DNA of 64,000 nt from Herbidospora cretacea. GTDB taxonomy: Bacteria > Actinomycetota > Actinomycetes > Streptosporangiales > Streptosporangiaceae. The notes under the pieces were generated by a model. That model was not told the origin of the DNA. It worked only from the letters and a program-made list of their open reading frames with translations, and ran no database searches. Within the stretch, counting starts at the first letter, position 1, and every line of letters starts with the position of its first letter. The stretch is from contig NZ_BBXG01000001.1 in assembly GCF_001570605.1 (NCBI RefSeq), forward strand, positions 496,001-560,000. Reading direction: 5' to 3'. Positions 1 through 64,000 of the stretch are shown here, in pieces. Both the position numbers and the translations under genes were made by a program.

Positions 1-1
1 C

Positions 2-208
2 CAGCTGGTCCGGCTCGCCGAGGACCAGAACTCACCGGAGCGCGCTCTCGAGTGGATCCTGCGCTGCACCGGGCTCACCGGCCGCGACCCGGCCGAGATC
101 GGCGACCGGTGGCGCGAGCTCACCGGCACACCCCTGCCGTCCTCGGTCCGCGACCACCTCGAATGGGCGCGGCCGGGCGGGGACGACCCCGCCCGGCCGG
201 GCCCCTGA
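2..208 (+). CDS. C-terminal end of an unidentified protein (5' truncated)
   Basis: An open frame enters from the left edge and stops at TGA 206-208, leaving 68 codons. The visible peptide is charged and probably helical (it contains PERALEWILRCTG and RDPAEIGDRWREL) and ends in a Gly/Asp/Pro-rich tail. There is no motif I recognise, so no function is proposed. It is convergent with the solute-binding protein gene, with a single base between the two stop codons, and no terminator hairpin separates them. The codon bias is the same as in the neighbouring genes, which supports real coding. Confidence 0.55.
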   Translation, partial: QLVRLAEDQNSPERALEWILRCTGLTGRDPAEIGDRWRELTGTPLPSSVRDHLEWARPGGDDPARPGP

Positions 209-209
209 T

Positions 210-1481
210 CTACGCGGGCGGCGGGACCTGGTAGGTCTTGGCCAGGTCGGAGATCGCGTGGTCCTTGAAGATGACCGCGCCGCCGATCGCCTCCTTGTCC
301 GGCTTCACGATGTACGACGACAGCGACGCCGGCTTGTCGTACACGGAGAAGTCCATCGGCGTCCCGCCGAAGCCGCCCTCCCAGGCGTTCTGCGCGCGGT
401 GGGCCTTGATGATGCCCTCCCGCGAGAGGTCCTTGGCGGTGCAGGCGGCCTTGAGGGAGTCGCCGATGATGACGGCCTGCGTGTACCCCGACGCCACGCC
501 CGAGTCGAGCGGCTGCCCGGCGAACTTGGCCTCGTAGTCCTTGATGAGCTTCTCGTACACCGGCAGCGGGGCGGAGATCGGCGCCCCGGCCGTCACCACG
601 TAGTAGTCCTTGAGCAGGGCCGGCGCGGCGGGCGTGTCGAGGAGCAGCGGGCTGTACGCGGAGTTGCTCCCCACGAACGGCACGTCGAGGCCGGAGGCGA
701 GGGACACGCCGACCAGCGAGGCCGCCTGGCGGGGCCCGACCGACACCAGGATCGCCTTCACGCCGGCCTTCTTGAACGCCGTCGCCTGCGCGGTCATGTC
801 CTGGTCGGTGGCCTTGATCTTCTGCTCGACCAGGGTCAGGCCGTTCTTCTCCGCGGCGAACTTCGACCCGTTCAGGGCGCTCTCGCCGTAGTCGCCCTCG
901 AAGTAGAGGTGGCCGACCTTGTCGCCCGACTTGATGCCCTTCTCCTTCATCAGGAAGTCGACGCCGTTGATCATGTCGACGTCGTAGGTCGTCCCGGTCA
1001 CCTGGATCGCGTCGCTGCCCAGCAGCGACGTCGCCCAGGCGTTCGGGATCGTCAGGATCTTGTCGGCGGTGATCTTCTCCTTGAGCGCCGTCACCATCGG
1101 GGAGCCGATGAACTGCGGGATCGCCGCCGTCCGGGGCGCGACCTCCGCGTAGGCGGCCATCGCCTTCTGGACGTCGTAGCCGTGGTCGCGGACCACCGTC
1201 TCGATGGTCCGGCCGCAGATGCCGCCGGCGGCGTTGAGCTGCTCGAAGTACATCTGCTGGGCCTGCGTGACGCTCTTGCCGAGCGAGGCGTAGGGGCCGG
1301 TCAGGTCGGTGAGGAGGGACAGGGTGATGGTCGTCTCGGTCACGCCGGGACCGGTCTTCACCCCGTCGCCGCCGGTCGCGGTGGCCGGGGCCGCCCCGCC
1401 GGTGGCCTTGTCGCTGGCGCAGGCCGACGCGGCGAGCGCCAGGGCCGCGACGACGACCGCGGCCTTCCTGTTACGGGACAT
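210..1481 (-). CDS. Branched-chain amino-acid-type ABC transporter substrate-binding lipoprotein
   Basis: This is the extracytoplasmic receptor (423 aa) of the Liv-type importer encoded upstream. The start at 1481 has AGGAG 5 nt upstream and gives a short basic N-terminus, a hydrophobic core and a Cys at about residue 21 (AASAC), so it is probably a lipoprotein, though the lipobox is weak. The mature part has the type I periplasmic-binding fold (PF13458/LivJ-like: LTGPYASLGKSV near the start, IGSPMVTALKEK, LYFEGDYGESAL, GSNSAYSPLLL). It is last in a five-gene operon and overlaps the end of the LivM-type gene by 11 nt. Family membership is secure, but the ligand is not: such proteins also bind amides, urea and aromatic acids. 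Confidence 0.9.
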   Translation of the reverse strand: MSRNRKAAVVVAALALAASACASDKATGGAAPATATGGDGVKTGPGVTETTITLSLLTDLTGPYASLGKSVTQAQQMYFEQLNAAGGICGRTIETVVRDHGYDVQKAMAAYAEVAPRTAAIPQFIGSPMVTALKEKITADKILTIPNAWATSLLGSDAIQVTGTTYDVDMINGVDFLMKEKGIKSGDKVGHLYFEGDYGESALNGSKFAAEKNGLTLVEQKIKATDQDMTAQATAFKKAGVKAILVSVGPRQAASLVGVSLASGLDVPFVGSNSAYSPLLLDTPAAPALLKDYYVVTAGAPISAPLPVYEKLIKDYEAKFAGQPLDSGVASGYTQAVIIGDSLKAACTAKDLSREGIIKAHRAQNAWEGGFGGTPMDFSVYDKPASLSSYIVKPDKEAIGGAVIFKDHAISDLAKTYQVPPPA

Positions 1482-2571
1482 GCGGACTCCTGGTTTCTGG
1501 TGAGGGGGAAGGGGAGGAGAGGGGCAGCCGCAGGCGCGGCGGTCTGAGGCGGATCTTCCTGAAGAGCCCCAGAAGGCCGCCCGGCAGGAAGAGGACGACC
1601 GTGACGACGGCCGCGCCGTAGAGGATGCGGGCGGCCTCGGCGGGGGAGACACCCCCCGGTGTCCCCGGGGCGGCCACCAGCGGGATCGAGTCGCTGTACT
1701 TGGTGAGCAGTTGCGGGAGCAGGGAGACGAACATCGCGCCGACGACCGCGCCGCCGACCGACCCCAGTCCGCCGATGACGATCATGGCCAGGTAGTCGAG
1801 GGACAGCAGCACGCCGAAGTACTCCGGCACGGTCCGCTGGAAGACCAGTGCCAGCAGGACGCCGGCGAGGCCCCCGTACATGCTGGACAGGACGAAGACC
1901 CCGGCCCGGTAGCGCGCGACCGGCACCCCCATCACGCCGGCCGCGATCTCGTGGTCGCGGATGGTGTTCATGGCCCGCCCGGGACGGCCCTTCAGCACGC
2001 CCTGGGCGAAGACCATCGCCAGCGCGACCAGGACCAGCCCGAGGAACCACAGGCGCTCCAGCGTCCCGAAGGGCACCTGGAGGACGATCAGCGACGGCGT
2101 GTCGCCGAAGGAGAGGCCGAACAGGTTCAGCTCCGGCACCGCCCGGCCGTTGAAGCCGCCGGTGAGGTGCTCGGCGTTGAACAGGACGTGCTGGCCCCCG
2201 AAGATCAGCGCGAACGTGGCGATGCCCAGGTAGGCCCCCTTGAGGCGGCCGGCGATGGGGCTGAACAGCCCTCCGGCGACCCCGGCGACCAGCACCGCCA
2301 GCACGGCGGCCACCCCCGTCGGCAGGCCCATCCCGCTCAGCCGGGCGGTCGGCTCGGCGGAGAAGAACACGTAGGCGTAGGCCCCGACCGCGAGGAAGAA
2401 CGCGTGGCCCATCGAGAGCTGGCCGGTCGCCCCGGTGAGCAGGTTGATGCCGATCGCCCCGATCGCCGCCGACATCGCGAACAGGCCGGTCTGGAGCCAG
2501 AAGCCGTCGAGGTAGAAGGGCACCAGGGCGAGCACGACCACCACGCCGGTCCAGGCGAGAAACCTATACAC
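1471..2571 (-). CDS. Branched-chain amino-acid-type ABC transporter permease (LivM family)
   Basis: This membrane subunit (366 aa) forms the translocation pore together with the LivH-type protein. It has eight or more hydrophobic segments and the typical LivM sequences GINLLTGATGQLSMGHA, LKGAYLGIATFA, GRAMNTIRDHEIAA (the EAA-like coupling loop) and MIVIGGLGSVGGAVVGA. The start is GTG at 2569-2571 with GGAG 8 nt upstream, and it overlaps the livH stop by 8 nt, so translation is probably coupled. The C-terminal 35 residues are a basic, Ser/Pro-rich cytoplasmic tail, longer than usual. It lies between the LivH-type gene and the binding-protein gene. Confidence 0.93.
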   Translation of the reverse strand: MYRFLAWTGVVVVLALVPFYLDGFWLQTGLFAMSAAIGAIGINLLTGATGQLSMGHAFFLAVGAYAYVFFSAEPTARLSGMGLPTGVAAVLAVLVAGVAGGLFSPIAGRLKGAYLGIATFALIFGGQHVLFNAEHLTGGFNGRAVPELNLFGLSFGDTPSLIVLQVPFGTLERLWFLGLVLVALAMVFAQGVLKGRPGRAMNTIRDHEIAAGVMGVPVARYRAGVFVLSSMYGGLAGVLLALVFQRTVPEYFGVLLSLDYLAMIVIGGLGSVGGAVVGAMFVSLLPQLLTKYSDSIPLVAAPGTPGGVSPAEAARILYGAAVVTVVLFLPGGLLGLFRKIRLRPPRLRLPLSSPSPSPETRSPHVP

Positions 2572-3454
2572 GCGCCAGCTCCTTCGTCCCGAACAGCCCG
2601 GCGGGCCGGATGAGCAGGATCACGAGCATCACCAGGAACGGCGCCACGTCGCCGATGCCGCGGCCGAGGAAGGCCATGTCGTTCTGGTAGCCGCTCATCA
2701 TCGACTCGGTCACGCCGATGACCAGGCCGCCGACCAGCGCCCCCGTGGTCGAGTCGAGCCCGCCGAGGATCGCCGCCGGGAACGCCTTCAGCGCCACCAG
2801 CGACGTGCTCCGGTCGAGGCCCGGCGTCGGGAAGACGCACAGGAACAGCGCGGCCACCGCCGCCAGCGCGCCCGCGACGGCCCACGCGCTCATCGACACC
2901 CGGCCGAGCCGCACGCCCATCAGCGCGGCCGTCTCGGCGTCCTCGGCGGCGGCGCGCATCGCGACGCCCCAGCCGGTGTACTTGAACGCCAGCAGGAACG
3001 CGGTGATCAGCAGCGCGGCCGTCACCAGCGCCACGATGCGGGTCTCGGCGAGGGTCACCCCGCCGAACCGGACGACCTGGCTGCCCCACGGGTCGCCCAT
3101 GGCCAGCACGTCGGTGCCGATCTGCCGGGTCAGCTCGGTCGTGATCACGATGTCCACGCCGATCGTGACGATCGCCAGCACGCTGTGCGAGGCCACATTG
3201 GCCCGGCGGATCACCAGGAACTCGATGGCCGCGGCGACCAGCGCCGCCGCCGCGATCCCGATCAGCAGCGCCGCCCAGAAGCCCACGACGGGCCACAGCC
3301 GCGCCACCAGATAGCCGCCCGCCAGGAGCAGCGAGGCGTGCGCGAAGTTCACCACCTCGGTCGCCTTGAAGATGATCACGAAGCCGAGCGCGATGAGCGC
3401 GTACACGGCTCCGATGGAGATCCCGTTGACGAGCAGCTCCACGAACGTGGTCAC
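2564..3454 (-). CDS. Branched-chain amino-acid-type ABC transporter permease (LivH family)
   Basis: This is the second pore subunit (296 aa, normal for the family). It is strongly hydrophobic throughout. Family motifs are NGISIGAVYALIALGFVIIF at the N-terminus, VNFAHASLLLAGGY, MRAAAEDAETAALMGV (coupling loop) and AILGGLDSTTGALVGGL. It starts with GTG at 3452-3454, whose last bases form the TGA of the upstream ATPase gene (GTGA overlap). The permease should load onto both ATPases encoded upstream. No truncation or missing motif is seen. Confidence 0.93.
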   Translation of the reverse strand: MTTFVELLVNGISIGAVYALIALGFVIIFKATEVVNFAHASLLLAGGYLVARLWPVVGFWAALLIGIAAAALVAAAIEFLVIRRANVASHSVLAIVTIGVDIVITTELTRQIGTDVLAMGDPWGSQVVRFGGVTLAETRIVALVTAALLITAFLLAFKYTGWGVAMRAAAEDAETAALMGVRLGRVSMSAWAVAGALAAVAALFLCVFPTPGLDRSTSLVALKAFPAAILGGLDSTTGALVGGLVIGVTESMMSGYQNDMAFLGRGIGDVAPFLVMLVILLIRPAGLFGTKELARV

Positions 3455-4245
3455 GTGCCCTCCGTCCCGAGGTAGGCGCCGATGACGGCGGGGTCGGCCT
3501 GCACCTCGGCGGGGGTCCCGTCGGCGATGCGCCTGCCGAAGTCGAGCACGGTGACCCGGTCGGCCAGCCGCATGACCATGCCCATGTCGTGTTCGACGAG
3601 CAGGATCGAGATGCCGAGGCTGTCGCGCACCGACAGGATCAGCTCGGCCATCTCCTGGCGTTCGCCGCTGTTCATCCCGGCCACCGGCTCGTCGAGGAGC
3701 AGGAGCCGGGGTTCCATGCAGAGCGCGCGGGCCAGTTCGACCCGTTTCTGCACGCCGTAGGGCAGCAGCCCCACCGGGGACGCGAGCCGTTCGGTCAGCC
3801 CCACGAACTCGGCGATCTCGGCGACCCTCGCCGCGTGCCTGGCGGCCTCGCGCCGGGCGTTCGGGAGCCGCAGCCCCGCCGAGACGAACCCCGACGAGGT
3901 GAGCCGGTGGCGGCCCAGCAGCAGGTTGTCGTGCACCGGCAGCCGGGGTGACAGGGCGATGTTCTGGAACGTCCGGGCGACGCCGAGCGCCGCGATCCGG
4001 TGCGGCTTCAGCGCGGTGAGCTCGGCCTGGCCGAACCTGACCGAGCCGGAGGTCGCCTTGTAGACGCCCGACAGCACGTTGAAGCAGGTCGACTTCCCGG
4101 CCCCGTTGGGCCCGATGACGGCGTGCACGGTCCCCGGCGCGACGGTGAAGCTGACGGCGTCGAGCGCGGTGAGCCCGGCGAACCTGACGGTCACGTCGCG
4201 GACTTCGAGGGGTTCCATACCGTCCGGTTGGTATGCAGCGGTCAT
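3451..4245 (-). CDS. ABC transporter ATP-binding protein (LivG family)
   Basis: This is the first of two cytoplasmic ATPases (264 aa). Walker A is GPNGAGKST, the signature region reads YGVQKRVELARAL (a divergent LSGGQ, as is usual in LivG), Walker B is LLLLDEP, followed by VAGMNSGE and the switch histidine in LLVEHDMGMVM. The C-terminal GRRIADGTPAEVQADPAVIGAYLG is characteristic of LivG. The start ATG at 4243-4245 is 1 nt from the upstream livF-type stop. It is part of the operon 5017 to 210. Confidence 0.94.
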   Translation of the reverse strand: MTAAYQPDGMEPLEVRDVTVRFAGLTALDAVSFTVAPGTVHAVIGPNGAGKSTCFNVLSGVYKATSGSVRFGQAELTALKPHRIAALGVARTFQNIALSPRLPVHDNLLLGRHRLTSSGFVSAGLRLPNARREAARHAARVAEIAEFVGLTERLASPVGLLPYGVQKRVELARALCMEPRLLLLDEPVAGMNSGERQEMAELILSVRDSLGISILLVEHDMGMVMRLADRVTVLDFGRRIADGTPAEVQADPAVIGAYLGTEGT

Positions 4246-4246
4246 G

Positions 4247-5017
4247 TCACGACCACCTGGAGAGGGTGCGCGTCCGGAGCGTGCCCTCCACGGCGTCGGC
4301 GATGCCGAGGTAGCGTCGGCGCACCTCGTCGCTCGCCCTGAGCTCGGCGGCGGTCCCTTCGAGGACCACCTCGCCGACCTCCAGGACGTACGCGTGCGAC
4401 GCCAGCGACAGGGCCATCGCCACGTTCTGCTCCACGAGCAGGACCGAGGTGCCCAAACTGTTGATCTCCTTGATCGTCTCGGTGATGCGGGCCGCCATCA
4501 GCGGCGCCAGCCCCAAGGTGGGTTCGTCGAGCAGCAGCGTCGTCGGCCCGGCCATCAGCGCCCGCCCGATGGCGAGCATCTGCTGCTCGCCGCCCGACAG
4601 CAGCCCGGCCCGCTGCCTGGCCCGGTCGGCGAGCACCGGGAAGAGTTCGACGACCTGGTCGTGGGCCTTCGCGTACTCGCGGCGCGGCCGTCCCAGGCCG
4701 CCCGCCCGCAGGTTCTCCTCGACCGTCATCCGGGCGAACACCCGGCGTCCCTCCGGCACCTGGACGACCCCGCGCGCCACCACGGAGGCGGCGGCCAGCC
4801 CGGTCAGCCGCTGGTCGCCCAGCGTCACGGCGCCCTGGCAGCTGCCCCGGTGGAACCTCAGCGTGCCGGAGATGGCCCGGAGCAGGGTCGACTTGCCCGC
4901 GCCGTTCGCGCCGAGCACGGCGACGATCGACCCGGACGGCACCCGCATGGACACCCCACGCAGCGCCCGGACCGGCCCGTAGCCCACCACCAGATCGCTG
5001 ACAGCGAGATCGGCCAT
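4247..5017 (-). CDS. ABC transporter ATP-binding protein (LivF family), first gene of the importer operon
   Basis: This is the second ATPase (256 aa). Walker A is GANGAGKST, the signature is LSGGEQQMLAIGRAL, Walker B is LLLDEPTLGLAP, and the H-loop position carries Gln (LLVEQN), as in LivF. The start at 5017 is chosen because GGAGG lies at 5026-5030, 8 nt upstream; a longer in-frame extension to 5110 lacks family homology. It is first in the operon and divergent from the PucR-type regulator gene; the 187-nt gap carries a perfect palindrome (5121-5148) that probably controls both directions. Confidence 0.93.
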   Translation of the reverse strand: MADLAVSDLVVGYGPVRALRGVSMRVPSGSIVAVLGANGAGKSTLLRAISGTLRFHRGSCQGAVTLGDQRLTGLAAASVVARGVVQVPEGRRVFARMTVEENLRAGGLGRPRREYAKAHDQVVELFPVLADRARQRAGLLSGGEQQMLAIGRALMAGPTTLLLDEPTLGLAPLMAARITETIKEINSLGTSVLLVEQNVAMALSLASHAYVLEVGEVVLEGTAAELRASDEVRRRYLGIADAVEGTLRTRTLSRWS

Positions 5018-5120
5018 GCGTGATTCCTCCAAGAGCGTCGGTGGTGCACACCAAACCCCGCGCGTGCACCGTCGTCCAGATGCCCCGGTGAAGTCGCGAC
5101 CCCTGCCCACTCATGACGTG

Positions 5121-5148
5121 ACGCCGTTGTGCAACCGCACAACGGCGT
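5121..5148. promoter_or_regulatory. Perfect 12-bp inverted repeat in the divergent Liv/PucR promoter region
   Basis: The left arm ACGCCGTTGTGC (5121-5132), a 4-nt centre AACC and the right arm GCACAACGGCGT (5137-5148) are exactly complementary. It lies 103 nt from the livF start and 56 nt from the regulator start. PucR/CdaR-type regulators usually act next to their own gene, so this is the obvious candidate operator; the binding protein is inferred. A terminator role is unlikely because both flanking genes point away from it. Confidence 0.65.
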
Positions 5149-5204
5149 GTCACGAAACGAAACCGAACCTTGTTCCGGAAGGAGGCGGGTGGCAGGTTGG
5201 GGAG

Positions 5205-6404
5205 ATGCGCTCCCCCACGCAGTCCCACCATGACGCGGAGGTCCGTGAGCTGCTGCGCGGCGCGGCCGAGGCCATGCTGGACCGGCTCCCGGAGCTGACC
5301 GACGAGCTGGTGACGCGGGTGCGCGGCGGCGACGAGGCCTACTGCACGTTCGTGCCCGCCGACGACCACTGGCAGAGCACCCTCGAAGGGCTCCGGATCG
5401 GCATCTCCTCGATCCTCCAGGCCCGGCACGAACGCCGCGACCTCCCCTTCACCGAGTCGATGGCCCGCCGCCGCGCCGAGCAGGGGCTGCCGGTCGACTC
5501 CCTGATGCGCATGTACCGGCTGGCCGCCCAGGTGATGTGGTCGGCGATCGTCGACTACGTGGAGAAGGAGCGGCCCGACCGCATCGGCGTGCTGGCCCGG
5601 GTGCCCACCCACGTCTGGCACGCCATCGACCGCCAGGCGCTGGTGGCCGGGAACATGTACCGCAGAAGGGAGCAGGAACTGCTCAGGCGCAACCACGAAC
5701 GCGTGAACGCCCTGCTCGACGCGCTGCTCGACGGCACCTCCGACGCCGGGGTGGTGCACGGCGCCTCGGCCGCGCTCGACCTCCCCGAGCGGGCCCGCTT
5801 CGCGGTGGTGACGGTGCGTTTCCCCATCCGTCACGACCACGAGAGCACCCGCCTGCCGGAGAAGATCGGCCGGATGCGGCTGATGTGGCGGATGCGCACC
5901 GGCCACGAGGTCGGCGTCGTCGCCCTCGGCGACGCCTCGCTCGACGACCTGACCGAGGGCCTGCGCCTGGTGGTCAGCGGGGTGGCCGGGGTGAGCCCGG
6001 TCGTGGAGAGCCTGGTCGACCTCGGCGACGCCCACCGGCTGGCCGAACTCGCGATGCGGACCTGCGTCGACAGCGGCCCCGAGATCGCCCGCCTCGACCA
6101 GCGGCTGCCCGCCGTGCTGGTCATCTGCCAGCCCGAGATCTCGGGCCACCTGGTCGGGGGAGTGCTCGGCCCGCTGCTCGCCCTGGAGGGCGCCGACCGG
6201 GAGGTGCTGCTGACGACGCTGGAGACCTGGCTCCAGTGCGAGGGGTCGGCGGCCCGCGCGGCCGGGCGGCTCTACTGCCACCGCAACACGATCATCAACC
6301 GGATCCGCCGCATCGAGCAGCTCACCGGCCGGTCCCTGTCGCGCCCGCGCGACATCGTCGACCTCACCCTCGCCCTGGACGCCGTCCGCCTCTTACCCCT
6401 CTGA
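5205..6404 (+). CDS. PucR/CdaR-family transcriptional regulator
   Basis: A 399-aa cytoplasmic regulator. The N-terminal two thirds resemble the RsbR-like/GGDEF-like sensor part of this family (AEAMLDRLPELTDELVTRV; IDRQALVAGNMYRRREQELLRRN). The C-terminus is the PucR helix-turn-helix: LETWLQCEGSAARAAGRL, CHRNTIINRIRRIEQLTGR. ATG 5205 gives the family N-terminus; a purine-rich AGGTTGGGGAG lies immediately upstream, so the ribosome-binding site is not ideal. It is divergent from the Liv-type importer, which is probably its target. Its stop codon is 1 nt from the operator-like palindrome of the LacI gene. Confidence 0.88.
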   Translation: MRSPTQSHHDAEVRELLRGAAEAMLDRLPELTDELVTRVRGGDEAYCTFVPADDHWQSTLEGLRIGISSILQARHERRDLPFTESMARRRAEQGLPVDSLMRMYRLAAQVMWSAIVDYVEKERPDRIGVLARVPTHVWHAIDRQALVAGNMYRRREQELLRRNHERVNALLDALLDGTSDAGVVHGASAALDLPERARFAVVTVRFPIRHDHESTRLPEKIGRMRLMWRMRTGHEVGVVALGDASLDDLTEGLRLVVSGVAGVSPVVESLVDLGDAHRLAELAMRTCVDSGPEIARLDQRLPAVLVICQPEISGHLVGGVLGPLLALEGADREVLLTTLETWLQCEGSAARAAGRLYCHRNTIINRIRRIEQLTGRSLSRPRDIVDLTLALDAVRLLPL

Positions 6405-6405
6405 T

Positions 6406-6419
6406 GGAGAGCGCTCTCC
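6406..6419. promoter_or_regulatory. LacI-type operator (14-bp perfect palindrome)
   Basis: GGAGAGCGCTCTCC is fully palindromic with the central CG pair typical of LacI-family operators. It sits directly upstream of the -10 element of the downstream LacI-family gene, so autorepression is the simplest reading. It begins one base after the stop codon of the PucR-type gene. Confidence 0.7.
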
Positions 6420-6421
6420 GC

Positions 6422-6427
6422 TAAAGT
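6422..6427 (+). promoter_or_regulatory. -10 element of a probable leaderless promoter (LacI gene)
   Basis: TAAAGT ends 7 nt before ATG 6435, and no Shine-Dalgarno sequence is present. This is the spacing at which transcription starts on the A of the start codon. The palindrome 6406-6419 would lie between -35 and -10. Confidence 0.5.
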
Positions 6428-6434
6428 GGCGGTC

Positions 6435-7460
6435 ATGAGGGAAGATCGGGTGGCCTCACCCACGCTGGAGGACGTGGCACGGGCCGCCGGGGTCTCCCGG
6501 GCGACGGTATCGCGCGTGATCAACGGCATCCGCAACGTCGACCCGTCGATCCAGGAGGCGGTCCGCCGGGCCATCGCCGAGGTCGGGTACGTCCCCAACC
6601 GGGCCGCCCGGCAACTGGTCACCGGGAAGACCGGGTCGATCGCGCTGATCGTCTCCGGCGCGGGCCAGTTCTTCGCCCGCGTCTTCACCGACCCCTTCTT
6701 CGGCCGCGTCGTCGAGGGCATCAGCGGCCACCTGCGGCCGCTCGGCGTGCACCTGGTCCTGATGCTGGCTGAGGCCGCCGACGCGCGGACCCAGGTCGTC
6801 GACTACGTCCGCGAGGGCCACGTCGACGGCGCGATCCTGGTCACCACCCACGCCGACGACCCCCTCCCGGCGATGCTGGCCGAGTCGGGCACCCCCGTCG
6901 TCCTGTTCGCCCGCCCCGACCAGCCGATCCCCATCTCCTACGTCGACCTCGCCCACGGCGCCGGCGCGCGCATGGCCGCCGACCACCTGGTCGCGCGCGG
7001 CTGCGAACGGGTCGCGACCATCTCCGGCCCGCTCGACGTGCTCGCCTCGATGGAGCGCCAGTCGGGCTTCCGCGAGGCGATGGCCCGCCACGGCCACGCC
7101 TACGTGCCGAGCGTGGCCGGCAACTTCACCAAGGAGAGCGGCGAGACGGCCATGGCCCGGCTGCTCGACGACCACCCGAACATCGACGGCCTGTTCGTCG
7201 CCAACGACCTGATGGCCCAAGGCGCGCTGGAGGTCGCCGCCGCGCGGGGCCTGCGCATCCCGGCCGACCTCAAGGTCGTCGGCTTCGACGACAGCACGGC
7301 CGCGCTGGCCTGCCGCCCGCCGCTGACGACCATAAGGCACCCCGTCGAGGACATGTCGGCCGAGATGTCCAGGCTGCTGCTGGCCCAGATCGAAGACCCG
7401 GCCCGGCGCCCGAAGTCGGTCATCTTCGAGCCCGAGCTGGTCGTGCGCGAGTCGGCCTAG
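6435..7460 (+). CDS. LacI-family transcriptional regulator
   Basis: A 341-aa repressor. The N-terminal helix-turn-helix is classical (PTLEDVARAAGVSRATVSRV) and the hinge helix follows (VPNRAARQLVTGKTGSIALI). The remainder is the periplasmic-binding-like ligand domain (FADPFFG-type segment at DPFFGRVVEGIS, GHVDGAILV, DGLFVANDLMAQGAL, VVGFDDSTAAL, PPLTTIRHPVEDM). ATG 6435 is preferred over GTG 6426 because it sits 7 nt after a TAAAGT box (leaderless). The family usually senses sugars and controls nearby catabolic genes. The convergent neighbour, overlapping by 4 nt, is an SGNH esterase, but no copy of the 14-bp operator is seen in front of that gene, so its regulon is unknown. Confidence 0.93.
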   Translation: MREDRVASPTLEDVARAAGVSRATVSRVINGIRNVDPSIQEAVRRAIAEVGYVPNRAARQLVTGKTGSIALIVSGAGQFFARVFTDPFFGRVVEGISGHLRPLGVHLVLMLAEAADARTQVVDYVREGHVDGAILVTTHADDPLPAMLAESGTPVVLFARPDQPIPISYVDLAHGAGARMAADHLVARGCERVATISGPLDVLASMERQSGFREAMARHGHAYVPSVAGNFTKESGETAMARLLDDHPNIDGLFVANDLMAQGALEVAAARGLRIPADLKVVGFDDSTAALACRPPLTTIRHPVEDMSAEMSRLLLAQIEDPARRPKSVIFEPELVVRESA

Positions 7461-8692
7461 CGGAACAGCCGGGCCGGGACCGCGTCGGCGATGGCCCGGT
7501 AGCCGGCCGGGTTGAAGTGCAGGTGGTCGCCGGTGTCGTAGGCGGGCAGCATCCGGCGCGGGTCGGCCGGGTCGCGGGTCACCCGGTCGAGGTCGACGAC
7601 GGCGTCGAACCCGCCGCCCGTCCTGATCCAGTGGTTCACCCTCTGCCGGGTGGCCTCGCGCAGACCGGCCGGGTCGTCGTAGCCGGTGTTCCCGCCGAAC
7701 GGGGTGATCGTGGCGCCGTACACCCTGATGTCCTGGGCCCGCGCCCGGACGGCGATCTGCTCGTAGGCGGCGATCAGGTCGGCGGCGACCTGGTTCTGGG
7801 CCGCCTCGGTCGCCTCGGCGGTGCCGATGTCGTTCACGCCCTCGAAGACCAGCAGCCACGCGACGCCGGTCGTGGCGAGCACGTCGCGGTCGAGCCGGGC
7901 CAGCACGTTGGGGCCGAGGCCGTCGTTGAGGACCCGGTTGCCGCCCGCCGCCTGGTTGAGCACCGGCACGTCGCGCAGCCGGTCGAAGAGGAGGTCGGGC
8001 CAGCGGTCGTTCCCGTTGGTGGTGGAGCCGCGCCCGTCGGTCAGCGAGTCGCCGACCACGACGACCGCCCTGGCGTCGGAGGTGGTCTCGACGCCGCTGA
8101 GGAAGTACCAGTGGTCGGTGGGCGTGGCCCCGGGCAGGTCGGTGTCGGCGACGTGGTCCCCGGCGAGGAGGTGCGAGGTCGTCCGGGACCCCGGATGCGA
8201 GGTCACCTCGGTGGAGGCCTGGCCCTGGGCCAGGTACAGCGTCACCGTGAGGTTGGTCCCGTCGGCGACCGGGAAGGTCAGCGGGTCGGAGATCGCCGGC
8301 GCGCCGATCGGCACGGTGACCGAGGCCCGCCCCTGGAAGGTCACCGGCCGCGACGACCCCGGCCGGATCGCGGCGACCCCCGCCCGGCCGTCCGCCGGCA
8401 GCGCCACCGCGACCTTGGTGATGGGCAGCGCGGCCCCGCCGAACGCGTTGGAGAACCGCAGCCGGAGCTGCCGGCCGCCCTCGGTGACCCGGACGGTCTG
8501 CCGCAGCGTCGTGTCGGGCATCACCAGGTTCTCCTGGGTGAACGGCGCCGGGGGCAGGTTGTGCGGCTCGGTGAGCTGCGGCATCGCCGTCCAGGTGTGC
8601 ACCCAGTCGGCCTTGCCCGACCCGAGGGCGGGCGGCGCCGCGAGCAGGGCGAGGGCGAGCACCGCCACCAGCAGTAATCTGACGCGTTTCAT
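7457..8692 (-). CDS. Secreted SGNH/GDSL-family esterase
   Basis: A 411-aa exported hydrolase. A signal peptide (MKRVRLLLVAVLALALLAAPPALG) is followed by a beta-rich N-terminal region and the SGNH catalytic domain: block I VVVVGDSLTDGRG with the nucleophile Ser, a block II-like AAGGNRVL, block III FEGVNDIG, and block V DHLHFNPAGY with the catalytic Asp and His. Start ATG 8692 has GGGAGG 7 nt upstream. The long segment before the GDS motif is typical of actinobacterial lipase/acetyl-esterase members that deacylate polysaccharides or lipids; the substrate cannot be read from the sequence. It overlaps the LacI gene tail to tail by 4 nt. Confidence 0.92.
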   Translation of the reverse strand: MKRVRLLLVAVLALALLAAPPALGSGKADWVHTWTAMPQLTEPHNLPPAPFTQENLVMPDTTLRQTVRVTEGGRQLRLRFSNAFGGAALPITKVAVALPADGRAGVAAIRPGSSRPVTFQGRASVTVPIGAPAISDPLTFPVADGTNLTVTLYLAQGQASTEVTSHPGSRTTSHLLAGDHVADTDLPGATPTDHWYFLSGVETTSDARAVVVVGDSLTDGRGSTTNGNDRWPDLLFDRLRDVPVLNQAAGGNRVLNDGLGPNVLARLDRDVLATTGVAWLLVFEGVNDIGTAEATEAAQNQVAADLIAAYEQIAVRARAQDIRVYGATITPFGGNTGYDDPAGLREATRQRVNHWIRTGGGFDAVVDLDRVTRDPADPRRMLPAYDTGDHLHFNPAGYRAIADAVPARLFR

Positions 8693-8775
8693 CCGTGGTC
8701 CTCCCGATCGTCCGGATCGCAGGAGGGCTCAGTGTCAGACGCCTCTCAACTGTGCGTCAACCTGAGCTGAAACGT

Positions 8776-9501
8776 TCAGGGCTTGGGCCACGGGTTGGCC
8801 TTGCAGCCGCGCAGCGAGATCGTCTGCTGGACCATCACCGGCGCGGGCCTGCCCCGGGCCGGGCAGTCGCGGTGGCCGTGGCCCAGGCCGTGGCCGACCT
8901 CGTGGCTGATCACGTACTTCCGGTAGAGGTCCAGGTCCTTGTACGTGTCCGCGCCGAACGCCCATCTCCTGGCGTTGATCACCGCGCGGTGGCCGTTCCA
9001 GCAGGAGAGCTGGCCGAAGGTGCGCAGCGGCAGGCACTCGCGGTTGGTCGTGCCGGGACTGGACAGCGCGACCCGGAGCCGGGCCGGGCCCTTCGACACC
9101 CGCTCGAACCGCCCCCAGCCCCGGGGGTCGTTGAGGATCTCGTGGACGGCCGTCGCGAACTCGTCCAGATCGAAGGGGAGGCCCTTCTCGACCTCCACCA
9201 TGTAGGTGATCACCGGGCCCTTGCCCTCGCGGGGCTCGGCCTCGCCGCCGGCGGTGCGGAACTTCCCCGAGCCCTTCTCCGGCACCTTGAGCTTCTTCGG
9301 CTTCGTCGGCGGCGGCGGCGGGATCGGCGCGGGCGGCGGGAGGAACGGCCGCGCGATCACCGGAGACGGCGACGGCGGCGGCGGAACGGTCCCGACCTGC
9401 GCCACCGGTTCCGGGACCTCCTCGGACGGCAGCGCGAAGCCCCAGGTCACCGCGCCCACCACGGCGATCCCGGCCGCCGCGAACAGGACACGGTGGTTCA
9501 C
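8776..9501 (-). CDS. Secreted DUF3152-type zinc metalloprotease-like protein
   Basis: A 241-aa exported protein. The N-terminus (MNHRVLFAAAGIAVVGAVTWG) is a signal anchor or signal peptide, then a Pro-rich linker (PPPPSPSP, PPPPPTKPKK), then the DUF3152 domain (TYMVEVEKGLPFDLDEFA, DPRGWG, CWNGHRAVINARRW). Near the C-terminus HEVGHGLGHGH fits the HExxHxxGxxH zinc motif of metzincins, with all three His and the Glu present. Start is GTG 9499-9501 with GGGAGG just upstream. The substrate is unknown. It lies upstream of the esterase on the same strand, with an 83-nt gap. Confidence 0.87.
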   Translation of the reverse strand: MNHRVLFAAAGIAVVGAVTWGFALPSEEVPEPVAQVGTVPPPPSPSPVIARPFLPPPAPIPPPPPTKPKKLKVPEKGSGKFRTAGGEAEPREGKGPVITYMVEVEKGLPFDLDEFATAVHEILNDPRGWGRFERVSKGPARLRVALSSPGTTNRECLPLRTFGQLSCWNGHRAVINARRWAFGADTYKDLDLYRKYVISHEVGHGLGHGHRDCPARGRPAPVMVQQTISLRGCKANPWPKP

Positions 9502-9619
9502 GACCCTCCCAAAACGAACTGAAGGTGATCATACGGGAGGAGATCATCCACACAGTTACGGTTGGGGGGTATTGCTGGCGCTTTCCGATGAATCGTGGGC
9601 GTAGTCCGAATTTGCGAAC

Positions 9620-9625
9620 TAGAGT
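9620..9625 (+). promoter_or_regulatory. Possible -10 element for the CHAP gene
   Basis: TAGAGT lies about 20 nt before ATG 9644 and 34 nt before GTG 9659, giving a short leader. No convincing -35 was found, so this is tentative. Confidence 0.3.
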
Positions 9626-9658
9626 CCCCAGTATCGGGCGGGCATGGAGGACAAACGG

Positions 9659-10453
9659 GTGGAACGTTCCCCTGAGACGATCACCAATGACCTTTTAGCC
9701 GTCGTCACCCGAGAGCTCGGATACCGGGAGAAGCCGGGACAGCACACCAAGTACGGCGCGTGGTACGCCGAGACCGTCAAGGATCCGCAGTACCGCAACG
9801 CCGCCTGGTGTGACATGTTCATCGCCTGGGCCGCGGACAAGGCCGGAGTCACCGACTACGTCGGGTCCTTCGCCTGGACGCCGTCGCACGCGCGCTGGTT
9901 CGAACAGCGCCAGGCCTGGACGGACACCCCCGAGCCGGGAGCCCTGGTCTTCTTCGACTGGGCGGGTGGCGACGACATCAAGGGCATCGATCACGTGGGC
10001 ATCGTCGAGAGGGTCGACGGCGGCAAGATCCATACGATCGAGGCGAACGTCGACAAGGTATGGCTCAAGCGAAAGGTCCGCGACGAGAGCAAGGTGGTCG
10101 GCTACGGAGTGCCGCGCATGGTCAAGCCGGACCTCACGGTCGAGCCGGGCGACGTGACCCTCGCGTTACGGCCCGACGCCGTCAGCGCCACCACGAGCCA
10201 GGCGGCCGGGGTCGACCCGGTCGCGGCGATGGCGACCGGCGTGCTCGTCGTGGCGGTCGGGGTGAGCCTCATCTTCGGCGGCTTCCACGTGAAGAAGATC
10301 GCCTTCTCCGAGGGCCGCCACCGCCGCAGGCAGAAGCCGGCCCCGGTGGAGCCGCCGCCGTCGCTGGGAGCGTCCCTGGAGGCGGCGGAGCGGGCGATGG
10401 CCTCGGTGGCGGTCCGGGTCTCCTCCAGCCGCCGCTCCCGGCCCTACGAGTAG
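9659..10453 (+). CDS. Membrane-anchored CHAP-domain hydrolase without a signal peptide
   Basis: The CHAP domain fills residues 5-140 of this 264-aa protein: Cys in NAAWCDMFIAWAADKAG (about residue 51), His in GIDHVGIVERV (about 112) and the acidic/polar third residue in HTIEAN (about 128-130). CHAP enzymes are cysteine amidases or endopeptidases that cut peptidoglycan. A single membrane segment follows (AAMATGVLVVAVGVSLIFGGF, about 195-216), then a basic tail. There is no N-terminal signal peptide; the positive charges after the membrane segment imply N-out/C-in. GTG 9659 is preferred because GGAGG lies 8 nt upstream; ATG 9644, 5 codons earlier, is the alternative. Confidence 0.85.
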   Translation: MERSPETITNDLLAVVTRELGYREKPGQHTKYGAWYAETVKDPQYRNAAWCDMFIAWAADKAGVTDYVGSFAWTPSHARWFEQRQAWTDTPEPGALVFFDWAGGDDIKGIDHVGIVERVDGGKIHTIEANVDKVWLKRKVRDESKVVGYGVPRMVKPDLTVEPGDVTLALRPDAVSATTSQAAGVDPVAAMATGVLVVAVGVSLIFGGFHVKKIAFSEGRHRRRQKPAPVEPPPSLGASLEAAERAMASVAVRVSSSRRSRPYE

Positions 10454-10459
10454 GCCGGA

Positions 10460-10939
10460 TCAGCCGTCGGCCGCCCAGGCCCACGTCTTCTTCAGCACCG
10501 CCGCGACCCGGGCGAAGCGCATCGCGTCGAGGACGGCGCCCTCGCGGCGGATGTCGTCCTCGTTCATCTCGAAGACGCGGTCGAGCCGGAGGAAGGACGG
10601 CCGGGCGTCGCCGCCCCAGACGCCGAGCGGGAGCCATTCGCGCGGGTCGTCGCCGCCCTTGCTGGAGAGCATCATGCCGAGCAGCCGCCGTCCGTGGCGG
10701 CCGACGACCAGCAGCGGGCGGTCCTTGCCCCGGGACGGGTCCTCCTCGTAGGGGACCCACGTCCAGACGACCTCGCCCGGGTCGGCCATGCCGTCGAGGT
10801 CGGGCGAGTACTCCATGAACGCGGCCCGGTCGATCCGGTGGACCTCGCGGACGGCGCCCCGCGACGGGCGCGGGTCCTCTCCATGATCACGCACGATAAG
10901 CACCTTATCGGACGGTACGCACCCAATACGGGTCGTCAT
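10460..10939 (-). CDS. PemK/MazF-like (type II toxin family) protein with N-terminal extension
   Basis: A 159-aa protein. The core from about residue 53 matches the MazF/PemK beta-barrel: PGEVVWTWVPYEED, GKDRPLLVVGRHGRRLLGMMLSS, then SFLRLDRVFEMNEDD. MazF-fold toxins are endoribonucleases, but these actinobacterial single-copy versions are usually uncharacterised. About 50 residues precede the core. The start is uncertain: ATG 10939 has GGGAG 9 nt upstream and overlaps the preceding gene by 35 nt; GTG 10903 would start 1 nt after that gene's TAA and lies inside a palindrome. No classical antitoxin is seen; the upstream Cys-rich gene is the only partner candidate. It is convergent with the CHAP gene (6-nt gap). 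Confidence 0.75.
   Translation of the reverse strand: MTTRIGCVPSDKVLIVRDHGEDPRPSRGAVREVHRIDRAAFMEYSPDLDGMADPGEVVWTWVPYEEDPSRGKDRPLLVVGRHGRRLLGMMLSSKGGDDPREWLPLGVWGGDARPSFLRLDRVFEMNEDDIRREGAVLDAMRFARVAAVLKKTWAWAADG
10894..10910. promoter_or_regulatory. Perfect 7-bp inverted repeat at the junction of the Cys-rich and PemK-like genes
   Basis: CGATAAG, CAC, CTTATCG is a perfect palindrome with a 3-nt centre. It covers the TAA stop of the Cys-rich gene and the possible GTG start of the PemK-like gene. It could be an internal operator or an RNA hairpin that limits translation of the downstream gene; neither is proven. Confidence 0.4.
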
Positions 10940-11402
10940 AGAGGACCGCTCCCGAGTCGTCCATGAGCTGGTCGGGCGCCGAGATCAGCTCGACCTCGCC
11001 CTCCTCCCGGAGCTGGAGCAGGACGTCCCGCACGCGGGGCCCGACCGGCAGCCGCCCCGGCGCCAGGTTGAGGCGTTCGCGCACCAGGTCGGCGAGCTCC
11101 GACAGCCGGAACGGCCGCCCCGGCAGCAGCGCCAGCACGACCCGGACGGGGATGACCGACTCGGCCTCGACGTGCGCCAGCTCCCACACGAGCTGAGGCC
11201 CCCGGCGGCCGGTCCCGGCGCAGGCCAGGCAGCGCCGCCGCCAGCCGGGGAACGGCTCCTCCTCGGTGGTGCCGAAGCAGGCCGTGCAGAGATTGGCCTC
11301 GGACGCGTGCAGCTCCGCCGTCACCTGGTCGGGGAGCTCGGCCCCGCACGAGCAGGAGTAGGGCGCGTACGACATGGTGTGCTGCTTTTTCTCCTGGTTC
11401 AT
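10905..11402 (-). CDS. Cys-rich (zinc-binding) protein with a winged-helix-like C-terminus
   Basis: A 165-aa protein of unknown family. After a short polar N-terminus come CSCGAEL, LCTACFG and CLACAGTG: seven cysteines in CxC, CxxC and CxxCxGxG patterns, suggesting one or two zinc sites like the DnaJ zinc finger. The C-terminal part (RPFRLSELADLVRERLNLAPG, VRDVLLQLREEGEVELI) reads like a winged helix. ATG 11402 is chosen because TACAGT lies 8 nt upstream and no Shine-Dalgarno exists (leaderless). Downstream and overlapping is the PemK/MazF-like gene, so this protein may be a DNA-binding partner; this is inference only. Confidence 0.7.
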   Translation of the reverse strand: MNQEKKQHTMSYAPYSCSCGAELPDQVTAELHASEANLCTACFGTTEEEPFPGWRRRCLACAGTGRRGPQLVWELAHVEAESVIPVRVVLALLPGRPFRLSELADLVRERLNLAPGRLPVGPRVRDVLLQLREEGEVELISAPDQLMDDSGAVLYDDPYWVRTVR

Positions 11403-11410
11403 CCCTTGGC

Positions 11411-11416
11411 ACTGTA
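11411..11416 (-). promoter_or_regulatory. -10 element of a probable leaderless promoter (Cys-rich gene)
   Basis: On the minus strand TACAGT ends 8 nt before ATG 11402. It fits TANNNT, and the start has no usable ribosome-binding site. Confidence 0.45.
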
Positions 11417-11483
11417 GTTGCTGATGGTGCGACACGGGCGGGTCCTGACCAGCACGTGAACGTGTTGTGACACCATTCCTCGT

Positions 11484-12575
11484 ATGCGAAAAACCGGATG
11501 GCTTGTCGCGGGGGCACTCGCCGCTGGTGTCGCGTGGAAACTCCGCGACATCCCCGAGTCGATGGGCGCCGCCCCCGCGGGCGAGCGCGCCGATCGGGTC
11601 CGCCGTTCCCCGCAGTTCCACGGCACGGCGTTCGCCAACTCGGCGCCCGCCGTCGTCACCCCGCGCGAGGAGACCGCCAAGATCCTCCGCGACCTCCTGT
11701 TCGGCCGCGAGCAGCGCCGCCCGCGCGGCGTCATCCCCGTGGTCACGCCCTCTCCCGACCCCATCAGCGACCTCGACCTCGTCTGGTACGGCCACGCGAC
11801 CGTCCTGGTCGAGATCGAGGGCCGCCGGGTCATGTTCGACCCGGTCTGGAGCGACCGGTGCTCGCCGGTCCCCTTCGCCGGGCCCGCCCGCACCCACAGG
11901 CCGCCGACGCCGCTCGACATGCTGCCCCGGCTCGACGCGATCGTGATCTCCCACGACCACTACGACCACCTCGACATGCGGACCGTCCAGGCCCTCATCG
12001 GCTTCCAGGACGCGCCCTTCGTCGTCCCCCTCGGCGTGGGCGCCCACCTGGAGAAGTGGGGCGTGCCCGAGTCGCGGATCGTCGAGCTCGACTGGAACGA
12101 GAGCGTGACCGTCCGCGGCCTGGAGCTGACCGTCACCGAGGCCCGCCACTTCTCCGGCCGCGCCTTCACCCGCAACACCACCCTGTGGGGGTCGTGGGTC
12201 GTGGCCGGGGAGCGCCGCAAGGTCTTCTACACCGGCGACTCCGGCTACTTCGAGGGCTACGCCGAGATCGGCCGCCGCCACGGCCCGTTCGACGCGGCGC
12301 TGATCCAGATCGGCGCGTACAGCGAGAGCTGGCCCGACATCCACATGACGCCCGAGGAGGCGGTCCGCGCCCACCTCGACCTGAACGCCGGGCTGCTGGT
12401 GCCGGTCCACTGGTGCACCTTCACGCTGGCCTTCCACGCGTGGGGCGAGCCGGTCGACCGCCTGTGGCGGGAGGCGAAGGGCCGGGGCGTCCACCTGGCC
12501 GTGCCCAGACCCGGCGAGCGCTTCGCGGTCGACGAGCCTCCGCTTGTGGACGGCTGGTGGCAGCAGATCCAATAG
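11484..12575 (+). CDS. MBL-fold metal-dependent hydrolase (NAPE-PLD/UlaG-like)
   Basis: A 363-aa metallo-beta-lactamase-fold hydrolase. An N-terminal hydrophobic helix (GWLVAGALAAGVAWKL) may anchor it to the membrane. The core carries WYGHATVLVEIEGRRVMFDPVWS, the dinuclear metal motif SHDHYDHLD (HxHxDH), YTGDSGYFEGY with the bridging Asp, and the late His in VPVHWCTFTLAFHAW. The order and the EARHFSGR segment match the group that includes NAPE-phospholipase D and many bacterial phosphodiesterase-like enzymes. A lipid phosphodiester substrate is therefore plausible but not shown. It is divergent from the Cys-rich gene. Confidence 0.9.
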   Translation: MRKTGWLVAGALAAGVAWKLRDIPESMGAAPAGERADRVRRSPQFHGTAFANSAPAVVTPREETAKILRDLLFGREQRRPRGVIPVVTPSPDPISDLDLVWYGHATVLVEIEGRRVMFDPVWSDRCSPVPFAGPARTHRPPTPLDMLPRLDAIVISHDHYDHLDMRTVQALIGFQDAPFVVPLGVGAHLEKWGVPESRIVELDWNESVTVRGLELTVTEARHFSGRAFTRNTTLWGSWVVAGERRKVFYTGDSGYFEGYAEIGRRHGPFDAALIQIGAYSESWPDIHMTPEEAVRAHLDLNAGLLVPVHWCTFTLAFHAWGEPVDRLWREAKGRGVHLAVPRPGERFAVDEPPLVDGWWQQIQ

Positions 12576-12617
12576 GCTGTCGGCTTCCGTGAAAGCGAAG
12601 ACCGGGGGAGTAGCCAC

Positions 12618-12974
12618 GTGGCCGAGAAGGTCGTCCTGATCGATGATCTCGACGCGTCCGAAGGGGAAGACGTCTCGCGGCGGGAGTTCCGCCTGCTCGA
12701 CAAGTTGTTCGCGATCGACCTGTCCGAGGCCAACAACGAGCGCCTCGCCGAGGCGGTCGGCCTGATCGAGCTCGCGATCGAGAAGGGCCGCGAGGTCAAG
12801 CAGGCGGGGCGGGGCCGCAAGCCGGCCGAGCCCAGCAAGCTCCAGGGGTTCACCAACACCGACGTCCGCGAGTGGGCCAGGGCGCAGGGCATGGAGGTCC
12901 CCGCGCGCGGGAAACTGCCCGAAGACGTGATCGACGCCTTCGTGGCGGCGCAGCGGGAGCCCGTGGAAGGCTGA
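12618..12974 (+). CDS. Lsr2-family nucleoid-associated protein (variant DNA-binding motif)
   Basis: A 118-aa protein with the two-part Lsr2 layout. An N-terminal dimerisation region (MAEKVVLIDDLDASEGEDVS, then RLLDKLFAIDLSEANNERLAEAV) is joined by a basic linker (RGRKPAEPSK) to the C-terminal DNA-binding helices (NTDVREWARAQGMEVPARGK, LPEDVIDAFVAA). Lsr2 binds AT-rich minor grooves and silences foreign DNA in actinobacteria. The minor-groove hook, normally RGR, reads RGK here. Start GTG 12618 has GGGGGAG 7 nt upstream. It is followed after 4 nt by the PHP gene. It may be a paralogue with altered affinity rather than the main Lsr2. Confidence 0.88.
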   Translation: MAEKVVLIDDLDASEGEDVSRREFRLLDKLFAIDLSEANNERLAEAVGLIELAIEKGREVKQAGRGRKPAEPSKLQGFTNTDVREWARAQGMEVPARGKLPEDVIDAFVAAQREPVEG

Positions 12975-12978
12975 TCGC

Positions 12979-13803
12979 GTGCGGATCGACCTCCACAGCC
13001 ACAGCACCGCCTCCGACGGGACCGAGCGCCCCGCCGAGGTGGTGTGGCGCGCGAAGGAGGCCGGTCTCGACGTGCTGGCCCTCACCGACCACGACGGCGT
13101 CGGCGGCCACGCCGAGGCGCTGGCCAACCTGCCCGACGGCCTGACGCTGGTGCCCGGCATGGAGTTGTCGTGCCGCCGCGACGGGATGAGCATCCACATG
13201 CTCGCCTACCTGTTCGACCCCGACCACCCGGGCCTGTCCCGGGAGACCGCGCTGATCCGCGAGGCCAGAGACGGCCGGGCCGCCGAGATGGTGGCCCGGC
13301 TGGTCGCCCTCGGCGTCCCCATCACCCTGGAGATGGTCGAGGAGATCGCGGGCGGGGGAGTGATCGGGCGCCCCCACGTGGCCCGCGCGATGGTGGCCGT
13401 CGGCGCCGTGGCCGACTTCGAGGAGGCCTTCTCCAACCGCTGGATCGGTTCGGGGGGCCGGGCCCACGTGGCCCGCTACGCCCTCGATCCGGTGCGCGCC
13501 GTGGAGCTGACCCGCGCGGCGGGCGGCGTGGCGGTGCTGGCCCACCCGCGTTCGGCCAAACGCGGCCGGGTGGTGCCCGACGAGTGGATCGCCGACATGG
13601 CGGCGGCCGGGCTGGCCGGGATCGAGGTCGACCACCGCGACCACACGACGACCGCGCGCGAGGAGCTGCGCGGCCTGGCCAAGGACCTCGGGCTGATCGT
13701 GACGGGGTCCAGCGACGACCACGGGGCGCTGACGGGTCACCGCCTGGGCTGCGAGACCACCGCCCCGGAGGCCTACGAGGCGCTGCTCGACGCCGCTTCG
13801 TAG
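12979..13803 (+). CDS. PHP-domain phosphoesterase (TrpH/RNase AM-like)
   Basis: A 274-aa metal-dependent phosphoesterase. It has the PHP motifs DLHSHSTASDGT, ALTDHDGVGGH, VPGMELSC, GRPHVARAMV and, late, SSDDHGA. These place it with the TrpH/YciV group, whose members hydrolyse 3',5'-nucleoside bisphosphates (pAp) or trim short 5' RNA ends. Start is GTG 12979, 4 nt after the Lsr2 stop, so the two genes are probably co-transcribed. The 3' end overlaps the convergent monooxygenase gene by 31 nt. Confidence 0.88.
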   Translation: MRIDLHSHSTASDGTERPAEVVWRAKEAGLDVLALTDHDGVGGHAEALANLPDGLTLVPGMELSCRRDGMSIHMLAYLFDPDHPGLSRETALIREARDGRAAEMVARLVALGVPITLEMVEEIAGGGVIGRPHVARAMVAVGAVADFEEAFSNRWIGSGGRAHVARYALDPVRAVELTRAAGGVAVLAHPRSAKRGRVVPDEWIADMAAAGLAGIEVDHRDHTTTAREELRGLAKDLGLIVTGSSDDHGALTGHRLGCETTAPEAYEALLDAAS

Positions 13804-14990
13804 TCCCTGAGCGTGATCGCGGTCGCGGCCCTGCGGATCGGCTCGGTGACTCGCCTGATCATGCGGTTCCGGCCCGGCAGGCGGGGCATCAGGCGCAGCA
13901 TGAACATCTGGAACCGGATCTGCCCCGCCGACTTCAGCACCATCCCCTTGAGGTTGCTCGCGGCGAGCTTCTGGTTCTCCTCGACGAAGTGCCGCATGTC
14001 GCTCTCGTAGGCGGCGAACGCGGCCTCGTGGTCGCCGGCCGCGGCGGCGAGCGACCCCGCCAGGACGTATGCGCCGACCAGCGCCAGGCTGGTGCCCTGC
14101 CCCGAGGCGGGAGAGGGCCCGTAGGCGGCGTCGCCGACCAGGACCACCCGGCCGGACGACCAGCGGTCCATGCGCACCTGGCTGATCGAGTCGAGGTAGA
14201 AGTCGGGCGCCTCGCCCATGGCGTCGAGGAGCCGGGGCACCTCCCAGCCCTGCCCCGCGAAGGCGCCGGCGACCAGCTCCCGCTGCCGGGCGACGTCGCG
14301 GCGGTCGTACCCGAGCGGCTCTGAGGAGAAGAGGAACATCGCCTTGGCGTCGGCGCTCCGCCCGGTGCTGTACATCCCGGCGCTGCGGCCCGGCGCGGGG
14401 TGCATCATCTCCGTCCGGTCGAGGCCGAGGTGGTTGGGCACGGTGCAGATCGAGATGTAGTGGCCCAGGTCGTGGAGGTACGCGGACTCCTCGCCGAAGG
14501 CCAGCGCCCGGACGTTGGAGTGGAGCCCGTCGGCGCCGACCACGAGGTCGAAGGTCCGCGCGGGCCCGTTCTCGAAGGTGACCCGCACCCCGTCGGCGGT
14601 CTCCTCCAGCGCCGTGACGGAGTCGTCGAAGAGATATTCGACGTCGTCCCTGGTCGCGTCGTGCAGGATCCGGGCCAGGTCGCCGCGCATGATCTCCACG
14701 TCGTCGCCCTCGCGCCCGCCGAAGAGCTGGGCGTCCATGCCGGCCAGCTGCCTTCCGGCCGCGTCCACGAACCGCGCGATCCGCATGTCGGTGCCGTGCC
14801 GGACCACCTCCTCGCGCAGCCCCATGCGGCCGACGACGTCGAGGGCGGCCCCCCGGACATCGATCTTGTACCCGCCGGTCCGCAACGCCGGCGCGCGCTC
14901 CACGACGGTCGGGTTGAAGCCGTGCCTGCGCAACCAGAAGGCCAGGGCGGGCCCGGCGACGCTGCCGCCGGAGATCAGGATGTTGGTCAT
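13773..14990 (-). CDS. FAD-dependent aromatic-type monooxygenase
   Basis: A 405-aa flavoprotein hydroxylase. The FAD Rossmann motif is at the very N-terminus (NILISGGSVAGPALAFWLRR, with GGSVAG in place of GxGxxG). DLVVGADGLHSNVR is the DG motif and VVLVGDAAYGPSPASGQG the GD motif. It resembles the group of small-molecule hydroxylases that includes TetX-like and polyketide-tailoring enzymes; the substrate is unknown. Start ATG 14990 lies 6 nt after a TACAGT -10 box with a -35 TAGACA 17 nt further up. It is divergent from a TetR regulator whose likely operators overlap this promoter, so it is probably induced by its substrate. Confidence 0.88.
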   Translation of the reverse strand: MTNILISGGSVAGPALAFWLRRHGFNPTVVERAPALRTGGYKIDVRGAALDVVGRMGLREEVVRHGTDMRIARFVDAAGRQLAGMDAQLFGGREGDDVEIMRGDLARILHDATRDDVEYLFDDSVTALEETADGVRVTFENGPARTFDLVVGADGLHSNVRALAFGEESAYLHDLGHYISICTVPNHLGLDRTEMMHPAPGRSAGMYSTGRSADAKAMFLFSSEPLGYDRRDVARQRELVAGAFAGQGWEVPRLLDAMGEAPDFYLDSISQVRMDRWSSGRVVLVGDAAYGPSPASGQGTSLALVGAYVLAGSLAAAAGDHEAAFAAYESDMRHFVEENQKLAASNLKGMVLKSAGQIRFQMFMLRLMPRLPGRNRMIRRVTEPIRRAATAITLRDYEAASSSAS

Positions 14991-14996
14991 GGCACG

Positions 14997-15025
14997 ACTG
15001 TACAAACGTCTCAATCGATTGTCTA
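14997..15025 (-). promoter_or_regulatory. Promoter of the monooxygenase gene (-35 and -10)
   Basis: On the minus strand TAGACA (15020-15025) and TACAGT (14997-15002) are separated by exactly 17 nt, and the -10 ends 6 nt before ATG 14990, giving a leaderless transcript. The promoter is embedded in the palindromes at 15002-15035. Confidence 0.6.
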
Positions 15026-15035
15026 GCACGTTTGT
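15002..15035. promoter_or_regulatory. Nested palindromes: likely TetR operator between monooxygenase and regulator
   Basis: Outer arms ACAAACGT (15002-15009) and ACGTTTGT (15028-15035) are perfect and flank an 18-nt centre. The centre holds a second perfect palindrome, CAATCGATTG (15012-15021). Both overlap the minus-strand promoter. This layout suits a TetR dimer, or two, blocking the divergent monooxygenase gene. Confidence 0.6.
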
Positions 15036-15037
15036 GC

Positions 15038-15066
15038 AAGACATCTGTACGACTGATCGCTATGCT
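15038..15066 (+). promoter_or_regulatory. Promoter of the TetR gene (-35 and -10)
   Basis: AAGACA (15038-15043), 17 nt, then TATGCT (15061-15066), ending 7 nt before ATG 15074. The start codon region also forms a short palindrome, ATGCTC GT GAGCAT (15062-15075). Confidence 0.5.
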
Positions 15067-15073
15067 CGTGAGC

Positions 15074-15652
15074 ATGGGAAATCGGGAAGACCTGCTCGCC
15101 GGCGCGAAGCGATGCCTCATGGAGAAGGGCTACGCGGCCACCACCTCGCGCAACATCGCCGAGGCGGCCGGCGTCAGCCTCGCCGCCATCGGCTACCACT
15201 TCCGATCGACGAAGGCGCTGCTGAACGAGGCCCTCATCGAGGCGATGGACGACTGGGGCAAGGAGATCGAACGCGCCCTCACCACCGAGGCGCCCCCCGG
15301 CTCCACCCCCTTGGAGCGCTTCGAGGCGATCTGGACGCGGATCATCGAGTCGTACGTCCGGCTCAGGCCCTTGTGGGCCATCCAGTTCGAGCTCATCGCC
15401 CAGATGGACCGCCTGCCGGAGGTGCGCGAGTCGTTCGCCAACGCCAACCGGCAGGCCAGGCTGGGCCTGGCGGCGCTGTTCGAGAACCTCGACCCGGTGG
15501 CCGACGAGCGGAAGGCGATGGCGGTCGGGGCCTTCTACCAGGCGCTGCTCGGCGGGCTGGCGACCCAGTGGCTGGTCGACCCCGACAGCGCGCCCTCCGC
15601 CCAGGACCTGGTCCAGGCACTCCAGGTGATCACGGCGGTCACGCGGCCGTGA
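15074..15652 (+). CDS. TetR/AcrR-family transcriptional regulator
   Basis: A 192-aa repressor. The N-terminal helix-turn-helix is clear (GYAATTSRNIAEAAGVSLAA, then IGYHFRSTKALLNEAL). The C-terminal helical domain (WTRIIESYVRLRPLWAIQFE, ALFENLDPVADERKA) is the ligand/dimer part. ATG 15074 fits a leaderless promoter (TATGCT 7 nt upstream). It is divergent from the FAD monooxygenase, which it most likely represses through the palindromes at 15002-15035. Its end overlaps the convergent stress-protein gene by 14 nt. Confidence 0.9.
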   Translation: MGNREDLLAGAKRCLMEKGYAATTSRNIAEAAGVSLAAIGYHFRSTKALLNEALIEAMDDWGKEIERALTTEAPPGSTPLERFEAIWTRIIESYVRLRPLWAIQFELIAQMDRLPEVRESFANANRQARLGLAALFENLDPVADERKAMAVGAFYQALLGGLATQWLVDPDSAPSAQDLVQALQVITAVTRP

Positions 15653-16481
15653 CGACCGCGACCGGGCACCGGGCGTGATGGAGCAGCCCGTGACCGACCG
15701 ACCCGAGGGCGAGGGCGCCGAACGGGTTGAGCCCGCGCGAGCCCACGACCGCCAGGTCCGCCGTGGCGGACTCCCCGCACAGGAGGTTCACCGGGTGGCC
15801 GTAGACGTGGGCGTAGTCGGCCGGCACCTCGGGCCACCGCTCCCGCTGGGCCGTGAACCTCTCCTCCACGTAGGTGGTGCGCTCCTCGTACACGGTGTGG
15901 ATCAGGTTGTCGTACATGGTGCCCACCGACGAGAAGGGCGGCGGCTGCCACGAGAAGACGACCTTGAGCCCGGCGCCGCGCCGCCCGGCTTCGGCGAAGG
16001 CGAAGTCGAGCGCGACGTCCGCCTCCTCGGTTCCGTCGTAACCGACCAGGATCCGCCCGTACGTGACCAGTGCCGGTTCACGCACCACCACGACCGGGCC
16101 GGGCACGTGCCCCGCCAGCCCCTGCCCGACCGACCCGAGGAGCAGACCGGCGAAGCCGCCCATGCCGCGGCTGCCGATCACGATCGCGTCGGCCTTGTCC
16201 GCCTCCTCCTTCAGCCAGGTCACCACGTCACCCGTCGCGGAGTCGGTGGCCGTCTCGATGCCGGGTTCCCGGGCGCGCGCGAGCCGCTCGGCGGTGACCA
16301 GAACCTCCTGGCCGTACGAGTGCTCGATCTCGGTGAGCCGTGTGGGCATGAGGCCCGTCCAGCGTTCCCTGACGTGGACGATGCGCAGAGCGGCGTTCCT
16401 GCGGGCGGCGTCGGCCGCGGCGTACTCCACGGCGGCGAGCGCGGACACGGACCCGTCGACACCGGCGACGATCAAGGTCAT
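15639..16481 (-). CDS. Tandem universal stress protein (two UspA domains)
   Basis: A 280-aa cytoplasmic protein with two UspA folds. Domain 1 runs from VAGVDGSVSALAAVEYA to VIGSRGMGGFAGLLLGSVGQ; domain 2 from ILVGYDGTEEADVALDFA to VVGSRGLNPFGALALGSVGH. Both carry the ATP-binding signature (G-x2-G-x9-GS). Such proteins respond to dormancy and redox stress. ATG 16481 is preferred to ATG 16487 because AAAGGG then sits 6 nt upstream; from 16487 it would directly abut the start. Confidence 0.92.
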   Translation of the reverse strand: MTLIVAGVDGSVSALAAVEYAAADAARRNAALRIVHVRERWTGLMPTRLTEIEHSYGQEVLVTAERLARAREPGIETATDSATGDVVTWLKEEADKADAIVIGSRGMGGFAGLLLGSVGQGLAGHVPGPVVVVREPALVTYGRILVGYDGTEEADVALDFAFAEAGRRGAGLKVVFSWQPPPFSSVGTMYDNLIHTVYEERTTYVEERFTAQRERWPEVPADYAHVYGHPVNLLCGESATADLAVVGSRGLNPFGALALGSVGHGLLHHARCPVAVVTAA

Positions 16482-16647
16482 GTTCATCCCTTTCGATCGG
16501 CCATGACGGCAGTTTATGCGGGGGGCATTTCGGCAGGTGAAAGGGTGTCAGGGCTCTTGCTAACCCCAAGCGGCGGGCGGGAATCCTTCGAGGAATCCCG
16601 GCTGGGCGATGTCGAACCGATGGGTGTCACGGGCCGTTCTCAAGGTC

Positions 16648-17106
16648 ATGTGGCGTCGAATAATGATCGTTCTCATCCTGCTGACCGGCACCCTGGTGAT
16701 CGGCTCAGCCCCGGCCTACGCGTGTGACTGCGTGACCTCGGACGTGCCTGAACGGGTGGGCTACTCGGATCTGGTCATCACCGGGAAGGTCACGGCCTTC
16801 AAGCGCACCAGCGCGACACAGCCGGTGTGGTACACGTTCCGGGTCGACCATGCCTACAAGGGCCGGCCGAAGGTCACCCTGAAGGTGTCGACCTGGGGCG
16901 ACGAAGCGGGGTGCGGCGTGAAGTTCTCGCGCGGCGCGCGGTATCTGGTGTTCGCGCACAAGTTCCAGGGCCGCTTGGGCACCAACCTGTGCGACGGGAA
17001 CATGAAGGTCGCCCAGGGCAAGGGCCCCATCACGGCCGAGGACCTGCCGAAATGGGCCGACCCGAAGACGATCAAACAACTGGGCAAACCACGCAAAGTC
17101 CGCTGA
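16648..17106 (+). CDS. Secreted small protein with a TIMP/netrin-like Cys pattern
   Basis: A 152-aa exported protein. A good signal peptide (MWRRIMIVLILLTGTLVIGS, cleaved after APAYA) leaves a mature protein starting CDCVTSDVPERVGYSDLV. An N-terminal Cys-x-Cys right after cleavage, followed by VITGKV, matches bacterial proteins resembling tissue inhibitors of metalloproteases (NTR/OB fold). Two more Cys follow in DEAGCGVKFS and TNLCDGN, so two disulfides are possible. ATG 16648 is chosen because it gives a normal signal peptide; an ATG at 16609 adds 13 residues. An inhibitor role against secreted metalloproteases is inference. Confidence 0.75.
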   Translation: MWRRIMIVLILLTGTLVIGSAPAYACDCVTSDVPERVGYSDLVITGKVTAFKRTSATQPVWYTFRVDHAYKGRPKVTLKVSTWGDEAGCGVKFSRGARYLVFAHKFQGRLGTNLCDGNMKVAQGKGPITAEDLPKWADPKTIKQLGKPRKVR

Positions 17107-17258
17107 CCACCGCCTCGGTTCGGGCGGGCCGATATGCACAGGGCGCATGCCGCGAATGCTCCGCTGGACACCGCCCCGGCTTGGGCGGCCAATAGGCGCA
17201 GGGTGCATGCCGCGACCTTCGCTGGACACCGCCCCGGTTCGGCGGCCGACCGGGGCGG
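17101..17258. repeat. Three imperfect tandem repeats (about 58-61 bp), each with a GC hairpin
   Basis: Unit 1 (17101-17161) and unit 2 (17162-17219) share GCTGnnCACCGCC, CGG, GGGCGG, CAGGG, GCATGCCGCGA in the same order; unit 3 (17220-17258) is partial. Each unit can fold through its CCGCC...GGCGG arms. The array starts over the last codons of the TIMP-like gene and fills most of the gap before the FnIII-CBM2 gene. Confidence 0.7.
17229..17258. terminator. Strong GC hairpin, probable bidirectional terminator
   Basis: CCGCCCCGGT (17229-17238) pairs perfectly with ACCGGGGCGG (17249-17258) around a 10-nt loop that can itself pair. It lies between two convergent genes. There is no U-run, as is common in high-GC actinobacteria. 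Confidence 0.6.
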
Positions 17259-17370
17259 CTCAAGGTCGGCGCTCGGTCGCTGCGCGTATGTGAGCGCCGT
17301 CGGCGGTGGAGTCGCATCTGCTGCACGCCGCCGCCGACGGGATGACCTGGTGGTTTCTCGCCCTCGGGGC

Positions 17371-18429
17371 CTATGCGACTGTGCAGGTGCTCCCGTTGAC
17401 GGTGAAGGTGGACGGCTTCGGGTTCGTTCCGGTATGGGCTCCGGTGAAGCCGAGGTGGAGGCTGTCGCCTGGGCGGATCTCCGAGTTCCACGGCATGTTC
17501 GCCGCCGTGACGGTCGACCCCGACTGGGTCCAGGTGGCGCTGTATCCCTGGGTCACCTGCTGGCCCGCGTCCGCGAAGGTGAAGCGCAGGGTCCAGGCGG
17601 GGACGGGGGTCGTGCCGGTGTTCTTCAGGACCATCCACGTGCTCATCCCGGTGTCCCAGCCGCTCGTGTTGTAGGTCACCTCACACGTGGGGGTCGGGGT
17701 CGGGCTGGGGGTCGGGAAGCCGGGCCGGGCCAGTACCGGGGTCACCGCCGACGGTCTGCTGACGTTGCCGGCGGCGTCCCTGGCGACGACCGTGTAGTTG
17801 TAGTACTGGCCGGTCACCAGGCCGGTCTCGATGAAGAAGGTCTGGGTGGTGGTCCCGGCCTTGACCCATCCCTGCTGCGGTGACTCCCGGTAGACGTCGT
17901 AGGCGGTCACGCCGACGTTGTCGGTGGAGGCGTTCCAGCAGAAACCGGTGCCGGGGAAGTCGAACACGCAGTTGTCCCGTACGTTCGCCGGCTGCGACGG
18001 CGGGGTCTCGTCCGAGGTCGGCGACGGCGTGGGAGTCGGTGAGGGCTGCATGCCCGTCGTCGCGGTGACCGTGATGAAGTCCGACGGCTCGCTGCGGTTG
18101 CCGGACGCGTCGACGGCCATGACGTACAGGGTGTAGCCGCGGCCCATGACGCCCGTCGTGCCCGCGATGGTGCCGGTCGTCGTGGTGGCCAGCCTGAAGC
18201 CCGTGGCCTCCAGCACGTACAGCTCGTACCTGGCGATGGGGCCCGCGTCGTCCGTCGACGGCTGCCAGCAGATGCTGGCGTAGCCGTACTGCTGACCAGG
18301 GGCGCTGGGCGGCGGACACGACAGGAGCCCTGTCGGGCGCGTCGGAGGTGTGGTGTCCGCGGCGTACGCGGGGAGGGCTGCGGTGAGCGCGAGCAGAGCT
18401 CCGGCGACCAGCGCCAGTCGGGCCTTCAT
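17371..18429 (-). CDS. Secreted FnIII-FnIII-CBM2 protein without a catalytic domain
   Basis: A 352-aa exported protein. Signal peptide MKARLALVAGALLALTAA is followed by two fibronectin type III-like modules (about 30-125 and 145-235; WNASTDNVGVTAYDVYRE is typical) joined by a Pro/Thr linker (PSPTPTPSPTS). A second Pro/Thr linker leads to a C-terminal CBM2 (CEVTYNTSGWDTGMS to GSTCTVA, with the usual terminal Cys pair and exposed Trp residues). CBM2 binds cellulose or chitin. No hydrolase or oxidase motif is present. It could target other enzymes to polysaccharide or act in adhesion. The start at 18429 gives the signal peptide; no strong ribosome-binding site is seen. Confidence 0.88.
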   Translation of the reverse strand: MKARLALVAGALLALTAALPAYAADTTPPTRPTGLLSCPPPSAPGQQYGYASICWQPSTDDAGPIARYELYVLEATGFRLATTTTGTIAGTTGVMGRGYTLYVMAVDASGNRSEPSDFITVTATTGMQPSPTPTPSPTSDETPPSQPANVRDNCVFDFPGTGFCWNASTDNVGVTAYDVYRESPQQGWVKAGTTTQTFFIETGLVTGQYYNYTVVARDAAGNVSRPSAVTPVLARPGFPTPSPTPTPTCEVTYNTSGWDTGMSTWMVLKNTGTTPVPAWTLRFTFADAGQQVTQGYSATWTQSGSTVTAANMPWNSEIRPGDSLHLGFTGAHTGTNPKPSTFTVNGSTCTVA

Positions 18430-18522
18430 GACCAGGATGCTGAAGGGCGACGGTGATCGCGACAACCATCGGTCGCGCGATCCGGTGCTCGTGCAGTTCA
18501 ACCGGTGGGCCCGCTGAACCTT

Positions 18523-19338
18523 TCAGAGGCCGAACTGCTGGGTGATGCCGCCGATGAAGGTGGCGTCGTCGCTGGCGGCGCGGGCGGCGAGCAGGCCGGC
18601 GGCGTACGGGCCCGAGGTGTAGCGGAGCCGGTCGGTGCCGTCGGTCACCGCCTGGTAGACGGTCTCGGCGACGACTTCGGGTTCGTCGCCCCCGGTGCTC
18701 ATCTGTCCCTGCGCGGCGAAGAACGCTCCGACGAGCTTCTGGTACTCGGTGAGGGTCTCGTCGTTGGTGAAGTCGAACGAGCGGCCGCCGAAGTCGGTGT
18801 TGACGAAGCCCGGCTCGACGATCTTGACCTTGACGCCGATCGCCGCGAGTTCGTAGTGGAGGGCCTCGCTCAGTCCTTCGACGGCGAACTTGGTGCCGTG
18901 GTAGAGCGTGCCGAGCGGGAAGGTGACCTTGCCGCCGATGGAGGAGATGTTGACGACGGTGCCGCCGCCGTTGGCGCGCAGGTGCGGCAGGACGGCCTTG
19001 GTCGTCTCCAGCAGGCCCAGGACGTTGACGTCGAACTGGCGGCGGATCTTGTCCGTCGGGGTCGCCTCCAGCAGGCCGTAGGCGCCGTATCCCGCGTTGT
19101 TGAGCAGGACGTCGATCCGGCCGAACCGCTCCAGCCCGGCCTCGACGGCCGCGGTGATCGACGAGGGGTCCTGCACGTCGAGCCGGGTCACGAGCACGTT
19201 GTCCAGCGCGGTCAGCTCGGTCTCGTTCTCGGGACGGCGCATCGTGGCGATGACGTTCCAGCCCTGCCGGTGGAAGTGCCTGGCGGTCGCCCGGCCGATG
19301 CCGCTGGAGCTTCCGGTGATGAGGATCGTGCTGGTCAT
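18523..19338 (-). CDS. Short-chain dehydrogenase/reductase (SDR)
   Basis: A 271-aa oxidoreductase. The cofactor motif ILITGSSSGIGRATARHF is at the N-terminus, NNAGYGAYG follows at about 80, then NISSIGGKV and the catalytic YHGTKFAVEGLSEAL (Tyr-x3-Lys). It is a classical SDR, probably NADP-preferring because basic residues follow the first strand (MRRPE). Start ATG 19338 has GGAGACC upstream. It is divergent from an AraC regulator, the probable controller. Substrate unknown. Confidence 0.92.
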   Translation of the reverse strand: MTSTILITGSSSGIGRATARHFHRQGWNVIATMRRPENETELTALDNVLVTRLDVQDPSSITAAVEAGLERFGRIDVLLNNAGYGAYGLLEATPTDKIRRQFDVNVLGLLETTKAVLPHLRANGGGTVVNISSIGGKVTFPLGTLYHGTKFAVEGLSEALHYELAAIGVKVKIVEPGFVNTDFGGRSFDFTNDETLTEYQKLVGAFFAAQGQMSTGGDEPEVVAETVYQAVTDGTDRLRYTSGPYAAGLLAARAASDDATFIGGITQQFGL

Positions 19339-19519
19339 GGTGGTCTCCGTGTGTCGATGCGTCCACCGCCTCGGTGGCGATGTCCGCAACGTTAGGCGCG
19401 GAGGCGCGTCAGCGGACTAGCGGATGACGCCCTTCTGCTTGCCGTTCGCGCCAACCGAAGCTGGCGTCTTCTGCGAGTGGCGTGGCGTCTCCGGCATGCG
19501 GCCCGTCGGCGCGGAGACC

Positions 19520-19525
19520 TAGCAT
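19520..19525 (+). promoter_or_regulatory. -10 element of the AraC-type gene
   Basis: TAGCAT ends 6 nt before ATG 19532. A GGAGGG directly abuts the start and would be too close to act as a normal Shine-Dalgarno, so the transcript is probably leaderless. Confidence 0.4.
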
Positions 19526-19531
19526 GGAGGG

Positions 19532-20527
19532 ATGGCGTCAGAGCGGTTCACCCTCGACCCCGGCACCCGCGCGCTCCTGCACGACCTCGGGATCTCCGTC
19601 GCCCGGGTGCTGCGCCGGGCGCAACTGCCCGCCGGCGTCTTCGCGCAGGGACCGGTCACGATGACGGTCGAGGAGTACTACCGGTTCTGGGACGCCGTCG
19701 ACGCCGAGGCCGCCGACCCCGACCTGGCCGCCAGGATCGGGCGCACCATAGCGGTCGAGTCGTTCAACCCCCCGATCTTCGCGGCGCTGTGCAGCGCGAA
19801 CCTGCGCACCGCCGCCGAACGCATCGCCGCCTTCAAGCCGCTCATCGGCCCGGTGCACCTCGACGTCACCGCCGGCGAGGGCGGACTGGTGATCCGGTTC
19901 CGCTGGCCCGGCGGCCCGCCGCCACCGAGGCTGCTGGTCGCCGGCGAGTTCGCGTTCTGGGTGGCGCTGGCCCGCATCGGCACACGGCTCGACGTCTACC
20001 CGACCCGGGTCGCGATGCGCGGGGCTCCACCGCCTTCCGCCGAGCTGACCTCCTACTTCGGCACGCCAATCCGCGAGGCCGAGACCGACAGCGTGACCTT
20101 CTCCGCCGTGGACGCCTCCCGCCCGTTCCTGACCGAGGACGAGTCCATGTGGACCTTCTTCGCCCCGGAACTGCGCCGCCGCCTGTCCGAGCTGGAGGCG
20201 TCCGCCACCACGGCCGACCGCGTCCGCGCGGCCCTCCACGAGCGCCTGCCTGCGGGCGAGAGCTCGATCGACGCCGTCGCCGCCCAGCTCATGCTCAGCC
20301 CGCGCACGATCCAGCGGCAGCTCCAGACGGAAGGCACCAGCTACCAGGCCGTCCTCAGCGACACCAGGGAGAAGCTGGCCCGCCGCTACCTGGCCGACCG
20401 CTCGCTCACCACATCGCAGATCGCCTACCTTCTGGCCTACGACGACGCCAACTCCTTCTACCGCGCCTTCCGCCGCTGGACCGGACTCACCCCCGACACC
20501 GCCCGGACCCGGGACGCAGGAGTCTGA
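19532..20527 (+). CDS. AraC-family transcriptional regulator (Arabinose_bd N-terminal type)
   Basis: A 331-aa regulator. The N-terminal 200 residues match the OruR/ArgR-like Arabinose_bd module (FTLDPGTRALLHDLGISVAR, YYRFWDAVD, AESFNPP-like VESFNPPIFAALCSANL). The C-terminal AraC double helix-turn-helix reads SIDAVAAQLMLSPRTIQRQL, then ARRYLADRSLTTSQIAYLLA and DDANSFYRAFRRWTGLTP. It is divergent from the SDR gene (193-nt gap) and probably activates it. Confidence 0.92.
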   Translation: MASERFTLDPGTRALLHDLGISVARVLRRAQLPAGVFAQGPVTMTVEEYYRFWDAVDAEAADPDLAARIGRTIAVESFNPPIFAALCSANLRTAAERIAAFKPLIGPVHLDVTAGEGGLVIRFRWPGGPPPPRLLVAGEFAFWVALARIGTRLDVYPTRVAMRGAPPPSAELTSYFGTPIREAETDSVTFSAVDASRPFLTEDESMWTFFAPELRRRLSELEASATTADRVRAALHERLPAGESSIDAVAAQLMLSPRTIQRQLQTEGTSYQAVLSDTREKLARRYLADRSLTTSQIAYLLAYDDANSFYRAFRRWTGLTPDTARTRDAGV

Positions 20528-20547
20528 CCGCCGACCCGAGCACACTC

Positions 20548-20575
20548 CGCCACGGCACCAGTGCCCAAGGTGGCG
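20548..20575. terminator. Hairpin between convergent AraC and GNAT genes
   Basis: Outer arms CGCCAC (20548-20553) and GTGGCG (20570-20575) enclose an inner GGCAC-CA-GTGCC stem (20554-20565). It lies 21 nt past the AraC stop and 12 nt past the GNAT stop, so it can serve both genes. Confidence 0.55.
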
Positions 20576-20586
20576 TCGTATGCCGG

Positions 20587-21054
20587 TCAGAGGGGCAGCC
20601 GCAGGACGCGTTCGCCCTCGTGGTCGGCGCCGGTGTCCTGGAAGCCCAGGCGCAGGTAGAAGCCCATCGGGGAGCCGGTCTCGCCGGGGTGCACGCTGGT
20701 GAGGAGTTCCGTGGCGCCGGGGCGGGTGCTCAGGTAGCCGCCCAGCGCGGCCAGCGCGGCCCGGCCGTACCCGCGCCTCTGATGTTCGGCGTCTACGAGC
20801 AGGCGCCACAGGAAGTACGGGCCGAGGATCCCCGGGTCGCCCGGTGGGACGTTGTCACTGATCATGAGGAAGCCGACCGGTGTCTCGTCGGCGTAGATCG
20901 CCCAGTGACGCGGCATCGCCTCCGGGTATCGCTCGGCGTCGGCTAAGGAGTCGGCGACACTCGCCACGTACTCCTCCTGCGCGGGAGCGACCCGCAAGGC
21001 CGTCACCTCGGCGCGGTTGTCATCGGTGACGGGACGGAGCGTGACGTCGGCCAT
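20587..21054 (-). CDS. GNAT-family N-acetyltransferase
   Basis: A 155-aa acetyltransferase. The fold is seen in VTLRPVTDDNRAEVTALRVA, HWAIYADETPVGFLMISD, the acetyl-CoA loop LLVDAEHQRRGYGRAALAAL (Q/RxxGxG/A), and YLRLGFQDTG near the end. It resembles the BltD/SpeG-like subgroup that acts on polyamines, but the substrate is only a guess. ATG 21054 follows CATGAT by 7 nt (possible leaderless); ATG 21066 is the alternative, 4 codons longer. It is convergent with the AraC gene. Confidence 0.87.
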   Translation of the reverse strand: MADVTLRPVTDDNRAEVTALRVAPAQEEYVASVADSLADAERYPEAMPRHWAIYADETPVGFLMISDNVPPGDPGILGPYFLWRLLVDAEHQRRGYGRAALAALGGYLSTRPGATELLTSVHPGETGSPMGFYLRLGFQDTGADHEGERVLRLPL

Positions 21055-21168
21055 GAGGGGGATCATGCCACGAGGTGCGCGGGTGACCCATCGTGTGAGG
21101 CCTCCAAACGAGCGAGCGAACAGCGGCTTCCTGACTCCGCTATGACCCGACGTGAGCTTCTGACGGGA

Positions 21169-23493
21169 CTACTTAAACCACCGATCGTGCTGATACTTGG
21201 CCGCCTCAGGTCCGTCGAGTTCGTGTGTCGTGTTGTTGAGCCGCACAAGGAACACCGGTCCCTTCGCACCGCTTTTGGTCTTGTTCGTATAGACCGGACT
21301 TGAGGCTGGTGCGACGTCGATCCGGGCGACCGTGTGGTCGTCGATGGCGCCGAACGCGACGGTCGTGTTGGCCGTCACGGCCTTCCCGAAAATCTGGATG
21401 AGCAGCCCAGTCAGCCACTGCTCCCACGCGTCGGTGTTCTTCTTAGAGAAGACGGTCAGATCCTCCTCCAGGCCCAGCACCGACCCGTCGTCCTGGACGC
21501 CGACGAGCAGCGTCCCGCCGTGGCCGTTCATGAAGCCGGCGATCGTCTTGATCACCGCCCATTCCATGGCCCAGTCCTTCAGCCCGGTGTCCAGGTTCTT
21601 GCGGCCGGTCGACTTGAACTCGACGACCTTGCTCTCCCCGGCCTTGATCAGCGATTGGATACCGCGCGCCAGGGAGGCGCCGCCGAGCTGCCCGGCGAAA
21701 GGGCTGCCCTGACCTTCGCTCCGGTTCACCGGCCGACCGGTCGCGTCTTCGATCTGGCGGATCAGGCGTTCGTAACGCGCGTCGAAGACGGCCGCGAAAT
21801 CGTCTTGGCGGAGGGCGACCGGGTCGATGTCGTGGCTGGTGATGATCGCGTCGAGGTCCTGGGCGTCGACAGGTACGCCGGTCTCGATCGCGGTCAGGTA
21901 CTTGCTCGGTGCGTTCGTGCCGATGTATCCCCAGGTCTGCCCGTCGATGGCGGTCTTGTTGACGATGCAGTTGGCGTAGCCGGCGTCGATGCCGTTCGCC
22001 GTGCACCACTTCTGCGGGAAGACGTGCCGGATGTCGATCGAGTCGGCCGCATACGCCTTCGCATCGATCGTCTCGCCGGTACGGAAGTCGCGACCGCCGC
22101 GCTTCATCATGAGGGCGTAGAGACCTTTGTAGGCGGCACTGTTGCGGGTGCGCAGCCCCAGCAAACGTTCGGCCTGGAACTGCGACTCGTGAACTGTGCG
22201 CGGTTCCTCGCCGTCATCGTTGATCCAAGCGAGCACATCCTGCAGATCATAGGCAAAGCGGGTCTCGGTGCTACCTCCATAAAGCTCACCGAACACGCCA
22301 CACCAGAACCACTGACGTAGTTTCGCGCTCGGAACCGGAGTGAACGCGGCCTCGCCGAGCAAGGTGAGAATCGCCGTTAGAGGGACGAGCTGGGTGCTGT
22401 AGGGGAGATCACGCGCCCGGAAAATACGCTCCTTGTGGAAGAACCGCACGACCCCCTTCAGCGTCTCGGTGACGTCATCGGCCCAGCGGCGGTATTCGCT
22501 CAGCGGAAGCGACAACATGTCGCGGCGCTTGGCGGACACCGCAGAGCTACGGTCACGCCCCCGGGTGCGCTCCTCCCAGCGGCTACGGGTCCAGAGCAGT
22601 GTGACGATCTGCAAGAACGTCGTGGCGTCCAGGTCCACGAGCAGCGGCTCGTCCGCCCAGGTCGCCTGCCGGCGCTCCCAGTCGTCGCGCAACTTGAAGT
22701 TCTCCGCGGCATAAGTCGCCGTAAGCAGCTCGAAGACCGTCAGCTCGACGCCGCCGGTGTTCACCTTCTCGAACACCTGGCAGACGGCTTCTTTGGTCGT
22801 CTGCTGGTGAAGTGCGATCCGTGGAACGCTGTACTGCAGGAACGGCAGGATCAGCGCCTCCTGGAATCTCTGCCAGATCATCACCTGCTCCTGCGCCGGT
22901 CCTGCCATCAGATGGGCGATCTGCCAGCTGGTGGTGGCAGCAGGGTCGAGAACGATGTCGAGCGGGAAGAGGCCAGACTTACCGGCCCGCACCTGTGTCT
23001 CCGTTGTGGAGGCGTCGAGAATGACCTCACCACGAGCGTTCAACCTCCGCTTGTCCATCGGTAACGACAGGATTGCGTCATTCCGGTCCGAGTCCGGGGT
23101 GATGCACGCGTCGATGTCGGCGAAGTACCAGCGCTCGATGTCGTTCTTCCGGGTGTCCCGGGTCGGGACCGGTTTCCCCGAACGCAGCGCCAGGTAGAGC
23201 GAGGTCGTACGCTGCTGCCCGTCGAGCAGTAGGTACTTGGGCTCGCTCACCGCAAGCATTTTCGGTACACCTTCGAGCGGCCGGGGCTGAAATCGCACGT
23301 CGGCGTTTCCGGTTTCCAGCGTCATCACGGCACCGATCGGGAACGAGCGGGAAACCGACGCCAGCAAACTCACGATGTGGTCGTCGTCCCAAACCCATCC
23401 GCGCTGGAAATCGGGCAGCTGTAACACGCCCTGATGTGCTTGGCCGAGAAGGTCTGCCAGCGGAATGTCGCCACTGTCGAACGTCTTCGCCAT
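21169..23493 (-). CDS. DUF262 (GmrSD/ParB-like) - HNH - AlbA_2 (Schlafen-like) fusion, candidate phage-defence nuclease
   Basis: A 774-aa multidomain protein. Residues 10-260 are DUF262: PDFQRGWVW (27-35), DGQQRTTSL (91-99) and FEKVNTGGVELTVFELLTA (241-259), the ParB/Srx-like NTP-using domain of GmrS. A helical middle leads to an HNH-like segment: SIDIRHVFPQKW (His 490) with Asn 508 and Asn 512 in YANCIVNKTAI and a late APSKYL. Residues about 617-755 are an AlbA_2/Schlafen-type domain (ESKVVEFKS, IAGFMNGHGGTLLVGVQDDG). DUF262-HNH proteins are type IV restriction or BREX/Ssp-associated nucleases; AlbA_2 binds nucleic acid. ATG 23493 has GGAGAGG upstream. Hand-counted GC is lower than in its neighbours. 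It stands alone, with no methylase beside it. Confidence 0.85.
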   Translation of the reverse strand: MAKTFDSGDIPLADLLGQAHQGVLQLPDFQRGWVWDDDHIVSLLASVSRSFPIGAVMTLETGNADVRFQPRPLEGVPKMLAVSEPKYLLLDGQQRTTSLYLALRSGKPVPTRDTRKNDIERWYFADIDACITPDSDRNDAILSLPMDKRRLNARGEVILDASTTETQVRAGKSGLFPLDIVLDPAATTSWQIAHLMAGPAQEQVMIWQRFQEALILPFLQYSVPRIALHQQTTKEAVCQVFEKVNTGGVELTVFELLTATYAAENFKLRDDWERRQATWADEPLLVDLDATTFLQIVTLLWTRSRWEERTRGRDRSSAVSAKRRDMLSLPLSEYRRWADDVTETLKGVVRFFHKERIFRARDLPYSTQLVPLTAILTLLGEAAFTPVPSAKLRQWFWCGVFGELYGGSTETRFAYDLQDVLAWINDDGEEPRTVHESQFQAERLLGLRTRNSAAYKGLYALMMKRGGRDFRTGETIDAKAYAADSIDIRHVFPQKWCTANGIDAGYANCIVNKTAIDGQTWGYIGTNAPSKYLTAIETGVPVDAQDLDAIITSHDIDPVALRQDDFAAVFDARYERLIRQIEDATGRPVNRSEGQGSPFAGQLGGASLARGIQSLIKAGESKVVEFKSTGRKNLDTGLKDWAMEWAVIKTIAGFMNGHGGTLLVGVQDDGSVLGLEEDLTVFSKKNTDAWEQWLTGLLIQIFGKAVTANTTVAFGAIDDHTVARIDVAPASSPVYTNKTKSGAKGPVFLVRLNNTTHELDGPEAAKYQHDRWFK

Positions 23494-23653
23494 TCCGGAT
23501 CCCTCTCCATTGACGCGCCTCGCGACAGGGTAGAGGAAAGCGCCCATGTGGATGGCGCAATGAAGAATGTCCGAAGAGCCATTCCTGCATGCGGGATGCG
23601 CTTGCCAGACAGCATCTTAGACGTGGACCGGGAACACCTGCCCGCCGCGGGCG

Positions 23654-23690
23654 GTCCGGCCAGACCAGTACTTGGGCGGCCTGGCCGGAC
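23654..23690. terminator. 10-bp-stem hairpin downstream of the AAC(3)-like gene
   Basis: GTCCGGCCAG (23654-23663) and CTGGCCGGAC (23681-23690) are perfectly complementary with a 17-nt loop. It lies about 40 nt past the AAC(3) stop on the minus strand. The rest of the 237-nt gap 23494-23730 shows no convincing gene. Confidence 0.5.
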
Positions 23691-23730
23691 AGGGGGAGTA
23701 CGGCTGCGAGCAGCTCATCCGGGCCTGGAT

Positions 23731-24543
23731 TCAGAGGCCTTCCGGGCCTCCTGCGATCGCGTCGCGGCAGAGCAGGCACGCCGTGTCGGCGCAGCGGGTG
23801 ATGTCCTGGTCGGCGGTGATGGCGGCCGTCGCGGCGGCGAGGACCTGCTGGGCCGAGTAGGCGCGCCAGTGCGAGGCCGCCACCGTGGCGGGCCGGGCGA
23901 GAGGACCGAGGACCGCTTCCAGCCGGGGGAACCCTTCGGAGCAGGAACCGACCTCCACCATGCGGATCTCGCCGTTCTCGTCACGTGCCCACCTGCGGAA
24001 AAGCCGGCGGCCGGACCACTGTTCGGCCAGGTGCAGGGCCGTCATGCGGTTGAGGCCCACGCCGACGAGCAGGATCGTGCCGTCGCGGGCGGCCAGTTCC
24101 CGGATGGGGCCGTACACGTCGTCGGGGGTCTGGGCGTTCATGAGTTCGGTCGCCTGCGGGCCGACGGCGGCGAAGGAGTTGAGCGGGTGCCTGCCGCGCA
24201 CCGCGTCGGCGCGTCCGACGAGCACTGCGGGCAGGGCGCCCAGGTGAGGATTGATCAGGCCGCAGTCCACGCTGTAGGCGGTCTCCTCCGAGGCGGGGAT
24301 CGGTGGGGCGGTGTAGTCGAGGCCGTTGCGCGCCGGCCGCATGGTGGCGGGGGCGGGCAGGCTGAACTGGGGCTCGGTGAAGGCGGGCACCATCACGGTG
24401 CATCCGCGCTCCAGCAGCGCGTCCAGCAGGGTGTCGGCGCCGACGGTCGTCCCGAACGACCGCAGCGACGTGTGCAGCAGGACCGGGCGGCCCTCGAGGC
24501 GCAGGCTGTCGAGGGCGGTGCCGAGGTGTTCGGCGAGGAGCAT
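23731..24543 (-). CDS. Aminoglycoside N(3)-acetyltransferase-like protein, AAC(3) family
   Basis: A 270-aa protein of the AAC(3)/YokD family. Characteristic blocks are VLLHTSLRSFG, TVMVPAFTEPQF, PAVLVGRADAVRGRHPLNSFAAVGP, DGTILLVGVGLNRMTALHLAE, and a Cys-rich C-terminus (CADTACLLCRDAI). Known members acetylate the 3-amino group of deoxystreptamine aminoglycosides, but many chromosomal actinobacterial homologues have other substrates. ATG 24543 is chosen because GGAGG sits 5 nt upstream; ATG 24555 is less well placed. It follows the NB-ARC/TPR gene by 16 nt in the same operon, an unusual setting for a resistance gene. Confidence 0.87.
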   Translation of the reverse strand: MLLAEHLGTALDSLRLEGRPVLLHTSLRSFGTTVGADTLLDALLERGCTVMVPAFTEPQFSLPAPATMRPARNGLDYTAPPIPASEETAYSVDCGLINPHLGALPAVLVGRADAVRGRHPLNSFAAVGPQATELMNAQTPDDVYGPIRELAARDGTILLVGVGLNRMTALHLAEQWSGRRLFRRWARDENGEIRMVEVGSCSEGFPRLEAVLGPLARPATVAASHWRAYSAQQVLAAATAAITADQDITRCADTACLLCRDAIAGGPEGL

Positions 24544-24559
24544 GGGGACCTCCATGGGG

Positions 24560-26674
24560 TCAGGCGAGGTGGTCGGCGTCGGCGATGCGGCCCCGCAGGA
24601 GTTCGTTCAGCGCCTGCCGGCTCGCCTCGGTGTCGGGGTGGTCGTCGCCCAGGGTTCGGCTGCGGCGCTCGACCACCCGCCGGTAGAGGGCTTCCGCCTC
24701 GGCCCAGCGGCTTTGGCGGGCGATCGTCCAGGCGAGCTCGTGCAGGGTGAGCAGAGTCTGGGGATGGTCGGTCTCGAGCGCCCGGCGCAGGTCGAGGAGG
24801 CGGCGGTACATGGCCTCGGCCTCAGCCCATCTGCCCTGCCTGGCGGTGATCCAGGCGAGTTCGTGCTCGGTCTGCAGGGTCTGTGGGTGGTCCTCGCCGA
24901 GGACGCGCCGCCGGTCCGGCAGAACGTTCTCGAAGGCGGTGCGCGCCTCGTCGAGGCGGCCCTGCCGGGCGATCGCGTGGGCCAGCTCGTGGCGCGTGGT
25001 CAGGGTGGCCCGCGCGTCGGGGCCCAGGTGGCGCAGGCTGTCGGACAGGGTGTCCCGGTAGCGCTGTTCGGCCTCCGCCCACCTGCCCAGGCAGGTGGCG
25101 ATCCAGGCGAACTCGTGGCGGCTCTCCAGAGTGGCGGGATGGGACTCGCCGAGCACACGCAGCCGGATGCCGAACACCTCGCCGAACATCGCCTCCGCCT
25201 GGGCCGGCTTTCCTCCGTAGGCGACCGCCCAGGCGAGGTTGTGCCGGACGCTGAGCACCGCGGGATGCTCCTCGCCCAGCGCCGGACAGCGGGCCAGGGC
25301 GGCCCGGCACAGGATCTCGGTGGCCTTCCCGGCGCCGCTGCAGTTGAAGGCCCCGGCCATGTGGGCCACGGCGTCCATGAGCAGCGCGAGGTGCTCCGTG
25401 TCCACCTGTCCGGCGGCGTCGTCGAGCAGTGCCAGCAGGTGCTGGCCGAGCTGCCGGTAATGGGGCCAGCGGTCCGGCGTCCAGTGGTCCGGCTGGTCGA
25501 TGCGGAGTTCCTTGAGCGCGGCGGCGAGCCGCTCGACCGCGGTGTGCCAGACCTCCGATCCCTCGATGTGGGCGCGGTTGGTGGCGGTGACGACGGGATG
25601 GAGCGTTATCGCGGTGGAACTCCGCTCGATCAGGCCCACGTCCCTCAGCCCGTCCAGCGCCTCCGCCAGGCCGGTCGCGGGGAGGATGCGCGTCGGGATC
25701 GACGTGGACGCGTAGCAACTCGCGAGTCGCAGCAGCGTCCGGGCCTGGGGGAGGCCGTGGCGGGCCAGCCCGTCGAGGGAGATCTCCGTGGTGCGGGCCA
25801 CCATGGTCCCGGTGACGTCGTCGAGCGCGTGGGCGTACGAGGCGAAGGTCGGCCACTGCGCGGTCTCGGAGCCCAGGTAGGTCCCGGCCAGGGTGAGGGC
25901 GAGCGGCAGTCCGTCGAGCCGGCGTGCCAGGTCCTGAGCCTGGGTCTCGTCTCCCGCGTCCGGCGCGAGATCGCGCAGGACCAGGGCGGCGTCGGTCGTG
26001 CTGAGGCGGCCGACCACGAAGCACCGAGCGGCTCCCCACACACGCGGGTCGGTCTCCCTGCTGGTCACCACGACCAGACCGCGACGGGACGCGCGCGCCC
26101 AGCCCCGGCTGTCCTGCACCCCCGCGGGTGAGTCGGCCGCGGCGAGCATCCAGGGGTCGTCGGCGTTGTCGATGACGAGCAGCCACTCCTGCGGGGCGTT
26201 CTCCAGCAGGCGCCAGAGCCGGTCGGAGGCGTCGGCCGTCCCCTTGGTGATCGATTCGTGGTCGGTGTGGGATCCGCCCAGGTCACGCGCCACTTCGGCC
26301 AGGTCCGCGAAGAATCCGGCCTGGTCGGCGGCGGAGATCCACCACACCTGTCGGTCCCAGCCTCGCGCCTGCTCGGCCAGGGCCGCGGCCAGTGAGGACT
26401 TCCCGGTCCCGCCCTGTCCCATGAGAACGGCCGGGCCGTCCTCGGGCCGGCGCGCCAGGGCCACCAGCGTCTCCAGCAGGTCGCGGCGGCCGCGGAGTCC
26501 CCCCTGCGGGCCTCGCACCACGGCGGGTTCCTCCACGATGTCCACTTGCCGATCGATCCATGTCCTCAGGTCGTCCAGGCCACGTTCGGTATCGAAGGGG
26601 GCGAACTCATCGGTGGCGTGGGCCCGCCGGTAGAGTTCGGCGAGTGTGAGCGGTGTCGGCTCCTCGCGGTTCAT
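24560..26674 (-). CDS. NB-ARC/TPR STAND-type NTPase
   Basis: A 704-aa signal-transduction ATPase. After about 60 residues comes the NB-ARC domain: Walker A GQGGTGKSS (86-94), Walker B WLLVIDNADDP (about 164-174), sensor VVVTSRETDP (about 201) and GLPLAL (about 255-260). A winged-helix region follows (LLRLASCYAS, GLIERSSTAITLHPVV), then about seven kinesin-light-chain-like TPRs (GEEHPAVLSVRHNLAWAVAY, GRWAEAEQRYRDTLSDSLRH and similar) to the end. STAND proteins oligomerise on sensing a trigger; no separate effector domain is seen. Its ATG overlaps the sigma-factor stop (ATGA, 26671-26674), so the two are translationally coupled. Confidence 0.92.
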   Translation of the reverse strand: MNREEPTPLTLAELYRRAHATDEFAPFDTERGLDDLRTWIDRQVDIVEEPAVVRGPQGGLRGRRDLLETLVALARRPEDGPAVLMGQGGTGKSSLAAALAEQARGWDRQVWWISAADQAGFFADLAEVARDLGGSHTDHESITKGTADASDRLWRLLENAPQEWLLVIDNADDPWMLAAADSPAGVQDSRGWARASRRGLVVVTSRETDPRVWGAARCFVVGRLSTTDAALVLRDLAPDAGDETQAQDLARRLDGLPLALTLAGTYLGSETAQWPTFASYAHALDDVTGTMVARTTEISLDGLARHGLPQARTLLRLASCYASTSIPTRILPATGLAEALDGLRDVGLIERSSTAITLHPVVTATNRAHIEGSEVWHTAVERLAAALKELRIDQPDHWTPDRWPHYRQLGQHLLALLDDAAGQVDTEHLALLMDAVAHMAGAFNCSGAGKATEILCRAALARCPALGEEHPAVLSVRHNLAWAVAYGGKPAQAEAMFGEVFGIRLRVLGESHPATLESRHEFAWIATCLGRWAEAEQRYRDTLSDSLRHLGPDARATLTTRHELAHAIARQGRLDEARTAFENVLPDRRRVLGEDHPQTLQTEHELAWITARQGRWAEAEAMYRRLLDLRRALETDHPQTLLTLHELAWTIARQSRWAEAEALYRRVVERRSRTLGDDHPDTEASRQALNELLRGRIADADHLA

Positions 26675-27252
26675 GGAGCGGGCTCCTGTCCTTCTTCGTC
26701 GTCGTCGAGGAACGGCATCAGGTGGCCGATGTCGGCTCTCAGTTGCCTGCGCGCCTCCCGCAGGTGTCCGCGGACGGTGCTCGGGGTCACGCCGAGGTGC
26801 TCGGCGACCTGCTCGGTGGTCCACGACCTTCCCCAGACCAGGGAGGCGACCGCCTGCCGCATCGGGGGCATCGAGGCGATCACCCTCCGGCACCCGTCCA
26901 GGGCGATCGCGAGTTCGGCACGGTGGCCGACGTCGTCGTATCGGGTGTGTGGGTGGGGGACGTCGTCGGTCAGGGGCATCACGTCCGGTCTCCTCCTGAG
27001 ATCGAAGCTCTTGTTCTTGAGCACCCGGCGCAGCCACCGTCTGCGTCGGTCGGGACCGTGGAGGCCGACCACCTGCCAGGCGTGGATGGCCTCGTGAAAG
27101 GTCGTCTGCACGAGATCCCACGCCTCGGACGCCCGGCCCCCGAGGGTCCAGCAGGCGTACCTGTGCAGGTCGGCGGCCTCCTGCCGGTAGAAGTCCTCCA
27201 CCTGCTCGCGTTGCCTCTTGGTGAGTTCCGGCCGGGATGCGGAGGGCTCCAC
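26671..27252 (-). CDS. Sigma-70-family (ECF-like) RNA polymerase sigma factor
   Basis: A 193-aa sigma factor. Region 2 reads DFYRQEAADLHRYACWTLGG then ASEAWDLVQTTFHEAI and RRRWLRRVLKNKSFDLRRR; region 4 reads ALDGCRRVIASMPPMRQAVA and TTEQVAEHLGVTPSTVRGHL. GTG 27250-27252 has AAGGA 7 nt upstream. It is preceded after 1 nt by a small membrane-protein gene and overlaps the STAND NTPase gene, so sensor and sigma factor are made together. No anti-sigma domain is recognised, though the membrane protein could serve as one. Confidence 0.9.
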   Translation of the reverse strand: MEPSASRPELTKRQREQVEDFYRQEAADLHRYACWTLGGRASEAWDLVQTTFHEAIHAWQVVGLHGPDRRRRWLRRVLKNKSFDLRRRPDVMPLTDDVPHPHTRYDDVGHRAELAIALDGCRRVIASMPPMRQAVASLVWGRSWTTEQVAEHLGVTPSTVRGHLREARRQLRADIGHLMPFLDDDEEGQEPAP

Positions 27253-27253
27253 G

Positions 27254-27535
27254 TCATGTCCTTGACTGCCGGCTGTGCTGGTCGGGGTCGGTTCCCCAGA
27301 CCAGATGGACGGCAGGTTCCCGCGAGGCGTTCCGCCAGATCGTGATCAGCCCGGCGGGGGCCGTGCGGGCGAGGGCGAGGAGGGTGCGTCGCGCCTGCCA
27401 TTCGGCGAGCAGGCGCATGACGGTCCAGGCCGTCAGCGTGCCCGCGATCAGTGCGGTCGACTGCGTGGCGATGACGCCCGCAGCGAGAGCGGCCAGCGCC
27501 GCCCACGTGTCGTGCTTGGGGGAAGTCAGCAGCAT
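27254..27535 (-). CDS. Small membrane protein, first gene of the sigma/STAND operon
   Basis: A 93-aa protein with one long or two short membrane segments (TWAALAALAAGVIATQSTAL, IAGTLTAWTVMRLLAEW) and a basic then polar C-terminus (WRNASREPAVHLVWGTDPDQ). I do not recognise a family. ATG 27535 is chosen because upstream sequence in this frame is Arg/Gly-rich and unlike protein; no Shine-Dalgarno is seen. Its TGA is 1 nt from the sigma-factor GTG. It could tether or regulate the sigma factor (inference). Confidence 0.55.
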   Translation of the reverse strand: MLLTSPKHDTWAALAALAAGVIATQSTALIAGTLTAWTVMRLLAEWQARRTLLALARTAPAGLITIWRNASREPAVHLVWGTDPDQHSRQSRT

Positions 27536-27669
27536 CACACTGCACTGTCGTCTGAACGGCCTCCGGCGTTTGGTCGTCCCGACGAATTCGCCGGGACGCT
27601 CCCCGCGGACACCGCCACATGTCCGTCGCGGGACGGCTGCTCCCGCCAACCCCGCCGACGTGGTCACCT

Positions 27670-28009
27670 CGGCCCGCGTCTCCTGGCGGTCCCGGCTGGC
27701 CGACTTCGAGACCTTCTACGCCCGCACCCAGCCCTGGATCGCCGAGGCCGCCGTCAGCGAGTACGGCCACCCCGTCACCGACCGCGACCTGCTGCGCGCC
27801 CTGTCACCGCTGCGCGCGTTCGACTCCACGAGGCCGAACAGGTGATGGCGGCGGCCGCCGCCCGTGGCGTGCCGTGTGACCGGCTGATCTTCGATGACGA
27901 GGGGCACGAGTTCCGGCGGCCGGCCAACCGCGTCAGCTATGTCACCACGGTGACCGGGTGGCTCTCCGACCGGCTCAACCCGCCCTGTCCTCGGAAACCC
28001 GAGGATTGA
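27670..28009 (+). pseudogene. Remnant of an S9-family (prolyl oligopeptidase-like) peptidase C-terminus
   Basis: Two reading frames together spell the end of an acylaminoacyl-peptidase/S9 peptidase. Frame one (to about 27824) gives LADFETFYARTQPWIAEAAV and DRDLLRALSPLRAFD. Frame two (from about 27824 to TGA 28007-28009) gives HEAEQVMAAAAARGVP, FDDEGHEFRRPANRVSYVTT and GWLSDRL, with the catalytic His in DEGHEF. The junction loses the usual strand with the catalytic Asp (VLLVHGxxDxxVP type) and shifts frame; the nucleophile Ser region and everything upstream is absent. The gene is dead and strongly truncated. Confidence 0.8.
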
Positions 28010-28070
28010 TGGGCACGAACCGTCCTGCCCGGCTTTCCCACCTGTGCGGAGCTTCCCTGAGGTCTGGGCT

Positions 28071-28694
28071 TCAACGTGAAGTCGCCAGGAACGAGAGCGC
28101 GAAGTCCGACGCCAGGCCGTGCCAGTAGCCCGGATTCCGCAACATCGCGTGGTTCTCCCCGGGCACGTCCACCACCTCGACGTCCCTGGTCACCTCCCGG
28201 GCCCGCTCGGCGTAATAGTGCGTCGCCCGAGGAGAGGTCATCCGGTCTTCCGTCCCGTGCGCCAGCAGCAACCGCCGGTCCCGCAGTTGCTCCACCGGCT
28301 CACCCTTGGGCAGCCAGGGCGCCAGCGCCGCCACCCCCCGCACGTTCGGGTGCCCGGCCACCCGCAAGGCGGTCCGCGCGCCCATCGAGTGCCCCACCAT
28401 CACCACCGGGACGTCGATCCCGTGCGCGAGCCGCACCTGCTCCAGCACCTCCGTCACGTCCGCGACCGGCGAGGGAGCGGGCCCGTTCCAGCCGCGCACG
28501 CGATACCGCACCCGCCACACCGCCACGCCCCGCCGCGCTCCGGCGTTCCGCAGCGCCCAGGCGAACGGCACCATCCGCAGCACGGCCGCCTGCCACGCCG
28601 TCGTGGGGGCGAGACTGGTCTCCCGGCCACCATGGAGCACCAGGGCGACGAGACGGGTGGCGCCGTGGGCGGGATGTACGGTCGTGTGCGGCAT
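28071..28694 (-). CDS. Alpha/beta-hydrolase
   Basis: A 207-aa serine hydrolase. LVALVLHGGRE (oxyanion HG), VVMVGHSMGARTAL (nucleophile elbow GHSMG), LLLAHGTEDRMTSPRATHYY (Asp) and VPGENHAMLRNP (His) make a complete triad. It is close to the dienelactone-hydrolase/YqiA-type small hydrolases. ATG 28694 has GGAGA just upstream; ATG 28703 adds three residues. The substrate is unknown. It follows the methionine aminopeptidase gene on the same strand after 47 nt. Confidence 0.87.
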   Translation of the reverse strand: MPHTTVHPAHGATRLVALVLHGGRETSLAPTTAWQAAVLRMVPFAWALRNAGARRGVAVWRVRYRVRGWNGPAPSPVADVTEVLEQVRLAHGIDVPVVMVGHSMGARTALRVAGHPNVRGVAALAPWLPKGEPVEQLRDRRLLLAHGTEDRMTSPRATHYYAERAREVTRDVEVVDVPGENHAMLRNPGYWHGLASDFALSFLATSR

Positions 28695-28741
28695 GCTCTC
28701 CATACCATCGCATTCGGAGCAGTGGCCGGAACGGATGGCTT

Positions 28742-29509
28742 CTACGGCAGGGTCAGCACCCGGGGCCCGTCGTCGGTGATCGCGATGCTGTGCTCGGCGT
28801 GGACGGCCTGGCTGCCGTCGACCGTGTGCAGCGCCCAGCCGTCCCGGGCCGTGCGGTAACGATCCTTGCCCCCGGCCGTGAACATCGGCTCGATCGCCAG
28901 CGTCATCCCCGCCTTCAGCACCATGCCCCGCCCGGGCCGCGCCTCGTTCGCCACGTGGGGGTCCTCGTGCATGTGCCGGCCGATGCCGTGACCGCCGAAG
29001 TCCTGCGGGATGCCGTAGCCGGCGGCCCGCCCGACGGACGCGATGGCCGCGCCGATGTCGCCCAGCCTCGCCCCGGGGACGGCGGCGGCGATGCCCGCGG
29101 CCAGGGCCTTCTCGGCGGCGGCGATGAGGTCGAGGTCGGCCTGGCTGCCGGGGCCGACGATGACGGTGAAGGCCGAGTCGCCCGCCCATCCGTTCAGGTA
29201 GGCGCCGCAGTCGACGCTGAGCAGGTCGCCCTGGCGCAGGCGGTAGCCGTCGGGGATGCCGTGGACGATCACGTCGTTGACCGACGCGCAGATGACCGCG
29301 GGGAAGGGGGTCGGCGCGAAACCGGGGTGGTAGTGCAGGAAGGCGGGTTTGGCGCCGTGTTCCCGGATGACGGTGGCGGCGATCTCGTCGAGCTCGGTCA
29401 GCCGCACGCCGGGGCGGATCGCCTCCCGGACGGCGGCCAGGGCGCTGCCGACCACCCGTCCGGCTTCGCGCATGGCCTCCAGTTCGGCGGCCGTCTTGAT
29501 CTCAACCAT
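28742..29509 (-). CDS. map: Type I methionine aminopeptidase
   Basis: A 255-aa metallopeptidase that removes the initiator Met. The conserved blocks are all present: YHPGFAPTPFPAVICASVND, VIVHGIPDGYRLRQGDLLSVD (Asp), GWAGDSAFTV (Asp), YGIPQDFGGHGIGRHMHEDP (His), TLAIEPMFTAGG (Glu) and HAEHSIAITDDGPRVLT (Glu). ATG 29509 with GGGAG 8 nt upstream is the start. Unlike the ribosomal-operon copy, this one stands alone and is divergent from a small XRE regulator, so it is probably a second, regulated map paralogue. Confidence 0.95.
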   Translation of the reverse strand: MVEIKTAAELEAMREAGRVVGSALAAVREAIRPGVRLTELDEIAATVIREHGAKPAFLHYHPGFAPTPFPAVICASVNDVIVHGIPDGYRLRQGDLLSVDCGAYLNGWAGDSAFTVIVGPGSQADLDLIAAAEKALAAGIAAAVPGARLGDIGAAIASVGRAAGYGIPQDFGGHGIGRHMHEDPHVANEARPGRGMVLKAGMTLAIEPMFTAGGKDRYRTARDGWALHTVDGSQAVHAEHSIAITDDGPRVLTLP

Positions 29510-29535
29510 GGTTTTCTCCCGTGAGCCCAATACTT

Positions 29536-29545
29536 ATACCGGTAT
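29536..29545. promoter_or_regulatory. Palindrome between map and the XRE gene
   Basis: ATACCGGTAT is a perfect 10-bp palindrome, flanked by AATAC (29529-29533) and GTATT (29542-29546) arms. It sits in the 65-nt gap, 26 nt from the map start and 16 nt before the -10 of the XRE gene: a likely shared operator. Confidence 0.5.
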
Positions 29546-29561
29546 TGTTATCACAGCTTGC

Positions 29562-29567
29562 TATGAT
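29562..29567 (+). promoter_or_regulatory. Consensus -10 element, leaderless promoter of the XRE gene
   Basis: TATGAT matches five of six TATAAT positions and ends 7 nt before ATG 29575. There is no Shine-Dalgarno. Confidence 0.55.
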
Positions 29568-29574
29568 CCCGAGC

Positions 29575-29829
29575 ATGGTCCGACCACCACTCACCGAACT
29601 CGACCACGAGCGCGGCAACCGCCTGGGCGCCGTCCTCCGCCAGGCCCGCGGCGACCGCAGCATGACCGAGGTCGCCGCCACCGCCGGCATCAGCCCGGAA
29701 ACGCTCCGCAAGATCGAGACCGGCCGCGTCCCCACCCCGGCCTTCTTCACCGTCGCCGCCCTGGCGGCGGCCCTGGGCATCTCCCTCGACGTCCTCGCCG
29801 AGATCGCCACCACGGAGCGAGCCGCCTGA
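29575..29829 (+). CDS. Small XRE-family helix-turn-helix regulator
   Basis: An 84-aa DNA-binding protein made almost only of a Cro/CI-type helix-turn-helix: LGAVLRQARGDRSMTEVAAT, AGISPETLRKIETGRVPTPA, FTVAALAAALGISLDVLAEI. ATG 29575 is preferred over upstream in-frame starts because TATGAT lies 7 nt before it (leaderless). It is divergent from map with a palindrome between them; it probably regulates itself and map. Confidence 0.88.
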   Translation: MVRPPLTELDHERGNRLGAVLRQARGDRSMTEVAATAGISPETLRKIETGRVPTPAFFTVAALAAALGISLDVLAEIATTERAA

Positions 29830-29863
29830 CCACTCCGCCGCCCCGCTCCGGCCGCCCGCCGTA

Positions 29864-29877
29864 GCGGGCTGTCCCGC
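29864..29877 (+). terminator. Short hairpin after the XRE gene
   Basis: GCGGG, CTGT loop, CCCGC forms a perfect 5-bp stem 34 nt past the XRE stop. It is a weak terminator candidate without a U-run. Confidence 0.3.
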
Positions 29878-29932
29878 CGCACCTTCAAAAGCTTTCTCCG
29901 TTACGGCTCCGCCTGGCCGGCCATACGACCAG

Positions 29933-29976
29933 CTCCAGCCATATGTGGGCGAAAGTGGCGTGCTGGAGTGGCCCAC
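29933..29976 (+). ncRNA. Possible H-type pseudoknot in the leader of the secreted protein gene
   Basis: Two perfect complementary pairs interleave: A CTCCAGC (29933-29939) with A' GCTGGAG (29962-29968), and B GTGGGC (29945-29950) with B' GCCCAC (29971-29976). The order A-B-A'-B' is that of an H-type pseudoknot. It lies 129 nt upstream of ATG 30106 in a 276-nt region without a gene. I recognise no known riboswitch consensus; a protein-binding or attenuation element is possible. Confidence 0.35.
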
Positions 29977-30105
29977 ACGGTAGAGGGGCCGCACGCTGGC
30001 GGAACGCTGCCCAGGCGAGGGGGAGCGCCCGATCCTCAAGCGCGCTGCAAGGCCGCCGCCCGACGGTGACTGCGCATCAGTCGTCAGAAGGCGCCGGAGG
30101 AAACG

Positions 30106-30615
30106 ATGTCCCCCCTTGAGAAGATCACCCGCGTGGCCGCCGCGCTCGGGGCCGCCGCCACGGCGGCCCTGGCGCTGGCCGCGCCCGCACACGCCGCCGA
30201 CGAACCCGGCAAGCTGACCGCCCGCCTGACCGTCACCGAGCTCAAGACGGGAAACGACTGCCGCGTCCTCACCGTCGGCAAGATCGGGATGACCAACGCC
30301 CAGGCGCAGTACCTGATCGACAACGGCGCGACGGCCCGCGTCGAGATCTGGGGCGAGGACCCCGCCTACGACAACCGCATGTACAAGGGTCCCAAGGCCT
30401 CACTGAGCGCGGTGTCGGACAAGAACGGCGGCGGGCTGTTCATCGTCTCCGACCTGACCCTCTTCTGCGCCAAGTACCTCGACGAGGACAACGGCCCGCT
30501 GCTCGACATCGGCGACGAGGTCTACACGAAGATCATCTTCGAAGGCCCCGGCTACCCGCGCATGACGAAGAAGTCGAACGTGGTCCACGGCTCCTACGGC
30601 CTGTTCGGCACCTGA
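30106..30615 (+). CDS. Secreted protein of unknown function
   Basis: A 169-aa exported protein. Signal peptide MSPLEKITRVAAALGAAATA with AHA-ADEPG cleavage. The mature part is probably beta-rich (LTARLTVTELKTGNDC, TARVEIWGEDPAYDNRMYKG, EVYTKIIFEGPGYP) and has two Cys (GNDCRVLT and TLFCAKYLD) that may form a disulfide. I do not recognise the family. ATG 30106 has GGAGG 5 nt upstream, a strong ribosome-binding site. A stem-loop follows 50 nt after the stop. Confidence 0.75.
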   Translation: MSPLEKITRVAAALGAAATAALALAAPAHAADEPGKLTARLTVTELKTGNDCRVLTVGKIGMTNAQAQYLIDNGATARVEIWGEDPAYDNRMYKGPKASLSAVSDKNGGGLFIVSDLTLFCAKYLDEDNGPLLDIGDEVYTKIIFEGPGYPRMTKKSNVVHGSYGLFGT

Positions 30616-30665
30616 TCGGCAAGCCCGACCACCGCCCGCTGCCGGCGGAGAAACGAGCGCGGCCG

Positions 30666-30686
30666 CCCGACCCTGACAAGGTCGGG
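30666..30686. terminator. Hairpin between convergent secreted-protein and tex genes
   Basis: CCCGACC (30666-30672), a 7-nt loop, GGTCGGG (30680-30686). The stem is perfect and lies between two converging genes in a 149-nt gap that otherwise shows no gene. Confidence 0.6.
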
Positions 30687-30764
30687 GCGGGTCCCGGTCG
30701 TTGCCGGGCGGCTCCGCCGTTGCGGGCCGCCCGGGTCAGGCGTGGGTTCGGAGAACCACCTGGG

Positions 30765-33110
<2,346 letters not shown>

Positions 33111-33124
33111 GATCTTCCTTCTCC

Positions 33125-34921
33125 CTAGGCTCCGGCCCATTCTGCCGGACCCGCGTCCCCGCCGAGCCTGGTCGGCCACAGCCGGGTGGTGCAGTCGTCG
33201 GACGTCGTGGCCAGCAGATGGCCGTCCGGATGGAAGGCGGCGCCGTTGACGGCGGAGGTGTGGCCGGTGAGGCGGTGCAGTTCCGCGCCGCTGGTCGTGT
33301 CCCAGATCTTGACCGTACGATCACCGCCCCCTGTCGCCAGCATCCCGCCGGTGGCGTCGAACGCGACCGCCCGCACCTCTGCGGTGTGGCCGGTCAGGTC
33401 GCGGGCCGCGCCGGTCCGCCGGTTCTCCAGCCTGACCGCGCCTCCCGGCAGGGCCGTCGCCACGAGGTGGCCGCGGGCCGCCATGGCGTCGACGACGAGG
33501 TCCTCGCCGGCGAAGACCGCGAAGACGCCCGGCCGTTCGCCGAGCGGGCGGCCCGAGACGGTGTCCCACAGGCGGACCGTGCCGTCTTCGCCCGCTGCGG
33601 CGATCGTGTCGCCCGAGGGGTGGAAGGCGATCGAGGTGATCGGCGCGAGGTGCCCGGCCAGCGGTTCGCCGAAGAACCGCCGCGTCTCCGGGTCCCACAA
33701 CCGGACGGTGTGGTCGGCGCACGAGGCGGCCAGCAGGTGGCCGCCGGGGTGGAAGGCGACGACCGGGCCGCCGGGCAGCGGGTCGCCGATCTGGTCGCGG
33801 GTCACCGGGTCCCACAGCCGCACCGCCTTGTCGGCGGTGGCGAGCAGGTGGCCGCGCGGGTGGAAGGCCACCCCGTGGACGGGCGCGTCGTGCCCGGTCA
33901 GCCGTCGGGCGACCACCGCCGAGGTCATCCGGTTCTCGAGTTCCTCGACCCGGGCGGTGAGGCGGCGGACCAGGTCGTCGCGCTCCTCCAGCCGGCGGTT
34001 GAGGTCGTCGCGGACCCGCCGGGCCACGGCGTGGGTGTGCTGGAGGGTGACCAGCGAGCGGCGCAGCCGGGCGACGCGGTCGGGGGCCTCGGCCTCGGGG
34101 AGGCCGCCGACCCGCCACCGCAGGACGGAGCCGCCGTCGTCGACGCCCACCAGGAGCGAGGGGCTCAGGGCCACCGCCTGGACCACCCCCGGATGGCCGG
34201 TCAGCCGGGCGAGGGGGGCGGCGCTCAGGTCGTACAGGGAGATGGAGTCGTCCCAGTTGACCGAGGCCAGCACGTCGCCGCACCCGGCCAGCCCGGACAC
34301 GGGTTCCGGGATGATCACCTGGCCGTCGACCCGGGCGAGGCGGTCGGCGCCGACGACCACGAGCTGCCCGGCGAGGAAGGCGACGCCCTCGCCGGGGAGG
34401 GGGTCGCCGAGCGGCTGGGCGGTGCCGGTGTCCCAGAGGCGGACCGTGCCGTCCTGGGCGGCGCTGGCCAGCAGGTGCCCGGCGGGGTGGAAGGCGATCT
34501 CGGTCACCCGGCCGGTGTGCCCGGTCAGCGGGTCGCCGACCGGCATCCGGGTCACCGGGTCCCACAGGCGGATCGAGTGGTCCCAGCCCGCGCTGGCCAG
34601 CAGGTGGCCGTCGGGGTGGAAGGCGACCGCGGTGACCACGTCGTCGTGGCCCTTGAGCGGTTCGCCCACCGGCCGGCCGTCGAGGTCCCACAGGCGGACG
34701 GTGCCGTCTTCACCCCCCGCCGCCAGCAGGTGGCCGTCGGGGTGGAAGGCCAGGGTCATCGTGTACGGGGACCCGCTCATCTCCACGCCGGTGGAGTAGC
34801 GGACGAGCCCGGAGTCGTCGGAGGTGGCGATCAGATCGCCGCCGGGATGGATGGCCACCCCGGCGACGGGGGCGGAATGGCCGGTCAGCGGTTCGCCGAA
34901 GGGCGTGACGGTTACGCGCAT
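33125..34921 (-). CDS. WD40-repeat protein with two beta-propellers joined by a coiled coil
   Basis: A 598-aa repeat protein. About seven WD-like blades (GHDDVVTAVAFHPDGHLLAS, IRLWDPVTRMPVGDPL type) form a first propeller (1-280). A charged heptad segment follows (RVARLRRSLVTLQHTHAVAR, LNRRLEERDDLVRRLTARVE, ELENRM), then about seven more blades to the end. No kinase, caspase, helix-turn-helix or STAND domain is attached; such propellers usually hang on NB-ARC or kinase proteins. ATG 34921 lies 29 nt after the oxidoreductase stop, so the genes may be co-transcribed; no Shine-Dalgarno is visible and the start is uncertain. It may be a scaffold. Confidence 0.82.
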   Translation of the reverse strand: MRVTVTPFGEPLTGHSAPVAGVAIHPGGDLIATSDDSGLVRYSTGVEMSGSPYTMTLAFHPDGHLLAAGGEDGTVRLWDLDGRPVGEPLKGHDDVVTAVAFHPDGHLLASAGWDHSIRLWDPVTRMPVGDPLTGHTGRVTEIAFHPAGHLLASAAQDGTVRLWDTGTAQPLGDPLPGEGVAFLAGQLVVVGADRLARVDGQVIIPEPVSGLAGCGDVLASVNWDDSISLYDLSAAPLARLTGHPGVVQAVALSPSLLVGVDDGGSVLRWRVGGLPEAEAPDRVARLRRSLVTLQHTHAVARRVRDDLNRRLEERDDLVRRLTARVEELENRMTSAVVARRLTGHDAPVHGVAFHPRGHLLATADKAVRLWDPVTRDQIGDPLPGGPVVAFHPGGHLLAASCADHTVRLWDPETRRFFGEPLAGHLAPITSIAFHPSGDTIAAAGEDGTVRLWDTVSGRPLGERPGVFAVFAGEDLVVDAMAARGHLVATALPGGAVRLENRRTGAARDLTGHTAEVRAVAFDATGGMLATGGGDRTVKIWDTTSGAELHRLTGHTSAVNGAAFHPDGHLLATTSDDCTTRLWPTRLGGDAGPAEWAGA

Positions 34922-34950
34922 ATGACCGGCAGCATTCCAGATTGTCAGGA

Positions 34951-35877
34951 TTACGGCAGGAGAACGAGCCGTCCGCGCAGTCCGCCTTCGGCCATCCGCG
35001 TGTGCGCGGCGGCCGCCTCGGTGAGCGGATAGGTCGCCGCCACGGGGACCTTGACCTTGCCCGCGTCCACCAGCTCCACCAGCGCGTCGAGCTGCTCGCG
35101 CGCCGAGTGGGCCCACATGACCTGCGACTCGATGCCCCTGCCGTCCTCGGGGCCTCCGTCGACGACCACCGCGATGAACTTCCCGCCGTCGCGCACGGCG
35201 TCGTGGGCGGGCTGCACCAGCCGCGCGGGGTCGACGGCCGCGTCCACGCCCTCGGGCAGCAGTTCGCGGACCAGTTCGATGTCGTCGACGAAGTAGTGGG
35301 CGCCGAGCTCGCGGACGTAGGCCTCGTCGCCGGACCGGGCCAGGGCGACGACGGTGAGACCGCGCAGCGTGGCGAGCTGCACCAGCATGGCGCCGACGCC
35401 TCCGGCGGCCCCGGTGACCAGCAGCGTCGAGCCCTCGGGCAGGCCGAGGAGGTCGAGGCACTGCCACGCGGTCAGGCCCGGCAGGGGCAGAGCGGCCGCC
35501 CGCTCGGCGGGCCACTCGGCGGGGACGGGCGCGAGCTCGTCGACGGCGATGACCGCCTGGTCGGCGTAGGGGCCGAAGTCGCGGTTGAAGCCGCCCCACG
35601 TGGAGGCGGCCAGGACGCGGTCGCCGACCTCGACGCCGGTGACGTCCTCGCCGAGGGCGTCCACGACCCCGGCGACGTCGCAGCCCATGCCGGTCTGCTC
35701 GCGCGCGGGGGCGCCGTGCATCAGCAGGCCGCCGCCGCGGATGAACAGGTCGACGGGGTTGACCGCCGCCGCCTCGACCGTGATGCGGACCTGGCCCGGT
35801 CCCGGCTCGGGGGCCGGAACCTCCACGGTCAGCAGGGCCTCCGGGCCCCCGTACGTCCTGACGACCACCGCGCGCAT
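34951..35877 (-). CDS. NADPH:quinone-reductase-like oxidoreductase (MDR superfamily, zinc-free)
   Basis: A 308-aa enzyme. MRAVVVRTYGGPEALLTVEV and GQVRITVEAAAVNPVDLFIR open the GroES-like domain; LLVTGAAGGVGAMLVQLATL is the NADPH Rossmann motif; LTEAAAAHTRMAEGGLRGRL closes the protein. The catalytic zinc ligands of alcohol dehydrogenases are missing, as in quinone oxidoreductases. ATG 35877 with GGAGGAG 5-6 nt upstream is clear. It precedes the WD40 gene on the same strand. Confidence 0.92.
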   Translation of the reverse strand: MRAVVVRTYGGPEALLTVEVPAPEPGPGQVRITVEAAAVNPVDLFIRGGGLLMHGAPAREQTGMGCDVAGVVDALGEDVTGVEVGDRVLAASTWGGFNRDFGPYADQAVIAVDELAPVPAEWPAERAAALPLPGLTAWQCLDLLGLPEGSTLLVTGAAGGVGAMLVQLATLRGLTVVALARSGDEAYVRELGAHYFVDDIELVRELLPEGVDAAVDPARLVQPAHDAVRDGGKFIAVVVDGGPEDGRGIESQVMWAHSAREQLDALVELVDAGKVKVPVAATYPLTEAAAAHTRMAEGGLRGRLVLLP

Positions 35878-35947
35878 CGGTTCTCCTCCAGTGAGTCCGG
35901 GGGTCCCTGAGGCGATGATCGTAGTAGATATTTCAACCAATAGATCG

Positions 35948-35981
35948 AAAAAGGGACCCCGGACATAATGTCCGGGATCCC
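35948..35981 (-). terminator. Intrinsic terminator of the chitinase gene
   Basis: On the minus strand a 14-bp stem (35968-35981 with 35953-35966, one mismatch) with a minimal loop is followed by TTTTT (35948-35952). It lies 15 nt past the chitinase stop. This is the only textbook U-tailed terminator I see in the window. Confidence 0.85.
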
Positions 35982-35995
35982 GTGATTTCACGTGA

Positions 35996-38251
<2,256 letters not shown>

Positions 38252-38321
38252 CGTGCTACTCCACGTCCGGGGGGAAGGGGATGCGGCGGGGACGCGCCGG
38301 GAACAGGGGGTTCCCGTCCAA

Positions 38322-38348
38322 CTAATAGGAAGCTTTCCTTTTAATTAG
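38322..38348. promoter_or_regulatory. AT-rich dyad upstream of the chitinase gene
   Basis: CTAAT (38322-38326) and ATTAG (38344-38348) flank GGAAGCTTTCC (38328-38338), whose GGAA/TTCC arms surround AGCT imperfectly. It is a rare AT-rich stretch 71 nt upstream of the chitinase ATG and between two same-strand genes, so probably promoter/operator DNA. Confidence 0.4.
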
Positions 38349-38377
38349 AGTGAACGTAACCCGCGTCACACCCCCCG

Positions 38378-38950
38378 TCAATGGGCGGAGAGCGATCGCC
38401 AGATCGGGCCGGGGAGCAGCGCGGCCGCCTCGTCCAGGTCGAGGCCGGGAGCCCCGGCGAACACGCGCCGGGAGGTCTCCGCGAGCGGCCCGACGAGCAG
38501 CATCTCGATCAGCGCCGGCGGCAGGTCGGCGACCGTCCCGGCCGCGACGTGCGGGGCGAGCCAGGCCGTCAGGCGCTCCATGCGCGGGGCCTTCCCGGCC
38601 GCGATCGCGGCGGCGTGCGGCTCGATGAGCGGGGCGGCGTGGATGAACCGGGCCCGCGCGCTCTCGTCGCGGGCGAAGGCGAGGTAGGCGCGCACGATCG
38701 CGTGCACCCCCTCCTCCGCCGTGGAGGTCCGCTCCACCGCCGCGACGAGGCCGGTGAGCAGGTCGTCCATGCACTCGGAGTAGAGCGCGGCGGCGAGCCC
38801 GTCGAAGCTGCCGAAGTGGTGGTAGAGGCTGCCCACGCTGACGCCGCTGCGCGAGGTCACCGCGCGCAGCGTGAAGTCGTCGTCGGTGAACGCCTGGAGC
38901 GCGGTGTCGAGCAGCCTGCGGATCGTGGCCTCGCTGCGGGCCTGCCTCAC
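38378..38950 (-). CDS. TetR-family transcriptional regulator
   Basis: A 190-aa repressor. The N-terminal helix-turn-helix is good (TIRRLLDTALQAFTDDDFTL, RAVTSRSGVSVGSLYHHFGS) and the C-terminal helical domain follows. GTG 38948-38950 shares bases with the SDR stop TGA (GTGA overlap), so it is the second gene of an SDR-TetR operon. The perfect dyad at 39750-39768 in front of the operon is its likely operator, giving autoregulation. Confidence 0.9.
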   Translation of the reverse strand: MRQARSEATIRRLLDTALQAFTDDDFTLRAVTSRSGVSVGSLYHHFGSFDGLAAALYSECMDDLLTGLVAAVERTSTAEEGVHAIVRAYLAFARDESARARFIHAAPLIEPHAAAIAAGKAPRMERLTAWLAPHVAAGTVADLPPALIEMLLVGPLAETSRRVFAGAPGLDLDEAAALLPGPIWRSLSAH

Positions 38951-39723
38951 GCGATCCCCGACAGCTTCTCCGCCTGCTCCCAGAGCTGCGCGCCCAGCTC
39001 GTGGTCGACGCTCATCGGGATCTCCGTCAGCTCGTCGTAGTAGCGGCCGGTCGTCTGGGCCGTGGTCAGCGCGACCACGGGAGCGGCGCCCTGGGCGGGG
39101 GTCTTCCAGAACCGCTTGGCCGCTTTGAGGAGCAGCCCGACCGGGCCCTTCCGGTCGCCCAGGCCGGTGTTGATCACCCCGGGGTGCACGGCGTCGATCG
39201 TCAGCCCCCGGGCCCGCCAGCGCTCGGCGAAGATCGGCAGCACCGCCACGTTGCAGAGCTTGGTGTCGGCGTAGGTGCGCAGCGGGTGGAAGTCGAGGCC
39301 GTAGGGGGTCCGGCCGGGGTCGGCCCTGCCCTTCACGTAGAGGCCCGCGCTGACCTGCACGACCCGCCTGAGGCGGCCTTCGAGCAGCCGGTTCAGGGTG
39401 AACGGGGCCAGGTGGTTGACCGCGAACGCCTCCTCCAGGCCGTCGGCGGTGAGGACGCGCCTCGACGGCCACAGGCCCGCGTTGTGGACCAGCACGTCGA
39501 TCTCCGGGCAGGCCGCCCCGAGCCGGTCGGCCAGCTCCCGCGTCCCGGCCACGGTCGACAGGTCGCCCTGGACCAGGACGGCCTCGCCGGGCAGCGACCG
39601 CACCGCCTGCTCACCTTTGACCGCGTCGCGCGCGACGACGACCACCCGGTGTCCCTGCCGCGCGAGCTCGGCGCAGACGGCGAGCCCGATGCCCCGGTTG
39701 CCTCCGGTGACCACCACGTTCAT
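38947..39723 (-). CDS. Short-chain dehydrogenase/reductase (retinol/protochlorophyllide-reductase-like)
   Basis: A 258-aa SDR. NVVVTGGNRGIGLAVCAELA binds the cofactor; VARD after the second strand suggests NADP; VLVHNAGLWP, VVQVSAGLYV and the catalytic TYADTKLCNVAVLP (Tyr-x3-Lys) follow. The pattern resembles the WW-oxidoreductase/light-dependent protochlorophyllide reductase branch. ATG 39723 follows TATGCT by 6 nt, so it is leaderless. It is co-transcribed with its likely TetR regulator. Substrate unknown. Confidence 0.92.
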   Translation of the reverse strand: MNVVVTGGNRGIGLAVCAELARQGHRVVVVARDAVKGEQAVRSLPGEAVLVQGDLSTVAGTRELADRLGAACPEIDVLVHNAGLWPSRRVLTADGLEEAFAVNHLAPFTLNRLLEGRLRRVVQVSAGLYVKGRADPGRTPYGLDFHPLRTYADTKLCNVAVLPIFAERWRARGLTIDAVHPGVINTGLGDRKGPVGLLLKAAKRFWKTPAQGAAPVVALTTAQTTGRYYDELTEIPMSVDHELGAQLWEQAEKLSGIA

Positions 39724-39729
39724 GGGCGG

Positions 39730-39759
39730 AGCATAAATTAGAGCGATTCTTTAGAGCAA
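39730..39759 (-). promoter_or_regulatory. Leaderless promoter of the SDR-TetR operon
   Basis: On the minus strand TTGCTC (39754-39759), 18 nt, then TATGCT (39730-39735), ending 6 nt before ATG 39723. The operator 39750-39768 overlaps the -35. Confidence 0.55.
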
Positions 39760-39768
39760 ATCTCTAAA
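39750..39768. promoter_or_regulatory. TetR-type operator, perfect 7-bp dyad
   Basis: TTTAGAG, CAAAT, CTCTAAA is a perfect inverted repeat (19 bp). A further half-site TTAGAGC lies at 39738-39744. It overlaps both the SDR promoter and the last codons and stop of the RecQ-family gene. Confidence 0.7.
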
Positions 39769-41371
39769 CCCGGGTGAGGATCCCGTCGACCGCCGCCAGG
39801 GCCAGCGTCTTGTAGCCGACGCTGTCGAACAGCACGGTGACGCGGTCGGGGTCGGCGCTCATCACGGTCCCCTCACCCCAGGCGCTGTGCTCGACCTTCG
39901 ACTGGACGGGGAACGGGCCGTCGTCCTCCTTCGGCGGCGGCGCGGCCTGCGCGGCCTCGTCGCGACAGGTGTCGCAGGTGCCGCACGCCTGGCCGTAGGG
40001 CTGGCCGAAGTACTCCAGGAGGAAGCGCCGGCGGCAGCCGGTCGTCTCGGCGTAGCCGCGCATCATGTCGAGGCGCGACTCGTCGACGCGGTGGCGCACC
40101 TCGTCGAGTTCGACGGCCTTCTCGACCGCCTTCTCCGCGGTCAGCCTCTTGCGGGTCCAGCGCAGCTCGCCGGGGGTCAGCGCGCCCGCGCGCTCCAGCA
40201 GGTTGGCCAGGGAGGTGAGCTTCGTGGTGGCGATGCCCAGCAGCTCGCGCAGCTCTCCGGCGGGCACCGTGCCGCCGTGCTCGCGGACCAGCACCGCGAT
40301 GCGCAGCAGCAGCTCCGGGTCGGCCCGGCCGCCCGCCTGGAACCGCCGCAGGCCCAGGTCCTCGGGGCGGTAGAAGAGGATCGCCTCGGCGGGCTCGCCG
40401 TCGCGGCCGGCCCGGCCGATCTCCTGGTAGTAGGAGTCGGGCGACTCCGGCGGGCTGGCGTGCAGCACCCGCCGCACGTCGGGGCGGTCGATGCCCATGC
40501 CGAACGCCGAGGTGGCGACCACGACGTCGAGCTCCCCGGCCGCGAACCTCTCGTGGGTGCGGTTGCGGTCGGCGGTCTTCATCCCGGCGTGGTAGGGCTC
40601 GGCGCGCTTGCCGGTCAGCAGGGCGCAGTACTCCTCGGTGTCCTTGCGGGTCGGCACGTAGATCAGCGTCAGGCCCTCGCTCCGCTGGGCGTACTCCACC
40701 AGCGCCTTGCGGCGGTCGTCGTCGCTGGTGAACCGGCGCGCCGACAGGGTGATGTTCGGCCGGTCGAAGCCGCGCACGATCTCCACCGGGTCGCGCAGCC
40801 CGAGCGACCGCACGATCTCGGCCCGCACGTTGGGCGCGGCCGTCGCGGTCAGCGCCACCACCGGCGGATGGCCCAGCTTCTCGATCACCTGGCCGAGCCG
40901 CAGGTAGTCGGGGCGGAAGTCGTGCCCCCACGCCGACACGCAGTGGGCCTCGTCGATCGCGATCAGCGACGGCCGGGCCGCCGCCAGGCGCTCCACCACC
41001 TCGGGCTTGGCCAGCTGCTCCGGCGACAGGAACACGAACTCGGCCGTCCCGGCGGTGACCTGGTCGAGGCCCTTGTCGACCGACTGCGTCGAGTTGACCG
41101 CCACCGCGCCGGTGCCCGCCTTCAGCAGGCTCATCACCTGGTCGCGCTGCAACGCGATCAGCGGCGACACCACGATCGTCGGGCCGTCGATCAGCAGCGC
41201 GGGCACCTGGTAGACGGCCGACTTGCCGCCCCCGGTCGGCATCACCAGCAGCACGTCGCGCCCGGCCACCAGATGCCGCATGGCCTCCTTCTGGCCGGGC
41301 CGCAGCCCCTGCCAGCCGAACACGCGCCGGGCCGTCGACCCGAGCCGGAACTTCGCGAGCGTCCTCTTCAT
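39764..41371 (-). CDS. RecQ-family ATP-dependent DNA helicase
   Basis: A 535-aa helicase. Motif 0 FGWQGLRPGQKEAM, Walker A VMPTGGGKSAVYQ, DEAH box IAIDEAHCVSAWGHDFRPDY (with the RecQ aromatic loop), VALTATAAPNV, FDRPNI, SAFGMGIDRPDVR and QEIGRAGRDGEPAEA are all present. The RecQ-Ct zinc site follows (GCRRRFLLEYFG then CGTCDTC). There is no HRDC domain; instead a short C-terminal domain (VEHSAWGEGTVMSADPDRVT) ends the protein, as in many actinobacterial short RecQs. ATG 41371 has GAGGG upstream. Confidence 0.94.
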   Translation of the reverse strand: MKRTLAKFRLGSTARRVFGWQGLRPGQKEAMRHLVAGRDVLLVMPTGGGKSAVYQVPALLIDGPTIVVSPLIALQRDQVMSLLKAGTGAVAVNSTQSVDKGLDQVTAGTAEFVFLSPEQLAKPEVVERLAAARPSLIAIDEAHCVSAWGHDFRPDYLRLGQVIEKLGHPPVVALTATAAPNVRAEIVRSLGLRDPVEIVRGFDRPNITLSARRFTSDDDRRKALVEYAQRSEGLTLIYVPTRKDTEEYCALLTGKRAEPYHAGMKTADRNRTHERFAAGELDVVVATSAFGMGIDRPDVRRVLHASPPESPDSYYQEIGRAGRDGEPAEAILFYRPEDLGLRRFQAGGRADPELLLRIAVLVREHGGTVPAGELRELLGIATTKLTSLANLLERAGALTPGELRWTRKRLTAEKAVEKAVELDEVRHRVDESRLDMMRGYAETTGCRRRFLLEYFGQPYGQACGTCDTCRDEAAQAAPPPKEDDGPFPVQSKVEHSAWGEGTVMSADPDRVTVLFDSVGYKTLALAAVDGILTRV

Positions 41372-41401
41372 GGCCGCCCTCTATGCCCGGGCGCGGGCGG
41401 T

Positions 41402-42919
41402 TCAGGCCGGTCGGAGCGGGGTTCGTTCGGTGACCAGCGCCAGATCGGTCTCGACGGCGTGCGCGGTGGCCTGGAGGTGGGCCAGCAGACCCGGCTTGAC
41501 CTGGCCGGTCATGGCCACGTTGACGGCCGCGACGACGTGGCCGTCCCGGTCGCGGATCGGCACGCCCAGCGCCCGGAGCCCCTCCTCGAGCTCGTCGACG
41601 ACGATCGCGTGGCCGTCGGCGCGGGCCTTGCGGATCAGCGCCCTGACCGCCCCGGGGTCGGTCACGGTGTGGCGGGTCAGCGGTCTCAGGTCGCCCAGGT
41701 CGGCGTCGTCGGCGAGCAGCACCCGGCCCATCGACGTGGCGTAGGCCGGGAAGCGGGTGCCGACCGTGACGTCCACGCTCATGATCTTGTACGCCGGCGC
41801 GCGCGCCACGTAGCGGATGTCGGTCCCGTCGAGGACCGCCACCGACGCCGACTCGCCCACCGCCTCGGCCAGCGCGGTCAGGTGGGGCGTGGCGATCTCC
41901 CCGAGGGTCAGCGACGACAGCCGGGCGAACCCCAGCTCCAGCACCTTCGGCCGGGCGACGAAGCGGTTGCCCGACCGGGCGGCGTAGCCGAGCGCCACCA
42001 GCGTCAGCAGCGCCCGGCGGGCGGTCGCCCGCGCCAGGCCGGTGGCCTCGGCGATCTCCGACAGTGTGCCGCCCAGCGCGGTGAGCACCGCCAGCCCCCG
42101 CGACAGCGACTGGACCGGGGTGTCGCCGGGGATCTCGATCGGCCGCGCGGGCGACGGCTTGTGGGCGGCAAGCAGGTGCTCCATCCGGGCCGTGTCGAGC
42201 CGGGGGAGCGCCAGGCCGGCCAGCGACTCGACGGTGTGGCGGCTGGTGTGGGAGACCACGCTGACCGCGCAGACCACCCGGCCCTGGCAGCGCACCGGCA
42301 CCGCGACCGCGATCAGGCCCGGCTCGATGAGCTGGTCGTCGAGGGCGTGGCCCCGGCGCAGGGACGCCACGGCCCGGTCGCGGAAGTCCTGCTCGGCCGC
42401 GACGTCCGGGGTCACCACGGTCTCGTGGCAGCCCGTCCGCCAGCGCGCCCACCTCGCCTCGGTCCACTCGGCGGCCAGCAGCGCGCCCGCCGCGCAGCGC
42501 TCGGCCGGGAGAAGGTCGCCCACCCGGAACGTCAGCGAGCGGCTGCGGCGGCGGGGGAGCTGGGTGACGAACCGGACCGCCGTGCCGTCGGCCACGGCCA
42601 GCGAGACCGACTCGTCGAGGTCCTCCGCCAGCCGCCGCGCCTCCGGGCCCAGCGCGTCGGGGACGCCGCTGCCCGACAGATAGGTGTTCCCGATGGCCAG
42701 GACGCGGGGCGTCAGCCGTACCGACCGATCGGGCCCCGGCGAACGGGCGAAGCCCATCGCGACCAGGGTCGCCAGCACCCGGTCGACGGTCGAGCGGGCG
42801 AGCCCCGTGGCGCGCGTCAGGTCGCTCGGGCGGCACGGCTCACCCGCCGCCATCGCCTTCAGAACGGCGAGCCCGCGCTCCAGCGGGCCCACCGTCGCGT
42901 CGACGGGGTCGTCGGTCAT
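41402..42919 (-). CDS. Tandem-fused IclR-family regulator, probable regulator of the pca operon
   Basis: A 505-aa protein made of two complete IclR units. Unit 1 (1-250): helix-turn-helix ERGLAVLKAMAAGEPCRPSD with TGLARSTVDRVLATL and an effector domain (DESVSLAVADGTAVRFVTQL). Unit 2 (about 265-505): SRGLAVLTALGGTLSEIAEA with TGLARATARRALLTL and its own effector domain (GESASVAVLDGTDIRYVARA). Actinobacterial PcaR/PobR-like regulators of this kind control protocatechuate genes. It is divergent from pcaI with a three-half-site operator between (42966-42990). ATG 42919 is chosen by homology; the ribosome-binding site is weak. Confidence 0.9.
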   Translation of the reverse strand: MTDDPVDATVGPLERGLAVLKAMAAGEPCRPSDLTRATGLARSTVDRVLATLVAMGFARSPGPDRSVRLTPRVLAIGNTYLSGSGVPDALGPEARRLAEDLDESVSLAVADGTAVRFVTQLPRRRSRSLTFRVGDLLPAERCAAGALLAAEWTEARWARWRTGCHETVVTPDVAAEQDFRDRAVASLRRGHALDDQLIEPGLIAVAVPVRCQGRVVCAVSVVSHTSRHTVESLAGLALPRLDTARMEHLLAAHKPSPARPIEIPGDTPVQSLSRGLAVLTALGGTLSEIAEATGLARATARRALLTLVALGYAARSGNRFVARPKVLELGFARLSSLTLGEIATPHLTALAEAVGESASVAVLDGTDIRYVARAPAYKIMSVDVTVGTRFPAYATSMGRVLLADDADLGDLRPLTRHTVTDPGAVRALIRKARADGHAIVVDELEEGLRALGVPIRDRDGHVVAAVNVAMTGQVKPGLLAHLQATAHAVETDLALVTERTPLRPA

Positions 42920-42965
42920 TGACACACGTCCAAAGGGGGTAGCAGACTCCTGACCTATCGCAAAT

Positions 42966-42990
42966 GTGAACAATAGTTCACCAGGCGAAC
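42966..42990. promoter_or_regulatory. Three-half-site operator between the IclR and pcaI genes
   Basis: GTGAAC, AATA, GTTCAC (42966-42981) is a perfect palindrome. The right half also forms a second dyad with GCGAAC (GTTC 42976-42979 ... GAAC 42987-42990, inner CC/GG pairs). Three GAAC half-sites in this arrangement recall the three-repeat sites of PobR/PcaU-type IclR proteins. Confidence 0.65.
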
Positions 42991-43014
42991 AAATGCTATC
43001 TCAGCAGGGAGAAC

Positions 43015-43824
43015 ATGGCGGAGATCCGTAGCCTGCGGGACGCGGTGGCCGAGCTGGTGCACTCGGGCGACACCGTGGCGATGGAGGGGTTCACCCATCT
43101 CATCCCGTTCGCCGCCGCACACGAGGTGATCCGGCAGGGCGTGACCGACCTCACGCTCGTCCGGATGACCCCCGACGTCATCTACGACCAGCTCATCGGC
43201 ATGGGCGCGGCCCGCAAGCTGGTCTTCTCGTGGGGCGGCAACCCCGGCGTGGGCTCGCTGCACCGCTTCCGCGACGCGGTCGAGAACGGCTGGCCGCGCC
43301 CCCTCGAACTCGACGAGCACAGCCACGCGGGCATGGCCAACCGCTACGTCGCCGGGGCGTCCCGGCTGCCGTTCGCGGTGCTGCGCGGCTACCGGGGGAG
43401 CGACCTGCCGTCGCGGTCGGAGACGATCTCGACCGTGGTGTGCCCGTTCACCGGCGAGGAGCTGGCGGCGGTGGCCGCGATCAACCCCGACGTGACCGTG
43501 ATCCACGCCCAGCGCGCCGACCGCGAGGGGAACGTGCAGCTCTGGGGCCTGGTCGGCGTCCAGAAGGAGGCCGCGCTCGCCGCCTCCCGCGTCCTGGTGA
43601 CGGTCGAGGAGATCGTGGACGACCTCACCCCCGCCCCCGGCGCGGTGGTGCTGCCGTCGTGGGCGGTCGACGCCGTCGCGGTGGCCCCCAACGGGGCCCA
43701 CCCCTCCTACGCGGCCGGGTACACCGTCCGCGACAACGACTTCTACCAGGCGTGGGACGCCATCTCCCGCGACCGGGACACGTTCCTGGGCTGGATGCGC
43801 GAGACCGTGTTGGCGGCGTCATGA
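43015..43824 (+). CDS. pcaI: 3-oxoadipate CoA-transferase subunit A
   Basis: A 269-aa CoA-transferase family I alpha subunit: IRSLRDAVAELVHSGDTVAM, EGFTHLIPFAAAHEV, FSWGGNPGVGSLHRFRDAVE, DVTVIHAQRADREGNVQLWG. With PcaJ it moves CoA from succinyl-CoA to beta-ketoadipate in the last-but-one step of the pathway. ATG 43015 has GGGAG 5 nt upstream. It is first in the pca operon and overlaps pcaJ by 4 nt. Substrate assignment rests on the operon context. Confidence 0.9.
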   Translation: MAEIRSLRDAVAELVHSGDTVAMEGFTHLIPFAAAHEVIRQGVTDLTLVRMTPDVIYDQLIGMGAARKLVFSWGGNPGVGSLHRFRDAVENGWPRPLELDEHSHAGMANRYVAGASRLPFAVLRGYRGSDLPSRSETISTVVCPFTGEELAAVAAINPDVTVIHAQRADREGNVQLWGLVGVQKEAALAASRVLVTVEEIVDDLTPAPGAVVLPSWAVDAVAVAPNGAHPSYAAGYTVRDNDFYQAWDAISRDRDTFLGWMRETVLAAS

Positions 43825-44561
43825 CCTGGACCCCCGACGAGCTGATGACCGTCAACGCCGCCCGCGCCCTGGCCGGGGCCCGGACCTGCTTCGTCGGCAT
43901 CGGGCTGCCCAGCGCCGCCGCGAACCTGGCCCGGCGGACCATCGAACCCGGGCTGGTGCTCATCTACGAGTCGGGCACCCTCGGCTCCAAGCCGTCGCGG
44001 CTGCCGCTGTCGATCGGCGACGGCGAGCTCGCGGACACGGCCGACGCGGTGGTGTCCGTACCGGAGATCTTCAACTACTGGCTCCAGGCCGGGCGCATCG
44101 ACGTCGGCTTCCTCGGCGCCGCCCAGGTCGACCGGTACGCCAACGTCAACACCACCGTCATCGACCGGGGACCCGGCAGGCCGGAGGGCCGCCTGCCCGG
44201 CGCCGGCGGCGCGCCCGAGATCGCGGCGAGCTGCGGGAAGGTGTTCCTGGTGCTGCGTCACTCGACCCGGAACCTGGTCGGGACGCTCGACTTCGTCACC
44301 ACGGTCGGCCACGGCGACGGCCCGGGATCCCGCGAGCGCCTCGGCCTGCCCGGTGCGGGCCCGGTCGCGGTGATCACCGACCTCGGGATCATGCGGCCCG
44401 ACCCGGTGACCGCCGAGCTGACCCTCACCGACGTCCATCCCGGCGTCAGCCCGGAACAGGCCGTCGCCGCCACCGGCTGGCCCCTCGCCGTCGCCGCCGA
44501 CCTGCGCGTCACCGACCAGCCCACCGAGGCGGAGCTGACCGCGCTGCGCCGCCTCACCTGA
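43821..44561 (+). CDS. pcaJ: 3-oxoadipate CoA-transferase subunit B
   Basis: A 246-aa CoA-transferase beta subunit. CFVGIGLPSAAANLARRT and LIYESGTLGSKPSRLPLSIG contain the catalytic Glu region (YESG); QVDRYANVNTTVIDR and GVITDLG-like VAVITDLGIMRPDPVT follow. The start ATG overlaps the pcaI stop (ATGA), typical of coupled subunits. About 20 residues between NTTVID and GGAPEIAASC are Gly/Pro-rich. It is followed after 28 nt by pcaH. Confidence 0.9.
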   Translation: MTWTPDELMTVNAARALAGARTCFVGIGLPSAAANLARRTIEPGLVLIYESGTLGSKPSRLPLSIGDGELADTADAVVSVPEIFNYWLQAGRIDVGFLGAAQVDRYANVNTTVIDRGPGRPEGRLPGAGGAPEIAASCGKVFLVLRHSTRNLVGTLDFVTTVGHGDGPGSRERLGLPGAGPVAVITDLGIMRPDPVTAELTLTDVHPGVSPEQAVAATGWPLAVAADLRVTDQPTEAELTALRRLT

Positions 44562-44589
44562 GGCGGATCCACCAAGGAGAAGAACCCTG

Positions 44590-45327
44590 ATGCCCGACCC
44601 GCAGGACGTGATCTCCCGCGAGATCGCGGAACTCGCCGCCAAGTCCGACGGGGCCGACCACCCCGCGCGCGACTACCCGCCCTACCGCTCCAGCGGCCTG
44701 CGCCACCCGCACCGCCCGCTGGTCGCCCCGCCCGAGGCCTACGCCGAGCTGCGCGGGCCGGTCTTCGGGGCGACCGACGTGACCCCGCTCGACGCCGACC
44801 TCACCCGCCAGCACCCGGGCGAACCGCTCGGCGAGCGGATCACGGTGACCGGCCGGGTGGTCGACCGCGACGGGCGGCCCGTCCGCCACCAGCTCGTGGA
44901 GGTCTGGCAGGCCAACGCGTCGGGCCGCTACCCGCACCAGCGCGACCAGCACCCCGCGCCGCTGGACCCCAACTTCACCGGCACCGGCCGCTGCCTGACC
45001 GACGCCGACGGGGTCTACGCGTTCACCACGATCAAGCCCGGCGCCTATCCGTGGAAGAACCACGTCAACGCCTGGCGTCCGGCCCACATCCACTTCTCGG
45101 TCTTCGGCACGGCCTTCGCCCAGCGCCTCGTCACCCAGATGTACTTCCCGGGCGACCCCCTGTTCGCCTACGACCCGATCCTCCAGTCGGTCACCGACGA
45201 GAAGGCCCGCGCCCGGCTGGTGGCCGCCTACGACCACGACCTGTCCCAGCCGGAGTGGAGTCTGGGGTACAGATGGGACATCGTCCTCGACGGCCCGTCG
45301 GCGACCTGGATGGAGGAAGGCCGATGA
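44590..45327 (+). CDS. pcaH: Protocatechuate 3,4-dioxygenase beta subunit
   Basis: A 245-aa catalytic subunit that opens protocatechuate to beta-carboxy-cis,cis-muconate with Fe(III). The iron ligands are visible at conserved spacing: Tyr 114 (SGRYPHQRD), Tyr 153 (GAYPWKN), His 166 and His 168 (RPAHIHFSVFG). The family signature VDRDGRPVRHQLVEVWQANA is present. ATG 44590 has AAGGAG upstream. Its last bases overlap pcaG. Confidence 0.95.
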   Translation: MPDPQDVISREIAELAAKSDGADHPARDYPPYRSSGLRHPHRPLVAPPEAYAELRGPVFGATDVTPLDADLTRQHPGEPLGERITVTGRVVDRDGRPVRHQLVEVWQANASGRYPHQRDQHPAPLDPNFTGTGRCLTDADGVYAFTTIKPGAYPWKNHVNAWRPAHIHFSVFGTAFAQRLVTQMYFPGDPLFAYDPILQSVTDEKARARLVAAYDHDLSQPEWSLGYRWDIVLDGPSATWMEEGR

Positions 45328-45857
45328 GACCCACCCCTTCACAGACCGTGGGCCCCTTCTACGGCTACGCCCTGCCGTTCCGCGACGGGGGAGACCTGGT
45401 GCCGCCCGGCCACCCGGGCGCGATCTCCGTCCACGGCCACGTCTACGACGGCGCGGGCGACCCCGTCCCCGACGCGCTGCTGGAGTTCTGGCAGGCCGAC
45501 GCCGAGGGCAGGCCCGGCTCGATGCGCCGCGACGAGGTCGACGGCTCCTTCGCCGGGCGCGACGGGGTGACCCTCACCGGCTTCGGCCGCGTGGCGACCG
45601 GCCTCGACGGCCACTGGGCGATCCGGACGGTGCGGCCCGCCGCCGTGCCCTACATCTCGGTCTGCCTGTTCGCCCGGGGCCTGCTGCACCACCTGTACAC
45701 GCGCGTCTACCTGGAGGACTCCGGCGACGCGCTGCTGGAGTCGCTGCCCGCCGACCGGCGGTCGACGCTCGTCGCCCGCCCCGAACGCGACGGGGTGTAC
45801 CGGTTCGACGTCCGCATCCAGGGCGACGCGGAGACGGTCTTCCTCGACCTGGGCTGA
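45324..45857 (+). CDS. pcaG: Protocatechuate 3,4-dioxygenase alpha subunit
   Basis: A 177-aa partner of PcaH. TPSQTVGPFYGYALPFRDGG at the N-terminus and VPDALLEFWQADAEGRPG then FGRVATGLDGHWAIRTVRP match the alpha subunit, which lacks the iron ligands. The ATG overlaps the pcaH stop (ATGA). The protein is slightly shorter than the usual 190-200 aa, with nothing obviously missing. Confidence 0.94.
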   Translation: MRPTPSQTVGPFYGYALPFRDGGDLVPPGHPGAISVHGHVYDGAGDPVPDALLEFWQADAEGRPGSMRRDEVDGSFAGRDGVTLTGFGRVATGLDGHWAIRTVRPAAVPYISVCLFARGLLHHLYTRVYLEDSGDALLESLPADRRSTLVARPERDGVYRFDVRIQGDAETVFLDLG

Positions 45858-45871
45858 ACCCGGAGGTTCTC

Positions 45872-47122
45872 TTGATCGCGGCTGACGGCCTACTCGGCCC
45901 GGCCTGGGCCGGCACCGCCGCCGACGAGGCGACGGCCGACCCGGCCGTGCTCCGCGCCCTGCTCGACGCGGAGGCGGCCCTGGCCCGCGCCCAGAACCGC
46001 CCCGGCCTGGCCGGGGAGATCGCGTCGGCCGGCGACGGCCTGGTGGCCGCGCACAGCGGGGGCAACCCGGTCATCCCGCTGGTCGGGGCGCTGCCCGAGG
46101 GCGCCCACGACGGCGCGACCAGCCAGGACGTCCTGGACACCGCGCTCATGCTGGTCGCCGCCCGGACCCGGCGGCTGATCCTGGCCGACCTCGCCGCGAC
46201 CGCCGGGACGCTGGAGGCGCTGGCCCGGGAACACCGGGACACCCCGATGCCCGGCCGCACCCTGACCCAGCACGCCGTCCCGACCACCTTCGGCCTGAAG
46301 GCGGCGGGCTGGCGGTCGCTGGTCCTCGACGCCCACGAGCGGCTGGCCACGGTGACCCTGCCCGCCCAGCTCGGGGCGGCGGGGGGCACGCTGGCCACGC
46401 TCTCGGTCCCGCTCATGGAGCGGTTCGCCCGGGAGGTGGGGCTGGCCGCGCCGGTGCTGCCCTGGCACGTGCTGCGCACCCCGATCGCCGACCTCGCCGG
46501 GGCGCTGGCGTTCTGCTGCGGGGCGCTCGGCAAGATCGCGGCCGATGTGCTGGTGCTGTCCCGTACGGAGGTCGGCGAGGTCGCCGAGGGAGCGGGCGGC
46601 GGCTCGTCGGCGATGCCGCACAAGAGCAACCCCGTCCGCGCCACCCTGATCGCCGCCTGCGCCCGCCAGGCCCCCGCCCTGGCCGCGACGCTCTACGGGT
46701 CGATGGCCGCCGAGGACGAACGCCCCGCCGGGGCCTGGCACGCCGAATGGGAACCGCTGCGCGCCCTGCTCCGCCTGGCCGGGGGAGCGGCCGCCCACGC
46801 CAGGGACCTGACCGGCGGCCTCCAGGTCCGCCCGGCGCGCATGCGCGAGAACCTGTCCCTGACGGGAGGCCTGATCGTGGCCGAACGCGTCATGGCCGAG
46901 CTGGCGCGGACGATCGGCGCGAAGGCCGCGCGGGAACTCCTGGAGAACGCCTCCCGCGAGGCGGCCCGGTCGCGGATGCCCCTGCGCCAGGCCATGGAGT
47001 CCGCCGGCCTCGGACCCGCGGTCTTCGACCCGACCGGCTACCCGGGCGCGGCCGGGGAACTCGTCGACCGAGCACTCGACCGTCCCCTCAAGGAGATCGC
47101 CGATGTTGAACTTCCGCGTTGA
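45872..47122 (+). CDS. pcaB: 3-carboxy-cis,cis-muconate cycloisomerase
   Basis: A 416-aa member of the fumarase/aspartase superfamily. The signature GGSSAMPHKSNPVRATLIAA is intact, and GATSQDVLDTALMLVAARTR and TPMPGRTLTQHAVPTTFGLK match PcaB. It forms gamma-carboxymuconolactone. The start is TTG 45872-45874, supported by GGAGG 5 nt upstream and by the next gene spacing (14 nt after pcaG). The 3' end overlaps the PcaDC fusion gene by 20 nt. Confidence 0.93.
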   Translation: MIAADGLLGPAWAGTAADEATADPAVLRALLDAEAALARAQNRPGLAGEIASAGDGLVAAHSGGNPVIPLVGALPEGAHDGATSQDVLDTALMLVAARTRRLILADLAATAGTLEALAREHRDTPMPGRTLTQHAVPTTFGLKAAGWRSLVLDAHERLATVTLPAQLGAAGGTLATLSVPLMERFAREVGLAAPVLPWHVLRTPIADLAGALAFCCGALGKIAADVLVLSRTEVGEVAEGAGGGSSAMPHKSNPVRATLIAACARQAPALAATLYGSMAAEDERPAGAWHAEWEPLRALLRLAGGAAAHARDLTGGLQVRPARMRENLSLTGGLIVAERVMAELARTIGAKAARELLENASREAARSRMPLRQAMESAGLGPAVFDPTGYPGAAGELVDRALDRPLKEIADVELPR

Positions 47123-48203
47123 CGGCCCCGCCCACGCCCCGGCCCTGCTCCTCGGCCCGTCCCTGGGCACCTCGCTCCGCGTCTGGGACGCCCAGGCCGC
47201 CGCGCTGTCACGGCACTTCAGAGTCGTCCGGTACGACCTGCCCGGCCACGGGGGGTCGAAGGTCGTCCCGGGAGCGACCTCGATGGAGGCCCTGGCCACT
47301 CTCGTCCTCGGCGTCGCCGACGCCGCCGGGGCGGACGCCTTCCACCACGCCGGCATCTCCCTGGGCGGCGCGATCGGCGCCTGGCTGGCCCTGCGCCACC
47401 CCGGCCGGGTCCTGTCACTCACCATGGTCTGCTCGGCGGCCAGGTTCGGCACCGAGGAGAGCTGGCACGAACGCTCGGCCCTGGTCCGCGAGCACGGCAC
47501 CCAGGCCCTCGCCGAAGCGGCCCGGGGCCGCTGGTTCACCGCGAACGCCGGCGAGGCCGCCGTCCAGGCCATGATCGACGACCTGCTGGCGGTCGACGAC
47601 GAGGGCTACGCCGAGTGCTGCGAGGCCCTGTCGGGCTACGACATCCGCGCCGACCTGGCCAACATCACCACGCCGGCCCTGGTCGTCGCCGGGCGCGACG
47701 ACCCGGCGGTCCCGCCGCCCGTGGCCCGCGAACTCGCCGACGGCATCCCCGGCGCGACGCTGCACGAACTCCCCGGGGCCGCCCACCTGGCCCCGGTCGA
47801 GCGGCCCGGCGCCGTGCTCGCCGCGATGCGCGCCCACCTGCCGCGGGCCGACGGCATGGCGGTGCGCAGGGCCGTCCTGGGAGACGACCACGTCGACCGG
47901 GCGGTGGCCGGCACGACCGACTTCACCGCCGACTTCCAGGACCTGATCACCCGCTACGCCTGGGGGGAGATCTGGACCCGGCCCGGCCTCGACCGCAGGA
48001 CGCGCAGCTGCGTCACGCTCACCGCGCTCGTCGCGGGCGGCCACCTCGACGAGCTGGCCATGCACGTCAGAGCGGCCGTCCGCAACGGCCTCACGCACGA
48101 CGAGATCAAGGAAGTCCTCCTCCAGACCGCGATCTACTGCGGAGTCCCGGCCGCCAACGCCGCCTTCGCCGTCGCCCGACGCACGCTAGGGAACCTCGAA
48201 TGA
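47103..48203 (+). CDS. pcaL: Fused 3-oxoadipate enol-lactonase and 4-carboxymuconolactone decarboxylase
   Basis: A 366-aa bifunctional enzyme. Residues 1-250 are the alpha/beta-hydrolase lactonase (PcaD): YDLPGHGGS, HHAGISLGGAIGAWLAL (nucleophile Ser), VVAGRDDPAVPP (Asp), LPGAAHLAPVERP (His). Residues about 255-366 are the PcaC decarboxylase: RRAVLGDDHVDRAVAGTTDF, QDLITRYAWGEIWTRPGLDR, RTRSCVTLTALVAGGH, AANAAFAVARRTL. The fusion is known from Streptomyces and Rhodococcus as PcaL. ATG 47103 lies inside the end of pcaB. Confidence 0.94.
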   Translation: MLNFRVDGPAHAPALLLGPSLGTSLRVWDAQAAALSRHFRVVRYDLPGHGGSKVVPGATSMEALATLVLGVADAAGADAFHHAGISLGGAIGAWLALRHPGRVLSLTMVCSAARFGTEESWHERSALVREHGTQALAEAARGRWFTANAGEAAVQAMIDDLLAVDDEGYAECCEALSGYDIRADLANITTPALVVAGRDDPAVPPPVARELADGIPGATLHELPGAAHLAPVERPGAVLAAMRAHLPRADGMAVRRAVLGDDHVDRAVAGTTDFTADFQDLITRYAWGEIWTRPGLDRRTRSCVTLTALVAGGHLDELAMHVRAAVRNGLTHDEIKEVLLQTAIYCGVPAANAAFAVARRTLGNLE

Positions 48204-49351
48204 CCCACACCACGGTCGCGATCATCGGCGCCGGCCCGGCCGGTCTGCTGCTGGCCCGCATGCTGCACACCGCCGGGATCGACTCCGTCGTGCTGGAGAG
48301 CCGGGACCGCGCCTACATCGAACAGCGCCAGCGGGCCGGGATGCTCGAACAGGCGACGGTCGACGCGCTGCGCGAGTGCGGCGCCGGAGAACGGATGAAC
48401 CGCGAGGGACTCCCGCACCGGGGGATCGAGCTGCGGTTCGACCGCCGGGCCGTCCGCCTCGACTTCCCCGCGCTGACCGGCGGCAGCACCGTCATGATCT
48501 ACGCCCAGACCGAGATCGTGAAGGACCTGGTCGCCCTCCAGCTGGAGGAGGGCGGCCCGCTGCTGTTCGACGCCCCGGCCACTGGCATCGGCGACGGCTA
48601 CGTCACCTACCGCCACGACGGCCAGGAGAAGACCCTCACCTGCGACTTCGTCGTCGGCGCCGACGGCTTCCACGGCATCTCCCGCGCCGCCGTGCCGAAC
48701 CGGCGCTCCTACGAGGGCGACTACCCCTACTCCTGGCTCGGCGTGCTGGCCGACGTCGCCCCGTCGACCGACGAGCTCATCTACGCCCACTCCCCGCGCG
48801 GCTTCGCGCTGCACAGCATGCGCTCCCCGACGGTCAGCCGCCTCTACCTCCAGGTCCCCAACGACACCGACCCGGACGACTGGTCCGACGACCAGATCTG
48901 GGACGAGCTCGACGCCCGGTTCGCCGTCGACGCCGACTGGAAGCTCGCCCGCGGGCCGATCACCGCCAAGGCCGTCACCCCGATGCGCAGCTTCGTCACC
49001 GACCCGATGCGCCACGGCCGCCTGTTCCTGGCCGGGGACGCCGCCCACATCGTCCCGCCGACGGGGGCCAAGGGCCTCAACCTCGCCGTCGCCGACGTGG
49101 TGGTGCTGGCGCGGGCGCTGGAACACTGGCGGCGTACCGGCAAGGACGATCTGCTCGACGCCTACGGCGACACCTGCCTGCGGCGGGTCTGGCGGGCCGA
49201 GCACTTCTCCTGGTTCATGACCACGATGCTGCACCTGGCCCCCGGCCAGTCCGACTTCGACACCCGCCTCCAGCTGGCCCAGCTCCACCGCATCGCGACC
49301 TCCGAGGCCGCGGCGGCGGAACTGGCCCTCAACTACACGGGGACGGTCTGA
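48200..49351 (+). CDS. pobA: 4-hydroxybenzoate 3-monooxygenase
   Basis: A 383-aa FAD hydroxylase that makes protocatechuate. TTVAIIGAGPAGLLLARMLH binds FAD; ESRDRAYIEQRQRAGMLEQA is the PobA hallmark; CDFVVGADGFHGISR (DG motif) and FLAGDAAHIVPPTGAKGLNL (GD motif) complete it. The ATG overlaps the pcaL stop (ATGA), so the enzyme supplying the pathway is made with it. It is last in the operon; no clear terminator follows in the 56-nt gap. Confidence 0.94.
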   Translation: MTHTTVAIIGAGPAGLLLARMLHTAGIDSVVLESRDRAYIEQRQRAGMLEQATVDALRECGAGERMNREGLPHRGIELRFDRRAVRLDFPALTGGSTVMIYAQTEIVKDLVALQLEEGGPLLFDAPATGIGDGYVTYRHDGQEKTLTCDFVVGADGFHGISRAAVPNRRSYEGDYPYSWLGVLADVAPSTDELIYAHSPRGFALHSMRSPTVSRLYLQVPNDTDPDDWSDDQIWDELDARFAVDADWKLARGPITAKAVTPMRSFVTDPMRHGRLFLAGDAAHIVPPTGAKGLNLAVADVVVLARALEHWRRTGKDDLLDAYGDTCLRRVWRAEHFSWFMTTMLHLAPGQSDFDTRLQLAQLHRIATSEAAAAELALNYTGTV

Positions 49352-49407
49352 CCAGGCCATATACCCGGCCTATACCGGCCGTTCCTAGCTTCTGCTGCCA
49401 GTGATCC

Positions 49408-50175
49408 CTACTCGGGGAGGAAGGCGCACAGCAGCCGGTCGTCGCCCTCCTGCCAGAGCGTGCCGATCTCGGTGAAGCCCGCCTTGGCCAGGGCGGTCAC
49501 GTGGGTCTCCAGGTGGAGCGACTCGAAGCCGTGGTGGGCGGCCATCGCGCGGCGCCTCTCGCGGTCGGCGTGCAGGTCGGTGAGCACGGGGTCCTCCTCG
49601 ACCGCCGCCCACCAGGCCGCCCAGTCCTCGGGACGGCCCTCGGGGAAGCGCCGTTCGGTGGCACGGACGGCGAGGGCGCGTTCGAGCGCGGCCAGGCGGG
49701 TGCCCTCGGCGGAGGCGAGGTGGTCGCCGTTGAGGAACACCCCGCCTGGCCGCAGCACCGAGGCCAGCTCCCGGTAGAGCGCGGTCAGGGCCTCCTCCGG
49801 GAGCCAGTGGAGCGCGGTCGTGCTGACGGCGGCGTCGGCGGGACGGGGCAGCCCGGCGACCGCGCTCCACCCCTCGACGCGCAGGTCGGCGTCGACGAAC
49901 CGGATGCCGTCGTAGGCGGCGGCGCCGAGCGCCATCAGCAGCGGGTCGGTGTCGATGCCGACCACGGCCGCCCCCGGCAGGCGCTCGCCGAGCCGCGCGC
50001 CGAGCGAGCCGGGCCCGCAGCCGAGATCCAGGACGAGCGGGTCGGCCCGCCCGGCGGTCTCGGCCACGGCGTCGACGAGGGTGTCGAAACGCGCCTCCCG
50101 GCTGGGCATGTAGCCCTCCTGCTGGCGGTCCCAGCGGTCGAGCCAGCGTCGGGCGTGGGCACGGGTCAGCGTCAC
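49408..50175 (-). CDS. Class I SAM-dependent methyltransferase
   Basis: A 255-aa methyltransferase. Motif I is PLVLDLGCGPGSLGARLGER, then VVGIDTDPLLM with the acidic loop, then AAVSTTALHWLPEEALTALY and LRPGGVFLNGDHL. It looks like the small-molecule methyltransferase 11/25 group. GTG 50173-50175 has AAGGAG 5 nt upstream. It is divergent from the CGNR gene and convergent with pobA. Substrate unknown. Confidence 0.9.
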   Translation of the reverse strand: MTLTRAHARRWLDRWDRQQEGYMPSREARFDTLVDAVAETAGRADPLVLDLGCGPGSLGARLGERLPGAAVVGIDTDPLLMALGAAAYDGIRFVDADLRVEGWSAVAGLPRPADAAVSTTALHWLPEEALTALYRELASVLRPGGVFLNGDHLASAEGTRLAALERALAVRATERRFPEGRPEDWAAWWAAVEEDPVLTDLHADRERRRAMAAHHGFESLHLETHVTALAKAGFTEIGTLWQEGDDRLLCAFLPE

Positions 50176-50211
50176 GGCTGCTCCTTGAGGTAACTGTTGT
50201 ATAGGCTGTCG

Positions 50212-50222
50212 ACGGTTACCGT
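50212..50222. promoter_or_regulatory. 11-bp palindrome between the methyltransferase and CGNR genes
   Basis: ACGGT, T, ACCGT is perfect. It lies in the 72-nt divergent gap; GTAACTG also occurs on both sides (50190 and 50236 regions). It may be the site of the CGNR protein. Confidence 0.4.
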
Positions 50223-50247
50223 AGGCCGGAAGGATGTAACTGGTCAA

Positions 50248-50772
50248 GTGAACTTCAACAGTCACACCGATGCGGTCGTGGGGATGGCAGTGACCCTGGT
50301 GAACACGCTGACCCCGGGGGAGCGGCGGGGGCGGCCCTACGCCGTGCCGCCGAAGGAGGAGCTGTCCGCCGTGCTGGGCCACGACCTGACCGACGACGAC
50401 GTGGCCGAGCTGGCCGGATACGCCGCCGAGCTGCGCGTCGCCTTCCTGGGTGACGTCGACCGCGCCTGCACGACGATCAACCGCCTCCTGGTCGCCACCG
50501 ACGCCCGCCCCCACCTCACCGGCCACGACGGCGAACCCTGGCACCTGCACTTCCACGGGGCCGGCGGCACCTGGGGCGGCAACTGGACCGCGTCGTGCGC
50601 CACCGCGCTCGCCATCGTGCTGGGCGGGGAGTTCCACGACCGGCTGGGGGTGTGCACGGCGGAGCGGTGCGACCGCGTCTTCGTGGACGTCTCACGGAAC
50701 GGCACCCGCCGCTTCTGCTCCACGGCGTGCCAGAATCGTACGAAAACCGCTGCTTTCCGGGCCAGAAGCTGA
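50248..50772 (+). CDS. CGNR zinc-finger regulator (variant CQNR)
   Basis: A 174-aa probable transcription regulator. The N-terminal part (NFNSHTDAVVGMAVTLVNTL, TPGERRGRPYAVP) and the stress-sensing middle match the ABATE domain; the C-terminal zinc finger is CTAERCDRVFVDVSRNGTRR then FCSTACQNRTKTAAFRAR. The name-giving CGNR reads CQNR here, with the four Cys intact. GTG 50248 is chosen by homology to the family N-terminus. It is divergent from the methyltransferase. Confidence 0.88.
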   Translation: MNFNSHTDAVVGMAVTLVNTLTPGERRGRPYAVPPKEELSAVLGHDLTDDDVAELAGYAAELRVAFLGDVDRACTTINRLLVATDARPHLTGHDGEPWHLHFHGAGGTWGGNWTASCATALAIVLGGEFHDRLGVCTAERCDRVFVDVSRNGTRRFCSTACQNRTKTAAFRARS

Positions 50773-50804
50773 CTTTTCGTCATTCCAGCGCGGTAACGGC
50801 GACA

Positions 50805-50814
50805 GGAACGTTCC
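50805..50814. promoter_or_regulatory. 10-bp palindrome in the promoter of the Ppx/GppA gene
   Basis: GGAACGTTCC is perfect and lies just upstream of the -10 at 50826, where it would overlap the -35. Binding protein unknown. Confidence 0.4.
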
Positions 50815-50825
50815 GCAAAGGGCGA

Positions 50826-50831
50826 TACCTT
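50826..50831 (+). promoter_or_regulatory. -10 element, leaderless promoter of the Ppx/GppA gene
   Basis: TACCTT ends 7 nt before ATG 50839, with no Shine-Dalgarno. Confidence 0.5.
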
Positions 50832-50838
50832 CGTTGTC

Positions 50839-51783
50839 ATGCGACTTGGTGTCCTCGATGTCGGTTCCAACACGGTGCATCTCCTGGTGATGGACGCGCA
50901 CCCCGGGGCCCGCCCCCAACCGGCCTTCTCCCACAAGGTCGACATGAGGCTCGCCGAGCACATCGACGACCACAACCTGTCCGCCGAGGGCGCCAAGAAG
51001 CTCGGCGACTTCGTCGAGGAGGCGCTGCGCTTCGCCGAGGACAAGGGCTGCGAGGAGCTGGTGGCCTTCGCCACCTCCGCCGTCCGCGAGGCGCGCAACG
51101 GCGAGGAGGTGCTGGCCCTGATCAAGGACCAGACCCAGGTGGACATCCAGGTCCTCTCGGGCGCCGACGAGGCCAAGCTGACCTTCCTGGCGGTCCGCCG
51201 CTGGTACGGCTGGTCGTCCGGCCGCCTGCTGGTCCTCGACATCGGCGGCGGCTCCCTGGAGATCGCCTCCGGCATCGACGAGGCCCCCGACGCGGCCGTG
51301 TCGCTGCCGCTGGGCGCCGGGCGGCTGACCCGCGACTGGTTCACCCAGGACCCGCCCGCCCCGGAGGAGATCCGCGCCCTGCGCCGCCACGTCCGGACCG
51401 AGATCGGCCGCCGGGTCGGCGACGTGACCCGCTACGGGCCGCCCGACCACGCGGTGGCGACGTCCAAGACCTTCAAGCAGCTGGCCAGGATGGCCGGGGC
51501 CGCGCCGTCGAGCGAGGGGCCCCACGTCCGCCGAAACCTGTCCCACGAGTCGGTGTCCACGTGGGCGGCGCGGATGGCCGAGATGCCCGCCGACCGCCGG
51601 GCCGCCCTGCCGGGGGTGTCGGCGGGGCGCGCGGGGCAGCTCCTGGCCGGAGCACTCGTGGCGGATGCGACGATGGACCTGTTCCAGGTGCCGGTGCTGG
51701 AGATCTGCCCCTGGGCGCTGCGCGAGGGCGTGATCTTCCGGAGGCTCGACGGTCTGGGGGGTTCTGACCTCGCCCCTGAGTAA
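50839..51783 (+). CDS. Ppx/GppA-family exopolyphosphatase/pppGpp phosphatase
   Basis: A 314-aa phosphatase with the actin-like ATPase fold. [20 protein letters not shown] is phosphate-loop 1; [37 protein letters not shown] and [16 protein letters not shown] (loop 2) follow. Family members hydrolyse polyphosphate or convert pppGpp to ppGpp. It lacks the long C-terminal HD-like domain of E. coli Ppx; this is the short actinobacterial form. ATG 50839 fits a leaderless promoter. Confidence 0.93.
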
Positions 51784-51818
51784 GGAATGAGAATGGTCAT
51801 ACCGGGCAAAACGGCCGC

Positions 51819-52127
51819 ATGATCGAGCTACTGGGTATCGCCGCCATGCTCGCTTCGATCCTCGTGATGGCATTAGCGGCACTTCTCATCATTTCGGTGC
51901 TGATGATCCTGGGACTGGTCGTGATGGCGGTGAGCACGTTGGTGCCCCGCCGTCGCGTTCATCAGGAAATATCAGGACACCACTTACAGCGAGCGGAAAA
52001 CAGTAGGTTCTGGGGGAGCCGACCTGACAGGAGACCCGGTGAGCAACCCCAGGATCGACACGACCGTCCCCCATTCGGCCCGGATGTGGAACTACTGGCT
52101 GGGCGGCAAAGACCACTACGAAGTTGA
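51819..52127 (+). CDS. Doubtful small membrane protein ORF
   Basis: Residues 1-45 are a convincing membrane segment (LGIAAMLASILVMALAALLI, ISVLMILGLVVMAVSTLV, then PRRR), but the last 30 codons run into the methyltransferase gene in another frame (89 nt overlap) and show no protein-like bias. No Shine-Dalgarno or clear -10 precedes ATG 51819. It may be a real gene with a read-through tail or chance hydrophobicity. The 255-nt gap around it is noticeably less GC-rich. Confidence 0.3.
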   Translation: MIELLGIAAMLASILVMALAALLIISVLMILGLVVMAVSTLVPRRRVHQEISGHHLQRAENSRFWGSRPDRRPGEQPQDRHDRPPFGPDVELLAGRQRPLRS

Positions 52128-52830
52128 CCGGGTCGCCGGCGACCAGTTCGCCGAGGCCTTCCCCGACATCGTGGCCATCGCCCGGCTGTCGCGCTACCTC
52201 CTCGCCCGGGTGGTCCGCCACCTGGGCGCCGAGGCCGGGGTGAACCAGTTCCTCGACATCGGCGCCGGGCTGCCCACCGTCGACAACACCCACGACCTGG
52301 CCCAGCGGATCGACCCCACCGCCCGGGTCGTGTACGTCGACAACGACCCCCTGGTCCTGTCGCACGCCCGCGCCCTGCTGGTCGGCACCCGCGAGGGCGT
52401 GACCGGCTACATCGACGCCGACCTGCGCGACCACGAGGCCATCCTGGCCGGGGCGCGCAAGTCCCTCGACTTCGACCGGCCGGTGGCGCTGATGCTGATG
52501 GGCATCCTCGGCTACATGACCGACGCCGACAAGCCCTATGAGATCGTCCGGGCGCTGATGGACCCGCTGCCCTCCGGCAGCTACCTGGTCGTCTGGGACG
52601 GCTCCAACGTGGTGACCGGCGAGGCCCTCGACAAGGCCCAGGACGACCTCAACGAGGGGCCGGGCGCGCCCTACACGCTGCGGGACCAAGAGGAGATCAG
52701 CCGCTTCTTCGACGGCCTGGAGCTGGTCGAGCCGGGGGTCGTGCCGATCACCCAGTGGCGTCCCGACGCCGACCCGTTCGGCCCGCCGCAGCCGGTCGAC
52801 GCGCTGGTGGGCGTGGCCCGCAAGCCCTGA
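52039..52830 (+). CDS. SAM-dependent methyltransferase (actinobacterial family formerly DUF574)
   Basis: A 263-aa protein. HSARMWNYWLGGKDHYEVDR and FLDIGAGLPTVDNTHDLAQR are hallmarks of this family; VVYVDNDPLVLSHARALLVG and MLMGILGYM follow, with a C-terminal VPITQWRPD. The function is poorly known; it is widespread in actinomycetes. GTG 52039 has AGGAG 5 nt upstream. It is convergent with an XRE-DUF5753 gene (6-nt gap), a common neighbourhood for such regulators. Confidence 0.92.
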   Translation: MSNPRIDTTVPHSARMWNYWLGGKDHYEVDRVAGDQFAEAFPDIVAIARLSRYLLARVVRHLGAEAGVNQFLDIGAGLPTVDNTHDLAQRIDPTARVVYVDNDPLVLSHARALLVGTREGVTGYIDADLRDHEAILAGARKSLDFDRPVALMLMGILGYMTDADKPYEIVRALMDPLPSGSYLVVWDGSNVVTGEALDKAQDDLNEGPGAPYTLRDQEEISRFFDGLELVEPGVVPITQWRPDADPFGPPQPVDALVGVARKP

Positions 52831-52836
52831 CGCGCG

Positions 52837-53721
52837 TCACAGGGCCTCCACGCACCGCCGCAGGATGGCGCCGGTCTCGGTGGCCGGGGCGGCCTCCGTG
52901 GCGGTCTCGTTGAGCAGGTGCAGGTAGGGCTGGACGTCGCCGCGCTTCGTCACGTACTGCGCGTCGGCCAGCCGCTCCAGGTAGACGACGTCGGGCAGGG
53001 TGCTCTGCGGGAAGCGCAGCAGGGTGACCGGCCCGATCCCGCGCGAGACGTACCCCGAGTCGAGCGGCACGATCTGGATCGTCACGTTCGGCAGCCGGTT
53101 CATCGCGTCGAGGTGGCGCATCTGGTCGCGCATCACGCCCGCGCCGCCGACCACGCGGCGCAGCGCCGCCTCGTCGACGACCGCCCACAGCTTGACCGGG
53201 GCCGCCCCGACCAGGATCCGCTGCCGCCGCATCCGCAGCTCCACCCGGCGCTCCGCCAGCTCCGGGTCCTGGGCCCGGTGGGCGTGGGAGACGACCGCGC
53301 GGGCGTAGCCGGGGGTCTGGAGCAGGCCGGGGACGAACTGGATCTCGTACGTGCGGATCAGCTCCGCGTCCGGCTCCAGGCCGAGGCAGCCCTCGAACCA
53401 GGAGGGCACGACGTCGCGCAGCGGATGCCACCAGCTCGGCTCGTTGGCCCGGCCGGCCAGCGCCATGAGCGCCTCCCGCTCCCGCTCGTCGAGCACGCCG
53501 TAGAACGTGAGCAGGTCGGCGACGTCACGGGGCTTGAAGGTGGCCTGGCCCGTCTCCATCCGGCTCATCTTCGAGGCCGAGGCCCGGATGTGCCACGCGG
53601 CGTCGTCGCGGCTGATCTCCCGCGCCTCCCGCAGCTCCCGCAGCTGCGCGCCGACGAGCAGCCGCAGCGCGGTCGGCCCGGGGACGCGGAGATCCTCGCC
53701 GGCACGGCGAACAGGCGACAT
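52837..53721 (-). CDS. XRE-family regulator with DUF5753 domain
   Basis: A 294-aa regulator. The helix-turn-helix is in LREAREISRDDAAWHIRASA and SKMSRMETGQATFKPRDVAD; the rest is DUF5753 (EPDAELIRTYEIQFVPGLLQ, TPGYARAVV, MRDQMRHLDAMNRLPNVTIQ, IVPLDSGYVSRGI). These proteins are numerous in actinomycetes and often pair with a small DUF397 protein, which is not seen here. ATG 53721 has GGAGGAG 3-6 nt upstream. Confidence 0.93.
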   Translation of the reverse strand: MSPVRRAGEDLRVPGPTALRLLVGAQLRELREAREISRDDAAWHIRASASKMSRMETGQATFKPRDVADLLTFYGVLDEREREALMALAGRANEPSWWHPLRDVVPSWFEGCLGLEPDAELIRTYEIQFVPGLLQTPGYARAVVSHAHRAQDPELAERRVELRMRRQRILVGAAPVKLWAVVDEAALRRVVGGAGVMRDQMRHLDAMNRLPNVTIQIVPLDSGYVSRGIGPVTLLRFPQSTLPDVVYLERLADAQYVTKRGDVQPYLHLLNETATEAAPATETGAILRRCVEAL

Positions 53722-53806
53722 CGCTCTCCTCCCCGAGGGCGGCCGGCACGGACGGACCCGGTGATACTGCCACGCGAATCCGTCCGAGGGCGTCATTTCC
53801 TGGCAT

Positions 53807-53833
53807 TGTCCAACGATGTCGCCAATATGGACA
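53807..53833. promoter_or_regulatory. Dyad in an AT-rich region upstream of the XRE-DUF5753 gene
   Basis: TGTCCA (53807-53812) and TGGACA (53828-53833) are complementary with a 15-nt centre. They lie at the edge of a conspicuously AT-rich stretch (53795-53890). This could hold an operator or an Lsr2-binding site. Confidence 0.35.
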
Positions 53834-53897
53834 TGATGAAAATGCGCGCTTATTGCGCCGATATTTTCCTATATCGATTTAGCCGGAACACCCCTCG

Positions 53898-54647
53898 TCA
53901 GGGAGTGGGCCTCGGCTTGGAGACCTCGTTGACGTGCTTCTCCCTGGGCTCGGCGGAGATCTGGTCCTGCGGGGGCGCCTCGACCGTCACGTCCGTCCCG
54001 AAGTCGGTGAAGTCCGTCGCGGTCGTGTGGCCGTCGGCGAAGGTGAGCTCCAGGTGCCTGATCCGGTCCTGCCCGTCGATGTCGACCACGCCCGACACGC
54101 CCCTGTCCAGGTTGAAGGTGTAGCGGGTCCCGGCGGCCACCGGTCCCTCCTCCCGCACCTCGGTCGCGGCGCGCAGCTTGGCCAGGGCGGCGGGCGGGTC
54201 GAGCGGCAGCAGCTTCACCAGGCCGGTCTCGGCCGGGGCCGCCCTGAGCTCGTCGTCGGGGCGCGGCCCGGCGTACCAGGTCGCCTCGCCGGGGTCCTTG
54301 CCGTAGATCGTCTCGCCGACGAACCTGGTCTCGCCGCCGTCGTCGCGGACGATCACCCCGACCCGCCGCGCGGGGTCGAAGGCGCCCGTGAAGGTCCGGT
54401 CTCCCGACGTCGTCGCGATGCGGTAGCTCTCCGCGGACGTCGTCTCCACGGCGGCCATCACCTGCGCGTTCGCCGACGGGGTCGTCCCGGGCAGGACCAG
54501 GACCAGCGCCGTCGCGGCCGCCGCCACGGTGGCGGTGACCGGCAGCCACAGCCGGTTGCCGCGGGGCCGGGCCGGCGTCAGCCGGATCCCCGGCGGCCGG
54601 TCGGCGCTGGCCTGGGCCAGCAGAGTGCGGATTTCGTTCTCCGGCAT
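53898..54647 (-). CDS. Probable anti-sigma factor (single-pass membrane protein)
   Basis: A 249-aa protein encoded directly after an ECF sigma factor. A short cytoplasmic N-terminus (MPENEIRTLLAQASADRPPG) precedes one membrane segment (LWLPVTATVAAAATALVLVL) and a large extracytoplasmic domain (NAQVMAAVETTSAESYRIAT, TRYTFNLDRGVSGVVDIDGQ) resembling LppX/CU044-type anti-sigma outer parts. No zinc-binding HxxxCxxC motif is seen. ATG 54647 has GAGGAGG upstream. The gap to the sigma gene is 23 nt. The anti-sigma role rests on topology and context. Confidence 0.75.
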   Translation of the reverse strand: MPENEIRTLLAQASADRPPGIRLTPARPRGNRLWLPVTATVAAAATALVLVLPGTTPSANAQVMAAVETTSAESYRIATTSGDRTFTGAFDPARRVGVIVRDDGGETRFVGETIYGKDPGEATWYAGPRPDDELRAAPAETGLVKLLPLDPPAALAKLRAATEVREEGPVAAGTRYTFNLDRGVSGVVDIDGQDRIRHLELTFADGHTTATDFTDFGTDVTVEAPPQDQISAEPREKHVNEVSKPRPTP

Positions 54648-54670
54648 CAGAGCCTCCTCGTCTCGGTGGT

Positions 54671-55174
54671 TCACCGGAGCACACTCCCTTCGTCCTCGCT
54701 CTGGTTGACGAGCCGCCGCATCGTCCGCAGCCCCCGGTGCACGTGTGCCTTGACGCTCCCCGCCGAACACCCCATCAGCTCGGCCACCTCCGCCTCCGGC
54801 AGGTCGGCGAAGAACCGCAGCACCAGCGCGGTCCGCTGCCGCGCCGGTAACCGCCGCAGCGCGGCCCGCACCTCCTCGGCCACCACGTGGCCCTCCGACA
54901 GGTCGCCCGGCGCGACCTGCTCGGGCAGGTCGGCCCGGGGGATCTCCCGCCGCCACCGCGCCCGCCACCACGACCGGTGGGTGTTCACCATGATCCGCCG
55001 CAGGTAGGCGTCCGGCCCGCTCGTGGTGTCCAGCCGGTGCCAGACCGCGAGAAGCTTTCCCAGCGAGGTCTGCACGAGATCCTCCGCCGCGTGCCAGTCG
55101 CCCGTGAGCAGCACGGCGGTCCTCAGATGGTGGTCGCCCCGGCGCCGCACGAAGTCCGCGAAATCCGCGTCCAC
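54671..55174 (-). CDS. SigE-family ECF RNA polymerase sigma factor
   Basis: A 167-aa sigma factor of the actinobacterial SigE-like subfamily. Region 2: DFADFVRRRGDHHLRTAVLL, TGDWHAAEDLVQTSLGKLLA, YLRRIMVNTHRSWWRARWRR. Region 4: LRRLPARQRTALVLRFFADL, PEAEVAELMGCSAGSVKAHV, HRGLRTMRRLV. GTG 55172-55174 has AAGGGAG upstream. It is co-transcribed with the probable anti-sigma gene. The promoter consensus it reads is unknown. Confidence 0.94.
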   Translation of the reverse strand: MDADFADFVRRRGDHHLRTAVLLTGDWHAAEDLVQTSLGKLLAVWHRLDTTSGPDAYLRRIMVNTHRSWWRARWRREIPRADLPEQVAPGDLSEGHVVAEEVRAALRRLPARQRTALVLRFFADLPEAEVAELMGCSAGSVKAHVHRGLRTMRRLVNQSEDEGSVLR

Positions 55175-55297
55175 CCGCGCTCCCTTCTCTCGGATGTGTG
55201 CCGACCACGGACACGCCGCGGGACCCGTCCCGCGTTGACAACCGATGGGAGCTTTCCGGGGGGAGAAGTGACGGCGCCGGCGGCGGCCGCGAGCAGG

Positions 55298-55429
55298 CTA
55301 GTCGCGCTCCTCGGTCAGCGCTTCCAGCATCTCGGTGAGGTGGGCGACCTGGGTCTCCAGTCCTCTGACCCGGGCTTCCAGCTCCGCGACTGTCACCTGC
55401 TGGTACGCGCTGGCGATCTGCCTGCTCAT
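55298..55429 (-). CDS. 43-residue coiled-coil protein
   Basis: A short gene between the sigma factor and the PH-domain gene. ATG 55427-55429 has GGAGG 4 nt upstream and the frame ends at TAG 55298-55300. The product starts MSRQIASAYQQV and continues as an ideal heptad helix (VAELEARVRGLETQVAHLTE then MLEALTEERD) with Leu/Val at a and d positions. It probably dimerises through this coiled coil. I know no named family. The strong ribosome-binding site and clean helix support a real gene. It precedes the sigma factor gene on the same strand. Confidence 0.6.
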   Translation of the reverse strand: MSRQIASAYQQVTVAELEARVRGLETQVAHLTEMLEALTEERD

Positions 55430-55537
55430 GGTGCCTCCGGCGGGCGGATATCGAGTCGCACGCCCAAACGGCGCGCCAATTTAAGCCTCACTTCCCTGTA
55501 TATCCCGGTTCGCACCTAGGGGAGGTAAAGTCTCGCG

Positions 55538-55553
55538 CCGCAGTAACCTGCGG
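55538..55553. promoter_or_regulatory. Palindrome spanning the -10 of the PH-domain gene
   Basis: CCGCAG, TAAC, CTGCGG is a perfect 6-bp dyad lying exactly over the -10 TAACCT (55544-55549). Binding here would block transcription. Confidence 0.4.
55544..55549 (+). promoter_or_regulatory. -10 element, leaderless promoter of the PH-domain gene
   Basis: TAACCT ends 6 nt before ATG 55556; the GCGGGG between them is a poor Shine-Dalgarno. Confidence 0.45.
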
Positions 55554-55555
55554 GG

Positions 55556-55963
55556 ATGAACGTGTGGCAGGTCCCCGCAAAAATCGTGGCCGCGAAGGCC
55601 GCCGGGACCCTGATCTGCTTGCTCCTGATCGGTTACGGCCTGCTGTCCGGCGACGGCCGCATGGTGGTCCTCGTCGGGATCGCGGCGGTCGTGCTGGCCG
55701 GGTTCACCGTCCGCGACCTGCTGGCCCGGGTGCGCCTGGCCGCCGACCCGGGCGGCGTCGTCGTCGTGGCGGGCTTCGCGGGCCGCCGCCGGATCGCGTG
55801 GGGCGAGATCGAGCGCATCCGCGTCGACGAACGCACCCGCTACGGGATGCGGACCGCCCTCCTGGAGATCGACACCGGCGACGACGTCCATCTGTTCAGC
55901 CAGTACGACCTGGGCGAACCCGTGGTCCCGGTGGCCGAGACGCTGATGAGGATGCGTCCGTAA
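55556..55963 (+). CDS. PH-domain membrane protein (CFP-6-like)
   Basis: A 135-aa protein. Two membrane segments (AAGTLICLLLIGYGLL and MVVLVGIAAVVLAGFTV) are followed by a bacterial PH-like domain (VRLAADPGGVVVVAGFAGRR, RIAWGEIERIRVDERTRYGM, LEIDTGDDVHLFSQYDLGEP). This is the layout of the mycobacterial low-molecular-weight antigen CFP-6 family. Function is unknown. ATG 55556 fits a leaderless promoter. It is followed by the GH38 gene after 39 nt. Confidence 0.88.
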   Translation: MNVWQVPAKIVAAKAAGTLICLLLIGYGLLSGDGRMVVLVGIAAVVLAGFTVRDLLARVRLAADPGGVVVVAGFAGRRRIAWGEIERIRVDERTRYGMRTALLEIDTGDDVHLFSQYDLGEPVVPVAETLMRMRP

Positions 55964-56002
55964 CCCCCTGGTCGAAATCTCCCCATGTGTGATCATTGCC
56001 AC

Positions 56003-59000
56003 ATGCGGATCGCCGACATCGCCGGGACGGAACTGTTCGCCGAGGGGCCGCGCCAGATCGTCCGGGTGACCCTCGAAGGAGATCACCCCGCCGAGGTGAT
56101 CATCACCGGCGAGGCCCGCGGCGCCGCGACGGGGTCGGGCGTGGTCGAGGTGCCCGTGACGACGGAACGGCGGCCGGGCGAGACCGCCATGATCACCGTG
56201 ACCGCCGGCGGCGAGAGCCGATCGGCCGAATTCGAGATCGCCGAGCCGGGCTGGACCGTCTGGATGGTCTCCCACTTCCACTACGACCCCGTCTGGTGGA
56301 ACACCCAGGCCGCCTACACCACCACGTGGGACACGGCGGGCGAGGCCGCCCAGGCCAGCCGCTCGGCCTTCCAGCACGCCGGTTTCGAGCTCGTCCGGCT
56401 CCACCTGGAGACCGCCCGGCGCGAGCCCGGCTACAAGTTCGTGCTGGCCGAGGTCGACTACCTCAAGCCCTTCTGGGACGCCTGCCCCGAACACCGCGCC
56501 TACCTGAGGAGGCTCCTCGCCGAGGGCCGGGTCGAGATCATGGGCGGCACGTACAACGAGCCCAACACCAACCTGACCGGTGCCGAGTCGACGATCCGCA
56601 ACCTCGTCCACGGCGCCGGGTTCCAGCGCGACGTCCTCGGCGGCGACCCCCGCACCGCCTGGCAGCTCGACGCCTTCGGCCACGACCCCCAGTTCCCGGG
56701 GCTGGCCGCCGCGGCGGGGCTGACGTCGAGCTCCTGGGCCCGCGGGCCCTTCCACCAGTGGGGGCCGATGCTGGGCGGCGGCGATCCCCGTCTCATGCAG
56801 TTCCCGGCCGAGTTCGACTGGGTCGCGCCCTCCGGCCAGGGGGTGCTGACGCACTACATGCCCGGCCACTACAGCGCGGGCTGGTGGATGGACTCCTCGA
56901 CGACGGTCGACGAGGCGGCGGCCGAGGTCCTCAAGTGGTTCCTCGCGCTGAAGCAGGTGGCGGCCACCCGCAACGTGCTGCTCCCGGTCGGGACCGACTA
57001 CACCCCGCCCAACAAGTGGATCATGGACATCCAGCGGGAGTGGAACGCCCGCTACGTCTCGCCCCGCTTCGTCTGCGGGCTGCCGAGGGAGTTCTTCGCC
57101 GCCGTCCGGGCGCAGCGGGAGGCGTTCCTGCCGCAGACGCGGGACATGAACCCGGTCTACACCGGCAAGGACGTCTCGTTCATCGACACCAAGCAGGTCC
57201 AGCGCCGGGCCGAGGTCCTCGTCGCGGACGCGGAGAAGTTCGCCACGCTGGCCGCCGTCGAAAAACGGGCCGACTATCCCTTCGCGCTGATGGACAAGGC
57301 CTGGCGGCAGCTCGTCTACGGCGCCCACCACGACGCGATCACCGGCTCGGAGTCCGACCAGGTCTACCTCGACCTGCTGACGGGGTGGCGGGAGGCGTAC
57401 ACGATCGGTTCCGAGACCCTCGACGGCGCGCTGCGCACGCTCAGCGCGGGGCTGAGCGGGGTGGTGGTCTGGAACCCGTCGTCGTGGGCGCGGACCGACC
57501 TCGTGAGGGCACGGCTCCGGTTCCCGGCCGGCTGGCGCGGGATCGCCGAGGCGGCGCTGGTCGAGAACGCCGTCCTCGACGACGACGGGTGCCTCGCCGA
57601 GGCCGACGTCACCTTCCTGGCCGACGACGTCCCGCCGCTCGGCTACCGGACCTTCTCCTTCACCCCAGGCGGCAACGCCGGCTGGCTCCCCGCCGGGGGC
57701 ACGACCATCGCCAGCGCCGCGCACGCCATCACCGCCGACCCCTCCAAGGGCGGCGGGGTGACGAGCTGGCGGGCCGGCGGCCGGGAGCTCCTCCAACCCG
57801 GCCAGGTGGGCAACGAGCTGGTCGTCCACGACGAATATCCCGCCCACCCGAAATTCCACGAAGGGCCGTGGCATCTGGTGCCCAAAGGGGTGCGGGAGGG
57901 GTCGTCCGCGCATCCGGCCGAGGTCGTCGCCGAGCGGTCCGCCCTCGGGGAGCGGCTCGTCGTCAGGGGCGGGTTCGGGCCGGTCAGGTACGTCCAGGAG
58001 ATCACCCTGTGGCACGGCCTCACCCGCGTCGACCTGGTCACCCATCTCGACTTCGACGGCGCCGACCAGCTCGTCCGGCTCCGCTGGCCGGTGGAGATCG
58101 ACCAGGCCCTCCCCGTCAGCGAGGTCGGCAACGCCGTGGTCGGACGGGGTTTCGCGCTCATCGACGCCGACACCGCCGACCATCCGTGGACCCTCGACAA
58201 CCCCGCCTGCCACTGGTTCGCCCTGTCCGCCACCTGCCGGATCGGCTCGCGGCCCATCGGCGTGGCCGAGATCGTCGCCGGGCCGGACGTGCCGGTCGGG
58301 AAGCTCCGGGCGCTCGCGGCCGCCCTGGTCAGGCAGGGCGTCACGGCCACCGTCTCCCGGGCCGACGGCCCCCGCTACGGCGATCTCGCGGTCGACTCCA
58401 ACCTGCCCGACGTCCGGATCGCGGTCGGCGAGACGCCCTGGCCGAAAGGGTGGCATCCGGCCGCCAGGCCGCTCGCCGAGGTCTGGGTCCCGAGCGCCGA
58501 CCTCAGGGCCCGCGACGCGCTCCCGGTCCTGTCGATCGGCGCGGACGACGTCGACGCGCTGATCGACGACCTGGCCGACGCGGTCGTCGAGGTCGCGGGG
58601 GAGACGTACGAGCCGTACACGGTCGGGCTGATCAACCGGGGCATCCCGGGCTTCGCGGTCGAGCCCAACGGCGCGCTCAACCTGTCGCTGCTGCGCTCCT
58701 GCACCGGCTGGCCGTCCGGCATCTGGATCGACCCGCCGCGCCGGACCGTCCCCGACGGCACCAACTTCCAGCTCCAGCACTGGACCCACAGCTTCGAGTA
58801 CGCCCTGGTGGCGGGCCCCGGCGACTGGCGCGAGACCGGCCTGGTCCGCGAGGGCCACGACGTCAACCACCCACTGACCGCCCTCGACCAGGGCGTGAGC
58901 GGCGAACCGGCCGCCGCCTCCCTCCTCGACGTGCCCGGCTCCATGGTCCTGACCGCGCTCAAACCGGCGGGCAACCCCATCGCGACCGGACGACTGCCCG

Positions 59001-59755
59001 AGGGCGTCACCGGGATGACGATGCGGCTGTACGAACCGCATGGGCGTACAGCGGACATCGACCTGCCCGGATGGCGGCGCACCGACCTCCTGGAGACCCG
59101 CTCCGAGCCCGACGGCCCGGTGACCGGCATGGACGTGGTCACCTACACCCGCGACGCCGTCGGCGGTGGAGTCGCTCCGGCGGCCGAGCCGTTCCAGCCT
59201 GTCTTCACCCGCTACTGGCTGCACAACACCGGCCCCGCCCCGATCGGCAACCTGCCGCTCGCCGTCCACCTCACCCCCGAGACCGTCACGGTCGCGTCGT
59301 CGCTGGTGGAGGACCGGGTCGCCGGGACGGTCACGCTCGACGGCGCGGTGACCCGCGACTTCACCCTCGAACCGGGGGCCCACGTCGCCTGGCCCAACGA
59401 GGGCTGGACCACGGCGAGCCTGAAGTACCAGGGCCAGACCTTCGAGGACCGCCTCGGCGAGGCCACCCTCGACGCGGCGACCGAGACCACGCACGTCGCC
59501 GTCCGCGCGGGCGAACGGTCGGAGATCGTGATCCGGCTGACCTGCGACGTCCCCGTGCAGGCCCAGCTGATCAGCCCGTGGCACACCTACGACCTGCTCC
59601 CGCTCTGGAACACCGGCGCCGATCCCGGGACTGCCGAGCTCCGCTTCCCCGTCGTCGGCGGCCACCGGCCGGGGAAGTGGTGGGCGCTGGTCAAGCTCGC
59701 CTACGGCGGGAAGGTCCACTACACCGAGCCGGTCACCGTCGAGGTCCTGCCGTGA
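56003..59755 (+). CDS. GH38-family alpha-mannosidase-like glycoside hydrolase
   Basis: A 1250-aa retaining glycosidase. Metal and catalytic residues are visible: HFHYDPVWW (His 93, Asp 95), WQLDAFGHDPQFP (nucleophile Asp 223) and YGAHHDAITGSESDQVYLDL (His 442/443 region). The long C-terminal beta-sandwich part of GH38 follows, with ALVENAVLDDDG, VDLVTHLDFDGADQLVRLRW and a final WHTYDLLPLWNTGADPG. There is no signal peptide, so it acts in the cytoplasm, presumably on mannosides. ATG 56003 is chosen because the preceding codons are unlike the family. Its stop overlaps the next gene (GTGA). Confidence 0.92.
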   Translation: MRIADIAGTELFAEGPRQIVRVTLEGDHPAEVIITGEARGAATGSGVVEVPVTTERRPGETAMITVTAGGESRSAEFEIAEPGWTVWMVSHFHYDPVWWNTQAAYTTTWDTAGEAAQASRSAFQHAGFELVRLHLETARREPGYKFVLAEVDYLKPFWDACPEHRAYLRRLLAEGRVEIMGGTYNEPNTNLTGAESTIRNLVHGAGFQRDVLGGDPRTAWQLDAFGHDPQFPGLAAAAGLTSSSWARGPFHQWGPMLGGGDPRLMQFPAEFDWVAPSGQGVLTHYMPGHYSAGWWMDSSTTVDEAAAEVLKWFLALKQVAATRNVLLPVGTDYTPPNKWIMDIQREWNARYVSPRFVCGLPREFFAAVRAQREAFLPQTRDMNPVYTGKDVSFIDTKQVQRRAEVLVADAEKFATLAAVEKRADYPFALMDKAWRQLVYGAHHDAITGSESDQVYLDLLTGWREAYTIGSETLDGALRTLSAGLSGVVVWNPSSWARTDLVRARLRFPAGWRGIAEAALVENAVLDDDGCLAEADVTFLADDVPPLGYRTFSFTPGGNAGWLPAGGTTIASAAHAITADPSKGGGVTSWRAGGRELLQPGQVGNELVVHDEYPAHPKFHEGPWHLVPKGVREGSSAHPAEVVAERSALGERLVVRGGFGPVRYVQEITLWHGLTRVDLVTHLDFDGADQLVRLRWPVEIDQALPVSEVGNAVVGRGFALIDADTADHPWTLDNPACHWFALSATCRIGSRPIGVAEIVAGPDVPVGKLRALAAALVRQGVTATVSRADGPRYGDLAVDSNLPDVRIAVGETPWPKGWHPAARPLAEVWVPSADLRARDALPVLSIGADDVDALIDDLADAVVEVAGETYEPYTVGLINRGIPGFAVEPNGALNLSLLRSCTGWPSGIWIDPPRRTVPDGTNFQLQHWTHSFEYALVAGPGDWRETGLVREGHDVNHPLTALDQGVSGEPAAASLLDVPGSMVLTALKPAGNPIATGRLPEGVTGMTMRLYEPHGRTADIDLPGWRRTDLLETRSEPDGPVTGMDVVTYTRDAVGGGVAPAAEPFQPVFTRYWLHNTGPAPIGNLPLAVHLTPETVTVASSLVEDRVAGTVTLDGAVTRDFTLEPGAHVAWPNEGWTTASLKYQGQTFEDRLGEATLDAATETTHVAVRAGERSEIVIRLTCDVPVQAQLISPWHTYDLLPLWNTGADPGTAELRFPVVGGHRPGKWWALVKLAYGGKVHYTEPVTVEVLP

Positions 59756-60291
59756 TCGCCGCCCGGGTGGGCGACGAGGTGATCTCGGTCGCCGAGGTCG
59801 ACGAGCGCGCCCGCCTGCTGTACGACGGCCCGCTCGCCGCCCGCCTGCCCCACCCCGCCTCGCCCGAGGGCCGCAACCTGCGCCGCTGGCTGGTCCAGCT
59901 CATGACGATGGAGCGGGTGGTGGCCCAGGAGTGCGACGTGAGAGGCGACGCCGGGCCTGCCGCACTGTCCGTCACCCTGCCGCTCGCGCTGCGGACCGGG
60001 GGAGTGGTCGCCTCCGTCCTGGCCACCCCGGCGGGTCAGGCGCTGTTCGCCCGCGTCGAGGCCGACGTCCCGCCCGGAGAGGTGCGCGCCTATTACGACC
60101 GCAACCGCGACCGCCACCCGGGCCCGTTCGCGCGGGAGTCGGCGGGGATCGCGGCCCAGCTCGTCCAGGCCCGGAGAGAGGCGCTGTTCGCCCGGTGGCT
60201 GGAGCGGCGGCACCGCGAGAAGGTCACGCTGATGCCCGGTTTCGAACATCCGGGCGACCCGCGCCAGCCGGATGCGACACACCGTCACTGA
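59752..60291 (+). CDS. SurA/PrsA-like protein coupled to the GH38 gene
   Basis: A 179-aa protein. The start IAARVGDEVISVAEVDERAR and the later VEADVPPGEVRAYYDRNRDR look like the SurA/PrsA/PpiC chaperone N-domain, and GRNLRRWLVQLMTMERVVAQ fits its helices. No parvulin catalytic domain follows. Similar short proteins are found next to GH38 genes in actinomycetes (recollection, to be verified). GTG 59752 overlaps the GH38 stop, so it is translationally coupled. There is no signal peptide, so it may be a dedicated cytoplasmic assembly partner of the mannosidase. Confidence 0.72.
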   Translation: MIAARVGDEVISVAEVDERARLLYDGPLAARLPHPASPEGRNLRRWLVQLMTMERVVAQECDVRGDAGPAALSVTLPLALRTGGVVASVLATPAGQALFARVEADVPPGEVRAYYDRNRDRHPGPFARESAGIAAQLVQARREALFARWLERRHREKVTLMPGFEHPGDPRQPDATHRH

Positions 60292-60341
60292 GTCGTGCAT
60301 TTCATGACTCGTCCTGAGCCGGGATGGGGAATGATTTCACC

Positions 60342-61754
60342 ATGGGACGGCAGCTCAGCGCGCTCGACGCACAGTTCTTGAACTTCGAGACCGCCACGAA
60401 CGTGGCGCACATCGCCAGTATCGCGGTGCTGGAGGACGCGTCGGTCACCCGCGCCGGGATCATCGAGCTGCTCCGCTCCCGGCTCCACCTGGCCCCGCCG
60501 CTGAAGCGCCGCCTGGTGCGCGTCCCCTTCGGCCTCGACCATCCTTACTGGGACGAGTCCAAGGACGTCGACTTCGACTACCACGTCAGGGAACTGGCCC
60601 TCCCGTCGCCGGGCGACGACCACCAGCTCGCCGAGCAGGTGGCCCGGCTGCACGCGCGCAGGCTCGACCGCAATCGCCCCCTCTGGGAGATGTACCTGGT
60701 CCACGGCCTGGAGGGCGGCCGGTCGGCCATCTACACCAAGGTCCACCACGCCGCCATCGACGGCATCGCCGGCGCCGAGGTGCTGGCCGCCCTGATGGAC
60801 CTGTCCCCGGAGCCCCGCGAGGTCCCGCCCCCGCAGGAGCCGCCGGTCACCGCCCCGGAGCCCGCGCTGATGCTGGGCCGGGGCGTCGAGCGGTTCCTCG
60901 ACAGCCCGCAGGCCCTCCTGAGGTTCGTGGCCGGGGCGATCCCCCGGCTCGACGAGATCCCCGTGGTGTCGCAGATCCCCGGCACCGGCATGCTGGCGCG
61001 CTTCATCCGGGGCGCGGGCTGGCCGGGCGACACCGGCTCGGTCCTGCCGGACCTGCCGAGGGTGACGGTCCCCGCGACGCCGTTCTCCGGCCCGATCTCC
61101 GGGCACCGCCGCTTCGCCTTCGGCAGGCTCGCGCTGGACGAGGTCAAGAAGGTCAAGAACGAACACCACGTCACCGTGAACGACGTCGTCATGGCGGTGG
61201 CCGCCACCGCCCTGCGCCGCTGGCTGTCCCAGCGCGACGAGCTCCCGGTCGAGCCGCTGGTCGTCGGCGTCCCGTTCTCGTCGAACGTCCGGCCCGAGCT
61301 GGGCAACCAGGTCCTCCTGGCCACCACCACGCTGCCCACCAACGTGCCCGACCCGCAGGCCCGCCTGAAGATCATCAGCGCGAACATGGCGACGGTGAAG
61401 GAGCGCTTCTCGGTCGCCCCGGCCCGCTGGCTGCTCGACTTCAGCCAGGCGATGCCGGCCGCGCTGAGCGGCCTGGCCGACCGCGCCGCCTTCCGGCTCG
61501 CCTCGGGGACCGTCTCGGCGATGAACCTCATGGTGTCGAACGTGCCGGGGCCGCAGCTCCCGCTCTACATCCTGGGCTCGAAGATCGTCGCCCACTATCC
61601 GCTGTCGGTGATCACCGACGTCAGCGGCGGCCTCAACATCACGGTCTTCTCCTACGACGGCTACCTCGACGTCGGCATCGTCGTCGACCGGGACATGGTC
61701 CCGGACGTGTGGGACTTCATCGACTACATGGAAGACGCCCTGGCCGAGCTCTGA
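60342..61754 (+). CDS. WS/DGAT wax ester synthase/diacylglycerol acyltransferase
   Basis: A 470-aa acyltransferase that makes storage triacylglycerol or wax esters. The catalytic KVHHAAIDGIAG (HHxxxDG) is intact; RQLSALDAQFLNFETATNVA at the N-terminus, NRPLWEMYLVHGLEGGR, VTVNDVVMAVAATALRRWL, and MNLMVSNVPGPQLPLYILGS follow the family order. ATG 60342 is chosen by homology; an upstream ATG at 60324 adds 6 residues. It stands alone between the GH38 operon and the PadR genes. Confidence 0.94.
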   Translation: MGRQLSALDAQFLNFETATNVAHIASIAVLEDASVTRAGIIELLRSRLHLAPPLKRRLVRVPFGLDHPYWDESKDVDFDYHVRELALPSPGDDHQLAEQVARLHARRLDRNRPLWEMYLVHGLEGGRSAIYTKVHHAAIDGIAGAEVLAALMDLSPEPREVPPPQEPPVTAPEPALMLGRGVERFLDSPQALLRFVAGAIPRLDEIPVVSQIPGTGMLARFIRGAGWPGDTGSVLPDLPRVTVPATPFSGPISGHRRFAFGRLALDEVKKVKNEHHVTVNDVVMAVAATALRRWLSQRDELPVEPLVVGVPFSSNVRPELGNQVLLATTTLPTNVPDPQARLKIISANMATVKERFSVAPARWLLDFSQAMPAALSGLADRAAFRLASGTVSAMNLMVSNVPGPQLPLYILGSKIVAHYPLSVITDVSGGLNITVFSYDGYLDVGIVVDRDMVPDVWDFIDYMEDALAEL

Positions 61755-61783
61755 CCCTTGCGCCGCCATCGCTATTCAGCGTT

Positions 61784-61803
61784 ACTATGTACCAGTAGCT
61801 AGT
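61784..61803. promoter_or_regulatory. PadR-type operator overlapping the PadR promoter
   Basis: ACTA-tg-TAC-ca-GTA-gc-TAGT is a 20-bp dyad in which all 14 arm bases pair. It overlaps a TACTAT -10 box (61783-61788) and lies 27 nt before the PadR start. PadR proteins typically autoregulate through such sites. Confidence 0.65.
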
Positions 61804-61830
61804 GACGCTGCATAGTCGGAAGGGGGTGCC

Positions 61831-62166
61831 GTGGGCAAGCAGCTGACGGAGATGCTCAAGGGAACACTTGAGGGCATCGTCCTGGCGATCCTGCTCGGCC
61901 GGCCGGCCTACGGATACGAGATCACGGCCTGGCTGCGCGACCAGGGCTTCGCCGACATCGCCGAAGGCACCATCTACGCCCTGCTGGTCCGGATCGAGCA
62001 GCGCGGCCTCGTCGACGTGGAGAAGGTCCCGTCCGAGAAGGGGCCGCCGCGCAAGGTGTACTCCCTCAACGCCACGGGCCGCGCCTACCTCGACGAGTTC
62101 TGGGCGAACTGGAGCTTCCTCGCCGACCGGCTCCACCACCTTCGTGAAGGAGAACACCAGTCATGA
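61831..62166 (+). CDS. PadR-family transcriptional regulator
   Basis: A 111-aa winged-helix regulator. GTLEGIVLAILLGRPAYGYE, ITAWLRDQGFADIAEGTIYA, LLVRIEQRGLVDVEKVPSEK and GPPRKVYSLNATGRAYLDEF are the PadR core. GTG 61831 has AAGGGGG 5 nt upstream. It overlaps the next gene (ATGA), the usual PadR-DUF1048 pairing. Confidence 0.94.
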   Translation: MGKQLTEMLKGTLEGIVLAILLGRPAYGYEITAWLRDQGFADIAEGTIYALLVRIEQRGLVDVEKVPSEKGPPRKVYSLNATGRAYLDEFWANWSFLADRLHHLREGEHQS

Positions 62167-62555
62167 CCGCCGAAACGGGCGAGCAGAAGGGCCGCCTCCA
62201 GCGCTACCTGGAAGTGCTCGTCGGGCCGCTCGACCAGAAGAAGCGCTACCGCGAGTTCAAGGCGCGGACCGAACGGCTCCCCCCGGGCTACCGCACCGCG
62301 ATCGAGGCGCTCCAGCGCTACATGCTCTACTTCGGCCCGGGGAAGGCCGACAGCCTGCTGGAGATGCTCGACGACCTGGCCGACCTGTTCGAGCAGAGCG
62401 TGGCGAGCGGGACCCCCGTCCGGGCCGTCGTCGGCGACGACCCCGTCGCGTTCGCCGAGGAGTTCCTCCGGAACTACCCGGAGGGCCAGTGGATCAGCCG
62501 GGAGCGCGCCCGCCTGACCGACGCCATCAACCAGGCCGCGGGCGACCGGCCCTGA
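62163..62555 (+). CDS. DUF1048-family protein
   Basis: A 130-aa helical protein. YLEVLVGPLDQKKRYREFKA, RTERLPPGYRTAIEALQRYM and VGDDPVAFAEEFLRNYPEGQ match DUF1048 proteins, which are encoded with PadR regulators and have a four-helix fold of unknown function. The ATG overlaps the PadR stop. Probably a partner of the regulator. Confidence 0.9.
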   Translation: MTAETGEQKGRLQRYLEVLVGPLDQKKRYREFKARTERLPPGYRTAIEALQRYMLYFGPGKADSLLEMLDDLADLFEQSVASGTPVRAVVGDDPVAFAEEFLRNYPEGQWISRERARLTDAINQAAGDRP

Positions 62556-62601
62556 GCGCGGCGACCAAGCCAGTCGCAATCGTGTTCCAAGTCGCGATCC
62601 C

Positions 62602-62607
62602 TACGGT
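62602..62607 (+). promoter_or_regulatory. -10 element, leaderless promoter of the small secreted protein
   Basis: TACGGT ends 7 nt before ATG 62615, with no Shine-Dalgarno. Confidence 0.45.
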
Positions 62608-62614
62608 CGTGGCC

Positions 62615-63025
62615 ATGAGGAAGACACTGACCGCCTTCGGCCTGGCCGCTCTCGTGATCACCGCCCCGAGCCCGGCCGGGGCCGCCGCAGGCATCCACTG
62701 GGGCCCCGTCGAGTCGACGAACGGCCGCGCGTCGGCCGACGTGTGGATCACCCCGTTCACAGCCGAGACCTTCGTCGTGTACGGCAAGCTGCGCGACCGG
62801 GCCCCGTCGCACTGCGCCTACATCCGGGCCCGGTTCCACTACGCGGGCGGCGGCACCGGCTGGAGCCGGGTTAGGGCGACGTGCTCGACGGCGGCCTTCC
62901 GGCTGAGCTCCGACGGGCGGATCAGGCGGGCCGACGTGAAGGTCTGCCTCTACAAGGCCAAGACCACCTCGCGCTGCTACACCGAGAAGATCACGCCGGA
63001 GATCATCGCGGGCTGGCCTCAGTAG
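62615..63025 (+). CDS. Small secreted Cys-containing protein of unknown function
   Basis: A 136-aa exported protein. Signal peptide MRKTLTAFGLAALVITAPSP with cleavage near AGA-AAG. The mature part has four Cys (SHCAYIRARF, ATCSTAAF, KVCLYKAK, SRCYTEK), so two disulfides are likely, and beta-strand character throughout. I do not recognise a family. ATG 62615 fits a leaderless start. It overlaps the kinase gene tail to tail by 7 nt. Confidence 0.72.
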   Translation: MRKTLTAFGLAALVITAPSPAGAAAGIHWGPVESTNGRASADVWITPFTAETFVVYGKLRDRAPSHCAYIRARFHYAGGGTGWSRVRATCSTAAFRLSSDGRIRRADVKVCLYKAKTTSRCYTEKITPEIIAGWPQ

Positions 63026-64000
63026 CCGGGGGCGGCGAACCAGGACCCGTTCCCCGACTTGCCGGTCACCGCGCCGACGCAGCGGTAGGAGTGGTCACCG
63101 GCGGCGAACGCCTCTTTGGTCGGCGGCAGGACCTCGGCCGACCACTGTCCGGCCGCCACCTTCGCCGCCGCCCCCTGCCGGGAGGCGAGCAGCGTCGTCT
63201 TCGAGCAGAGCTTGGCGACCGTGGGGTGCTTGGCCAGATCGTTGGCGTTCCAGGTGATGGCGTCCGACGGCATCGGCGCGATCGCGAACGTCTCGTAGGC
63301 GTGGTTGGCCGCACACCCCACCCGGGGCGAGGTGACGGACCCCTGGAGGCTGAGGATGCTCTCCCAGCACTCGGGCTCCTTCACGCAGGCGGCGCCCTCG
63401 GCGACCTCGGCCGCCGCGCACTTCTCCGTGTACGTCGCCACCTTCGCGGCGGCCCCGGCTCCGGCCCCTGCTTCGGCCCCGGTCTCGGTGACGGTCTCGG
63501 CGGGCGCGCCCTGGCCCTCGATGACGTAGTAGGCGACGCCGCCGCCCAGTAAAAGGGCGAAGAACACCGCCGCGATGATGAACCCGGCCGCCGACGACCG
63601 CCGCGCGGGCGGATGGTAGCCGGGCCGCTGCCCCGGGTGGGTCGGCGCGTAGTGCTGCGCCGGGCCGTGCTTGGGGCTGAAGGTGGCGGGCCCGCCGACC
63701 CGCACGTCCCGGAGCGGGGGCCGCAGCGGCGGCGGCTGGTAGGGCGGGGGAGCGGGCACCGGCGCCACCGGCCGCGCGGCGGTCGCGTTGCCGTCGGCGT
63801 CGAGCGCCGCGAGGGCGTCGCGCAGCTCGGCGGCGGTCTGCGTCCGCTGCGTGGGGTCGGTGACCAGGGCGTGCCGCAGGACGTTGAGCAGCCCCTGCGG
63901 CACGCCGGGCACGTCCGGCACCGGCTGGCGGTGCAGCGCCATGATGACCGCGATGTTGGCCACGCCGTTGGCGGGGAAGCGGGGCGGCCGCCCGTTGAGC
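63019..64000 (-). CDS. C-terminal part of a receptor-type Ser/Thr protein kinase (5' end beyond the window)
   Basis: The frame runs off the right edge. The first visible residues are the end of the kinase C-lobe (FPANGVANIAVIMALHRQP, GLLNVLRHALVTDPTQRTQT, AAELRDALAAL). A Pro-rich juxtamembrane linker follows (PPYQPPPLRPP), then one membrane helix (AAGFIIAAVFFALLLGGGVA) and an extracytoplasmic Cys-containing domain (CAAAEVAEGAACVKEPECW, VGCAANHAYETFAIAPMPS, YRCVGAVTGKSG) resembling septum-formation-type sensor domains. It is a PknB-like transmembrane kinase; the catalytic motifs lie outside the window. Confidence 0.88.
   Translation of the reverse strand, partial: LNGRPPRFPANGVANIAVIMALHRQPVPDVPGVPQGLLNVLRHALVTDPTQRTQTAAELRDALAALDADGNATAARPVAPVPAPPPYQPPPLRPPLRDVRVGGPATFSPKHGPAQHYAPTHPGQRPGYHPPARRSSAAGFIIAAVFFALLLGGGVAYYVIEGQGAPAETVTETGAEAGAGAGAAAKVATYTEKCAAAEVAEGAACVKEPECWESILSLQGSVTSPRVGCAANHAYETFAIAPMPSDAITWNANDLAKHPTVAKLCSKTTLLASRQGAAAKVAAGQWSAEVLPPTKEAFAAGDHSYRCVGAVTGKSGNGSWFAAPGY

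Follow-up and report, generated by a model that had tools for sequence, protein, structure and literature searches.

The minus-strand gene described here lies within the 64,000-nt stretch of DNA that was analysed (the window) and encodes a protein of 774 residues in which an N-terminal DUF262 domain, an HNH-like segment and a C-terminal Schlafen-like AlbA_2 domain are joined in one chain. We give about even weight to the reading that the gene came by horizontal transfer and by itself encodes an anti-phage protein, in which a DNA sensor of the GmrSD/BrxU type would be coupled to a Schlafen-like RNase effector. The coordinates of its features are collected in Table 1.

Table 1. Features of the gene, its protein and the surrounding DNA (window coordinates).
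Feature	Position	Strand	Evidence or remark
DUF262-HNH-AlbA_2 protein gene	21169..23493	-	774 aa from ATG at 23493
Putative Shine-Dalgarno site GGAGAGGG	23501..23508	-	read in sequence; end 7 nt upstream of ATG at 23493
DUF262 / GmrSD_N domain, residues 12-261	22711..23460	-	Pfam E 4.8e-28; BrxU and SspE matches
DGQQR motif, residues 91-95	23209..23223	-	73/73 aligned proteins, window included
Predicted HNH core, residues 487-521 (D487, R489, H490, N512, W521)	21931..22035	-	relatives' conservation and motif assignment after PMC4619093
SLFN_AlbA_2 domain, residues 620-758	21220..21636	-	Pfam E 1.9e-11; Schlafen PDB matches
E620	21634..21636	-	aligns with residue taken as rat SLFN13 E205
E625	21619..21621	-	aligns with residue taken as rat SLFN13 E210
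D668	21490..21492	-	aligns with residue taken as rat SLFN13 D248
Stretch without long DNA match in 6 congeneric genomes	21089..23730	.	two flanks match separate places

The three-part chain had been put forward in the original prediction, and it was borne out by Pfam matches at both ends and by motif conservation in the middle; the letters named there (DGQQRTTSL at residues 91–99, H490, N508 and N512) are exact. The reading frame is open further upstream to another ATG, from which the protein would have 792 aa. A scan of GTDB species genomes for relatives, from which the best 80 of 102 were kept, gave 15 with the same architecture from end to end (L003–L015, L017 and L018). These fusions come from Actinomycetota, Pseudomonadota, Acidobacteriota, Gemmatimonadota, Candidatus Binatota and one unassigned bacterium, and the other relatives are mostly of about 600 aa, ending shortly past the HNH part. 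The dN/dS values for five actinobacterial carriers (DUF262 0.143, middle 0.088, HNH 0.133, AlbA_2 0.169) mean that the four regions of the gene are each under purifying selection, and since 15 of the best 80 of 102 relatives are colinear over the whole length and dN/dS is low, the three-domain chain is not a product of chance.

A quickly built tree of 73 proteins, in which some branches are long, separates the 16 fusions (the window protein among them) from the rest by a branch with an SH-aLRT of 99. Nine of 82 loci (L002, L033, L056, L057, L058, L060, L075, L078 and L080) were omitted from the underlying family alignment for want of a single open ORF with an alignment spanning 500 query residues, broken or cut copies standing there as separate pieces. 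The tails of the 16 fusions likewise group apart from the other tails, with weak support (75), and because they fall together in this way the join of the tail to the DUF262-HNH chassis was probably made once. The window-type fusion is rare. Some match at E 1e-20 was found in 17 of 198 relatives and in 29 of 396 genomes of the phylum (the window genome being in both sets), mostly to the core or the tail, and in these same genomes both ends were matched at high identity only in G009 besides the window genome. G009 belongs to another genus of the same family, and its 84%-identical copy is interrupted in the assembly.

The structural evidence places the chassis with known DUF262-HNH proteins. Searched by itself against PDB sequences, the window protein gave no match, and a family profile searched against the PDB at E up to 1 gave four matches only, to BrxU, SspE (two sequences) and another DUF262 protein. 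In the model check that had been proposed, an AlphaFold model of the window protein (31 sequences, mean pLDDT 85.8, pTM 0.61) was compared by Foldseek, and the top matches were BrxU (E 4.4e-10), SspE (1.5e-4) and DIP2311 (7.4e-4). Next came SAMD9, SLFN13, SLFN5, SLFN14 and SLFN11 over about 150–210 columns, tail-sized matches with a probability of 0.97–1.00 and E values of 0.0015 to 0.12, that is, above 0.001; these presumably fall on the tail. The SAMD9 match, 7ksp, is a DNA-binding/tRNase domain that was solved with DNA according to its title. The window protein therefore shares with GmrSD, BrxU and SspE a DUF262 domain with DGQQR and an HNH-like segment, with BrxU and SspE as its top structural matches; it differs from them in having no Pfam match to GmrSD_C (DUF1524), in alterations at the predicted metal-ligand positions, and in an added AlbA_2 tail of about 170 aa.

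The identity of the tail was examined with a profile of 25 tails, which gave 24 PDB matches at E up to 1, mostly Schlafens with a few unrelated proteins such as RecA. This profile places E620, E625 and D668 on E218, E223 and D261 of chain 5yd0 (the alignment was counted by hand), and the spacings of these residues in 5yd0, 5 and 38, are those of E205, E210 and D248 in SLFN13, where mutation of any of the three lowers nuclease activity (PMC5862951). The E-E-D triad is complete in 16/16 fusions and in 42 of the 44 tails aligned (19 survey tails and the 25 profile tails), the exceptions being an HsdR-like protein (L140, one position) and a kinase (L151, two positions). Omitted from the tail tree and the triad count were L148 (a short match), L153, the stop-bearing L152 and five seed places. 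The original prediction had cast AlbA_2 as a mere nucleic-acid sensor, a claim that is not supported here, since the residues that line up with the Schlafen RNase triad have been kept; judged by these residues, AlbA_2 is probably an effector rather than a sensor. The pattern is present across this AlbA_2 branch whatever the host protein, short ones with a hydrophobic N-terminus among them. Because it runs through the whole branch sampled, E-E-D is no proof of RNase function in the window protein.

Schlafen RNases work with two lobes that form an RNA-embracing unit. Their shape is given as a U-pillow in a figure legend of PMC5862951. The RNase domains of SLFN13, SLFN11, SLFN14 and SAMD9 share with the window protein the AlbA_2 fold and, by alignment, the E-E-D positions, but the window protein has a single AlbA_2 lobe placed C-terminally on a restriction-like chassis: Pfam finds one AlbA_2 match only, whereas the Schlafen chains show a second, weaker profile match.

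The HNH segment requires a more careful treatment. In the window protein, Pfam at E up to 1 found no HNH family, no GmrSD_C / DUF1524 and nothing convincing between the two domains, so the HNH assignment is indirect; its basis is a motif kept in the relatives, together with the fact that the AlphaFold model matched BrxU and SspE best in Foldseek. Conservation is stronger at D487, 489, H490, N512 and 521. Of the residues originally proposed for the site, H490 and N512 are well kept, but position 508 is variable (N in 10 and D in 6 of the 16 fusions). For GmrD, the prediction in PMC4619093 is that D113 and N178 bind the metal, H114 serves as the general base and N169 has a structural role. Here H490 is the histidine of the HxxP motif and N512 the asparagine that never varies. 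N512 stands nine residues ahead of 521, as N169 does of N178; from the HxxP motif and this spacing, positions 489 and 521 would occupy the places of D113 and N178. Position 489 is H, not D, in most relatives, and the mapping to D113 is our own. In Eco94GmrSD, D507A, H508A and N522A are without endonuclease activity, and N528A and N535A retain some (PMC4437046). PMC4619093 notes that mutants had not been tested for the equivalents of N169 and N178, so the weight given to position 521 is that of a prediction.

By alignment, a complete E/D-H-N-N site is absent from the window protein, which reads R489-H490-N512-W521. All of D487, H489, H490, N512 and N521 are present in 41/42 tail-less relatives outside Corynebacteriales, in 9/16 fusions and in 0/15 Corynebacteriales proteins. 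R489 and W521 are common to the window protein, L003, L004, L012 and the interrupted G009 copy; the L005 fusion has R489 and G521, and the changes in L013 and L017 are separate events. Three losses thus lie among the fusions, whose share of the tree has a branch length of 3.89, and one elsewhere (19.52), and at least three of four on the fusion part would be expected with p 0.016 if losses were proportional to branch length, the test being post hoc and on four events. The HNH segment of the window lineage is altered at both predicted metal-ligand positions, yet still constrained (region dN/dS 0.133), and because of these alterations the original description of a "modified-DNA-cleaving" module is doubtful for this lineage. 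The TOPRIM-tailed relative L118 keeps HH..N..N; this counts against a simple effector swap and led us to discard a general rule by which HNH is replaced whenever a new tail is gained. The idea that a partner effector accounts for the HNH loss in Corynebacteriales was also dropped; the downstream neighbour looks like a lipoprotein rather than a nuclease in 5/6 loci viewed.

In the mechanism that we propose, the DUF262 domain with its DGQQR pocket would act as an NTP-dependent switch and, together with the HNH segment, would recognise foreign, perhaps modified, DNA; in the window lineage the HNH segment would probably bind DNA and cut it poorly or not at all. Recognition of DNA would then release or pair the C-terminal AlbA_2 lobe, which may be a metal-dependent RNase of the Schlafen/SAMD9 type (E620/E625/D668) that cuts tRNA or rRNA, and the stop in translation would abort the infection. 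Two single AlbA_2 lobes, paired in a presumed dimer, would correspond to the two-lobed Schlafen unit. The switch is modelled on SspE and BrxU, in both of which DUF262 uses NTPs; according to PMC10952713, BrxU goes from dimer to monomer upon NTP binding and SspE couples modified-DNA recognition, NTP hydrolysis and HNH activation. Defence activity, RNase activity, the DNA trigger and the dimer switch are thus all properties that we infer for the window protein.

The same architecture could be read as a type IV restriction enzyme that would use HNH to cut modified DNA and AlbA_2 only to bind or sense nucleic acid. We consider this rather unlikely: the window protein does retain H490, D487 and N512, nine of the 16 fusions do have all five HNH positions, and the tail-sized match is to a SAMD9 domain solved with DNA (by the 7ksp title), but the window lineage, broken G009 copy included, has R489 and W521 at the predicted metal-ligand positions, and residues that align with the Schlafen RNase triad are present in every one of the fusions. 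Of the two candidate effectors the RNase is the likelier one here, given the changes at both HNH metal-ligand positions in the window lineage.

The tail is also carried by other proteins. The 25-tail profile was run against 246 genomes of the window's phylum (Actinomycetota by nearest relatives) and yielded 27 places in 24 genomes, five of which are profile seeds and several others of which had already been seen earlier. By Pfam, the 22 non-seed tails comprise 10 with HsdR domains (type I), three on BrxL, two on GmrSD-like proteins (the assignment of L142 being under Pfam's cut-off), one on an AAA_12/MTES_1575 protein and one on a kinase; three have no other Pfam family, and L145 and L152 were left out of the Pfam scan. 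In total 16/22 sit on HsdR-like, BrxL, GmrSD-like or helicase-nuclease proteins, a proportion that leans to restriction proteins because the profile was seeded with such proteins: the seeds include BrxL (L127, L128), distant DUF262-AlbA_2 proteins (L096, L126, L130), the HsdR of L011 and short proteins with a hydrophobic N-terminus (L094, L095, L129). In the surveyed ORFs the tail lies at or near the C-terminus. L011 holds a window-type fusion gene and a tail-bearing HsdR on the same strand, and a distant tailed relative, L137, matches GmrSD_C by Pfam. Similar tails thus cap HsdR-like, BrxL and other GmrSD-like proteins, so the DUF262-HNH-AlbA_2 combination is not unique.

Among plasmids the window tail matched eight records, one annotated as DUF262, six as "ATP-binding protein" (some with other names as well) and one unannotated. 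The DUF262 match, on Sinorhizobium pSymA, has genes for type I restriction and abortive infection close by. Since most plasmid matches are named ATP-binding protein, the annotations do not limit the tail to restriction proteins. Phages searched with the BrxL tail gave no match. A tentative generalisation, which we think somewhat less probable than the reading of the window protein itself, is that a portable Schlafen-type RNase tail has been repeatedly added C-terminally to unrelated restriction machines (type I HsdR, BREX BrxL, type IV-like GmrSD proteins and helicase-nucleases), making each a restrict-or-abort device whose chassis, on recognising DNA, arms a tail that cuts tRNA or rRNA, and that the window lineage, its DNA-cutting site having lost the metal ligands, would be a DNA-triggered RNase. 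The distribution across unrelated DNA-acting proteins and short proteins with a hydrophobic N-terminus, which would be expected of an adaptor, would also suit a docking tail without catalysis of its own, through which a common partner or RNA recruits HsdR-like, BrxL and GmrSD-like proteins. A docking surface would not obviously need carboxylates aligned with a known RNase active site, however, and with these kept in 42/44 tails we hold such a role to be improbable.

The defence assignment draws on the neighbourhoods of the relatives. The neighbour set consists of 79 proteins, up to three per side in 15 loci, from genes called by a simple caller, and omits those truncated where a contig stops, as well as one whose sequence includes a run of N. 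At 1e-10, 243 PADLOC families were matched among these 79 proteins, many of them redundant models, compared to 4 among the 52 other window genes and 5 among 79 congener genes; the congener control is 79 of the 92 genes called in seven 20-kb stretches, and the controls are without phylum matching. From 19 chosen proteins scanned singly, defence genes were found nearby in 10/15 fusion loci: PglW and PglX directly upstream in L006, PglX nearby in L012, a partial DruE-like helicase and a UvrD-like protein in L005, HsdM before the fusion gene with HsdS and HsdR after it in L011, HsdM about 4.5 kb off in L007, a TIR-type Argonaute partner and HsdM in L009, NsnB/PDC-M55A in L010, a TmtA-like and a methylase-like protein in L013, GajA/GajB-like proteins in L017, and an HsdM piece in L018. 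These scans cover 10 loci, leaving out L003, L004, L008, L014 and L015; in two of these, L003 and L015, the contig stops some 1 kb away from the fusion gene. The best PADLOC match of the window protein is the candidate PDC-M55C (partial, E 1.1e-22). The relatives' family is enriched in defence neighbourhoods, but the window copy itself is without such a signal: PADLOC on the 52 other window genes found no evident defence gene beside it.

Base composition and distribution suggest that the window gene is sporadic and was probably transferred. Its GC is 63.3% against 71.9% in the rest of the window, of which it is the lowest 2.3-kb stretch (the line counts of 35, 39 and 47 G+C out of 60 first cited for transfer are exact), and at E 1e-20 no match turned up in the 6 other genomes of its genus. 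DNA similarity with L003, L004, L005, L006, L012 and L116 is limited to about the gene itself, at most window positions 21150–23592, over a comparison span of 15 kb (the whole window for L116). The edges of the congener matches lie near 21088 and 23731. A precise insertion with a clean empty site was not found in the congeners examined, nor is one demonstrable there, because the two flanks match different places. No plasmid or phage record covered 80% of the whole window protein, the core alone was matched by 18 plasmid and 2 phage records, and no close relative was found on viral contigs. Together with the relatives' defence neighbours, this sporadic spread supports a candidate defence protein of the GmrSD/BrxU/SspE kind, as originally proposed. 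A domesticated regulatory or housekeeping protein is very unlikely: a tail-less Corynebacteriales homologue does adjoin amino-acid biosynthesis genes in six loci viewed and HNH positions are incomplete in 15/15 Corynebacteriales, but the window family is sporadic (0/6 congeners), the GC of its gene is low, and 10/15 relatives have defence genes nearby.

A preprint cited in PMC12839542 (bioRxiv 10.1101/2025.07.24.666596) concerns, going by its title, bacterial Schlafens in anti-phage defence. The chassis and the tail domain are each known, and an RNase on DUF262-HNH is already listed: a table line in PMC3710099 has a HEPN RNase fused to ParB(DUF262) and HNH, with VNG7073 as the example. Both proteins join a predicted RNase domain to DUF262-HNH, which is AlbA_2 here and HEPN there; the available part of that paper has Schlafen domains fused to a HEPN family and does not mention a DUF262 fusion. 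A second parallel is BrxL with a C-terminal HKD nuclease, described in PMC12839542 together with exchangeable BrxL C-termini and Schlafen RNases that occur beside BREX. Both architectures have a restriction ATPase with an exchangeable C-terminal effector slot, which holds a DNase in BrxL-HKD; the AlbA_2-tailed BrxL found here is unmentioned in the available sections of that paper. A term search of PMC4619093 found neither AlbA nor Schlafen, and DUF262-AlbA_2, BrxL-AlbA_2 and HsdR-Schlafen fusions appeared in none of the titles or abstract openings among the matches listed, in which subscription journals are sparsely covered.

If the tail is an RNase, restriction and BREX proteins would share a translation-stopping antiviral module with human Schlafen and SAMD9 proteins, which in the bacterial case would be linked to a DNA-recognising chassis. 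This would also explain how the chassis could lose its DNA-cutting residues while remaining under purifying selection, and mutants of the triad would provide one simple test across several defence families.

The copy of the 774-aa fusion gene in a genome from another genus of the same family (G009, loci L083 and L116) is 84% identical to the window gene. As assembled, this copy is interrupted, with a shift of reading frame and a stop codon, and it carries the same altered HNH residues (R489 and W521). The DNA flanking the fusion gene at window positions 23731–27517 is approximately 80% identical in the congener G002.

The AlbA_2 tail of the same kind is also found in short proteins, for two of which (L094 and L095) the N-terminus reads as hydrophobic and is probably membrane-spanning. 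The matches of the tail profile include a solved protein named CbCash (PDB 9ylu). At locus L118, a single 981-aa ORF has an OLD-like TOPRIM domain at the C-terminus of the DUF262-HNH core, in place of AlbA_2. At L011, one of the end-to-end relatives, the fusion gene shares one locus with HsdM, HsdS and an HsdR bearing its own AlbA_2 tail. At L009 it is immediately followed by a second AlbA_2 protein, with HATPase_c_4, and the locus also has a TIR-type Argonaute-partner gene. At L018 a second DUF262-type protein is encoded approximately 6 kb from the fusion gene.

Coordinates of flanking genes, tail carriers and loci with related proteins
Feature	Location	Strand	Basis
Aminoglycoside acetyltransferase-like, NB-ARC/TPR-like and sigma factor-like genes	window 23731-27252		reading of translations
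Short AlbA_2 protein	L094:7550-8347		
Short AlbA_2 protein	L095:333-1118		
Short AlbA_2 protein	L129:1216-1989		
DUF262-HNH-TOPRIM ORF	L118:98-3040	-	
HsdM, fusion, HsdS and HsdR genes	L011:5148-16674	all on one strand	
Second AlbA_2 protein	L009:6183-7370		
Second DUF262-type protein	L018:15018-16751		

A DUF262-HNH homologue without the tail occurs in Corynebacteriales (n = 15; L063–L065, L067–L074, L076, L077, L079 and L082), and the HNH positions are incomplete in all 15. It adjoins serA-like and leuB-like genes in every one of the six loci viewed and an ilvC-like gene in four of these, with a lipoprotein-like gene downstream in five. This tail-less homologue looks like a domesticated restriction protein.
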